In this document: positions 1-64,000 of the stretch, piece by piece | How the letters are laid out: each line of letters begins with the position of its first letter | How positions within the stretch are numbered: the stretch's first letter is position 1 | From: Escallonia rubra | Taxonomy: Eukaryota > Streptophyta > Magnoliopsida > Escalloniales > Escalloniaceae | Direction of reading: 5' to 3' | Assembly (NCBI GenBank): GCA_033065855.1 | Contig: JAVXUO010000425.1 | Span: 62,001-126,000, forward strand | Length of the DNA: 64,000 nt | Program-made: the position numbers and the translations under genes | Notes under the pieces: generated by a model | The model's input: only the letters and a program-made list of their open reading frames with translations | Told to the model about the DNA's origin: nothing | Database searches by the model: none

Positions 1-170
1 TAATTTTTTGTATATCGATAATCATCGCTAATAATTTTTAGCGACTTTTATTCAAGTGATGCTAAAAAAGTATTGCTAACAATTATAGCTGAAAGTGTTA
101 AAAGAAATGTTACTAACAATATTTAACTACCATTAACAGTCGTTCTATGAAGGGTTGTAGTTATCTTCTT
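1..170. repeat. AT-rich transposon-like repeat
   Basis: The segment is AT-rich and repeats short motifs around GCTAAnAAT and AGCGAC, like the subterminal repeats of plant DNA transposons. Its second half (about 85-160) resembles a stretch at about 28990-29060 inside a Helitron: both run through a CATTAACnGT core and end in a GTTGTAG motif. No ends or target-site duplication are visible, so the family is not assigned. Confidence 0.35.
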
Positions 171-699
171 ATAATCCGAGAAGAACCAAAAATTAAAGAT
201 ACCAAGAAAAAGGTCCATTAAGGGATGGAAAGGTAGATCCTGCCGTATGAAAATTTTGATTGTGCTAGTATTTTAAAGGGATAATATCACTTAAGTCAGT
301 GAGCTTATGAATAAATTATAATTAAGTTCATAATTTTCACAACACCTTCAAATCCAACATGTGAAAATTTTGTATAAAATTTTCCCCGTTTTAGAGTTCC
401 ATAACAATCACTAACGATTTTGGCTGACATGGTAATTTTGTATATAGAAATTTCCGATACTACCCTTAATACGTCTATTGACACTAAATACATATTTTGT
501 ACATATCTCTCTCTTCCAATTTTCTCTCGCTCACCCACCGCTACATTAACACATGCACACACGCAAATTTATCTCCATCATAAACTCACCATTAATGAGC
601 AAAATGTGTGATGAGGCTGCTTTGAGTATGGCAGATTGGTTGCTGTGGTATGGTGAACTTGACCAATGGGGTGCTGTGTTATGATGGACTGGCAGAATA

Positions 700-1290
700 G
701 GGATCAGTAGCAGTAGGTCTTGGTGGTTGGTGATGGCAGAATGGTGTCATGGTGGTGGGTTTGACTGCTTCAGTGGTGCTGCGACACTTGCTGTTGGTGG
801 TGGCACCGCCGTCATAGTGGGTCGTACCTCTACCATTTGCGGCAATAGCGGCGATTGTGCGTGTGTTTGTGAATCTGTGTGCAGTTATGCGTGCGTGTAT
901 ATAAATCCCTGTGTGTGTGTGTGTGTGAGTATGTGCATTTATGTCAATGCACAGATTGTGGTGGTGGTGTCATGGTGGTTAATGGTGTTGGGGGACAAAT
1001 TTGGTCGATTTTTGGAGCTGATTAGCTAGGTTATAAAGTACGATGGTGGTAAGTCAGTCGTGGAGGTACTGTGGTGGTTAATGGTGCTGGGGTGATGTAA
1101 TATATGGTTGTGGTTGGTGGTGTTAGGATGATTGTGCTTGGTGATGTTACAGTGGTGGCATGGTGCGGTGGGGCCATGGTAGTGGTTGGTAGTTAAAGTT
1201 GAACGGGGTAGGGAGAGATGGTGGTGGTAATCTGAGAATGACAGAAGGGAAGGGAAGGGAAGGGAAGGGAAGGGAGGGAGGGATCGTAAT
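700..1290. repeat. Low-complexity GGT/GT-rich tract and GGGAA microsatellite
   Basis: This stretch is dominated by GGTGGT and GTGTGT runs, with a pure GT run near 907-926. It ends in a GGGAA pentamer array at about 1236-1282. The open frames here are simple-sequence translations with no recognisable domain. I see no gene from position 1 to about 1430. Confidence 0.75.
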
Positions 1291-1435
1291 CACGTCTTTT
1301 TCACACAAATTTTTAATGTTGTGTTCATTCCGTCGTCTGGTCAAAGGATATACGTAATATTAACACAAGCCACTGTCCTCTGCTGTAATTTACCCATAAA
1401 CTCAAGGACATAAGTGATATTACTCCTACTATAAA

Positions 1436-1950
1436 TTATAAGAAATTCATTAAAGCGGATTTTAGCGACAATGTTAACCTCTATTTTCCGTGGAGCTTAA
1501 ATATTTTTTTTTCTCTTCTTTATTGCATATTCCCCTATCTTTGATAAAAAATTTCTCCTAACACATTTACTAATAGTTTCCCGTGACCACCAAATAATTT
1601 TAGTCACTGCAGCGCAATAGATGTATCGATGTCTCACGTGAGTTACCTATAACATAATCGCCTCTTTGTTTTAGGCTATAACATAATTTGACATTACAAA
1701 CATCAAAACACCTTTAAACAGTTAAGGATGATGTTCACCCTATGCACAAGTGCCTACAATCGCGTAATGCTACACATTTTTCTATTCTATTCTTGGGTTT
1801 AGGTAAAAACTCTACCAATGAAATCAATAAAAACATATAGTACATGATTGAGTACATTGAAAAAAATATATGTGATATCGCACTCATAGCAGCTTGACTT
1901 TAGACAAGGATCTGCATAAAAGCCAAACCTCCTTGTATGAGCGAGAGCAG
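1436..1950. repeat. Duplicated 3'-flank block of the kinase array, copy 1
   Basis: This non-coding block recurs downstream of the kinase genes. Its first part matches about 49226-49485, and its second part (about 1690-1945) matches 17130-17418. The closing GAGAGCAGCAAT motif matches the downstream flank of the gene at 50896, near 50825-50836. The block marks the array's duplication history and identifies transposon insertion points. Confidence 0.7.
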
Positions 1951-1967
1951 CAATAAAATAAATATAA

Positions 1968-3626
1968 AAGGTGAAAGGAAAGATTATTATATTAGTGAGC
2001 ATGTTAAAACTGGGTACAATGAGATCTTTATATAAGCAAGAGAAGACTATCCTACCAGAAACAGAATAGAGAATCATATATAAGTTATGAGAACTATAGA
2101 ATGTTCTAGACATAGGACAATAGTGATAAGGTAATTTCCATATTAGTAAATATCATCTAGCATCCTCCTTCAAACTCAAGTTGGTAGAGAACGAACAAGC
2201 TTGAGTTTGGAGGTTAAGTCCTGAACGGTGTCTTGTTACTAGCTGCACTATGTGGGATCCAAGTTGAGATGAATCTCATGCGTAGAGTTCGGCGATGGAA
2301 GAACAAACAAGAGTCCTAGGGCGAAGTCCGACAAGCATCAAGGTCTCAAGGTGAGGTCCCGCAACTAAGAACAGATCAAGAGTCCCGGGTGAAGTCCGAC
2401 AATCATAATGGTCTCAGGTGAGTTCGGAGACTAAGAACAAAGAAGGAGTCCTAGAACAAGGTCCGGCGACTAAGAGCAGAGAAGGAGTTCCAAGGCAAAT
2501 TTCGACGACCATAAAAGTCTTGGGGTGAGGTTTGACAACTAAGAAGAAGGCAGGAGTCCAAGAACTAGGTTTGGTGACTAAGAACAGAGCAAGAGTCCAG
2601 GGTGAAGTACGACGACCATAAAGGTCTTGGAATAAGGTTCTGGCGACTAAGAACAAGATCCATGGTAGCGAGAAATAAGAAACGAAAGTAAGAAATAATA
2701 AAGGAATCGCACAAGAGGCTCAAACCAAAAAATATAAAGAGCATTGGAGCAAACAAATAACAGGAATGGGTTCAAAATGATAAAAAAAAAAAGGTGAAAC
2801 TATTCTGAGATGTTAAAAACCGGGTCGAAACCAAGTGAACTGATCAAAAGTGGAAAAACCGGTCTAACTGAACTGAAAACAGCAAACCACTTATAAAACA
2901 GGGTCGGGTCCAGAAAGGTGCCCCGATTTCTGTGGGTCAACCCAAAACCGTGTCTGGAGAACCGAACGCATGGGGTGCGTCAAGGCGCGTGACTCTATAG
3001 TGGCGCGTGGGTTGAAGGTAGAAATTTTGGGCGGCGCGTGGGGCCATGTGGGGATGAAGATGGTGGCATGATTGGTAGCATTGTGATCGGTGGAAGGAGC
3101 AAAATCTTATAAGGGTGTTGGATTAGGGTTTGGGCGACAGAGGTAACATAAGAGGAATTTTTTTTTTCCTCTATTTGAGCAAAAGAGATAAGTTATAGTT
3201 GATGAACAGTAAGAGTGGGCAGTGGCTGGGTTATCAGCATAAGCGAAGATCACTGTATAAAAATGGTAAGAAAGAAAGATCAAATTCTGAACTCAAGAAG
3301 TAAAGAAGAGCACGAAAAGAAACAAAAGCACGTGAATTGGCCGGGCGAACGGCAAAAGGCTGTCCGCCAGAGTTTGTGAAAATAGTTGAAAGACTCTCAA
3401 ACCGGCGGATTGTATGACTCCTATACTATGATAGAAAAGGTAAAGGAAAAGTCAATTATATTAGAGATCATGATAAAACTAAGTACAATGAGACTTTTAT
3501 ATAGGTAAGAAAAAACTATTTTACCAACAACAGAATCCGATATAAGTTATGAGAACTATAGAATGTTCTAGGCATAGGACAATAGCGATAATGTAATTTC
3601 CATATTAGTTTATATCATTTTTAACA
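1968..3626 (-). mobile_element. Short non-autonomous LTR retrotransposon-like element
   Basis: Two direct repeats of about 190 bp, at about 1968-2162 and 3439-3626, bound 1.25 kb without a coding domain. On the minus strand each repeat starts with TG and soon reaches ACTAATATGG. A purine-rich GAAGGAGGA tract lies directly before the 2162 copy, where a polypurine tract belongs, and both repeats hold a TATATAAA-like box. This fits a TRIM- or LARD-like element read right to left. I could not define a primer-binding site or a target duplication. It sits just 3' of the first kinase gene, within a flank that is uninterrupted near 50835. Confidence 0.6.
2317..2670. repeat. Degenerate tandem repeat inside the LTR-like element
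   Basis: Roughly 80-bp units alternate two motifs: GACTAAGAACA followed by an AGTC-rich run, and GACCATAAAGGTCT with variants. There are four to five degenerate units. The minus-strand frames translate to a repetitive, proline- and leucine-rich peptide without recognisable features, so I treat it as repeat DNA. Confidence 0.6.
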
Positions 3627-3656
3627 AACGACTTTAACAAAGCTGAAATTGGCACC

Positions 3657-7605
<3,949 letters not shown>

Positions 7606-9160
7606 GCTGCTGGAGCGATGAACAGCAGGGGTTTAAAGATCATACCAATTCATAAGCTCAAGCCATTTCCTGGGAAGTTGGTTCTGCAAGATTCCAGTAC
7701 TCCTGTCCACCATCACTCTATACATCAACAAATGCTACCAATATTGCCTTCTAAAAGCTTTTCTCTAAATTGCAGGTATTGGTATGTACTGAAGAACCCA
7801 AATTAGAATCGTAAAAGATTAGATTTATGCTTACATGTACACAAATTTGCTGTTACAGTCAACGTATATGGGCAGAAAATATTCCACCAAGATGAACAAA
7901 TTGGCGCACCTATGCAAGAATCTTGAAATCTTGAATCTGGGAAGTGGGCTTTACAACATAACCAGTGCCATGGCTGCCACTTCACCGCCTCACCTCACAC
8001 ACTCCGAAAACCAGTCTTGATAAGGGGGTAATCTGGTTACTGATCGACTTACTGGTCAAGGTTGGTGTGCCACATTATGTTTGCAGAGTTGAAAGCAAGA
8101 AACTTCCGAAGTCCGTTTCATAAAGGCTTGTCGTCCCGTGTCAGATACGCGGGAATTGGGTTGTTTTTTATACTCCTCTCAGGTAGCTCTTTCTCGTATG
8201 TTTCTTGGGTCGAAGATTAGGCCTGGTATCAAAATTAGACGTTATTCATCCCCTAGTCTTGAGGTTGCAACCTCATTTGCTTATTCCGAATCGACGGTCA
8301 TTTACTCCGATTGATACTTAAAATTTCACGCTATGCGAGAGATGAAGGCCCACGTTGACTATGCATGGAGATTGAATCCAACTCTTTTACTTAGTCGACT
8401 CATCATCCTCTTGAGCATGTTTTTGAATTGGACATTTATCGAGGAAAACCAGAGATAAGTCTTTTCTACGTAGACAAATGTTGGGCTAGAGATTCAAAGG
8501 GTTTCAATGTAAAAAAAAAAAGTCAATTGTCCTTCAACTTTATTCAAGTTTCGCTCGTTGTTTTATCTTAAGTTTGACTTGTCAAACAATACTTGTTTAA
8601 TCTGCAATTACTGTTTGAGCTCAATATAATGTTTACGATACTAAAATATATAATTAAGATTTTTTTTAAAAAAAAGCCTTAATCGGGCATGTTCCCTTCT
8701 GTAATACAGAGAATTTAGATAGACAAGATATCAACCATAAGCTCAGCCATCAGGCTGAAAACAAGGAAGCAAATAAAAGCCTTAATGAGTTTTGCAGAAC
8801 CAAAATAGGAAGATATAGCTGGAGCATCTAAAACACAATGCATCAGTAATAAAATTAGAAACAGAAGGCTAGGATAACATAATGGAATGAAGAGTTGAGG
8901 CATGTTAACCAAAGGATAAAGGCATCAACATAGATCTACCCTGGTGTCCACTCTTTCCTTAATTGATTTTATACCTCTCTTATTCACAGAAAGAGAAAAG
9001 AGAACCAGTCACTAGTCATCTAACTCCAACTCGGAAGAACAGACACGGAAAATTGCCACTGCATACATGAGAGCCTGCATGATTTGCCACTGCTTAATTG
9101 AATGGTAGAGTGAGGCATGTCGTCTGGCATCACAACCTATCAGAAAGGTAGATTGAAGAT
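7606..9160. other. Intergenic block between tandem-kinase genes 1 and 2
   Basis: No gene is visible. About 7615-8700 is the upstream region of gene 1, with paralogous copies at 47580-48240 and 54730-56840. About 8700-9160 is the downstream flank of gene 2, repeated at 48250-48540 and 57150-57600. The stretch CTTGTCGTCCCGTGTCAGAT near 8125 is the uninterrupted version of the site that holds a hAT element at 55263. Confidence 0.7.
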
Positions 9161-9435
9161 CCTCCGTTTACAATTGTACCTTCAATGGTACAGAAAGATC
9201 ATATAAACTCACCATACATTGCATTGACCCACCAACAGAAGATAAATCACTTGTAGTCTCTGATGGCATTTTCCATCTACAAAAGAGAAGTAAAAGCTTA
9301 AACTGGCATCTCAGTCCTCGGACAGAATCCCAATGTAATTTGGTATTTATAGCCTCATCTACTGAAACAGAGACCAGGCATAAATTGGGATCCACCAGAC
9401 TCAGTTGCTGGAAAATGCGTCCCATGCAGTGGATG

Positions 9436-12400
9436 CTATGGATTGGAGCTACTATCTGTAGAATTTCGAGGCTTTGAAGGCATTGGAAGAGTGCTAAAGG
9501 AGCTAAGCATGAGAACAACTGAAGAGATGGTTGGCCTGTCAGCTGCATCTTCTTGAACACACAGCATCGCAATGTGGATGCATCTAACAATGTCACCCAT
9601 TGGACTTGTACTAGCCTTCAGTTTAGGATCTACCAGAGGTAAGAATGACGCACCCATCCAACATTTCCAAGCCTAAAGAATTTACCATGTTCGACTTACA
9701 TTAAAGTATATGCTTTCAAGGTGTCATATATAATGCATAATGTGAATCTGAACTTACATAGCTTAAAAGGTCTTTCTCACTCTTCTGAAAACAGTAATTT
9801 TTCTGTCCACTAATGATTTCGAGAACCAACACACCAAAACTAAAGACGTCTGATTTCTCAGAAAACTGCCCATCCGGTGCCATATATCCACTGCAAGTGT
9901 TCGGCGTTAGATAGAGTTGCACACCAAAAAACAATAAAATTTAACAGATTCCAAGGTCAAACACCATACAGTCTGAACCAAGTCCCAAATATTTGTCCCT
10001 GGAAATCTCTCAGGCTTAATTCTCCAAGATTTCTGAGATAGGTAGTATATTGAGCATATCATAGGGAGCACAAAGGTCTATGCGAATTCAATTTAGGCAT
10101 TCCCTGAGCATCAATAGGAGACGCAACCCAGAACAACCTAACTATGCAGAACAGATTCAGAAATTCCACACTCAAGTCAGAGCTCAAAGCCAAGATGGTA
10201 TCAGATCTCTTCCAACCATTTTGGTCTTTCCTTATTCTTGGTTTCAAATCTTGATGTACGATTAGAGGCGCTGCTTGATAATATGGTCTCATTCCAAAAT
10301 GAACTCCTATGGTTGAAATTATATACTTAATCGAAACGAAGAATACTTACTTGGTTCCAGAGATGCTAGATTTAATGTTTTGGGTTTTGCCCAACATGAG
10401 TGACCCTGTTAGACCAAAATCTGCAATTTTTGGATTCATCTCAGCATCTAACAGAACGTTGCTAGCTTTCAGATCACGGTGGATAATTTGAACTTGAGAA
10501 TCTTCATGAAGGTAACGAAGCCCCTGGGCAAGACCTCTTATAACTTTCCAACGAATATCCCAATCGAAATATGAAAGCTTTGCTGGATATAAAAGTACAT
10601 CAAGCATGTGGCTTTGTCAGAGCACAGTCTAATCACAAACTTTCCAGAAACAAAAATCTTCATGAGTTTCAGCTGTATGCAAAATGCTTGTGAATGTATT
10701 GTACATGCCCATGTGAAGCGAATTAGGAGAGTTAGCATACCAAAGAGGAAGTGGTCAAGACTTGCATTCGGCACAAACTCGTTGACAAGAAGCCTTTCAG
10801 CTGCTTCGAAGCAATACCCAAGGAGTTTAACCAAATTCTTGTGCCGAATCTCTGCCACCAACAACACCTCATTTCTGAATTGTTGTTCACCTTGTTCGGA
10901 ATCGATAGACAGCCTCTTCACGGCTATTTCTTGTCCATTTGGAAGCTTACCCTAAGATGACGGCAGAATTGATGTTAAACAGGTCAAACCACTTTCAAGG
11001 AATGCAAAAGTTGCTTATAATCCAAAAACGCCATTGTTTCCGGGCCGTCACCTGGGGCTTGGGGACTTTTGGGGGGGTTTACCTTGTAAACACGCCCAAA
11101 TCCACCTTTTCCAAGCATATTAGCATCAGAGAAGTTATCTGTAGCTAAACGAATTGCATTAAGACTGTACTGCAATGACTCCAGGGTGGTATCTGCAACG
11201 ACAAAAGAACCATGGGGATCGAACAAAAATTACCCAATCACTACAATAGTTTTGTCAGAATAGAATCAGTAGTTAATCAAGAAATTAAAAGAAACAAATT
11301 ATACATCATCATCATCTAAGCCTAGAAGGTTTGCTGCCGAACGAACTATACATACCAAGTACATAATGGTTTCCAGTGGAATTTCACTAGATGGCATCTT
11401 GGAAAGTCGTATTGAGGTTTCTGATAAATTGAAAAGTACCATGCGCTCAAAGGTAAAGGTCACAAATTCCAATAGCAAAAGATTTAATTAGTTATCCTGT
11501 TAGATATGTTTACAGCTTACTCTTATAAGTCTGATTTACAAATTTTAAGAACTTAGTTTTTTATTTATTTGACTGTGCACATTCAAGAACTTGATGTCTT
11601 CTTTCAAGAACTTTCTCATATTACCTATTCCAGAATTTAATCCTCTCTTTTTAGAAATGCCCCAGAAATAAAAGTCCAATCCGTAAAGCAAAGCTAGCAA
11701 ATCTTACACAGTTCCAAATCTACCATCCTCGTGCCCTTAGCTATATTATCAAGCCACCATCATCATAGTTTAGGCAAAGGATAGGCTTGAAATGTAAAGT
11801 TTGACAACATTTCTTAGAAGTTCGAGTTTAATGAATGAGCAAGACATCACATGTTACCATATCATTGGTTGAATATTGTAATGTGAGATTGAACAAAACT
11901 GGAATGAAGAAAAAATTTCCAGAAGTAAAGTTCGATACTCAAGATTGGATCAGGCCTCGAGAGACCTAGGTTAAGGCTACTCTAAAGTTAGAATTGATGA
12001 AGTAGACGCTTCTTTCATCAAGTTTACTGTTCCTCTGATTCACTCTCTGCCTCAGTTATTCTGGACTAATAACTATTGCTATAATTCAATTTCTTGTTAC
12101 TGAAAGAGGAGAAAAGAACACACATCATGATAGATGAAAAGTTGCAAATTACCGGAGTTTCCTGCAGCTGCTCCCGTAAACAATAGCCGGAGCTTCTTTG
12201 ATAATGTCAATCTAGTAGGATTCGTTCCAGACTGTTGTCGCTTGCATCACCGGGCCATGTAATTCCACCCATATATTTGTCGTGATGGCCACCATTACCA
12301 TTGTTGGCATCCTGTTCAACAGACGAGCCTGCAACAGGCAATCTTTTGCGTCCTAAATAACCCAGGGCAAGCAAAGCTTTCCCAAACAATGATGGTTGTC

Positions 12401-13816
12401 CCTTCCTTGTAAATGTCATCGTGGCATGCTTTACATGAGACTGCCCACTCCTTGCATTACCCACTTTTACAGTTCGATTAACCGGCCGGTCATTAGGAGA
12501 ATTTGCACTTTCTTGAATGTCATAAGCCCCACTAAAACTTGAACTCTCCTCCTCAACCATTGGAGAATATGTTCTCTCTTCCAATGCCAAAGCATACTCG
12601 AGCCTTGCCACTACTTCAGCCATTGTAGGGCGTTTCTTTGGACGACTGTACAAGCATTGTTCTGCAATTTGTACAAATGCCATTAAACAGTCTGACAATA
12701 TTTTCACCTGCAAAGAGGGATCTATAATCTGATCTACTTTTCCTCCCTTGACGCAGTGCTTGGCCCATCCAGCTAGACCCCATTGCTCTTCATCATCGAG
12801 TCTTATATCCATAGCTGGCCTCCCACACAGCACTTCAAACAATACCACCCCAAAGGAATACACATCAGATTTCCTCATTAGCACATGAGTCAAGTAATAA
12901 TCGGGATCTAAATAGCCAAATGTACCTGACATTGGTGCTTACATCAGTACATGACTGATTTTCCGGGCCTACTTTGGACATCCCAAAGTCCGAAATCTTA
13001 GCTGCCCAATCTTCATCCAACAAGATGTTTGAGCTCTTCACATCGCGATGTATGACCCTATCCTTGAATCCTGCACCAGTGTGAAGGTAGTCCAATCCAC
13101 GTGCTGCTCCAATGCATATATTAAGGCGCTGCACCCAGGATAAAGGAGCATTAATGTTTTTATCGATTTTGTGCAGATGATCAGCAAGGGTTCCACGGGG
13201 CATATACTTGTAAAAAAGTATCATCTCATGGCATTCATCACAATAACCGATAAGAGCGACAAGGTAGCTATGTCGAAACCTTGAAAGCATTTCAATCTCA
13301 GTCCGTAACTCAGGGGCTCCCTGGTGTGACATGGAATTCAACCGATTTATTGCAACAATAGTTGTCCCATTATCTATGATCCCTTTGTACACCTTTCCGA
13401 ATCCACCCCGCCCAACGACTGAAGCATCATTCGAAATTTCTTATTGCGGATTGGAGTTCAGCAAATGAAAAGCGACGGCAAAGTTGATGTTCCGAAGAGG
13501 ACAATGGCAATGAATAATTTTCTTTTTCTTTGTCATCTAAATTAGATTCCTGAAGTTGCCTTAGGTAATAAACAACGACATTCAATAGTACGATTAAAAA
13601 TATCGCACCATTAGCAATTGGGCTTCCAAAGCCAAACGCTAGCCCTAATTTTTTTAGCTTTTAGGTTGATTCCGAAGAACGTGGAGGAGAAGAATTGTCG
13701 AAGTATAAAGAGATATCAGCGGGGGAGTTAGGGGTGGGTAAACTTACCAGCAAAGACCAAAAGTGGAAAAGGAGAAAGAAGTGGAGTATGGTGCCAATAG
13801 GTAGTTCAAGGAACAT
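9436..13816 (-). pseudogene. Tandem-kinase pseudogene 2 (CrRLK1L-type + DUF26-RLK-type)
   Basis: Long exon 13816-12153, then 11192-11083, 10951-10741, 10588-10351, 9890-9758 and 9672-9436. The first half is disrupted: a TAA follows EST just before the membrane segment, a T insertion near 13430 shifts the frame before the glycine loop, two bases are lost near 12930 in the activation segment, and one T is lost near 12236 in the tail. The second half is well kept ([23 protein letters not shown]), with an in-frame 12-bp loss after APE. However the acceptor before 10588 reads TAT where the paralogue at 59042 has TAG. Its closest relative is the intact gene at 57862-62054. Confidence 0.8.
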
Positions 13817-14149
13817 GCTGCTGAAGCTCTGGGCAGCAGTGGATCGCAAATAACAATTCAAAAGCTCACACCCTATCGTCAAATTCCGTAGTGATTTACA
13901 CTTGCCTACAACATGTGGTCTCTCTATATTTTTGGAGTAGCAACTGTTTTCCCACAAACTACCAACATTAATCAGGGACCTGGGAAGTGGGTTCTGCAAA
14001 ATCAACAACAACTGTCCACCCTACACCAACAAATGATCCAGGCATATCATATACAGCCAATATTACATTCTGAAATCTACTCTCCGTGCAAAAGAACACA
14101 GATTACACTCCCAAAGAAAAGGGTATATATCTATCTGACAAATCTACCA

Positions 14150-15370
14150 TAAAATGAATATCTGTGTGTTACAGACAGAAATTCTTCTACCAAAATCAGT
14201 AAAATGGGTACACGACTTAGAAGGTTTTCTAATAATATAATCAGTAAAGTTGGCTCGACAACATACCAGTTGATCTGAGTAGTACCCATGAACGCCATGT
14301 TTGCGACTCCACCAACACTGACAATTACTACACCATCTCTTACATAGTTATCTTGTTTACATCGATTCTCTTCTTTTTTTGATTTTCCGGTGCTCCAACA
14401 AGTGGGAGAGGTACGATGGTGGCTCAGTGGGAGGAATTGAAGAGGTTGACTTTGTGGTCAAGATTGATGCTTTGGGCAGCCAAGCCTTGGACTTGGTCCA
14501 TCCCAAACAGTTTATGCTGAATTCTTAAAGCCGCGGAGTTCCATCTTCCCTGCGTCGACTTACCTACCCCATCAACCAGGAAGAAGTGACTCCGTACTTT
14601 TTTTTTCTACGGGGACGGTATCATAGATTTAACCGAACCATGACGCTCCCTCGTTTTTTCTTCGATATTTATAGGTTTCGATAGCCTTATCACCCACTTT
14701 ACTGTGGATATCTATGTTTCCTGTTATATCTCCTCTTATGTGACCTTAGATTTATCTAAGCATTCGCATCTCAGCTATATTCATCTTATATATTTGTAAC
14801 TTTTTATAAGTTATTCAATATAATATTTGTGCCGTCCTATAAAATATTTTTTTATTCACAGCACCTTACGCAAACATGAAAGTCAGCCAACACAGTCTTG
14901 TTCTATAATCTCATCACCGAAAATATATTGTGGTTAAGTTACAAGCAGGTTTTCAAGATAACATTTTTTTTTCCCGTAACGAAGTTCAAGAAGTAAAATA
15001 ATTCTCAAGTGCCCCCAAGGACAAGGGACCACCCAACAGTAAAGGAGGTGTGAAGACCGTCTCTAGATGAAATCAGAATACAGTCTTATATTTAATTCGA
15101 GTTACAAGTTTTTTCAAAGATGACGTGTACAGACCGACTTCAAGCATGCACAAAGTTTTAGAGGGCTATATGTATGTAATCTGACCTTTTTACAATTTCT
15201 TGGTCATATGGAGTCCCTAGATATCAGAACCTCCTTGCAGCGTCAAGGCACTATCATGAGAGTTTGCCAACGAAATTCCTTGCAGAACCAAATGCGGAAA
15301 CATAAACTATGAGACTACGATGCCCATCATAACAATAGCAGTGTAACCATTTGGATCATTTCACCTGAAG
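14150..15370. other. Upstream region of pseudogene 2, duplicated
   Basis: No gene is visible. Parts recur at 38500-39330 and 62370-62800. The 62.6-kb copy has lost about 188 bp present here between two ACAGTCTT repeats (14892 and 15080). The region probably derives from promoter and intergenic DNA between the tandem-kinase gene and the LysM-RLK remnant. Confidence 0.6.
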
Positions 15371-15371
15371 T

Positions 15372-16011
15372 GAGTATCATGGAAGGAATCAACATCCCGA
15401 TCCTATGTTGGGGATGAGAGTGTCATTAGTGCAAGTACGATTGACCTCATCCCTGGCCTCAGTTGAGGATTTTGCTGGGGACAAGCTTTGGCTATGGCAA
15501 GCAGCACTCTCTGCAAAACATGGCCGCCATAGTTCAATGAAAGACATGTCAACATTCCTTGCGGCCTATTCGGATACACTTTTCGTTATCAGTATAAAGC
15601 GCTCTAGAACAGCGCCTTGCCAGTGCGAGGTTGAATGCACAAGGATCTGTTTCGACCTTAATGACCGAGTCTGAGGGGGTATTCATGACCAAGATTTGAG
15701 TCAACCAGTTTATGCAGGTCTTTTAGTGGATCAGGCTTAGAGAAGACCTCTTCTCAAACTGCAATAGCCTCAAAGAAGGACAATCAATTTAAAATCTTTT
15801 GTGTGGGAAGTACTTCAAGGAGGCTACAAAGTCAAAAAATTTAGCAAGCTAAGAGAGGGCAGGAAGATATGACCATAGCAACAAGTCCCCTGGATTCTGA
15901 GACTTCACTCGACTTTACGATGGTTTCTTCAGCAGAATCTAGCTCAAAAAAAAAACGGCTCAAAACGCATATTTAGCCGAGTTAGAGGAAACATCACCAT
16001 GCTGAGCATAC
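15372..16011 (-). pseudogene. LysM-RLK (CERK1-like) kinase remnant 1
   Basis: Three degraded C-terminal kinase exons can be aligned with the copy at 40110-45417. The final exon (about 15497-15385) reads [20 protein letters not shown] and then meets a stop. The preceding exon (about 15760-15640) reads EEVFSKPDPLKDL and then frameshifts. The DxYAFG exon (about 16008-15870) has several stops and an A/T-run expansion. CERK1-type receptors bind chitin through LysM domains, but no LysM exon is present here and the fragment cannot be functional. Confidence 0.7.
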
Positions 16012-16436
16012 CTGCCACAGCAACCACGAAATGGGGTACGAGCTTTACGAGCCTTGAAACTTGTCATTTACGCCTAGCTTATGCTTTCGCTCTGCATTTT
16101 GGTCATAGATGCACCGTGAACAAAGAAATCGTTGCGAGAGATAGAAACTGGTTCAAACTTTGTGGTGTTATCATGTTTGAAAGCTGTATTATTATCACCA
16201 TCAGACCTCTAGCCTTAGGTTTCCAAATTTAACACCCCACAAACTGGTTAGTGTTGGAAATTTACGTAACGATGCTCGTGAGAGAGGGATATAGGCCTTG
16301 TTCAATACCAGAATTATAAAGGTGCGTATGGATTCAATTCTTTGGAGTTGGTGGCACCTTTTGAGTTATGACAATGGCACCTTTTTTGAATTACCTTCCG
16401 AAAGGCTCGGCCTGGTTCGGTGCAAAACTGGAATGA

Positions 16437-16982
16437 AGGTGGCTGTCTCTAAACCTTGAAAGCATTTCAACCTCAGTCCGGAACACAGGGGCTCCTTGGT
16501 GTGACATGGAATTCAACCGCTTCATTGCAACAACGGTTGCCCCATTATCCATGATCCCTTTCTACACCTTTCCGAATCCACCCCGCCCAAGCATCAACGA
16601 AGTTTCTTGTTGCAGATTGCAGTTCAGCAAATGAAAAGCGACGGCAAAGTTGATGTTCCGAAGAGGACAATGGCAATGAATAATTTTCTTTTTCTTTGTC
16701 ATCTAAATTAGATTCCTGAAGTTGCCTTAGGTAATAAACAACGACATTCAATAGTACGATTAAAAATATCGCACCATNAGCAATTGGGCTTCCAAAGCCA
16801 AACGCTAGCCCTGATTTGTTTAGCTTTGGGGTTGATTCGGAAGGATGCGGGGGAGAAGAATTGTCGAAGTATAAAGAGATATCAACAGGGGAGTCAGGAG
16901 TGGGTGAACTACCAGCAAAGACCAAAAGTGGAAAATGGAGAAAAAAGTGGAGAATGGTGCCAATAGGTAGTTCAAGGAACAT
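16437..16982 (-). pseudogene. 5' fragment of a tandem-kinase gene
   Basis: From the ATG at 16982 the frame encodes the signal peptide MFLELPIGT, the short ectodomain, the membrane segment and the juxtamembrane LCRRFSF region. A deletion then removes the glycine loop (DAW replaces DASVIGRGG), followed by remnants up to the HSHL region. It stops abruptly at about 16437, where it joins LysM-RLK-flank DNA. The same join occurs at about 63855. One base is ambiguous (N at 16777). Confidence 0.8.
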
Positions 16983-17106
16983 GCTGCTGAAGGTATGGGG
17001 CCATGGGCAGCAGTGGTTCACAGATAACAATTTAAAAGCTCACACCATATCATCAAATTCCCCACTCTTGCCTACAACATTAATCAGGGACCTGGGAAGT
17101 GGGTTC

Positions 17107-17418
17107 TGTGACATGATCGCTTCTTTGTTTTAAGCTATAACATAATTTGATATTGCAAACATCAAAACACTTTTAAACATATATGACTTTAAGGGTGATG
17201 TCCACCCCATGCACAAGTGCTTACAATCGCGTAATGCTATACATTATTATTCTAACTTTGGGTTTCAGGTAAAAATTCTACCGATCACATCAATAAAAAC
17301 ATATAGTACAGGATTGAGCACATTGAAAAAAAATACATGATACCGCACTCGTAACAGCTTGACTTTAGACAAGGAGCTGCATAAAAGCCAAGCCTCCTTG
17401 TATGATCGAGAGCGGCAA
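17107..17418. repeat. Duplicated 3'-flank block, copy 2
   Basis: The block matches about 1660-1945 and ends in GAGAGCGGCAA, exactly where Helitron sequence starts. In the undisturbed paralogue near 50825-50840 the equivalent AGCAGCAA continues directly as TAGAAGAAACGG. Confidence 0.75.
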
Positions 17419-17589
17419 TCTATATTTATATCATATCTATATCTATATAATATATAATAAATGAAACGTGCGTTTAATTATTTGCGCAACATATCATCAC
17501 AGATATATGACTTCTTTGCCTGACACGTCATCACATTATGCTTTCAATGTGAAATAAAATTATAATCATTATAAGTGTCACTAATAGTT

Positions 17590-18600
17590 TAAAATATTAT
17601 CTTAAATGGAGTTCTTATTTTTTGATGGAATTCTTATTTCTTAATAAGTTTATTTTCATATTACTAAGCTTTATATAATTGAAAAACTAACTATAAACGT
17701 TCTAAAACTCTAATTCATTGCTGAACTAACATATTAACAATTAATTTTGACTATTATATTCTTAAAATCACTTTCTAATATAAATATATAAATTCATAAG
17801 TTTTACAAATGATACTAACATACTATATTTATATGAGAAGAAAAAAATGATGTCATAATTGAGAATATTATCTTGAATATGGTTCTTATTTATTGTATGT
17901 TATTTTTCCTATGACTAAGCCTTATATAGTTGAAAAACTAATTCTAAACATTCTAAAACTCCAACTGCTTGATGAACTAACTTATTAGTACTTAATTTTG
18001 ACTATTATATCCTTAAAACTCTTCTCTATTATGAATATAAAAATTTATATATCTTAAAAACAAAAATAACATACTAGATTTTGAAGAGAAAAAAAAAATG
18101 TTGCTACAATTGAAAATATGATCTTGAATGAGGTTCTTATCTCTTGATAAGTTAATTTTCATATTACTAAGCCTTATAGAATTGATAAGCTACTTATAAA
18201 AGTTCTAAAACTCTGACTGATTCATGAACTAACTTATTAAAACTTAATTTTGACTATTGTATCCTTAAAAATTCTCTCTATTATGAATATAAAAATTCAT
18301 CTATCTTAAAAACGAAAATAACATACTAGATTTAGAAGAGAAAAAAAAATGATGCTACAATGTAAAATATTATCTTGAATGGGATTCTTCTGTCTTGATA
18401 AGTTAATTTCGATATTACTAAGCCTTATATAATTGAAAAACTAATTATAAACGTTCTAAAACTCTAGCTGGTTGATAAACTACTTATTAAGACTTAATTC
18501 TGACTATTGTATCCTTAAAGCTACTCTCTATTATAAATATAAAAATTTATATATCTTAAAAACGAAAAATAACATACTAGATTTAGAAGAGAAAAAAAAA
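17590..18600. repeat. Tandem repeat of about 250 bp inside Helitron H1
   Basis: Four diverged units share landmarks such as CATATTACTAAGCCTTATA (about 17655, 17915, 18163, 18412), TTCTAAAACTC and a following AACATACTAGATTTAGAAGA. Further degraded units occur at about 18900-20200 and 25480-25560. No coding potential. Confidence 0.75.
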
Positions 18601-20929
18601 TGCTACAATTGAGATTGACACAATAAAAATAATGTAATAATTGTTTAATTGTTTTTTAAATTTCAAAATTTTCTTTTTATAATCGATGTAATGATTTGTT
18701 AATATAGTATAGTGGCTTTCAGAATCCTTTTGATAAAATAAAAAGAATTGACATATTTTTTTGGATGGAACCATGCAAACAAAAAATGACTGTACAACTA
18801 TTCATCAAAATTATAATTATGATAGTGCTTATTCATAAATCGAATAGTTGAAAAGGACTTAAAGTTATATACTAAACATGTCAATATATCTAAAGGTATG
18901 CAAATATTATTTTGAATGTGATCCCAATTTTTAAGTTTATTTATTTTTGCAGGAACTATATAAGGGCTATATGAGGATGCCTTATATTATGTGAAAACTA
19001 ATTCTAAAACTCTAATTATACAATTTTTTTAGGATTTGATTTTGACTATTGTATTCTAAAAACTAAGTCTCTCATTCAAAGACAAAAAATAACATACTTA
19101 AAAAATATAACTTATGGATATTTAGAAGGAAAAAATTATGTTACAGTTAATTCAAGTTTATGGTAATGTTATAAATGTATGTTTATTTACACATAACATA
19201 GTCATTGAAAAAAATATTTATATAATATATAAAATTAAAAATCAAATTACAGTATACTTTTTTACTTTGATAAGACTGGACGATCAACAAAGTAGTTATA
19301 TAAGCATATATGAGATTTTGAAAAGAAATCACATATGTATTAAAAATATGCAATCAAATTAAATAATTCTTAATTACTATATTTTAGAATATTTCAAACC
19401 TTTAAGATGCAAAAGTATGATATGACTATTGTATCCTTAAAAATACTCGGTAATATGAATATGAAAATTCATATATCTAAAAAATAAAAATAATATTATC
19501 TTTGATGGGGTCCTTATTTCTTGATAAGTTAATTTGCATATAAGTAAGCCTTATAAGTGAAAAACTAATTCCAAACATTTTAAAACTCTAATTAATTAAT
19601 GAACTAACTTATTAAAATTTGATTTTAACTATTGTATATTTAAAAACACTTTTCTAACGTGAATATGAAAATTCATATATAAAAGAAATAAAAATATCAT
19701 ATTAGATTTTAAAAAGAAAAAAGAATAATGTTATAATTGAGATTAAAGCAATAACAGTAATGCAACAATTGATTCATATTTATTTTATTTTAATATATAA
19801 TTAACGTATCGATGTAAAGATTTATCAAATATAATATATAGCTTTTAGAATCCTTTAGGTAAAATAAAAAATTGACCATCTTTTTTTAGGTGGGACCACA
19901 GGACCAACAAATGACTATCTAATTATTATATACTAAACATGTTAGTGTATCTAAAGTTATGCAAATATCATTTTGTATGTGATCCATACTTTTAAGTTTA
20001 TTTAGTTTTGCAGGAACTATGTAAGGGCTATATTAGAAAGACTTATATAATTTGAGAACTAATTTTTTAAAAATATATTAATTTATTAGGATTTAATTTT
20101 AACTATTGTGTCACTAAAACTAACGCTCTCATAAGATGATAAAAAATCATGTATTTAGAAAACAAAAATCACGTATGAGATTAAGAAGAAAAAAAAACAT
20201 GTTACAGTTAATTTAATTGTACTAGTTAAGGGACCCGTGCAATGCACGGGACTTTCTCTAATTTTCTAAAAATATTGGTTAAACCACATTAATTATTGAT
20301 ACGTTACAACTCTTGTTAATTGCGGTAAATTATACAAATTGAAGTATAAGATCACATCTTGAAAACACCTTTTTGGAAAGATTTGATGCATACTTTTACT
20401 TACAAATCAAATGTGAATGTTACAGTAAAAATTATTTTGGTATAATCTTAGGATGCTTTTTTCATAAGCAATACTTTTGACATTTAGGAACAAATAATAA
20501 GCGACAATCTCGTACTAATATATAATCGTAGATTAATATCTTTTAACTTAACACTCAAGCCATGAATATTCTAATCACCAGGTTAAAACAATCTTATATC
20601 CAAACATATTAGGAAGGAAGAAAATCACTATCTATATACTCATTTTTGTAGTTCTTTTTGTTTTTGTTAACATAATCTAATAAAGAGTTACAATTTTTCA
20701 TCTTAAGGGATTATGTGTATAAGCTCAACCTTCCTATAAGCATAAATGCTAATTGAGTCATCTGATATCTTTCTTTATGTAAAGCACTTCGCGTATTTTT
20801 TTTTCTGGTGCATAATGAAAAGGAAATAGTACTCAAGTATGTTCTACATATATGTTCAAATTATCAAAGATTAATCGAGTTATCAAAGTCTTTCTCTTTC
20901 GGCTGTCCAATCCAGATTTCCAATATAAC

Positions 20930-21390
20930 TCGTGCACGACTACTACGTTGATACTACCTCTAAACACCTTAGTGCTACTACTATAAATGAGCATAATTAG
21001 AACTACCACTGTAAATACCTTATCAATTGCTCTAGGCATATTAGAGCATAACTTGTACACCACCATTATATTAATCCCATCTCTAATCACCTTAGAATTA
21101 CCACTTATTAGGTATTACCATTATCATCACGTCTGCCATCACTATAATCCTACTGCTATGATTACCATCACCACAACCTTCTCGAACACGCCAACACCAT
21201 TGCAACCATCGCTTGTCAGAACTATTACAAATCTCAATCTCATTAATAGTGCTACCTCTACCACCACAACAATTACCACTATCACATTCATAATCATTGT
21301 CATCTTTACAGTTCCCACCACCGTCGTACTGACATCTACCATCGATATCTCAATAGTACAACTATCATATTTGGCCATTGTTATCAATTA
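20930..21390. repeat. Trinucleotide-rich (ACC/ATC) tract of Helitron H4
   Basis: The tract is rich in ACC, ATC and TAC steps, giving long but meaningless open frames on both strands. Its reverse complement resembles about 32560-33050 in Helitron H3 (shared motif TAGCACTAAGGTGTTT), so it belongs to this Helitron family. Confidence 0.7.
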
Positions 21391-22054
21391 ATGGATAATT
21401 TTTTTTTAACTCATTTACCCTTACATTTATTTTCTTCTAACTCAATCTTAGGTTGTCACAGGTTAATCTTCATTGGAGTACACATATCTTCTTAGTTAAA
21501 ACTGAGCATAACATGTTAGACTTTAACTGTAGTACTTATAAAAAATTAGATTACTTTTAAACTTACTTTTAGCAATTTCAAAGAACAAAAGTTATTGAGC
21601 GTATAATTCTCTTGAAATTTTTAAGTCTTCTTTCATATGTTCCAAAAGAAGAGTAAATTATCGCAACAAAAATAAGTATATGAGAACTACTTAAATTGAG
21701 AACAATATGACTCAATTGAAAAGAAAAAAAAATAACTCAATTTATGAATGATGATTTTAAGTGAAACCACGTTTAATTTATTCTTTCTTTTATGCATTTA
21801 TTAGTTTGCAAAATTACTTAACATGACAATTAAGCTGAAAAAATTGATCAATTGTACCGGACAAACGTCCATGTCATGCAATAGAAGGATGAATAAAATT
21901 TCTTAATACTTTAACAATTGCATTTTCATGTAGTATGGCAAGGTATTTAAGACCCCTTATGGTTATTTCTAGCAAAAAAAGTATAGTGAGAAAGCTCCAA
22001 ATATAGCAATAAACACTTCTCAAAGTGTGTGCTAATATAGGATAAGCCTTACCA

Positions 22055-22170
22055 GAAATGATCTCAAGCCGCCGATTATTCTCAACCCTCGTGAGATCTT
22101 ATCCTTGACGGTATATTTACGATGTTTCACTTCCATCAAGCCTATAAAAGCTTCGTCGCCAGAATGTACC
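22055..22170 (-). other. Exon-like captured gene segment in H4 (unidentified)
   Basis: On the minus strand a TATTAG acceptor (about 22170) precedes an open stretch of about 39 codons ending at a GTAAGG donor (about 22055). The peptide includes GDEAFIGLMEVKHRKYTVKD and a Gly/Leu/Arg-rich end. It looks like a genuine internal exon carried by the Helitron in its own orientation, but I do not recognise the family. A second exon-like segment lies at about 22840-22945, and a possible 5' exon with ACCACCATG and a GTAAC donor at about 24265-24360. Confidence 0.4.
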
Positions 22171-23394
22171 TAATAATATTAAATTGAATATATAATTATC
22201 AATAAAACTTTTGGAATGTAAAAGGTAAAGTTTACATACACCACCCTTGCCATATATCACTCAACGTGTGTAGAGCTAGAATTTTAAATTTAGCAAAAAT
22301 TTTAAAAAAAGGTTTGCAAACAATGAGAGTTTCATACCAAAAAATATATCTCTAGCTCCCTGTTTCTTGGGCTTCAAGAGATTTCATCCGTAGTGATCCA
22401 TGAATAAAGTTTCAGTTCTCATCATGAACGTTATTTATTTAAGATGCATGAACAAAGCTCAACTTCAAGCACGTAATCACTTAAAAAGGTATGCAATGAG
22501 AAAAGTAAAAAGTGATAAAACAAACAAAAGAAATTTTGTCATCGTAACTTATGAACTACACGTCACCATTTGTAGCTATTTTGTTAACAAAAGTGTGTTG
22601 ATCATAAAATTCCAAATTTAGTTTCAAATAACTTTAAAAAGCTGTGCAAATAAATGAAAGGAGTCTGATCACTTAATACTTTAACGAATGCTTATCATTG
22701 CTAATTAAGCTAAGCAGAAAAAACACCATCCGCTCGCCCCAGCCTTCCAAACTTCTTTAACATACTAAACTCACACATCAAGTCAATGCATAAATTGATT
22801 CGTATGTATAACTTACCTTAGTGGTGGAAAATCAATAATTGTCTTCTTCCGCTGCAAAGCTGCACCTTCAATCTAGCTCCAACAAATTCAAGTTGGTAAT
22901 CAAAGTCAGGCCGAACTTGACAGACTGAGGATGATCTGGAAACGATATCAGTCAAAAAATCTAAAACCCAACTACTTTAATAATATTCCATAAGGTACCT
23001 TTTATGAATATCTTTCCAAAAAAAATCCTTTTATTGACTTGCATCTGTGTCTAGTCCCCAAAAAGAAAGAGAAACATTTGCTTTCCTACATTAGATAAAA
23101 TGTTGCCAACAAACTTCCTCCTTTATAACATGACATAATTATACATAATTTATTGATGTCAAATATCAGCTATACTTTCCAACTGCCATTTTATATCTAT
23201 TTACCTCAATTATTAAAAGGCTGATATATAGCGTTCGCAATGTACACGTACACATGTATACAAAGTAATTGCATAATTAACCATATGTATACACTTCAAT
23301 ATATATGTATATGGCCAAGAAACATCAGTAATGTATAAGATTACTATGGGCATGACCCAGGCCTAAACTATGTTTCAGGAACCCATCCAAACCA

Positions 23395-23560
23395 TCATCG
23401 TCATGCTGCTCCCGGCTTGCCAGTTCATTCAATCAAAGCTGCAGTATCTTTGCTCAGTGCTCAGTGGTGGTGCCTCTCTTGGTACCACCATAAATCAAAA
23501 TCTTGCTCAGGCGCCCCCTGGTGTTTGTGAAGTGCAAACTCCACCGCTTAAATCAAAATC
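23395..23560 (+). pseudogene. Captured fragment of a non-specific lipid-transfer protein gene
   Basis: The plus-strand frame reads LQYLCSVLSGGASLGTTIN, then an Asn-Gln, PPGVCEVQTPP and a downstream stop. This matches the central part of GPI-anchored nsLTP (LTPG/xylogen-like) proteins, which usually read QCLCSVL..G...G..IN then CxVQTPP. One conserved Cys is Tyr here and the N-terminal cysteines and signal peptide are missing. It lies inside Helitron H4 in the opposite orientation, which fits gene-fragment capture. Confidence 0.65.
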
Positions 23561-26500
23561 TTATTTGATTTACACAATATACTACACAAAAATTCAATAA
23601 GCTATGCAGGACAGATCTGAAATCATATGTACCCTTAAGGCAAGCATATGGACTTTAGGGTTTTTGTACTGCAACCTCCTCTTCACGTCTTTAACAACAT
23701 ATTTCGCTAACCTAAAGCATCCAACACAAAACCATCTAACCTTGTTATATAAGGGCAATTAAATAACCCATGTCCTCCATTAAGCAACTATTTATAACAG
23801 AGAATATAGCTCAATAAAGAAAAATTCAAGGTTTCTTTTCTTTGCTTTTTTTTCTTTTGAGCTTCATTATAACTGCATTTGAGGTATTTAAAGTGGATAG
23901 GATTTGAATGAAGGTGGTGACTCCTTTGGTGGTGGTGGTGGTGCTGGGTTGCCTCACAGCGTGGGTTCTGTGATGGCAGAAAGAGAAAAGTTACCAGTAA
24001 ATAATGTTCTTAACCCAGAATTTTAAAACCCACGACAACATGATTCAAAGACACCACACCTTTCATTACTTTTTTCTTACCCACAAAGGCATATAATTAG
24101 GCAAAAATTCCAACCCTTTTCTTTTCTCTTCAATTGAGAATACCACAACCAGTCCAAATTCAACCCATTGAATCAAGTTACAGCATATGATATACACATG
24201 CATACAGACAGAGGCACTGACGGAAAAGAAAAAAAAATTCAACCCACTAAAAAAGACGAAGCCGATGTTACCTTGCATGGTGGTCTGCCGAAAGTCTCAA
24301 TTGTGAAGATGGAGAGCGACCAGGAGAAAGAGAGGGTAGATCAAGGTTTTGTGGTTGATAAGGATTGATTAATGAGGTTATTGTCATTGATTAGGAAACT
24401 AAATTAAAGTTACACATAAAAAGTGTCATATCTCTGCTATAAATCTGGTTTCTTAGTTGTTAAAAGAAGAGTCCAAGTGAATTGAGGGTCTCTCAGGACG
24501 AAAGTTGCAGCTGATTTGGCATATGGAGAAGACTTCAAAAAGCTGATGTGGCGAAAATATAGAGCTCTAAAAATCCTATGTGTCGCAATTTTAAGCGAAG
24601 GCTTCAGCTTTTTATATATATATAGATTATAATGCAATAAATGTATATATATTTAAGCATAACATAATCATTATAAAAATTATCAATGTAATATAGAAGA
24701 TCAATAGTACAATAATAGGACAATTTTTTGTTTCGATAACATCGTACAATAATCTAAATGACTACATCACATATATGAGATTTTAAAAAGAAATCATATT
24801 TTGTATTAAGAAAAGGTACAATTAAATCAAATAATTCTTAGTTACTGTATTTGAGAACATTTAAAACCTTTAGAATGTAAAAATATATCTACGTAATTAT
24901 ACAAAACAAACGATTAACCAGTTCGTTTTTTCCACAGGGCCTTACGATCAATGAAATTACTTTTTTTATTTATTCTTAATTATATTTTCATGAAAAAAAA
25001 AACTTAATAGATAAAAAAATTATAACTTGGTGACAAGTCATTGAAGATATAGAAAATAATTTCAACACTTCAAAATAAAGACACGTCATTTTTATCAATT
25101 TAATTCATTTTTGCAGATGATAATAATTTATTTGGAAGTAAGAAGGTGTATATACAAGTCCTGTTAAATTCAAAATGTAATTTTAATCTAAATAGATTTC
25201 TACTTAATCATTATAATAACCTTCGAAAAACAGTAACACCTCAAAAAAAATTGAAGTTAAAGAATTATAACATCTACAATTCAAAATGGATACGCCATAG
25301 CTTCATCACTTTTTAATTTCAACCACAATCCTACTCATTATTTAGCTTTATATGGCACCAATATGAGTATTCTACTACTATAAGTGCTAAATCAATATTC
25401 ATTTGAAATAATAATTGACAACTTAAAGTAAAAATTTAAAGAAGATATTTTCAACTAATACTGTAATTTATAGAAACGAAAATAACATACTAGATTTAGA
25501 AGAAAAAAAACATGATACTACAATTGAGATTGAAATAATAAAAATAATATTGAATATTATATATCAAAAAAGCTTTCTAACATGAAATATCAACCTGTAA
25601 AACAAAAATTACTTAAGAGGCTTAATAAGAAAAATGAGGTATTGTTTCAAATTCATATTTAAGTTTTCTTTAAATTAAAATATGAATCTAACTTGATAAA
25701 TATGTTGGTTAAAGATTTTGGTCAATAATTTCCTTACTCTAAGGTTTTGCGGAATCCTATTTAGTCACACTGGTTAAATGTAGAAATACCATAATATGCA
25801 GATTCTATATGAGATATATTTTTTAAAAAAAAAAAGTGTAAATTTCAAACTTTAATTATATTAACATTTCTTAAATTCAACTAGTTTTATGTTGGTAAAG
25901 TTTTGAACAAAACATTTTTATGGTATTTTTATTGTGAGTGATTGAACTCTTAAACATTCTAAATTCTACAGTAGCAATAAACCGTTTATGATTTAATGTT
26001 AGCTTTTATAAAACTGAATAGAATTGCATATAAAGTCTAAACTTTTTTTAGTTATATATTGTGGTGAATGTAGACTAAAACTTAGATTGAAAATCTTATT
26101 ATATTTGAAGATAAATCTTACTTAGTAAACATGCGTATTGTATAATTTGTGAAATGTTGGTTAAATTTTATTTAACAATTTCTTTACTATGAGGTTTTGA
26201 GCTATCCAATATAATCATGTTTGTCAAAGCTTTTTAAACTTTATATAATTACCTCATGCACTGAACACTATTTTTTCTGTATACTTTGATGGTGAATTAC
26301 CTTTGCTTCTAACAATGCCACACCAACCCTCCTTAATTAGTCGTGTTGATTAAATTCTATAAATCACATGCTATAAACTAATATATGGACCAAAATTTTC
26401 TATATCAAAATTAAACTAAAATGTAATTAACATTAAGGGCAACCCATTCAGAAGTACAAATTAATTTTAAAAGATACTTAGAAAATAATAAAAATGTCAT

Positions 26501-26853
26501 ATGCAACAACAAATAGATCTTAATATATTCTCCGTATATTTTTATCGGTGGAATTTATATTGTTGTTTTTTGTGTACTAAATAAACTTTTAATTTTTTTT
26601 TTCATTTATATAGTTACCAAATCATAATTAGTAAATATGAACAAGGATAGTATTTATTGACATTTCACCAGAAGAGTTAATTTATTTTATTACAAAAAAG
26701 TTCAAGTCAAAAATTAAAGTAAGTAACTATCTTTCATGAAGTAACCATAAAATTTTAAAAATTATTCAATATATTTTATTATGAATTTCAAGATTACTAA
26801 AATAGATTACTGATAATAAACCGTCCCGTGCTTGGCATGAGATTCTGGGCTAG

Positions 26854-29800
26854 TAAATATATAATAGACGAAGCGTCGTGCGTTTTGGAGGAGACACATA
26901 AGCTTTTTTATGTATTATTTTCCCTTTTTACCCATTTTAATTATGCGACATGTCATTTTTGTTTAATTTTGCGACACGTCATCATCTTTATATTGGTGTT
27001 TCATTCATCTTCTACCTCTACTTAATATAGTCACACATGCCTCATGACTCTTTATTGTAACTTATTATTGAAAAATTCGGATGTATAATTATCATAAATT
27101 TGGTTGATCTTATAAGAATAAAAAATCAATTCCACACATTCTAAAACTCTACCTAATCAATGTATCTATATATTAGGACTTAATATTCACTATTAACACC
27201 CCAAAAACACTTTAAATAACAAAATAAACACTGAAACATAAATTACATGTCATCATGTTTATTTTGGTGTTATATTCCTCCTTTACCTCTACTCTTTAAA
27301 GTCTATCATGACTCTTTATTAGTATAACTTATTATTAATTCGGAGGTATTATTATCATATATTTAGTAGAGCTTATAAGAGTAAAAAATCTCTTCTACAC
27401 CTTTTAAAAATCTACCTAATCAATGTATCAATATATTAGGACTTGATTTTCACTATTAACACCTCAAAAACACTTTTTATAATAAAATAAACACTTAAAG
27501 TTAAAGAAAACATAAATTGCACGTCATCATATTTGCTTTGGTATTCCATTCCTCTTTTACCTCTACTTAATATAGTGACACATGCATCATGACTCTTTAT
27601 TGTCACTTATTATTGAAAAATTCGGTGGTATAATTATCATAAATTTAGTTGATCTTATAAGAGTTAAAAATTAATTGTACACTATCTAAAACTCTGCTTA
27701 ATCAATGTATCAACATATTGGAACTTGATTTTGACTATTAGTATCTCAAAAACACTTTAAATAACAATACTCAAATATTAAGAAAAAATAAATCACTTAT
27801 GAAAAAAAATTATAAGCCACAAATTAAAAACTTTCTTTTCTTTATACAGAAGTAATATGTAAAAAGAATATGAGTTAATTATTGTAAATAATTTAAAAAT
27901 ACCAATATGAGATTTTAGTTCATCAGTTAATCTTAATTATATCAGATTGAACTTTAAAACACATAAGTTTTTCTAAGTGTTCTTTTCCCCATACTTATGT
28001 GCCACATTATCTTATTTGTTTTAATGTCTTTTTCTTTTTTTACACAACTTATTAACTCTTTACTAAGATTTATTATTAAAATATTTCTAAACATTATTGT
28101 CCCAATTGTTGTAAACATTTTAAAACTAGAAAAATAATTCTAAAATATTAATTATATACTATTGAACTTTAGAATACATTAGATTTTTTAGTGTTTTTTT
28201 TTTTTTTTCCCCTTCTTACTTATTCGACACGTCATTCTATTTGTTTTGGTCATTTTCTTTTTTCACCCCCAACTTATTGACTATGCATTATAATTTATTG
28301 TAAAAAAATATGGATATTATCGGCCCAATTTTCGTAAACATTTTAAAACTATAAAACTAACTCTAAAGTTTTTAAAACACTATCTATGAATATACTTACA
28401 TATTAGGCCTTCATTTTGATTGTTAACACCTTAAGTGCACTTTAAAATAACAAAATAGAATCTCACAAATATAAAGTACAAAGACAATGTCTCAAAAATA
28501 AAGGTTAATACTTAATATCTTTTCATATAAGCAATATAAGAAACGAATATGACTTCATTTTTCGATATCTTTGAAATCACAAAATTGCAATTTACTTCAT
28601 AAATTAATTTTAATATAATAACTCAAAATCTAAAGTAGAAATAATATACTCTTTTGAATGCTCAAAACAAAGAATCAAATATAACGCATTTTTAAATTAA
28701 TCACTTTAGAAAATCTTCACAAACATATCAAACTGGCACCTCTAAAAATTATTGAACATGATCTTGAAGTGCAACAATTAAACACATGGATTGTCACCAT
28801 AATGCTACGCTATTTCTTTTACAGGGTTAATTCTATCTTTGAAATGATGGTTCTCTAAGAAATTTTGGCCGCTATCTAGGTCATAGGAAAATGCCTACAA
28901 CCTCCCGTATAGTGAAACTCAATGGTCGTTCTATACTTTTAGTGGCACTTATTTAATGACTTTAAAAAGGTTCTTTTAAAAATTATCAGCTATGGTGTCA
29001 ACAAAAATGACACTAAACATATTTATCGATCATTAACTGTTTTCTATAGAGAGTTGTAGAACATTTCATGGGTGGTAGGTAAAAATAATTCATTACTCCA
29101 CGTGCTTCCATTCTAGTTCCAATGTCTATTTTTAGTTGCTGATTTACAATAAATTACTAATTGTATAGTTCGTGCACCTTTTTTAGGATTTTTCTTTTCC
29201 AATACAAATTACTACGACTGATTATTAATTCATTATATTTTAGTTCATATATAGGGTAATCTACAAAAAATAATGTAAAATATATGATATTCGAACTTTA
29301 CAGACTTCTATAATCACCTTAATATACTTTAAGCTTTGAACTTAATAAACAATATACAAATCAAAGATGAAGTATAAGAATTTTGTAACCTTATACAATT
29401 ACATCCCCATCTATCACAGTTTAGACAACTGTACGAATATTCACCGGTGTATGATTGTTTAGTCTCAAACATAAAAAGAGGTTTTGTAAAATGATATGAC
29501 ATTTTTATGATCATTTAGACAATAATTAGGAAGCGCCGAACATGACCATGAAGTAAAGCAATTAGAATACAGATATTGCCACTATAACACTATAGTTCTC
29601 TTTTCGGGATTATTTCTACATTTCAAAAGGCCGGTTGTCTGAAAGGAAGTAAAATAACTCCACTAACTTCCATTTTTCTCTAAGATTTTCATGGCACGGC
29701 TTTTAGTAGGTTTATTCAGTCTAGACTAATTTATTTAAAAAATTATTTGTTCCTTTTTTGTACTTTCTTTTACAAACTTTTAAATTTCATTGTAGTGGAC

Positions 29801-30403
29801 TATAGTATATGTCTAATTTAATATATAGTAAGGACTTCTATCAGAGGTACTTACAAAATAAAACTGTTGACCAATGATGCGCCACATAGCGTGAAAATCT
29901 AAAAATATGTTTCACACTTATATGGCTATAGTAAGAAAAATAAATAGTGTAATTATAATTTTGTGAATAAATTCTTAAAATTTAACTTTTTCATATAAAA
30001 ACAAAATTAGTACCTAAAATACTAAAGAACAAAGTGACATTCTAATTTGAAGTGAAATAATTGATTACTCATTGCATGCTTCACTTTTTTAATACTTTAT
30101 TTTGAACTTTGAATCTTACTAATTTTTAAGCACTATAATATGCTTTACTATCATGAAATAATTTCGGGATTATGCTTTCATGAAATTTCTCTTGATTATG
30201 ACACTACTTATATGTGAATGAATGTGATATGTTTTGAATTTAATGGTTCTCTTCAAGCGAATATGAATAAATTGTAATTTTTAAAATCATCGACATGATG
30301 CTTAAATCTTCAACCTTAACTCTACCAAAATATGTTAAAACACAAACATACTCATATCATTTAAATAGAGCTCACCCGGGCTTTGCCCCGGCTACTGAAC
30401 TAG
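26854..30403 (+). mobile_element. Helitron H2 (non-autonomous) with 270-bp internal repeats
   Basis: The 3' end is clear: hairpin CCGGGCTTTGCCCCGG, then CTACTGAA and CTAG at 30400-30403. Its 5' boundary is inferred from the H1 terminus at 26853 and begins TAAATATATAATAGACG, so the expected TC is not intact. No coding region is visible. The interior is AT-rich with tandem repeats in its first half. Confidence 0.55.
26940..28480. repeat. Tandem repeat of about 270 bp inside Helitron H2
   Basis: Five diverged units share GACACGTCAT, a CATGACTCTTTATTnTAAC landmark (about 27040, 27306 and 27583, weaker near 28050 and 28270), CTACCTAATCAATGTATC and a closing CTCAAAAACACTTT. Spacing is 265-280 bp for the first three. 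No gene. Confidence 0.75.
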
Positions 30404-30429
30404 TCAATATATAAAAAGCTAAAATATTT

Positions 30430-31600
30430 GCTTATAATTGCGACGCATAAGATTTTTGAAACTCTATCTTTGCACTACGTAAGATTTTTTAGGAACATTC
30501 TCCTCCTGCCATGTAAGCTTCAACTTTGCAAGTGGTAGTCCCTTAATTTAATTGGTCTCTTTATTTAGAGTCCAACTCTTTTGAATTAGATATATAAAAT
30601 TCAATAATCTTATTTATTTTGGTATTTTTTTCCTTTTCTACTCTATTAAACTCTTTACTATTATTTGATATTAAAAAATTCGTAGGTATAATTTATACAA
30701 TATTTTTAAACTTTATAAAACTAAGAAACTGATTATATATCTTCTTAAACTCTACCTAATCAATATACTTATACATTAGACCTTAATTTTGATTATTAAA
30801 ACCTCAAAAGTACTTTAAAATAACGATATAAAATCTCAAAAATATAAAATCTCAAAAATCATACCATACTTACTAATTCTTTAGTATGATCATTGGCCCG
30901 ACTTTTGTAAATCTTATAAAATTAAAAAACCAAATCTACCTCTTTTAAAGCTCTACACAATTCAAAAAGGCTTCAATTTGGACTACTAACTTCTTAAAAA
31001 CAATTAGCTTAAAATTGCGACACATAAGATTTTTGAAACTCTATCTTTGCGACAAGTAGAATTTTTTTAAGAATATTCTTTTTCTGCCACGTAAGCTGCA
31101 ACTTTGCATGTGATAGTCCCTTAACTTAGTTGGTCTCTTTATATAAAGTCCAACTCTTTTGAATTAGATATATAAAATTAAAGAATCCTATTTATTTTGG
31201 TATTCTTTTCTTTTTCTACTCTATTGAACTCTTTATTATATTTTATTATTAAAAATTTCTTAGGTATAATTTATGCAATATTTTTAAGCTTTATAAAACT
31301 AAGAAACTAATTATAACCTTCTAAAACTCTACCTAATCAATAAACTTATAAATTAGGCCTTAAACTTAATTATTAAAACCTCAAAAGTACTTTAAAATAA
31401 TAATATAAATTCTCAAAAATGTAAAATACGAAAATCATACCCTACTTACTAATTCTTTAGTATGATCATTGGCATCGACTTTTGTAAATCTTATAAAATA
31501 AAAAAACCAGATCTACTTCTTTTAACGCTCTACATAATTCAAAAAGGCTTCAATGTGGACAACTAACTTCTTAAAAATACTTAAAACAAATAAAATAAAA
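30430..31600. repeat. Two tandem copies of a 577-bp unit in Helitron H3
   Basis: Unit one runs about 30433-31009 and unit two about 31010-31590. Both begin AATTGCGACnCATAAGATTT and contain TGGTCTCTTTAT, a GTATGATCATTGGC motif and a closing TTCAAAAAGGCTTCAAT. Similarity is high, so this duplication is younger than the repeats of H1 and H2. The unit includes the Helitron's subterminal sequence. Confidence 0.85.
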
Positions 31601-31875
31601 TCTCGCAAATATAAATAAAATCTCGCAAATGTAAACAACGAAAATCATGTATGAAATTAAAGATTAATTTTTACAAATTAAAAGGTAAGCTTTTCGAAGC
31701 GTATATTTTACTTTTAAAATCTTATAGTTATGCAAATCTTCGTCCTATTTGTTTTTTTTTTTTCCTCTATAAAGAAATCTTATTTCACCATAAGTTTTAT
31801 TGTAACTTTCATCTTTTGCACCAATATTCTTAAAATCTAACATGTTAGGCACAATATGAACAAAATATTCAGAAG

Positions 31876-32360
31876 AGGTAACAGCACAAATAGTCCCTGA
31901 ACTTTGGGCCATTTTGGGGTGTAGTCCCTGTAGTTCAAAATTCGTACAAACAGTCCCTAAACTATTCAGTTGTAGCCCGTTCAGTCCTTTTTTCCACGTC
32001 CGTCTATTTTTAGCCGTTAGTGTGCTCCACGACGGGGGTATTTTCGTCTTTTCTCCTTGCATTTCAGCCTCCACCACCGTCCAAGCTGCTGCTGCTGCCA
32101 AAATCCATCCAAATTGATGGTGATGCCAACCATCGAAGAGACGCCATCTAGAGGTAACACCACGTTTGGGTGATTGGCGATTGATTGGATGTGTGGTGGC
32201 GCTCGAGGATCGCGGTGGCCGGCGGTGTGGGCTGTAATTAATTGGGCCGTATGCATCACCATCGAAGAGACGCGGCGGCGTTATGCCTGGTGGTGGGACT
32301 TGAGCGACGGCGGTAGTGGGTGGGTAGATCCATGGAGGCCGCTTCATGGGTATTCATAAT
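31876..32360. repeat. GC-richer inserted repeat within H3
   Basis: Base composition rises abruptly. The segment begins with iterated AGTCCCTGAAC/AGTCCCTAAAC motifs, a phrase I associate with interspersed plant repeats. The overlapping 200-residue minus-strand frame is proline- and arginine-rich, runs into AT-rich Helitron DNA and matches no family I know. I treat it as non-coding. Confidence 0.45.
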
Positions 32361-34103
32361 CAATTATATTGCATCTCCAAGAAAAATTAAAACCGATTGA
32401 AGAATAATTTGTGACAAGCTAAGAATAAGTTTGTAAAATAAAAGAGACGAAAAGATAAATTAGTTACAAGAATCATTTACCCTTCATAAATAACTACAAA
32501 AAGGGAGAAGCCTGGGTGGCCCCAGGGTGATAATAGTATAACCGAAATGTCGGTGTTAGATGTGAGAGTGTGAGGGTGCTAATACATGCAATTATGCGAG
32601 TGATTAGCCATGCTAATTAAGATAGTGATAATTGTTATCGTAGAATTAAAGTGTTGGTAGTGAGATTTGGATTATGAAATGAAAACATGTGGTTGTAGCG
32701 GTGTTGGCGTGTAGTACTGATGCTTATGATGGTGATAGGCATAACTAAATGGTGACAGTGCAAGATAAGATGGTTGTTGTTAGAGTTGTTGTAGTGGTAG
32801 CACTAAGGTGTTTCGAGGTAATATTAATGTACATTACCGTACTGATTGATAAGTTATGATCTAAATCTAGATTGAACAAGTGATTAACCTAAAAAAGCTG
32901 ACGATAGAAATATGAAAATGTACTGACGAGCAAAAATTATGGCTATGGTGAAGGTAACTGCATTTGTAGTGGCAATGATAACGCTAAGGTACTTGGAGGT
33001 AGTGTTAGTGTAGTATTGGTGGACGAGTTACGACGAGAATCTTGAGCGAATAAGCGAGGAACTGAAATAAAAACATAAGGTTTTTAGGTTAGTTCTATCA
33101 GCAACTTGAAGGTACATAAACTATATCCAGGACTAGAAGCAGTAAATTGTTTTTCCCTAGAATGACTTTTATCTTCCGATTTTGATTTTGGTCCCACATT
33201 TTTTAAAGTTTCGTTAATTAGGCAAGATGATTTTTTTGTGGTTAACCACTTTCTTGGCCCGGGCTACACTAATCTAATATTCCAATGGTATTTTCAGTAA
33301 GTCATCTTAGCAAAACTTTTATAAGTTATGTATAGATAGAAACACTCAATGCTACTTTTCCTTTTAATTATGCATGTGACAAAAAACACACACAAAGAGT
33401 TTATCAGGGAGAAAGAAGATGAGTGAATTTGAAATTTATGCTTATAGGAAGATTGAGGTTCATATACACCACAATTAAATAAGTTATAACACTCTTTACT
33501 AGATTAAACTCACAAAAAATCGGAAGTGATGGTACAAATAACTGGCTTTTTTTTAATCATATTGGTTTCGGATATATCAATACATACTTGCGATTATATC
33601 TACAAAGCTCCAAGTATTAAACTAAAAAGTTTAAATTCAGTTAAATAGTAGTATGAGATTGTCGGCATATGTCGCCGCAAAACGTTAATGAAAAAGCATC
33701 CTAAATCTATAAGACTGTTTTCTTTTAATTGTAACGTTCACATCTTATTTGTGGATAAAAACTGATCATATTAAATTATGAATTCTCCCTTTGTTGCAAA
33801 GGTATGCTTTTATAATGCTAATTTTTCAAAAGTTCTATTCAAAGGCAATCTTCTACGTAGTAAATCTCTTGCCGACGATTCAAACAATAACAGTTATAAA
33901 CAATCTATAAAAACACATTGTAAAAAATATTTTGAGAAAGTTAGGGAAATTAACAGTTGTAAAGTATCTGTAGAAATAAATATTGGATAATATTTGACAA
34001 ATTAGAGAACGCCCCCGTGCATTGCACGGGTCTCTTAGCCAGTAGAATAAACGGCTTTAACTAAGAGACTATGATAGCAAAAGGCAAAGCTGAAATTGGC
34101 ACC

Positions 34104-37100
34104 TCAGTCCCTAGGCTCTAACGGAGACTGACACCCTGACTCACGCCCTGCTGAATCAGACTCCAATTCTGAACCGATGCTATCATACATAGAGCATGCA
34201 GGCCCTGAAGGCACTGGAGGAGTGAGAGGGGGGGTACTAAGCATTTGAAGGACTGTAGCCATGGACGGCCTGTCAGCTGCAAGTTCTTGAACACATAGCA
34301 ACCCAATATGGATGCATCTCACGATGTCTTGCATTGAACTCGTGTCAAACTTCAAGATCGGATCTACTAGATTCAAACATGCTCCTTTCTGCCTACATTT
34401 CCAAGCCTGAAAGATTCATCATTGTTCAATTTGATGTTTAAGAATTAGCTTTCATGATGTCACATTTAGGATACGTAATCATCAAAAATCTTGTGTGCAC
34501 TTACATAGCTTAGAAGATCCTCTGCATTCTCACTGCTTTGATGAGAAGTATTCCTCTCACCACTTACGGTTTTGAGAACTAACACACCGAAACTAAAAAC
34601 ATCGGACTTTATGGAATATTGCCCATGCATTGCATACTCTGGTGCCATATATTCACTGCAATGGTAGAGAGTGTTAGAAACCAAGGCACTTGATACCACA
34701 ACCTTTTTATTAACATGACAGTCGTGTTGGCTTGATCATACAGACCGCATGTACTTGTTACAAGAGGAATTTTCACGGTTCGAAATATACATTCGACCAA
34801 AATAAACACACACTTACCATGTCCCACAAATTCTTGATGTAGTGTCTTGGGTTTCGTCCAAATTGAGTGACCTTGCCAGACCAAAACCTGAAAGTCTTGG
34901 ATTCATGTCAACGTCTAACAGAACATTGCTAGTTTTTAGGTTGCGGTGGATAATTCGCACTTGAGAATCTTCGTGAAGGTAGAGAAGTCCCTGAGCAACC
35001 CCTCGTATTATCTTCCAGCGCTTATGCCAATCTAGATGTGGACGCTTCGCCGGATCTAAAGACACAGCCAAGCATACGGAGCACACACAAATTACAAGCT
35101 ATCGAGAAACAGCAACTGCCTTCATGGGTTTCAACTGCATGTCTAATAGCTAGTTAAGGTATCATAGAGGTGCATGTGCAGAAAAATAGGAGTTTTTTTA
35201 CCAATCAGGAAACGGTCAAAACTTGCGTTGGGCATGAACTCATAGATGAGAAGCCTTTCGGCTGCTTCCACACAGAAACCAAGGAACCTAACCAAATTTC
35301 GGTGCTGAAGCTTTGCCAATAAGACGACCTCATTTTTAAATTCCTCTTTACCTTGTACAGAATTTCTAGACAGCCTCTTCACTGCTATTTGTTGTCCACT
35401 TGGAAGAATGCCCTAAAGATAAAAATAAAGGCTATCTTAAACAGGTCTACTCTCAACTCTCCAGGAACGGAGAGTCATTTTTATGAAGAATGACAGTGTT
35501 TTAGGGAGAATCGTGGCTTTTTACCTTGTGAACAGGTCCAAATCCACCCATTCCAAGCCTAGAAGTGTCAGAGAAGTTACCTGTCACTACACTAATAGTA
35601 CGAAAGCTGTACTGCAAGGACTCCAGAGTGCTATCGACATCGAGCAAAGAATCACCTGCAATGGATTCGAAATAAAAGTACCCAAATATACATGAAATCA
35701 GTCAATACTGGTAATAGAAACGGATTATACATACATTCTGAGTTCAAAATGGTTTGCAGCAAAACTTCATCCTACAAGCTATATTATAATTACTGCTATT
35801 GATATTTCCGATACACATGGTAGAATACCACGAGCTCAAGAAAAGGATAAGAGTCCCCAAGACAAAATGATTCAAGTGGGTATCCAGGTAGATTTGTTCT
35901 ATGCTAGCGTAATGTAAACATTCAAAAACTCTTTATACAACAAATTCAAAAACTCCTTAGCTTTGGTGTTCGGTTACTTGGTAAGTCCAATTTATAAACT
36001 TAAGCTCCCAAATTATATCATACTACCATAATTTACCATAAGTTATAATATCAACTCACCACCATCATTATTCTATTCCATCAGGCAAAAGGTAAACTTG
36101 AAAACGTACACGTTTAAGATGTGTCTGCAAGTCTGGAGTTGGATGAATGAGTAAGAGATCAGATGGTTACCATATGTTTGGGTGAATTTTGACGCGTGAG
36201 ATTGTGCAAGACAGAGCACAAGGAAGGATTTCTATAAGAAGTGGACGAACATAACTTTGATGGAAAAGCAAGGACTGCAAAAGTTCATTAGATTTGATGA
36301 AGTAGACTCTACTTATATCACGTAGCTTATATTCTCCTCTCATTAAGTCCCTACTGCAGTTATAGTGGGTTTATTTCTTTCATTGCCATTACATTTCTCT
36401 CTTTAAAGTGGAAGAGATAAAGAGAACATATAGCAAATTAGATAAATAGTTTCAGTTTACCAGAGTTCACCGAAACGCCACCTGTAAACAACAATTGGAC
36501 CCTCTTCGTAAATGGCAATCTAGCCGGCTTAATACGAGACTGCCTGCTGCTTGCATCACCTAGAAGTGTAACACCATGATTATGCCTGGCGTGAGGGTCA
36601 CCATTACCATCTTTGACATAAGAATCTGCAGTCCCCTCCCCTTCAACAGAAGATCCCTCAACAACCAACTTTTTGCGTCCTAAATTACCCAGTGTTACCC
36701 AAGCTTTCTGATAAAATGATGGTCGTGTTTTCCTTATGAATCTCGGCTTGGCAGGCTTTACATGAGAATGCCCACTCCTTGCACTAATCAATCCTAAAGC
36801 TTCATCAATTGGCTGGACATTTGGGCCATTACTACTGGCAGTGATTACCTCATGTTCCACAGAGGAACTCACATCGTCTTCGTTGTCAGAAGCCTCACTA
36901 AAATTTGCACTCTCGTCTTCGACCATAAGAGAATATGTTCTCTCTTGCAATGCCAATGCAGACTCAAGCTTCACCACTACTTCAGCCATTGTAGGACGTT
37001 TTTTGGGACGATTATGCAGACATTGTTCTGCAATTTGTACAAACACCATTAAACAGTCTGACAATATTTTCCCCTGCAAAGAGGGATCTATAATCTGATC

Positions 37101-38237
37101 AACTTTTCTTCTCTTGACGCAGTGCTTGGCCCATCCAGCTAGACCCCACTGCTCCTCATCATCGAGTCTTATATCCACAGCCGGCCTTCCACACAGCACT
37201 TCGAACAATACCACCCCAAAGGAATACACATCGGATTTCCTTGTCAGTTGATGGGTCGAGTAATAAACGGGATCCAAATAGCCGAATGTACCTTTGACAT
37301 TGGTGCTGACGTGGGTGCATGACTGATTTGCCGGGCCTACTTTGGACATCCCAAAGTCGGAAATCTTAGCTGCCCAATCTTCGTCCAACAAAATGTTTGA
37401 GCTCTTGACATCACGATGTATGACTCTATCCTTGAATCCCGTACCAGTGTGAAGGTAGTCCAATCCACGTGCTGCTCCAATGCATATTTTAAGGCGTAGC
37501 ACCCAAGATAAGGGAGCATTACCGGATTTATCAAATTTGTGCAGATGATCAGCGAGGGTTCCACGGGGCATATATTTGTAAACAAGGATCATCTCGTGGC
37601 ATTCGTCACAGTAACCGATAAGAGGGACAAGGTGACTATGTCGAAACCTTGAAAGCAATTCAATCTCAGTCCAGAACTCACGGGCTCCTTGGTGTGACCG
37701 GGAGTTCAACCGCTTGATCGCAACAATGCTTGCCCCATTATCTATGACCCCTTTGTAGACCTTCCCAAATCCACCCCGCCCAATGACTGAAGCATCATCG
37801 AAGTTGTTTGTTGCCAACTGGAGCTCACCAAACGAAAAACGACGGCAAAGTTGATGTTCTGAAGAGGGCAATGGCAACGTACAATTGTCCTTTTCTTTGT
37901 CATCTAAGTTTGATTCCTGAAGTTGCCTTAGGTAATAAACAACAACATTCAACAGTACGATTAGAAATATCGTACCATTAGCAATTGGGCTTCCGAAGCC
38001 AAACGCTAGCCCTAACTTGTTTAGCTTTGGGGTTAATTCGGAAGAATGTGGAGGAGAAGAATTGTCGAAGTATAAAGAGATATCAGCGGGGGAATGAGGA
38101 GAGGGTAAAGTACCAGCAAAGACCAAAAGTGGAAAATGGAGAAAAAAGTGGAGAATGGTGCCAATAGGTAGTTCAAGGAACATGCTGCTGAAGCTCTGGG
38201 CAGCAGTGGATCGCAAATACCAATTCAAAAGCTCCAT
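34104..38237 (-). CDS. Tandem-kinase receptor: CrRLK1L-type kinase + DUF26-type pseudokinase
   Basis: Exons: 38237-36461, 35655-35525, 35412-35202, 35055-34818, 34655-34505 and 34406-34104. All phases fit and give 936 aa (918 aa from the ATG at 38183 shared with paralogues). Order: signal peptide from Met19, a 40-residue ectodomain without malectin, membrane segment about 88-102, then kinase 1 with GRGGFG at 153-158, Lys175, Glu191, HRD 274-276 and DFG 294-296. A 160-residue polar linker follows, then kinase 2 at about 610-890. Kinase 2 keeps GMGGFG and Lys648, but HRD is HRN (743-745) and DFG is GFG (763-765), so it is probably a pseudokinase. The 211- and 238-bp exons match kinase exons of DUF26 RLKs, while CrRLK1L genes usually lack introns. 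The alternative is two genes, but the second half has no ATG, ectodomain or membrane segment of its own. Confidence 0.72.
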
Positions 38238-38239
38238 AT

Positions 38240-39740
38240 CTAATTATCCACACTTGCCTGCAACATGTGGTCTCTCTATATTTTTGGAGTATCAACTATT
38301 TTCCCACAAACTACCACCATTTATTAGGAACCTGCAAAGTGGGTTCTGCAAAATCAACAGCTCCTGTCCACCCTACACCAACCCATGATCCAGGCATATC
38401 ATATACAGCCAATATTACATTCTGAACTCTTCTCTCTATACAAAAGAACACAGATTACACTCCCAAAGAAAGGAATATATATCTAACTGACAACTTTAGC
38501 CATAAAATAAATATATGTGTGTCACAGACAGAAATTCTTCTACCAAAATCAGTAAAATGGGTACACGCCTTAGAAGGTTTTCTAATTAGTGAATCAGTAA
38601 AGTTGGCTCGACAACATACCAGTTGATCTGAGTAGTACCCATGAACGCCATGGTTGCGACCTCACGATATTTCTTAAACACCACTGATACTGACAAATTG
38701 CTACAGCATCACTGAAATTGTTATCTTGTTTATATCTCTTCTCTTCTTTTCTGATTTTCCGGTGATCCAACGATGGTGGCTCAGTGGGAGGAAGACGTTG
38801 ACTTTGTGGTCAGGATTGATGCTTTGGCAGCCAAGCAAAGGACTTGGTCCATTCATCAACCAGGAATAAACGACTCCGTACTTTTTTTCTACGGGGACGT
38901 CTACAGTTACATAGATTTAACCGAACCATGACGTTCCCTGGTCTTTTCTTCGATATTTATAGGTTCAATAGCCGTAATTCCCACTTCATTGCGGATATCT
39001 ATGTTTCCTGTTATGTTTCCTTCTTCTGGTGACCTTAGATCTATCGGAGCATTCGCATTTCAGCTATATTCATCTTATATTTGTAATTCTTTTTATAAGT
39101 TGTTCAATATGGTATATGCATCCGTCCTTATAAAATATTTTTCCGTTCACAACATGTCATGCAACCCTCCAATTCCAACGTACTCTTGTTCTATAACTTC
39201 ATAACCGGAGATATTGTGGTTAATATTACAAGTAGCTTTTTAAGAGAACACTCTTCCCTGTAATGAAATTCAAGAAGTAAAATAATTCTCAAGTGCCCCC
39301 AAGGATAATGGACCACCCCAACGGCAAAGGAGCCATGGAGTTCAACCAAGAAATGGGTTCCAAGCTTTACGAGCCTTGAAACTTTTCATTTACGCCTAGC
39401 TTATGCTGTCGTGCTGCATTTTCATCATAGATCCACTGTAAAGAATGAAATCGTTGCAAGAGATAGAAACTGGTCCAAACTTTGTGCGTTATCATGTTTG
39501 AAAGCAGTATTATTATCACCACGGAACCTCTAGCCTTGGGTTTCCAGATTTAACACCTAACTGGTTAGTGTTGAACATTCAGGTAACAATGTTCAAGAGA
39601 AAGGGATCTAGGCCTTGTTTCATACCAGAACTATAAAGGTGCAAGGTGCGTATGGATTCAATTCTTTGCAGTCGGTAGCACCTTTTGAATTATGAAAATG
39701 GCACCTTTTTTGGATCATCTTCCAAAAGGCTCAGACTAGT
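38240..39740. other. Upstream region of the 34-38 kb gene and rearranged LysM-RLK flank
   Basis: No gene is visible. About 38270-39240 parallels 13910-14940, and 62130-62560 for its first part. About 39340-39740 parallels 16025-16440 and 63430-63855, the intergenic DNA beside the LysM-RLK remnants. The promoter of the tandem-kinase gene should lie just above 38240, but I see no unambiguous element. Confidence 0.6.
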
Positions 39741-41445
39741 TCGGTGCAACTGGAATGAAGACGTAATTCTGGATTTGTTCTGATGGCAAAATCATTGAAG
39801 GCTCTTCCACTTTTATGTTAATGCAGGAGCAAAGGATTGAAAATGCCTTTGAGGCCGAGAACGCACTTAGAATACAGGACAATGGCTCTGCTGATATGGT
39901 CATCATGTAGCAGTTCAACATTTGAAACTTGAATGAATAGAATTTAAGGAGTTACAGCCACAATTGTACTCTTTTAACTGTGTACAAAGAAGAAGGGAAC
40001 CTAAAAAAGCCCTCCTATACAACACAAGGTCGGTCGAAACATTTACAAATGGTAGGTATACAAGAAGAGTTTGTCTAGGCATCACTAATATGCATACTAA
40101 GCCACATTGCTACCTTCCTGACATTAGACTAACTAGACCTTGATTTTCGTAGCCGACATCCCAATCCTCCGTCGAGGATGATAACGTCATTAGTGCAACT
40201 ACGATCGACCTCATGCTTGGCCTCAGTTGAGGGTTTTCGTGGGTGCAAGCTTTGGCAAGCTGCGCTATCTGCATAACATAGCCACCACCATACTTCAGTA
40301 AGCGATCAGTACTTTTTGCGCCCTGCTTGGATACACTTTGCACCGTATCTTTTTTTTCCCGTTTTCAGAAAATATTATACCGCCATCCATATATCTCTTG
40401 TAGTAAGGGCACTTGAACCAAATTCTTTTTACAGAATTTCATAACAGGGTATCCAAAAATGTTTCTAAAAGTTCCGAGTTTTATCAAGAGAAAAACAAAG
40501 CACGTTCTGAAATTCCATAAATAGAGTGCAGCAAAGTGTATCCGAAGTCTAAATAGGGACTTGTTAGTGCACAACGTGAATTTGCTGCTATATTTTTTTT
40601 TGTACCCTTACCTTACGGACTGAGTCGAGCGGGTAATCATCGCCAAGAGTCGGATCAACCGTTTTGCATAGATCTTTTTCTGGATCAGGCTGACTTAGAA
40701 CCTCTTAAAACTGCACAACATCAAGAAAGGTCGATCAAACTCAGATCTTCTGCATGGAAGTAGTAATGAGGCTAAAAAGAGAATAATTGGCAGTTTAGGG
40801 AGGGCACAGGCACAAGCACAAGATATTACCACAGCAACGAGGCCCCTGGATTCTTTGACAACTTCATTTGTCTTGAAGATGGCTTTTTTGGCAGATATAA
40901 GTTCATAAAGAACACCTCCAAAAGCATATACATCTATCTTAGGAGAAACATCACCATACTGAGCATACCTGCAACAAAAGCCAATGCCCTTAATTCATAA
41001 CAAAAACGGAATGGGGATAAAACGACAGCAGATGGAATACTATGGAGTCCTGGCTGTTCAGTCCCAATATACAGGTTCAAAAATTGATCTATCAATACTA
41101 GGATTATGTGACAGGAAATGTAAGTACTTGTCAAGTATTCATGTTCAATATATAGAAGCTACGAATGTCAGCATTGTGAAATATGGAAAGTGGAAACAGG
41201 CTTTGATTACGAGCTTTGACCCTTGTCTTTTATTATGTAAGGTAAAATGAAAAACAAGGACATTTAAAAAATGTCTTCTTGTCTATAAATGTGAATTGCC
41301 CCAAACTGTTTGCACTAATCAATCCTGAAAGCTGTTATCCGACCACTCTGGATTATCCTTCAAAGTTACCATTGAACTCCAATTAGGGATCTCTACGCTT
41401 TAACTCATTATATAGCTAACTTATCAATCATCAATATCAATCAAT

Positions 41446-41448
<3 letters not shown>

Positions 41449-41503
<55 letters not shown>
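41449..41503. repeat. AT dinucleotide microsatellite
   Basis: An uninterrupted AT run of 55 bp lies at the probable 5' edge of element H5. Confidence 0.95.
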
Positions 41504-41507
<4 letters not shown>

Positions 41508-43062
41508 CGGTTGTCAATCATGATTTTTTGTGAAAGCCCCACCCCCACCCACCCCCCACCCCCGAACCGCAACAAGGTGTTGCGGTTCCCTTCTTTTTCG
41601 TGGGCCCCCCGCCCCCAAACCGCAACAAGGAGTTGCAGTGCCCTTTTTTTCTTCCCCCTTCCCTTTTTTCTTTTCTTTTTCTTCCCCCTTCCCTTTTCTT
41701 CCTTTTTTTCTTCCCCCTTCCCTTTATTCTTTTCTTTTTCTTCCCCTTTCCCTTTATTCTTTTCTTTTTCTTCCCCCTTCCCTTTTTTCTTTTCTTTTTC
41801 GTGATTTCGTGGCCCCCAACCGCAACAAGGAGTTGCGGTTCATTTTTCCCCTTCCCGTGGGCCCCCCACCCCCTTCCCGTGGCCCCCACCCCCCACCTAC
41901 TCACACAAACACACACATATGCACGTAACTCACTTCACCTTCTCTTATTTCTTCCAAACCCACACACACATGCAGACCACACACAGCACTCATATTGCTG
42001 GCAATTAAACACACAATTAAACACACACCCAAGCACACATTGCCATTACGGCCGTGAAGCCGGCATATGTGAGTTTACATTGGTGGAGTGGATGGATAGC
42101 GTATGGGTGAGGAAGTGTGTGAAAAAAGTGTGTTATTTGGTGGGATCACAGTGTTTGTATTTGTGAATGGAATGAAAGTTTATGTGAGTAGTGGAAGAGG
42201 AAAAAGGCTGTACGTGTGTGTATGTGTTGGGCAAGAATGGGAAGGCAGTAGCTTTAATGGGTTTTGTGTGTGGGTGCCTTTCTTTTTTTTGTGTGTGATG
42301 TGAGGATGTGTTTGTGTATTAGAGTGAGTGTAAGGAGAGAAAAAAGGGAAAGGGCTGCCATGATTGACCTGTGAGAGTGCTGAGTGACTGTTACAGAGAG
42401 TTGAGGTGGAAGAAAAAGAAGATGATGAACAGTGATGGGTTTATGCAGTGAAGTGGTACACTGTGCTTGCACAGTTGTACCACGTGCTGTTGGATATCGT
42501 GCACTTGTTGAAAATTTTCGAAACTTTACAGGAAGTTTCATAGGAAAATATTAGAATTACTGTTAAAATTTTGCATTTTTCTGATATCATTTGGTATTTT
42601 TAATATTTTCTGTAATTTCAGTTCTTTTAAAATTTGTGAAGAGCCTTTAAAAATCATATTAAATTATGGAAAAATTTCAGTAATGTTTTTGTATCACAAA
42701 GACAACTCAGTTTTAGTTTTGTAAATTTTAGAGTTGATTTGCTATTATTACCCATATCGCATTTGATTTGGCTAAACAGACGATTTTAAATTGATTTCGA
42801 CACTTTTTAACTTTTGATTTTAATTTCTGTATTATCCTTGTATATTGTAAAGCTATTGTAAAATTTATGGGACTTTATTTTCAGTTAGAAATAATTATGG
42901 CTATTTATAGGTTTTTATTGGGGGGTGGGGTGGTGGGGGGGAAAGGACACCACGTGGGGGTGGGGGGGGGGGGGTGGGGCATCAGGGGGGGAAAGGACAC
43001 TGGGGTGGGGGCCATTGGCTTTTTGAAGGAAATCATAACAACCGCTACAAAGAGTAGCGGTT
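41504..43062. repeat. Foldback-like GC-skewed element with AACCGC hairpins
   Basis: The left side (41504-41560) reads GTTGCGGTTGTCAATCATGA, then CCCCACCCCCACCC. The reverse complement of about 42985-43062 gives a similar order: AGCGGTTGTTATGATTTCC, then a C-rich run. So the ends are imperfect inverted repeats. Four short palindromes with 9-bp arms (AACCGCAAC/GTTGCGGTT type) occur at 41565, 41618, 41818 and 43040. Between them are polypyrimidine repeats (41640-41800), CA/GT-rich DNA (41900-42310) and G-runs (42920-43015). Long open frames here are simple-sequence artefacts. Confidence 0.55.
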
Positions 43063-44395
43063 TGGTGGAGAAATAAGTATTTTCCCACCGGTAGACAGGG
43101 ATCGGCTCCCTTTGATAAAATAACCATAAAATTTTAAAATTGTGCAATATTTTTTATTATGCATTTCAAAGCTACTAAAATAAATTACTATTAATAAATC
43201 GTCCCGTGCTTGGCACGGATACATTAGCTAGTAAAAAGTAGAGGTAGTCACTTAGAGATTACTAGACCATTATAATACATGTTGATCAGATCCGCAAGTC
43301 CCTGGCAAAACACTAATCTCGGGATGCATGCACAGAAATGTAGTTTTAAGAACGAATAGGCTTGAGCAGGTAAAGAAGATAATTGCAGAAAAAATACCGA
43401 GTCAGAGAACCAGAAAAAGAAAAAGGAAAAACTTACTCCGGAGGCATGTATCCAAAAGTACCCATAAGACGTGTCGGGAAGGAGTCGCTCCCAACTTCAG
43501 TCATCTTTGTCAGTCCAAATTCAGCAACCTGTAGAATAACTCTTTAGTTTGAGTACTACCGAAATGACATGTTCATGATATCCTAACTAACAAAAGCAAT
43601 TTCACAACCTTCGCACGGAAGTTCTTGTCTATCAAAATATTTGCAGGATTGACATTGCGATGGATGTAGACAGGAGCCGTATGCTCATGGATGTATTCAA
43701 GTCCTCTAGCTGAATCAAGGGCTATTTGTACCCTTGTGGACCATGGCAATGGCTCCCTTCCTGAAAACAATTCACAAAAAACAACCATTAGACAGAACAC
43801 ATCTGACAGAAAATTTATGCTTTCAGAAGCATCAACCGCACCTGAAGCACGTAGATGTTGAGTCAAGTTTCCATTCTCGATGAACTCATAGACTAAAAAC
43901 GACGACCCCTCAACACAGTAACCTATTAGACGGACCTGCATTGTGTTAAGATATATGAAGATGCATTGTCATAAATCAACATGAGATAGATAACAGTGTT
44001 AATAGATCATCTTGCAATGAATGCAGGAAGATACAGAGATATTTGCAATCAAGAGTTTAAGCCTGTCATATCCCAATGCCGATTCCACCAAATTGGAATG
44101 CGCGTGTGTGAGATCTCAGAAAGGAAAATCTACAGCAAGAAAAATTTGAAGTCTAGTAGAGGTTGATATTCAGACTGCCGACACATTTTCCACCTAAGCT
44201 TTGCAATTTGCATTCGGTGAATAAAAAATAAATCAAAACCAGACAACTGAAATCAACCAGGCTACATTTTGAAAATAACGTTTCCTAAGTTTATGAAGCT
44301 CCCCATACGGAAACAAAAGAACCGCCTGCTAGATTCTTTACAGACGTATATGAATGAAACTAATATGCTTGTTTCTGACTATTAATGAGAAGTTA

Positions 44396-44545
<150 letters not shown>

Positions 44546-45419
44546 TTAACAATAAAACATATCACTTCAGATGTTTGATATAATATCTCCAAGGCGTAGG
44601 TCTTATAATGGAGTTGATCAAGTCTAGTATCTGGCTATGAATGTGAAGGAATAGGTAAAATTTAATGACACAGTGATTGTTAGAAGGAGAAATCATTTCC
44701 CAGTGCTTCAAACGCTTCTGTTTACAACATGATTTAGATCGCTAATTCAAATGCATTTTTTCTTTCGCTCAAAACAACACAAAAACCACCTTGAATCATT
44801 TTATGCTCAATGGCAAAATATATGTAGTTTCCACGAAAGCAACATGAAAACAATACCCAAAATTCATATGTACTGATCATGAGATACTTGAGCAATTGCA
44901 TCACGTTTGTTGTAGTGCATCAACGCACTCAATATCGTAGTTTTTCTTTGCTATACATGGTTTCTGTTTGTGCTCATAGACTAATGACAACTCCACTAAG
45001 CCTACCTCCTCTATCAGAGCTATATGGGTCATATTCATGGATCCAACTTCACAAGATGGGTCTTTGTAAAGCCTCGAGGGCTATCAATAAATCACTTGCT
45101 TTTTTTTCCTCTAACATCGCAGATGGATTTATCTGTCTTCAGATCATTGCCTAATTAAAGGCGCCATACTAAATGATAATAAGAAGTTTCTTTTCTAATC
45201 ACTTTTTCTCCTACACACACTTTGAGTAGCGTAGGAAACCGACCTCGCCTCTTAGCTCTGCGTAGTAAACAGCTCCAAAGCAACCTCGACCAATTTTGTT
45301 TGACAGGTTGAAGTCATCTGTAGCCTTGGCAAGCTCTTCATATGAGAACTCCACTGACTTGTCCCCCGTGATACCTGTCAGCCGCGGGGAAGCAACGCCA
45401 ACAAGTGGACCTGAATCCT

Positions 45420-46239
45420 ACAAAAAGGAAAGCAAATAAGTTGCCCAGAGGTTTCAAGCACAAAACCATTTGCTGCAAACCAACGGAAACCGACTCCTCA
45501 GTACAATACTACCCAAAGAAAGATCAGCACATGTTTAAAATCCGGCTGAGGAATGTTCCATAACTGTATCATTTTCTCTTCGAAATATAATGTAAGAATG
45601 GTACTATATAATAAAGCATTGTACCATAGTCATCTAGGAATGTGTAAATATAATGTAAGAATGGTGCAAGTGTAAGAGGTAGAGGGACGAAAAGCGAAGA
45701 AGGGCAAGGCCTTACTCTATTGAAGGAATAGCGGCCTATTGGTTCCATACTAGTGTGATGTAAACATTCAAGAACTCTTTATGCAACAAATTGCAGAGTT
45801 CAGGTCTTCTTTTGGAATGTCCGAGAAAAGAAGGTTAATATCTAAACGTAACCGTCCAGATGATTTGATACTTCCATATTTACCATAAGCTATAGTATCA
45901 AGCCACCACCGTCATTGTTCTGCTCCATCAGGCAAAAGGTCAACTTGAAATATGTGAAGTTTGAGAACCCATGTTTGTAAGTCTGAGTTGGATGAATGAC
46001 CAAGAGATCAGATGGTTACCATATGTTTGGGTGAATTTTGGCGTGTGAGATTGAGCGAGACAGAGCACAAATAGTGATGGACGAACTTTGATGGCAAAGG
46101 AAGGACTGCATCAAGTTCATCCGAGTTGATGAAATAGGCTGTAATTTTATCATGTAGCTTATTTCTCCCTTTCAGTAAGTCTCTACTGCAGTTATGGTGG
46201 GATTGTTTCTGTCATTGGCATTACGTTTTATCGGCTTTA
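45420..46239. other. Junction between tandem-kinase intron DNA and the LysM-RLK kinase
   Basis: From 46239 down to about 45600 the sequence matches the first intron of the gene at 3657-7605 (about 5680-6250). Below about 45600 it is unique, up to the LysM-RLK acceptor at 45418. The DUF26-type second kinase that should follow is absent, so a rearrangement joined the two genes here. Confidence 0.65.
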
Positions 46240-47571
46240 CTAGAAGAGAGAAAAAATAAAAGCGCAATAGATAGATAGTTTCAGCTTACCAGAATTCACC
46301 GAAGCGCTGCCTCTGAACAACGATTGGAACCTCTTCCAAAATGGCAATCTAGGCAGCCCGATACGAGACTGCCTGCTGCTTGCATCACCTAGCCGTGTAT
46401 CATCATAAATATGCTTGGCGTGCTGGCCACCATCGCCATTGCTAATAGAAGAATCTACAGTCCCCTCCCCTTCAACAGAAAATCCCTCACCGACCAACTT
46501 CTTGCGTCCTAAATCAACCTCTATTGGCTGGATATTAGGGCCATCACTACTTGCAGTGATTACCTCATTTTCCACAGAGGAATATGCATCAGCCTCGCTA
46601 AAATTTAAACTCTCCTCCTCGACCATTAGAGAATATGTTCTCTCTTGCAATGCCAATGCATACTCAAGCCTCACTACTACTTCAGCCATTGTAGGACGTC
46701 TCTTGGGACGATTATGCAGACATTGTTCTGCATTTTGTACAAACACCATTAAACAGTCTGACAATATTTTCCCCTGCAAAGAGGGATCTATAATCTGATC
46801 TACTTTTCCTCTCCTGACACAGTGCTTGGCCCATCCAGCAAGACCCCACTGCTCCTCATCATCGAGTCTTATATCCACAGCCGACCTCCCACACAGCACT
46901 TCGAACAATACCACCCCAAAGGAATACACATCAGATTTCCTCGTCAGTTGACCGGTCGAGTGATAATCGGGATCCAAATAGCCGAATGTACCTTTGAAAT
47001 TGGTGCTGACGTGGGTGCATGACTGATTTGCCGGGCCTACTTTGGACATCCCAAAGTCGGAAATCTTAGCTGCCCAATCTTCGTCCAACAAAATGTTTGA
47101 GCTCTTCACATCACGATGTATGACTCTATCCTTGACTCCCGTACCAGTGTGAAGGTAGTCCAATCCATGCGCTGCTCCAATGCATATTTTAAGGCGTTGC
47201 ACCCAGGATAAGGGAGCATGACTGGATTTATCAATTTTGTGCAGATGATCAGCCAGGGTTCCACGGGGCATATATTTGTAAACAAGGATCATCTCGTGGC
47301 ATTCATCACAGTAACCGATAAGAGGGACAAGGTGGCTATGTCGAAACCTTGGAAGCAATTCGATCTCAGTCCGAAACTCAGGGCCTCCTTGGTGTGACCC
47401 TGGTTTCAACCGCTTAATTGCAACAATACTTGCCCCGTTATCTATGACCCCTTTGTAGACCTTCCCAAATCCACCCCGCCCAATGACCGAGGCATCATCG
47501 AAGTTGTTTGTTGCCAACTGGAGCTCACCAAACGAAAAACGACGGCAAAGTTGATGTTCTGAAGAGGGCAT
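46240..47571 (-). CDS. CrRLK1L-type kinase, N-terminally truncated, without its second-kinase exons
   Basis: A genuine ATG at 47571 gives 443 codons if the frame runs to the stop at 46240, or 427 codons plus one base to the conserved donor at 46290/46289. A deletion joined CCCTCTTCAGAACATC directly to upstream DNA and removed the signal peptide, ectodomain and membrane segment, so the product would be soluble. Kinase motifs are intact: [26 protein letters not shown] and FGYLDP. The tail is about 150 residues. The donor is GTAAGC, as in paralogues, but the next exon downstream is the LysM-RLK one at 45417. It is either a single-kinase gene ending in the retained intron, a chimera, or a recent pseudogene. 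Confidence 0.6.
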   Translation of the reverse strand: MPSSEHQLCRRFSFGELQLATNNFDDASVIGRGGFGKVYKGVIDNGASIVAIKRLKPGSHQGGPEFRTEIELLPRFRHSHLVPLIGYCDECHEMILVYKYMPRGTLADHLHKIDKSSHAPLSWVQRLKICIGAAHGLDYLHTGTGVKDRVIHRDVKSSNILLDEDWAAKISDFGMSKVGPANQSCTHVSTNFKGTFGYLDPDYHSTGQLTRKSDVYSFGVVLFEVLCGRSAVDIRLDDEEQWGLAGWAKHCVRRGKVDQIIDPSLQGKILSDCLMVFVQNAEQCLHNRPKRRPTMAEVVVRLEYALALQERTYSLMVEEESLNFSEADAYSSVENEVITASSDGPNIQPIEVDLGRKKLVGEGFSVEGEGTVDSSISNGDGGQHAKHIYDDTRLGDASSRQSRIGLPRLPFWKRFQSLFRGSASVNSGKLKLSIYCAFIFSLF

Positions 47572-47579
47572 GCTGCTGG

Positions 47580-48640
47580 AGCGATGAACAGCAGGGGTTT
47601 AAAGTCAACGTATATAGGCAGAAAATATTCTACCAAGATGAAGAAATTGGCGCACCTATGCAAGAATCTTGAAGTCTGGAATCTGGGAAGTGGGCTCTAC
47701 AACATAACCAGCGCCATGGCAGCCACTTCACCGCCTCACCCGACTCCAAAAACCAGATTGGTGTGCCCCATTATTCCGTGTCAAGATTGGTGTGCCACAT
47801 TATTCCGTGTCAGATACACGGGAATTGGGTTGATTTTTATTTTCCTCTCATTTGCTTCTTCCGAATGGACAGTCCTTTACTCCTATTTAAGCTTGAAATA
47901 ACCTCAAATTTCATGTTATGCGAGTGATGAGTGATAAAGGCCCCGTTGACTAAGCATGGAGATTGAATCCAACTCTTGTATTTAGTCGACTCATCCTACT
48001 CTTGAGCATGTTTTTGAACTGGACATTTATCGAGGAAAATTAGAAATAAGTCTTTTCTACGTAGACAAATGTTGGCCTAATGATTCAAAGGGTTTCCATG
48101 TAAAAAAAAAAGTCAATTGTCCTTCTGCTTTATTCAAGTGTCGCTCGTTGTTTAATATGCAATTGCTGTTAATATAATGTTTACGATACTAAAATATATA
48201 ATTAAGATTTTTATAAATAAAAAAAAAAGCCTTAATCAGGCATGTTCCCTGATTAGAAGGCAGAAGGCTAGGATAACATAGTGGAATGAAGAGTTGAGGC
48301 ATGTTAACCAAAGGATAAAGGCATCAACATAGATCTACCCTGGTGTCCACTCTTTCCTTAATTGATTTTATACCTCTCTTATTCACAGAAAGAGAAAAGA
48401 GAACCAGTCACTAGTCATCTAACTCCAACTCGGAAGAACAGACACGGAAAATTGCCACTGCATACATGAGAGCCTGCATGATTTGCCACTGCTTAATTGA
48501 ATGGTAGAGTGCCGCATCTTGTCCCGCATCACAACCTATCAGAAAGATAAATGGAAGATCCTCCCTTTTAACTGTACCCTTAATGGTACAGAAAGATCAT
48601 ATTACCTCATGATACATTGCATTGACCCACCAACAGAAGA
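47580..48640. other. Duplicated intergenic block
   Basis: No gene is visible. About 47580-48240 parallels 7615-8690 with deletions; about 48250-48640 parallels 8860-9220 and 57310-57660, the 3' flank of the type-2 genes. This is consistent with unequal exchange between array units. Confidence 0.6.
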
Positions 48641-48837
48641 TAAATCACTTGTAGTCTCCGATGACATTTTCCATCTGTAAAAGAGAAGTAAAAGCTGAAA
48701 TTGACATCTCAATCCTCAGACAGAATCCCAATGTAACTTCGTATTTATAGCCTCATCTGCTGAAACAGCGAGCAGGCATACATTTGGATCGACCAGGCTC
48801 CCTCAGTTGCTGGAAAATGCGTCCCATGCAGGAGAAT

Positions 48838-49074
48838 CTATGGATTGGAGCTACTATGCGTAGAATTTCGAGGCTGTGAAGGCATTGGAAGAGTGCTAAA
48901 GGAGCTAAGCATGAGAACAACTGAAGACATGGCTGGCCTGTCAGCTGCATCTTCTTGAACACACAGCATCGCAATGTGGATGCATCTAACAATGTCACCC
49001 ATTGGACTTGTACTAGCCTTCAGTTTAGGATCTACCGGAGGTAAGAATGAAACACCCATCCAACATTTCCAAGC
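48838..49074 (-). pseudogene. Lone last exon of a DUF26-type second kinase
   Basis: The acceptor at 49075 and a 78-residue frame ending at 48838 equal the last exon of the intact gene (58098-57862), with [18 protein letters not shown] and the SSNP terminus. The preceding exon is missing: the intron runs directly into the acceptor sequence of that exon across a shared CATATAT. Sequence homology stops at about 49226. No upstream kinase exons remain, so it is a 3' gene relic. Confidence 0.85.
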
Positions 49075-49225
49075 CTCAAGAATTTAGCATGTTCGACTTA
49101 CATTTAAGTATATGCTTTCATGATGTCATATATCCACTGCAGGTGTTAGGTCAAACACCATATAGTATGAACCTCGTCCTATATATTTGTCCCTGGAGAT
49201 TTCTCAGGCTTAATTCTCCAAGATT

Positions 49226-49485
49226 AAAATGTGCATTAATTTTAGCGGCAATGTTGAGCTCTATTTCAATGGACCTCAAATAATTATTTTTCTCTTCCTT
49301 ATTGCACGTTCCACTATCTCTCATTATTTTTTTCTCGGACACATTTACTATTTATTCCCCAAATAATGTTGGTCACTGCATTGCAATAGATGTATTTATG
49401 TTGCACATGAGTTATCTATGACATGATCGCCTCGTTGTTTTAGGTTATAAAAAATTTGACATTGCAAACATCAAAACACCTATAT
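49226..49485. repeat. Duplicated 3'-flank block, copy 3
   Basis: The block parallels about 1450-1715, with shared motifs CACATTTACTA, GCAATAGATGTAT and GACATTGCAAACATCAAAAC. It breaks off at about 49485 into AT-rich DNA beginning CTATATACTAATAAAG, which could be a Helitron 5' edge, though no matching 3' end is evident. Confidence 0.65.
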
Positions 49486-49657
49486 ACTAATAAAGATTAG
49501 GTTTAGCAAGCCATGATGAGATTAATGTAAAATGTTTCTAAAATTAACCTTTTATTTAATGATATTTAAGTAGAACTTGACTAATATAACAAAGACTTAT
49601 TCAGTTAAGCTACTCCAATTTTAAGCTATTTTTAGTTATAAGAAAGTGTCTCTCTCA

Positions 49658-50700
49658 TAGACCAGGCAAACGAGTATACCCGCCGGGTACGGATAATACC
49701 CGGCCGGGTCTGGATAAAAACGGACCGAGTAAATTTTCCCCGATTTTTTTCGGATAGTCTTTTTGAAGATCTGTACCCTACCCACACCCCACACGGATGG
49801 GATATTACCCACAGGTAAATGACCAAATTTCTAATGAATTTTTTTTTTAATATAGCCAGATTTTAGTAACTGTTAGGGAGTTTTTTCTTCCTCTTTTTGC
49901 TTCTTTTGCCTGTTTTTTTTCTTGCATGAGTTGTTAAAATAAATTCCAATCTAACAAAGATAAAAAAAATTACGTTAATCGTTAAATGCCACAAAATCAA
50001 ATTAAATCGAAATACCTATTTATCTACAGCACCACCCACAAATCCACAATCCAAAGTAATACAAACAAATCTTAACACAGCTACAAGCTACAAGCATCCA
50101 TCTACAACACCACTCGAAAATTCACAATCCAAAATAATACAAAAATAACATGCAACAATCCATTCAGCTTCTCGATCGACAGTTGATCTGTGACTGAAAG
50201 AGAAGTTAGACTGAGGAAGAAATACAGTCGCGGCGGCAGCAGAGTAAGAAGAAGACGGTGGCGACGGAGCTTTGGCGGATCTGCGGCGGATCTAGTCGAA
50301 GACGTCTGCGGCGGATGTGCGGCGAAGCTTGGTCGTCGATTGAGAGCGACGTCATGAGAGAGAACGACGCCGTATGAGAGAGAGAGAGCGCCATCGTGAG
50401 AGAGAGCAGCGCCGTGGGAGAGCACCGGAGAGAGAGAGCGTGTGTGCTCAGAGAGAGAGAGGAGAGGAGCGGCGCAATAGAATGAGGCGAATAAGGGATA
50501 AATGAAGTGGGAAACCACAGCATTAACTTATATAGTTAATAATGCGGGTAATCCGGGTAAACCGTATCTGACCCGAAAATTACGTGTCGGTCCAGGTACG
50601 GGTCTGATTTTCACGGGTCTTCCACATATGTACCCATACCCGGGTTTTTTGGCCGAATACAGATCGACCCGCGGGTCGGGGTCCTTTTTTGCCGGGTCTA
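49658..50700. mobile_element. Non-autonomous hAT-type element (1,043 bp)
   Basis: The element is flanked by the 8-bp direct repeat CTCTCTCA (49650-49657 and 50701-50708). The ends are imperfect inverted repeats: TAGACCAGGCAAACGAG on the left, and TAGACCCGGCAAAAAAGG read from the right. Both are followed by CCGGGT/ACCCG-rich subterminal DNA. No transposase frame is present. The interior includes a GA-rich stretch (50340-50470) whose open frames are low complexity. Confidence 0.82.
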
Positions 50701-50895
50701 CTCTCTCATGAACAGCATAATTGAGTAGCTTCTGAGTTTATTGGCCTCTCAGTTTGATAATGCCAGAGACTCAAACATATCCATAGACAACGAACGGCAC
50801 AAAGCCAAGCCTCTTGTATGACCAAAAGCAGCAATAGAAGAAACGGCTTTAACTAAGAGATTATGATAGCAAAAGGCAAAGCTGAAATTGGCACC

Positions 50896-53800
50896 TCAGT
50901 CCTCAGACACTACCAGAGACTCGCTCCCTGCTGAATCAGACTCCAATTCTGAATTGATGCTACCATGCATAAAGTATGCAGGCTCTGAAGGCATTGGAAG
51001 AGTGACAGAGGGGCTACTAAGCATGAGAACGACTGCAGCCATGGACGGCCTCTTAGACGCAAGATCTTGAATGCATAGCAACCCCATGTTGATGCATCTC
51101 ATGATGTCTTGCATTGAACTCGTATCAGGGTTCAAGATAGGATCTACTTGATTTAAACATGTTCCTTTCCACCAACATTTCCAGGCCTGAAAAGTTCATC
51201 ATTNTTCGATTTAATGTATAAGAATTAACTTTCATGAGGTTACATTTAAGATCAGAAATCATCAAAAATCGTATGTCTGTACATACATATCTTAGAAGGT
51301 CATGTGTATTCTTACTGCTTTGACCAAAGGTAGTAGTCGTCTGGCCACTTACAATTTCGAGAACCAACCCCCAAAACTAAAGACATCGGATTTTTGGTAA
51401 ATATTTGCCCATGCATTGCATACTCTGGTGCCATATATTCACTGCAATGGTAGAGAGTGTTAGAAACCAAGGCACTTGTATCAGTCCCAAGAGACTTGCC
51501 TTGCTAATTGCTCCCTATATTCAGGAAACCAAGTTCGATTCTTTGACCACAACCTTTTTATTAACATGACAGTCGTGTTGGCTTGATCATACAGACCGCA
51601 TGTACTTGTTACAAGAGGAATTTTCACGGTTCGAAATATACATTCGACCAAAATAAACATATACTTACATTTGCGGACGAATTGTTGTTGTAGTGACTCC
51701 GTTTTCGTTTCCCAAACCATAATATGCAATTCTTGGATTCATCTCAGCGTCTAACAGAACATTGCTAGCTTTAGGTCGCTGTGAACTATTCACACTTGAG
51801 AATCTTCGTGAAGGTAAAGAAGTCCCTGAGCAACACCTCCTATTATCTTCCAGCGCTTATGCCAATCCAGATATCGGCACCTGACCCGATCTACAGATAC
51901 AGCCAAGCATACGGAGCATACACAAATTACAAAGTGTGGAGAAACAGAAACTTTCTTCATGAGTTTCAACTGTATGCCTTCTAGCTAGTAGGTGTATCAG
52001 ACAGGAGCATGTGCAGAGAAGCAGGAGAATACTTCTTACCAGACCGGAATTGAGCAACACTTGCATTCGGCATGAACTCAAAGACGAGAAATTCTTCGGC
52101 TGCTTCGACGCAGAAACCAAGGAGCCTAACCAAATTTGGGTGCTGAAGCTTTGCTGCTATGAATACGTTATTTTCAAAATCTCGTTCATCTTGTCTGGCA
52201 TGGTAAGACAGCCACTTCACTGATATTTCTTGTCCATTGGGAAGAATGCCCTACAGATACAATAAAAGCAATCTTAAACAGGTCGTCTCTCAACTCTCCA
52301 GGTGATTCTCCCTCTTGGGGTTGCGGAGGAAGAGTCATTATGAAGAATGACAGTGTTTTAGGGAGAATCGTGGCTTTTTACCTTGTAAATAGGTCCAAAT
52401 GCATCTTTTTCAAGCATGCGAGTGCGGGAGAAGTTATCGGTCGCTACACTAATAGTACGAAAGCTGTACGGCACGGACTTCTGGGGGCTATCTTTATCGA
52501 GAAAAGAACCACCTGCATTGGGCTCGAAAAAAAGGACCCAGAAATACATGAGACCCATGAATACGAACAATTTTGCTATAGAAACGGATTATACAAATAT
52601 TCTGAGTTCAAAATGGTTTATTCCTCTTATGAAGGAATAGCGGCCTATTGGTTCCATATAGTGTGATGTAAACATTCAAGAACTCTTCATGCAACAAATT
52701 CCAGAGTTGAGGTCTTCTTTTAAAATGTCCGAGAAAAGAAGGTAAATATCCAAACCTAAGCTACCAAATCACTTTACACTTCCATATTTACCATAAGCTA
52801 TAGTATCAAGTCACCACCATCACTATTCTACTCCATCAGGCAAAAGGTAAACTTGAAAAATGTTAAGTTTGAGAACCTGTGTTTGTAATTCTGAGTTGGA
52901 TGAATGAGTAAGAGATCAGATGGTTACCATATGTTTGGGTGAATTTTGGCGTGCGAGCATGAGCAAGAAAGAGCACAAGGAAGGTTTCTATATTAGTAGT
53001 AACGGACATTACTTTGATGGCAAAGGAAGGACTTCATCAAGTTCATCAGAGTTGATGAGATAGACTACTTTTATCATGTAGCTTATTTCTCCATTTCAGT
53101 AAGTCCCTACTGCAACTGTGGTGGGATTATTTCTTTCATTACCATTACGTTTTTTATCTTTTACCGGAAGAGATAAACAAAACACAAAGCGCAATAGACA
53201 GACAGTTTCAGTTTACCTGAGTTGATCAAAGCGCTGCCTGTAAGTAACCACCGGAACCTCTTCCAAACTGGCAATCTAGGTGGCTTAGTACGAGACTGCC
53301 TGCTGCTTGCATCACCTAGCCGTGTATCATCATAAATATGCTTGGCGTGCTGGCCACAATCACCAGTTTTGATAGAAGAATCCAGAGTCCCCTCCTCTTC
53401 AACAGAAAATACCTCACCAACCAACTTCTTGCGTCCTAAATCAACCTCTATTGGCTGGACATTTGGGCCATTACTACTTGCAGTAATAACCTCGTACTCC
53501 TAACTAAAATTTAAACTTTCCTCAACCATAAGAGAATTTGTTTTCTCTTGCAGTGCCAATGCATACTCAAGCCTCACCACAACTTCAGCCATTGTAGGAC
53601 GTTTTTTGGGACGATTATGCAGACATTGTTCTGCAATTTGTACAAACACCATTAAACAGTCTGACAATATTTTCCCCTGCAAAGAGGGATCTATAATCTG
53701 ATCTACTTTTCCTCTCCTGACGCAGTGCTTGGCCCATCCAGCAAGACCCCACTGCTCCTCATCATCGAGACTTATATCCACAGCCGGCCTTCCACACAGC

Positions 53801-54725
53801 ACTTCGAACAATACCACCCCAAAGGAATACACATCGGATTTCCTTGTCAGTTGATGGGTCGAGTAATAAACGGGATCCAAATAGCCGAATGTGCTTACTC
53901 TGGACATCCAAAGTCGGAAATCTTAGCTGCCCAATCTTCGTCCAACAAATTGTTTGAGCTCTTCACATCACGATGTATGACTCTGTCCTTGAATCCAGTA
54001 CCAGTGTGAAGGTAGTCCAATCCACGCGCTGCTCCGATGCATATTTTAAGGCGTTGCACCCAGGATAAGGGAGCATGACTGGATTTATCAATTTTGTGCA
54101 GATGATCAGCCAGGGTTCCACGGGGCATATATTTGTAAACAAGGATCATCTCGTGGCATTCGTCACAGTGACCGATAAGAGGGACAAGGTGACTATGTCG
54201 GAACCTTGAAAGCAATTCAATCTCAGTCCGAAACTCAGGCGCTCCCTGGTGTGACTCCGGTTTCAACCGCTTAATTGCAACAATACTTGCCCCACTATCT
54301 ATGACCCCTTTGTAGACCTTCCCAAATCCACCCCGCCCAATGACTGAAGCATCATCGAAGTTGTTTGTTGCCAACTGGAGCTCACCAAACGAAAAACGAC
54401 GGCAAAGTTGATGTTCTGAAGAAGGCAATGGCAACAAATCGTTTCGTTTTTCTTTGTCATCAAAGTTTGTTTCCTGAAGTTCCCTCAGGAAATAAACAAT
54501 GACATTCAACAGTACGACTAGAATTATCGCACCATTTACAATCGGGTTCCCAAAGTCAAAAGCTAACCCAAGTTTTTGTAGCTTCGGAGCTGAAGGAGGT
54601 TGGCCATCATAGAGCGAGTCATCAACGGCGGAATAAGTAGGTATATTACCGGCGAAGGTACAAAGTGGAAGACGAAGAAAGAAGAAGTAGAGCATGGTGA
54701 GAATGGATAAACGGTAGTGGAACAT
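50896..54725 (-). pseudogene. Tandem-kinase pseudogene 5 (CrRLK1L-type + DUF26-RLK-type)
   Basis: Long exon 54725-53217, then 52512-52382, 52250-52040, 51890-51669, 51441-51287 and 51186-50896. The N-terminus has its own signal peptide (MFHYRLSILTMLYFFF) and a membrane segment. In kinase 1 about 60 bp of the activation segment after DFG is deleted with a frameshift at about 53898, and a stop follows LNFS at 53500. In kinase 2 the glycine loop is degenerate (EKDAFG), the helix-C Glu is Asn, a TGA follows SQV, HRD is HSD, and frameshifts occur in the 51890 and 51441 exons. Splice sites are still recognisable. It is the counterpart of the gene at 3657-7605. One base is ambiguous (N at 51204). 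Confidence 0.85.
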
Positions 54726-55262
54726 GCTGCTGGAGCGATGGGCAGCAGGGGATTAAGGATACCAATTCATAAGCTCAAGCCATTTCCTGGGATGTTGGTT
54801 CTGCAAGATTCCAGTACTCCTGTCCACCATCACTATACATCAAAAACTGCTACCAATATTGCTTATATGTACACAAATTTGCTATTAAAGTCAACGTATA
54901 TAAGCAGAAGATATTATACCAAGATGAACAAATTGGCGCACCTATACAAGAATCTTCGAGTCTTGAATCTGGGAAGTGGGCTCTACAACATAACCAGTGC
55001 CATGGCTGCCACACCACCTCTTCACTCCAATCCAAAAACCACCAGCGTTGACCAAAGAGAAGAACATCAAGAGACAAGAATCTTCGGTCCTTCTCTTTTT
55101 GATTAAGGATGATGAGAGGAGTGGGCAGAGGTACGACGGCGGCTCAGTGGGACAAGGGGTGATCCGGTTACTGGTCGATTTACTGATCAAGATTGATATG
55201 CCATGGTGTTTGCAAGTTGAAAGCAAGAAACATTCCAAGTTCATTTCATAAAGGCCTGTTCC

Positions 55263-56320
55263 CAGCGGCGGACCCACGTGGTGACAAGGGGGGCTGAAGC
55301 ACCCTGACTTCTGGCAAAAAAAAAAAAAATTGGTTTTTGGGAATCGCAGACACCGTTCCCAATCCCCGATATCCCGTTCGGCCGCTCCCCGAGAGACCCA
55401 CCATCGAGACTCTCTCTCACCGAGTCATCGGTGGACAGTGAAGCTCACGGCGACCGACGACCAGATCTGAGCGACGGTAGCTTCGACGAGGGACGACGGA
55501 GTGACGGCTGTGACGCCGTGACGGACGAGTGGACGAGCAGATCTGAGATCTTGACGGCCGATGACGTCCTGCGAGTTCCGCACCGACGCCGGCTGCTGCC
55601 TGCTGGGGCTTGGGAGTGCTGAGCGTGCTGGCTGCTCTGCTGACTGCTGTAATTTTTTTTCTGTTCGTATGCCCTTCGGCCCCTTCCACAGTTCCACTGC
55701 CTCACTGAGTCACTGTACATTTAGTGACACAAAATAGTGTGAGGCTCAACTTTGATCATTTCTTTTTTTCTTCAGTTGCAGAGTTGCTTGAATCACTACT
55801 TCTAATAATTTGTACAATGGTGCAAAATAAATAAAGAAACAAAGAAAAGAATTTATTTCATTTTATACTAAATGTCTAGAATACCTTATATAGTTATATT
55901 GATCATTGACGTCTAATGTCTTATGTCTAACCAAATAACCAATGACAGATTTATGCGAATTTTGCCCACTTTACTTCTTAGAAGGCTTAGATATACTTGT
56001 TATTTGTTAACCTTTGTTTTGAACACTATACAAAGAAGATGAAACCTTATAAAAATCCTAAACAAGAACTAAATATAAGCTTCATTTTTAGCCACCTTGG
56101 CTTCACTATTATCACTATATAATTATTATGGTGAATTTGTATTTTCCTTTTTCTTTTTTTTTGTACTTGTAAAGAGTCTTTAATGACTCTTGTGAAACTT
56201 AATAATACTTTTTGTATGCTTTTATAAGTGTGCTTTGTTTTTAATATTATTTTGATAAAAAAATTTGGTAAATTCGATATAATTTTTACACCTCCTAAAA
56301 AAAACCTGGTTCCGCCCCTG
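55263..56320. mobile_element. Non-autonomous hAT element (1,058 bp)
   Basis: The 8-bp duplication CCTGTTCC flanks it (55255-55262 and 56321-56328). The left end is CAGCGGCGGACCCA; the right end read inward is CAGGGGCGGAACCA, so 12 of 14 bases agree. The paralogous locus near 8115-8150 lacks the element: AAAGG runs almost directly into GTCAGATACGCGGGAATTGG. The left 400 bp are GC-rich (with open frames I reject as coding) and the right part is AT-rich. Confidence 0.9.
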
Positions 56321-56329
56321 CCTGTTCCC

Positions 56330-57860
56330 CTGTCAGATACGCGGGAATTGGGTTGACTTTTTTTTTTTTTCTTTTTTTGGTAAACGTAAGAACTTAGATT
56401 AATAAGACGTCAAAATTTGACTTTCTTGCTACTTAGGTTTCTCTTTCTCTACAAAATGCTTTAACATATCCATTTTCTTATTACGGATCTACAGTTATTT
56501 ACTGCTTGAAATAACTCAAAATTTCATGCTATGTATGTATCAGACAACTATCAAGGCTCAAGTCGACTACACATGAAAATTGAGGTCGACTCTTTTACTT
56601 TATGAATTGACAGTTCTTATTTTTGAGTTGGACGTTCATCAAGAATAACTAGAATTAAGTCTTTTCTACCTAGACAAATGTTAACCTAATAATTCAAAGG
56701 TTTTTATGTAAAAAGAAAATTAATTGTCCTTTTGCTTCATTCGAGTTGTGCTCATTCTTTTATCTTGACTTTGACTTGTCAAACAATATTTGTTGAATCT
56801 ACTGTTGTCACTTGAGTTCAACGTAATGTTCACATTACTAAAATGTATCATCAGATTTCAAGAAAAAATCAAAGGAAAAAATATCCGATAAAGGGATGGA
56901 GTATTTCCTTATATCTTTTTTTGAAGAGCATACCAAGCTCTGAGGGCCAGTTCATCACAGGCCTAGCTTTTAAGTTTCTTTCTTGTACTTGTTCAGACCT
57001 AATATGGGAAGAGAAAGCATATGAGAAGAAGAGATGGCTCCTTGTACTCCCTTAAACTACCACAAAGAGGACGCATGTCCTCACGAATGATATCCATTTT
57101 CACCAATCTATCTATCCTTACTACCAATTTCTTGAGGCATGTTCCTTTTCATAATAAGGAGAATTTAGGTAGATAACATATCAACCATAAGCTAAGCCAT
57201 TAGGCTGAAAACAAGTAAACATATACAAGCCTTTTGGGTTTTTCAGAACCAAATATAGGAGGATATAGCAGGAGCACCTAAAACACAATTGCATCAGTAA
57301 TAAAATTAGAAGACAGAAGGCTAGGATAACATAGTGGAAGGAAGAGTTGAGGCATGTTAACCAAAGGATAAAGGCATCAATATGGATCTACCCTGGTGTC
57401 AATTCTTTCCTTAATTGATCAAATATCTCTGCTATTTAGCTAAAGAGAAAAAGAGAACCACTGGTACTAGTCAGCTCACTCCAACTTGAAGAAGTACAGA
57501 TACAGAAACTAGCCACTGCGGCCCTACTTAATTTGCCACTGCTTATCGAATGGTAGAGCACGGCTTGTCATCCGGCGATACAACCTATCAGAAAGGTAAA
57601 TGGAAGATCCTCCGTCTATAACTGTACCTCACCATACATTACGTTTGACCCACCTACAGAAGATAAATCACTTCTAGTCTCCGGTTACATTTTCCATTTA
57701 TAAAAGAGAAGCAAAAGCTTAAAACTGGCATCTCAGTCCTCAGACAGAATCCGAATGCAATTCAGTTTTTGGAGCCTCATCTGCTGAAACAGTGAGCAGG
57801 CATACATTTGGATCGACCAGGCTCCCTCAGTTGCTGGAAAATGCGTCCCATGCAGGGGAA
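56330..57860. other. Intergenic block between array units
   Basis: No gene is visible. About 56330-56850 parallels 8150-8640, upstream DNA of the type-1 gene. About 57150-57860 parallels 8700-9430, downstream DNA of the type-2 gene. The stretch 56860-57140 has no obvious partner and only short frames. Confidence 0.6.
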
Positions 57861-57861
57861 T

Positions 57862-60800
57862 CTATGGATTGGAGCTACTATGCGTTGAATTTCGTGGCTT
57901 TGAAGGCATTGGAAGAGTGCTAAACGAGCTAAGCATGAGAACAACTGAAGAGATGGTTGGCCTGTCAGCTGCCTCTTCTTGAACACACAGCATTGCAACG
58001 TGGATGCATCTAACAATGTCACCCATTGGACTTGTACCAGCCTTCATTTTAGGATCTACCAGCGGTAAGAATGCCGCACCCATCCAACATTTCCAAGCCT
58101 AAAGAATTTACCATGTTCGACTTACATTTCAGTATATGCTTACATGATGTCATATATAATGCAAAATGTGAATCTGAACTTACATAGCTTAAAAGGTCTT
58201 TCTCACTCTTCTGAAAACAGTAATTCTTCTGTCCACTAATGATTTCGAGAACCAACACACCAAAACTAAAGACATCTGACTTCTCAGAGAACTGCCCATG
58301 AATTGTGCACTCCGGTGCCATATATCCACTGCAAGTTAGGTGTTAGATAGAGTTGCACACCAAAAAACAATAAAATTTAACAGATTCCAAGGTCAAACAC
58401 CAGTCTGAACCAAGTCCCAAATATTTGTACCTGGAAATCTCTCAGGCTTAATTCTCCAAGATCACAAGTTATATCATTTCTGAGATAGGTAGTATATTGA
58501 GCATATAATAGGGAGAACAAAGGTCTGTGCGAATTCAATTCAGGCATTCCCTGAGCATCAATAGGAGACTCAACCCAGACCAGCCTAACTATGCAGAACA
58601 GATTCAGAAAGTCCACACTCAAGACAGAGCTCAATCTCAAGATGGTATCAGATCTCTTCCAACCATTTTGGTCTTTCCTTGTGGTTGGATTCTTGGCCTC
58701 AAACCTTAATGTAGGATTATACTGCTGCTTGATAAAAAGGTCTCATTCCAAATTGAACTCCTATGGTTGAAATTACATACTTGGTCGAAACAAAGAATAC
58801 TTACTTGGTTCCAGAGATGCTAGATGTAACGTTTTGGGTTTTGCCCAACATTAGTGACCCTGCCAGACCAAAATCTGCAATTTTTGGATTCATCTCAGCA
58901 TCTAACAGAACATTGCTAGCTTTTAGATCACGGTGGATAATTTGAACATGAGAATCTTCATGAAGGTAACGAAGTCCCCGGGCAACACCTCTTATAATTT
59001 TCCAACGAATATCCCAATCCAAATATGAACGCTTTGCTGGATCTAATAGTACACCAAGCATGTGGCATTGTCAGAGCAAAGTCTAAATCACAAACTTTCC
59101 AGAAACAAAAATCTTCATGAGTTTCCGCTGTATGCAAAATGCTTGTGAATGTATTGTACATGCCCATGTGAAGCGAATTAGGAGAGTTAGCATACCAAAG
59201 AGGAAGTGGTCAAGACTTGCATTCGGCACAAACTCGCTGACAAGAAGGCTTTCAGCTGCTTCGAAGCAATACCCAAGGAGTTTAACCAAATTCTTGTGCC
59301 GAATCTCTGCCACCATCAACACCTCATTTCTGAATTGTAGTTCACCTCGTGTGGAATCGATAGACAGCCTCTTCACGGCTATTTCTTGTCCATTTGGAAG
59401 CTTGCCCTAAGATGACGGCAGAATTGATGTTAAACAGGTCAAACCACTCTCAAGGAATGCAAAAGTTGCTTATAATCCAAAATGCCATTGTTTCCGGGCC
59501 GTCATCTGGGGCTTGGGGGCTTTTGGGGGGGTTTACCTTGTAAACACGCCCAAATCCACCTTTTCCAAGCATATTAGCATCAGAGAAGTTATCTGTAGCT
59601 AAACGAATTGCATTAAGACTGTACTGCAATGACTCCAGGGTGGTATCTACAACAACAAATGAACCGTTTCTGATAAATTGAAAAGTACCATGCGCTCAAA
59701 GGTAAAGGTCACGAATTCCAATGATTTAATTAGTTATCCAGTTAGATATGTTTACAGCTTACTCTCATAAGTCTGATTTACAAATTTTAAGAACTTTTCG
59801 TTTTTTATATATTTGACTGTGCACATTCAAGAACTTGATGTCTTCTTTCAAGAACTTTCTTGTATTACCTATTCCAGAATCTAATCCTCTCCTTTTAGAA
59901 GTGCCCCAGAAATAAAAGTCCAATCCGTAAAGCAAAGGTAGCAAATCTTACACAGTTCCAGATCTACCATCCTCGTGCCCTTAGCTATATTATCAAGCAA
60001 CCATCATCATAGTTTAGGCAAAGGATAGGCTTGAAATGTAAAGTTTGAGAATATTTCTTAGAAGTTCAAGTTTAATGAATGAGCAAGACATCACATGTTA
60101 TTAGTTGAATATTGTAATGTGAGATTGAACAAAACTGGAATGAAGAAATTTTTTCTAGAAGTAAAGTTTGATACTCAATATAAGATCAAGCCCCGAGAGA
60201 CCTAGGTTAAGGCTACTCTAAAGTTAGAATTGATGAAGTAGACGCTTCTTTCATCAAGCTTAGTGTTCCTCTGATTCACTCTCTGCCTCAGTTATACTGG
60301 ACTAATTACTATTGCTATATTTCAATTTCTTGTTACTGAAAGAGGAAAAGAGAACACACATCATGATAGATGAATAGTTTCAACTTACCGGAGTTTCCTG
60401 CAGCAGCTCCCGTAAACAATAGCCGGAGCTTCTTTGATAATGTCAATCTAGTAGGATTCGTTCCAGACTGTTTGTCGCTTGCATCACCGGGCCATGTAAT
60501 TCCACCCATATATTTCTCGTGATGGCCACCATTACCATTGTTGGCATCCTGTTCAACAGATGAGCCTGCAACAGGCAATCTTTTGCGTCCTAAATCACCC
60601 AGGGCAAGAAAAGCTTTCCCAAACAATGATGGTTGTCCCTTCCTTGTAAATGTCATCGTGGCATGCTTTACATGAGACTGCCCACTCCTTGCATTACCCA
60701 ATTTTACAGTTCGATTAACCGGCCGGTCATTAGGAGAATTTGCACTCTCTTGAATGTCATAAGCCCCACTAAAACTTGAACTCTCCTCCCCAACCTTTGA

Positions 60801-62054
60801 AGAATATGTTCTCTCTTCCAATGCCAAAGCATACTCGAGCCTCGCCACTACTTCAGCCATTGTTGGGCGTTTCTTTGGACGACTGTGCAAGCATTGTTCT
60901 GCAATTTGTACAAATGCCATTAAACAGTCTGACAATATTTCCCCCTGCAAAGAGGGATCTATAATCTGATCTACTTTTCCTCCCTTGACGCAGTGCTTGG
61001 CCCATCCAGCTAGACCCCATTGCTCTTCATCATCGAGTCTCATATCCATAGCTGGCCTCCCACACAGCACTTCGAACAATACCACCCCAAAGGAATACAC
61101 ATCAGATTTCCTCGTCAGCACATGAGTCAAGTGATAATCGGGATCCAAGTAGCCAAATGTACCTCTGACATTGGTGCTTACATCCGTGCATGACTGATTT
61201 GCCGGGCCTACTTTGGACATCCCAAAGTCGGAAATCTTAGCTGCCCAATCTTCGTCCAACAAAATGTTTGAGCTCTTCACATCACGATGTATGACTCTGT
61301 CCTTGAATCCTGTACCAGTGTGAAGGTAGTCCAATCCACGCGCTGATCCAATGCATATTTTAAGGCGTTGCACCCAGGATAAAGGAGCATTAATGTTTTT
61401 ATCGATTTTGTGCAGATGATCAGCAAGGGTTCCACGGGGCATATACTTGTAAACAAGTATCATCTCATGGCATTCATCACAATAACCAATGAGAGCGACA
61501 AGGTGGCTATGTCGAAACCTTGAAAGCATTTCAATCTCAGTCCGAAACTCAGGGGCTCCCTGGTGTGACATGGAATTCAACCGCTTTATTGCAACAATAG
61601 TTGTTCCATTAACTATGATCCCTTTGTACACCTTTCCGAATCCACCCCGCCCAATGACTGAAGCATCATCGAAGTTACTTGTTGCGGATTGGAGTTCAGC
61701 AAATGAAAAGCGACGGCAAAGTTGATGTTCCGAAGAGGACAATGGCAGTGAATAATTTTCTTTTTCTTTGTCGTCTAAGTTAGATTCCTGAAGTTGCCTT
61801 AGGTAATAAACAACGACATTCAACAGTACGATTACAAATATCGCACCATTGACAATTGGGCTTCCGAAGCCAAACGCTAGCCCTAATTTGTTTAGCTTTG
61901 GGGTTGATTCCGAAGAATGTGGAGGAGAAGAATTGTCGAAGTATAAAGAGATATCAGCGGGGGAGTCAGGAGTGGGTAAACTACCAGCAAAGACCAAAAG
62001 TTGAAAATGGAGAAAAAAGTGAAGAATGGTGCCAATAAGCAGTTCAAGGAACAT
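57862..62054 (-). CDS. Intact tandem-kinase receptor (CrRLK1L-type kinase + DUF26-RLK-type kinase)
   Basis: Exons: 62054-60389, 59646-59537, 59406-59196, 59042-58805, 58328-58184 and 58098-57862; 2,607 nt, 868 aa, every phase consistent. Order: signal peptide 1-24; short ectodomain 25-68 without malectin; membrane segment about 69-84; kinase 1 with GRGGFG 135-140, Lys157, Glu173, HRD 256-258, DFG 276-278; polar linker about 410-555; kinase 2 with GKGGFG 583-588, Lys604, HRD 699-701, DFG 719-721 and APE. Both halves keep their catalytic residues, so two active cytoplasmic Ser/Thr kinases are expected on one membrane anchor. The phase-1 donor (CCG|GTAAGT) and phase-1 acceptor (GTTGTAG|AT) create an Asp codon. 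The second half begins where the kinase exons of DUF26 RLKs begin and has no start or membrane segment of its own. Ligand and partners are unknown; an immune-receptor role is inference. Confidence 0.78.
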
Positions 62055-62059
62055 TCTGC

Positions 62060-62830
62060 TGAAGATACCAATTCAAAAGCTCACATCATATCATCAGATG
62101 CCCTAGTTATCCACGCTTGCCTGCAACATGTGGTCTCTCAATATTTTTGGAGTATCAACTATTTTCCCACAAACTACCACCATTAATCAGGAACCTGGGA
62201 ACAGGATTCTGCAAAATCAACAACTCCTGTCCACCCTACACCAACAAATGATCCAGGCATATCATATACAACCAATACTACTTTCTGAAATCTACTCTCT
62301 ATACAAAAGAACACAAATTACACTCCCAAAGAAAAGGGTATATATCTATCTGACAATTTTAGCCATAAAATGAATATCTGTGTGTTACAGACAGAAATTC
62401 TTCTACCAAAATCAGTAAAATGGGTACACGACTTAGAAGGTTTTCTAATAATTGAATCAGTAAAATTGGCTCGACAACATACCAGTTGATCTGAGTAGTA
62501 CCCATGAACGCCATGTTTGCGACCCCGCCACATCTCTTAAACACCACCAACACTGACAATTGCTACACCATCACTTACATAGTTATTCAATATAATATTT
62601 GTGCCGTCCTATAAAATATTTTTTTATTCACAGCACCTTACGCAAACATGAAAGTCAGCCAACACAGTCTTATATTTAATTCGAGTTACAAGTTTTTTCA
62701 AAGATGACGTGTTGAGATAGACGTCAAGCTTGCACAAACCAAATGCGGAAACATAAACTATGAGACTACGATGCCCATCATAACAATAGCAGTGTAACCA
62801 TTTGGATCATTTCACCTGAAGTGAGTATCA
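62060..62830. other. Upstream region of the intact tandem-kinase gene
   Basis: No gene is visible. It parallels 13830-14350 and 14820-15370 with two deletions, one between ACAGTCTT repeats. A promoter for the 62054 start is expected here, but I see no decisive motif. Confidence 0.6.
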
Positions 62831-62839
62831 TGGAAGGAA

Positions 62840-63421
62840 TCAACATCCCGATCCTATGTTGGGGATGAGAGTGTCATTAGTGCAAGTACGATTGACCTCA
62901 TCCCTGGCCTCAGTTGAGGATTTTGCTGGGGACAAGCTTTGGCTATGGCAAGCAGCACTCTCTGCAAAACATGGCCGCCATAGTTCAATGAAAGACACTT
63001 TTCGTTATCAGTATAAAGCGCTCTAGAACAGCGCCTTGCCAGTGCGAGGTTGAATGCACAAGGATCTGTTTCGACCTTAATGACCGAGACAAGGGGGATA
63101 TCATCATGATCAAGATTTGGCTCAACCAGCTTATGCAGATCTTTTAGTGGATCAGGCTTAGATTAGACCTCTTCAGTAGCAACAAGAAAGGACAATCAAA
63201 TTCAAATCTGTTGTGTGGGAAGTACTTCAAGGAGGCTACAAACTGAACTTTTAGCAAGCTAAGAGAGGGCAGGAAGATATGAACATGGCAACAAGTCCCC
63301 TGGATTCTGAGACCTCACTCGACTTTACGATGGTTTCTTCAGCAGAAACTAGTTCAAAAAGAACGGCTCCAAACGCATATATATCCATGTTAGAGGAAGC
63401 ATCACCGTGCTCAGCATTCCT
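62840..63421 (-). pseudogene. LysM-RLK (CERK1-like) kinase remnant 2
   Basis: Three C-terminal kinase exons remain. The one at about 63421-63284 is still open and reads [20 protein letters not shown] and ESRGLVAM. The ones near 63170-63080 and 62985-62870 match the decayed exons of remnant 1, with the same early stop after the [10 protein letters not shown] region. All exons for the N-lobe and LysM domains are missing. It is a duplicate of 15372-16011, better preserved in its first exon. Confidence 0.7.
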
Positions 63422-63854
63422 GCAACAGCAACCACGAAATGGGGTACGAGCTTTACGAGCCTTGATGCTTGTCATTTACGCCTGCCTTGTGCTTTCGCTC
63501 TGCATTTTCGTCATAGATGCACTGTGAACAGAGAAATCATTGCGAGAGATAGAAACTGGTCCAGACTTCATGGGGTTATCATGTTTGAAAGCTGTATTAT
63601 TTTCACCATCGAAACTCTAGCCTTAGGTTTCCAAATTTAACACCCCACAAACTGGTTAGTGTTGGAAATTTACGTAACGATGCTCGTGAGAGAGGGATAT
63701 AGGCCTTGTTCAATACCAGAATTATGAAGGTGCAAGGTGCGTATATATGGATTCAATTCTTAGGAGGAGTCGGTGGCACCTTTTGAGTTATGAAAATGGC
63801 ACCTTCTTTGAATTATCTTCCGAAAGGCTCGGACTGGTTCGGTGCAAAACTGGA

Positions 63855-64000
63855 ATGAAGGTGGCTATGTCTAAGCCTTGAAAACATTTCAATCTGAGTC
63901 CCGAACTCAGGGGCTCCTTGGTGTGGCATGGAATTCAACCGCTTCATTGCAACGACAGTTGCCCCATTATCTTTGATCCCTTTGTACACCTTTCCAAATC
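63855..64000 (-). pseudogene. Tandem-kinase gene 5' fragment, running off the window
   Basis: The minus-strand reading recovers the part of kinase 1 around the glycine-loop end (KGIKDNGATVV), the Lys region (AMKRLNSMPHQGAPEF) and RLRHSHL. It then joins LysM-RLK-flank DNA at the same point as the fragment at 16437. Only its downstream end is in the window, so I cannot judge the rest. Confidence 0.7.

Follow-up and report, generated by a model that had tools for sequence, protein, structure and literature searches.

The locus at positions 62054-57862 (minus strand) of the window, i.e. the entire stretch of 64,000 nucleotides of Escallonia rubra DNA analysed here, carries two kinase halves which, as read from the DNA, are one open frame of 868 codons distributed over six GT-AG exons, as the first-pass annotation had supposed. 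On a modest balance of probability this locus, hereafter G, is a single gene for a membrane-anchored CrRLK1L-CRK tandem-kinase receptor, and a member of an asterid family whose second kinase is exchangeable and is a putative immune bait. Exon 1 (62054-60389, 1666 bp) encodes a signal peptide (aa ~1-24), a short ectodomain, a transmembrane segment (TM; aa ~65-85), a CrRLK1L kinase (K1; aa ~115-415) and a linker, and ends at a phase-1 GT donor. A phase-1 intron of 742 bp (60388-59647), across which the splice joining the two halves is predicted, is followed by exons 2-6 (59646-57862), which encode a DUF26/CRK-type kinase (K2) and measure 110 bp (59646-59537), 211 bp (59406-59196), 238 bp (59042-58805), 145 bp (58328-58184) and 237 bp including the stop codon TAG (58098-57862). 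Two kinase stretches are recognized by Pfam in the 868-aa frame, at the level of the gene model. Neither a malectin domain nor a DUF26 ectodomain (PF01657) was detected by Pfam in the same frame, where ~40 aa separate the signal peptide from the TM, and none of the three sense frames of the K1-K2 intron contains a TM-like segment. Spliced alignment of G with its own protein returns the frame, which amounts to self-recovery only.

The assignment of K1 to the CrRLK1L class is borne out by solved structures, among which FERONIA scores highest in the PDB (376 bits, versus 294 for the next molecule). K2 best matches DUF26 RLKs bearing PF01657, with identities up to 65% and ranging down to ~50%; identity to S-domain RLKs is at most 54%. 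The Escallonia K2s form a single clade (98/98) among CRKs, in a tree whose deep branches are weak. G thus resembles FERONIA-type CrRLK1L receptors in K1, but differs from them in lacking a malectin-like ectodomain and in having an extra kinase and introns; it resembles DUF26 receptor kinases (CRKs) in the sequence of K2, but neither a DUF26 ectodomain nor a TM belonging to K2 was found.

Further copies of the first kinase, all on the minus strand, populate the window. The five CrRLK1L/DUF26 pairs signalled by the first-pass annotation can all be read from the DNA. Besides G, these are A (7609-3657; six exons and 799 open codons, CRK kinase with HRD and DFG), B (13816-9439; same layout as G, one stop and three frameshifts in the K1 exon, open K2 exons), D (38183-34104; 918 open codons encoding an anchor, a CrRLK1L kinase and a CRK-type kinase, the latter with HRN and GFG and predicted to be catalytically dead) and F (54725-50918; degenerate, each half being broken by frameshifts and stops, with the donor at 53217 and the acceptor at 52512). 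The DUF26-type nature of the second half holds for these five pairs, but the class is not fixed, the sixth pair (E) having a CERK1/LysM-type second kinase. C (16982-16436) is a truncated anchor with a first-kinase fragment carrying a frameshift and a stop, and H (63858-64000) a truncated first kinase which runs past the window on contig C969 to ~126321. The supposed single anchor per protein is found in G and D, but was not detected in A and E among the six window pairs, nor in J and L elsewhere on the contig. Along with G (868 codons), the examined part of C969 hosts five stop-free six-exon two-kinase frames of 776-918 codons (D 918, I 915, J 801, A 799 and L 776, the starts of A, J and L having been chosen by the analyst), two of which, A and D, reside in the window.

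The organization of the pairs is conserved where a coding frame would demand it. The GT donor of exon 1, in phase 1, is kept in all six K1 copies having a second half (A, B, D, E, F and G), and the K1-K2 introns of the five CRK pairs measure 704-1022 bp, in agreement with the 0.7-1.0 kb first estimated. The 211-bp exon is constant in the five models of DUF26-type pairs; the 238-bp exon, credited at first to four pairs, is found in three of the five (A, D and G), B having 232 bp and F being broken. Both are the sizes that the first-pass annotation expected for kinase exons of DUF26 RLKs. When copies were compared in nine pairs, the indels located in the final 240 bp of exon 1 were all multiples of three, save for a 1-bp one in which the broken copy B is involved, whereas those of the K1-K2 intron include lengths of 1, 2, 4, 5, 7 and 13 bp; the coding frame therefore ends at the donor. 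The introns of D, E and F each have a weakly TM-like stretch in a single frame, and those of A, B and G have none.

Locus E (47580 to 40.6k, minus strand) illustrates how the second kinase may be exchanged. Exon 1 (47580-46290) encodes a CrRLK1L kinase, without a detectable anchor exon, and ends at a phase-1 donor. The second kinase (45410-40610) is made of exons 45410-45244, 44503-44414, 43935-43842, 43760-43609, 43528-43437, 40968-40830 and a last one starting at 40710, those of the C-lobe having been located with a template sequence; it is in frame with exon 1, carries HRN and EFG, and has a premature stop at 40707. It scores 340 bits against a LysM receptor kinase and 328 against CERK1, the next class reaching 138. 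E is 90% identical to A through K1 and ~690 bp of the intron, up to 45603; from 45583 it matches in three pieces (91, 91 and 89%) a LysM-receptor gene (C969 136184-131027) adjoining the cluster. The switch thus falls within ~20 bp (45603-45583). Chassis and donor gene each contribute a phase-1 intron, and the resulting chimera keeps the reading frame. An alternative in which the native CERK1 acceptor is out of frame was rejected, as the donor intron is in phase 1 and the exon starting at 45410 is in frame. In the K1 tree E falls in a clade of eight rows (97/92) together with five CRK-bearing rows and two of unknown partner. Comparison of the DNA sequences shows E to be an intron-to-intron, phase-1 swap, for which both donor gene and breakpoint have been identified.

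Annotations of two-kinase proteins similar to G exist for Lonicera, Apiaceae and Asteraceae, and for Lamiales in a form with a malectin domain; the first-pass annotation had proposed to look in plant proteomes for proteins having both kinases and no malectin. Relatives were drawn from the best 120 of ~7,980 sequences scored in each of three protein searches, and in at least 82 of the 325 proteins retrieved a kinase of a different class lies somewhere behind a CrRLK1L kinase. CRK, SERK, RLCK-VII, PTI1-like and LysM are the classes seen in the second slot. The fusions in databases are mostly predicted genes, and prediction can join adjacent genes into one. P0064 (1197 aa) is a single ORF on a contig of 4204 bp and P0068 (874 aa) one on a contig of 3130 bp; both contigs come from the source 'lgn' and are probably assembled reads of cDNA. 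Lonicera proteins are colinear with G (~53% identity over 90%), and for one of them, P0021, AlphaFold predicts two kinase folds (ten-residue means mostly 70-95) connected by a disordered linker, with a pTM of 0.45. G is not among the best 120 homologues listed; RJ640_005677, the only one of these at least 94% identical to window DNA, merges A, B and C. When the genome was queried with RLCK-VII, mostly CrRLK1L copies were matched; two RLCK-VII loci (L029 and L030) may be read as having a phase-1 donor behind the tail, the models being template-dependent. The proposal that a CrRLK1L gene replaced the ectodomain and membrane exons of a DUF26 RLK is in line with the absence of Pfam domains from the three sense frames of the G and E introns, the two scanned. 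However, a malectin domain is still present in the Lamiales-type relatives P0064 and P0077, and ectodomain loss and gain of the second kinase thus look like separate events. In the campanulid members seen the chassis mostly lacks the malectin ectodomain.

The catalytic K/D/D residues are intact in 62 of 62 first kinases, a figure favoured by the use of a query with an intact K1 and by the relatedness of the rows; in the second slot they are intact in 33 of 69 domains and incomplete in 36. In proteins without a CrRLK1L kinase they are intact in 276 of 289 domains. The count took 62 of the 82 fusions, as proteins lacking a full first and second domain were dropped, as were domains gapped at a scored residue. 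Losses in the second slot, along with K2 omega values up to 1.21 and stops or frameshifts in B, C, E and F, would be expected were the fusion real and the second kinase a decaying passenger, frequently captured by unequal recombination and drifting into roleless pseudokinases; fast evolution of K2 and lost residues fit relaxed constraint as well. Yet K2 copies differing at 121-157 sites contain no stops versus 4-5 expected (P 0.0025-0.013, values too favourable because copies were picked as open, and F and E, which have K2 stops, were left out), and gaps among the same open copies are multiples of three only. Moreover, G, whose K2 has K/HRD/DFG, and A keep the catalytic residues in both kinases, and such fusions occur in several asterid orders. 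We regard mere passage as unlikely, though it is the competing view that fares best.

A receptor with an exchangeable second kinase is also suggested by the trees. The class of the second kinase changes 22-24 times on the K1 tree of 77 rows, 19 times if CRK and SD1 are merged, and 10 times if only the 54 rows are counted in which what follows is not a further CrRLK1L kinase. CRK-type fusions do not all share a single origin. The K2s of P0064 and P0077 fall among Lamiales CRKs (99/94), and an AU test rejects joining them with the Escallonia K2s (p 0.0016); the K2 of Lonicera P0028, sister of a single Lonicera CRK (100/99), is likewise excluded by AU from a common origin. For Escallonia and the other Lonicera CRK fusions a common origin is marginally rejected (p 0.045). 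Four long-branch rows (P0076, P0112, P0087 and P0219) were omitted from the AU tests. So many class changes over the tree are unexpected for one conserved pathway, and speak against an endogenous relay without immune bait, in which one kinase phosphorylates or scaffolds the other, for example in cell-wall or RALF signalling. Such a relay accounts well for the FERONIA-like K1, for the catalytic residues kept in both kinases of G and A, and for the malectin ectodomain of P0064 and P0077; it accounts poorly for the many second kinases without catalytic residues and for the clustered, fast duplicating loci, which are typical of defence genes. We hold it to be improbable.

Slightly less probable still is that two adjacent genes lie at each locus, an intronless CrRLK1L-like kinase and a truncated DUF26-RLK remnant, transcribed separately or never, which would share a frame only as a consequence of tandem duplication. 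P0046 (RJ640_005674), annotated as exon 1 alone and stopping few codons beyond the donor, agrees with this arrangement. So do the synonymous distances. Across the 15 pairs formed by six copies, K1 and K2 dS are correlated (r = 0.96), but once G is taken out the coefficient drops to -0.05 in the remaining 10 pairs (of A, D, I, J and L). A general co-duplication of the halves was consequently discarded as an interpretation of dS, and retained only for the deep split of G from the rest; loss of the correlation weakens our favoured explanation, as well as the notion of a docking intron discussed below, and strengthens the two-gene view. The latter is opposed by the donor kept in all window pairs, by the six open joint frames, by the absence of Pfam domains ahead of K2 in the G and E introns, and by the colinear fusions annotated in Lonicera. 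An artefact of assembly or annotation, due to an ONT draft and merged gene models, is most improbable: the genome is reported to be an ONT draft assembled with Canu and polished with Illumina reads (PMC10759652), and RJ640_005677 does merge three copies, but the frames and splice signals come from the DNA itself rather than from gene models and hold in six copies, and the same kinase order is predicted in Lonicera, Tanacetum and Centaurea, the Centaurea second kinase being weakly classed.

In the model we favour, the phase-1 donor that closes the chassis exon in Escallonia would be the point beyond which kinase exons are captured and swapped. The chassis would sit in the plasma membrane, with its active first kinase in the cytosol. 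The second kinase would be drawn from immune-type receptor or cytoplasmic kinases (CRK, SERK/BAK1, CERK1, RLCK-VII and PTI1-like), and would act as a bait, or integrated (pseudo)kinase, bound or modified by pathogen effectors; the first kinase, or else a partner such as an NLR, could detect changes in it, in keeping with proposals made for tandem-kinase proteins of cereals. More tentatively, with the odds somewhat against it, the phase-1 donor intron of a conserved CrRLK1L membrane kinase may be the docking site of an evolvable asterid receptor platform, which has repeatedly captured kinase exons of the CRK, CERK1, BAK1, BIK1/PBL and PTI1 classes, often kept as folded pseudokinases. Such a platform would be an equivalent, built on kinases, of NLRs with integrated decoys, and the window would display how capture takes place. 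A tail motif common to all chassis, whatever the second kinase, could not be established. An HMM was built from six tails, five of CRK class and that of P0028 (labelled SD1), with the best of 550 shuffles as cut-off; it is exceeded by 10 of 25 further CRK linkers, including that of P0001, which contains seed A, by 2 of 22 RLCK7 and 1 of 7 SERK linkers, by 2 of 3 that have no kinase behind them, and by none of 42 CrRLK1L and none of 8 other SD1 linkers.

NLRs with integrated decoys have a conserved chassis and recurrently captured, changeable domains; they serve as working analogy for the asterid proteins, in which the chassis is a membrane kinase. Turnover and loss of catalytic residues in the second slot may point, indirectly, to an integrated-decoy role. 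Rpg1, Yr15/WTK1, Sr62, Pm24/WTK3, Lr9 and Pm57 similarly have two kinase domains per protein, but the Escallonia proteins start with a signal peptide and a TM, have the CrRLK1L kinase first and second kinases of several classes, and belong to a dicot (asterid) lineage. Kinases of the DLSV group (DUF26, SD-1, LRR-VIII, VWA) are common in the cereal proteins, kinase-pseudokinase pairs occur, and a decoy model has been proposed (PMC8956640, PMC11153570). Pm36 (WTK7-TM), grouped with Rpg1 and called an orphan gene, also has a TM, which is C-terminal and required for function, and no CrRLK1L kinase is mentioned for it in the excerpted text (PMC11006675). The sunflower OrDeb2 and OrAnom1 intervals for broomrape resistance contain clustered CrRLK1L-class candidates with two kinase domains and no malectin; these proteins are reported to lack a TM, and both halves of the long ones are CrRLK1L-like (PMC8866362, PMC10884359). 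No description of a CrRLK1L-CRK tandem kinase was recognised among the papers listed by the literature searches, and Reveguk et al. (Nat Genet 2025) may list such combinations; the combination, of which the first-pass annotation knew no description, is not unique, as it has annotated relatives across asterids.

The cluster offers a concrete mechanism for the origin of tandem-kinase resistance proteins, recombination between phase-1 introns, with a donor gene and a ~20-bp breakpoint identified, and with open active-active and active-dead copies to be compared. From the classes of the captured kinases it may be possible to tell which host kinases are being attacked. Should the second kinase indeed be a bait, these asterids would possess a membrane-anchored dicot platform whose bait changes by exon swap, and this may be one way plants build new pathogen sensors.

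Locus G (window positions 62054-57862, minus strand), the main locus of the first-pass annotation, reads as a single frame of 868 codons in six exons with GT-AG borders. The predicted protein includes, in order, a signal peptide, an ectodomain of about 40 residues, one transmembrane (TM) segment and a kinase whose nearest match is FERONIA; a linker then leads to the second kinase. Best matches of the latter are DUF26 receptor-like kinases (RLKs; up to 65%, vs 54% at most for S-domain RLKs). Both kinases retain the catalytic Lys, HRD-Asp and DFG-Asp. Segments of the E. rubra protein RJ640_005677 are identical (100%) to window DNA.

Gene models for every copy were built with a spliced-alignment script. 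Pairs formed by a CrRLK1L and a CRK-type kinase reside in the window at loci A, B, D, F and G, B and F being broken; at locus A the anchor exon was not detected. The window spans 62001-126000 of contig C969 (805,961 bp), which was also covered from 2001 to 62000 and from 126001 to 266000. These flanks add three CRK-type pairs, J at 14 k, L at 49 k and I at 130 k. Six copies have a two-kinase frame free of stops. Its length is 868 codons in G, 918 in D and 915 in I, the only three of them with the anchor, and 801 in J, 799 in A and 776 in L, where the start is our choice. The interkinase linker of J (L009-L010, C969 14772-10560) hosts a coding minisatellite with SSDAYFSVEQEVITA-like units. At locus K (L012-L013, C969 42097-34386) a first kinase at 41 k is followed, about 3.5 kb on, by a kinase classed by eye as LRR-VIII-like. 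The retrieved protein P0048 is similarly organized, its second kinase being apparently of LRR-VIII type, a possible further partner class.

Loci C (16436-16982) and H (63858-64000) are truncated first kinases. Their matching ends at the identical codon, and about 1 kb, 3' flank included, is common to both at 89%; the truncated unit was thus itself duplicated. Three short arrays of A+T-rich direct repeats of about 250 bp, possibly satellite-like, lie between C and D (17587-18568, 26975-27799 and 30485-31583). In the whole assembly about 60 further first-kinase copies were found at an identity of at least 65%, on C968, C695, C2763, C3135 and other contigs; haplotig duplicates may account for part of this number. 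Judging from these matches, first kinases are greatly expanded in Escallonia.

The fusion of the two halves is supported by the phase-1 GT closing exon 1, kept in 6/6 window pairs. Indels upstream of this donor are multiples of three, with a single exception in the broken B, and downstream indels are not. No Pfam domain was found in the introns of G and E, the two scanned. TM-like stretches, each in single frames, occur in the introns of D, E and F, and none was found in those of A, B and G. The dS values of first and second kinases are correlated (r = 0.96; 15 pairs, six copies), but the correlation is a contrast of G with the remaining copies, and r drops to -0.05 without G. In 82 of 325 retrieved proteins a CrRLK1L kinase precedes a kinase of another class. 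The same kinase order is predicted in database proteins of Lonicera, Tanacetum and Centaurea, the classing being weaker for the last; in Daucus and Apium proteins the second kinase is RLCK-VII or ambiguous CRK/SD1. The Erythranthe proteins P0064 and P0077 retain a malectin ectodomain. P0064 and P0068 are single ORFs on short contigs (4204 and 3130 bp) from a source labelled 'lgn', which are probably cDNA.

A different second kinase resides at locus E (47580 to about 40.6k), the sixth pair of the window. It is CERK1-type: bit scores are 340 for a LysM receptor kinase, 328 for CERK1 and 138 for the next class. Identity between E and A is 90% from the first kinase through some 690 bp of intron, up to 45603. 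From 45583, E matches in three pieces (91, 91 and 89%) a LysM-receptor gene which adjoins the kinase cluster (C969 136184-131027). This donor has an intact kinase and, upstream, a TM exon and an ORF identified by eye as a LysM-receptor-like ectodomain. The donor intron between the TM exon and the first kinase exon is phase 1, and exon 1 of E is in frame with the native acceptor of the captured kinase. In the first-kinase tree (77 rows) the clade of E (97/92) has eight rows; of the other seven, five bear a CRK, and for two the partner is unknown. dS is 0.067 between the E second kinase and the donor, and 0.137 between the E and A first kinases, consistent with a swap later than the separation of E and A. 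In the captured kinase the motifs read HRN and EFG, and a stop at 40707 is premature (its C-lobe exons were placed provisionally, with a template); E therefore records how a second kinase is swapped, not a functional outcome. Upstream of the donor (L016, C969 about 140732-139989, minus strand) lies another LysM-receptor-like ectodomain ORF, recognized by eye; receptors of this type are thus also in tandem beside the cluster.

By BLAST class, the kinases found behind the CrRLK1L kinase are CRK, SD1-like, RLCK-VII, SERK, another CrRLK1L, and a type which we take to be PTI1-like; the SERK and RLCK-VII assignments were also examined by comparison with the BAK1 and PBL2/BIK1 structures. The 77-row tree requires 22-24 class changes, 19 if CRK and SD1 count as one class, and 10 when only the 54 rows without a following CrRLK1L kinase are considered. 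The topology of the second-kinase tree indicates separate captures. P0064 and P0077 lie inside Lamiales CRKs (99/94), and Lonicera P0028 has an ordinary CRK of Lonicera as its sister (100/99). AU tests rejected the grouping of Escallonia with P0064/P0077 (p 0.0016) and of P0028 with the five remaining Lonicera copies (p 0.0015); that of Escallonia with those five copies was marginal (p 0.045). The second kinases of P0116 (Daucus) and P0267 (Apium) appear by eye chimeric, an RLCK-VII N-lobe being joined to a CRK/S-domain C-lobe, hinting at swaps within one kinase domain.

A complete set of Lys, HRD-Asp and DFG-Asp occurs in 62/62 first kinases, 33/69 second-slot domains and 276/289 domains of control proteins without a CrRLK1L kinase, and, for the CRK/SD1 classes alone, in 17/36 fused vs 274/287 control domains, the weight of the test values being limited by relatedness among rows and by the intact query. 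Within the cluster, the second kinases of G and A are intact, and those of D, I, J and L miss HRD-Asp, DFG-Asp or both. Omega is 0.29-0.57 for the first and 0.34-1.21 for the second kinase. In four pairs of open copies the second kinases differ at 121-157 sites, with 0 stops vs 4-5 expected (P 0.0025-0.013, values too favourable since copies were chosen as open, F and E being left out), and gaps are only multiples of three. Relaxed constraint with slow decay is a possible explanation. We rather read the second-kinase fold as held by selection, surface and catalysis being free to vary.

Fused frames and one exchange by intron recombination are documented at the DNA level, and across relatives the second kinase has turned over. 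At the level of the gene model, the predicted G-type product is a tandem-kinase protein, and would work like one; it differs from both CrRLK1L and DUF26 receptors, the ectodomain features of neither being found. The captured kinase classes are hubs of pattern-triggered immunity. Their identity, the decoy model proposed for cereal tandem kinases (PMC8956640, PMC11153570, PMC11006675), and the sunflower CrRLK1L dual kinases, candidates in two broomrape-resistance intervals (PMC8866362, PMC10884359), suggest that such proteins may reside at the plasma membrane, as the signal peptide and TM segment predict, where the first kinase would provide active output, and the second would sense effectors. 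Kinase fusion proteins are termed a class specifically found in cereals in a 2026 paper (PMC12830362). No description of the CrRLK1L-CRK combination was recognized among the literature matches listed, which do not extend to the content of the principal survey (Reveguk et al. 2025). The exchange of the second kinase is seen here with unusual clarity.
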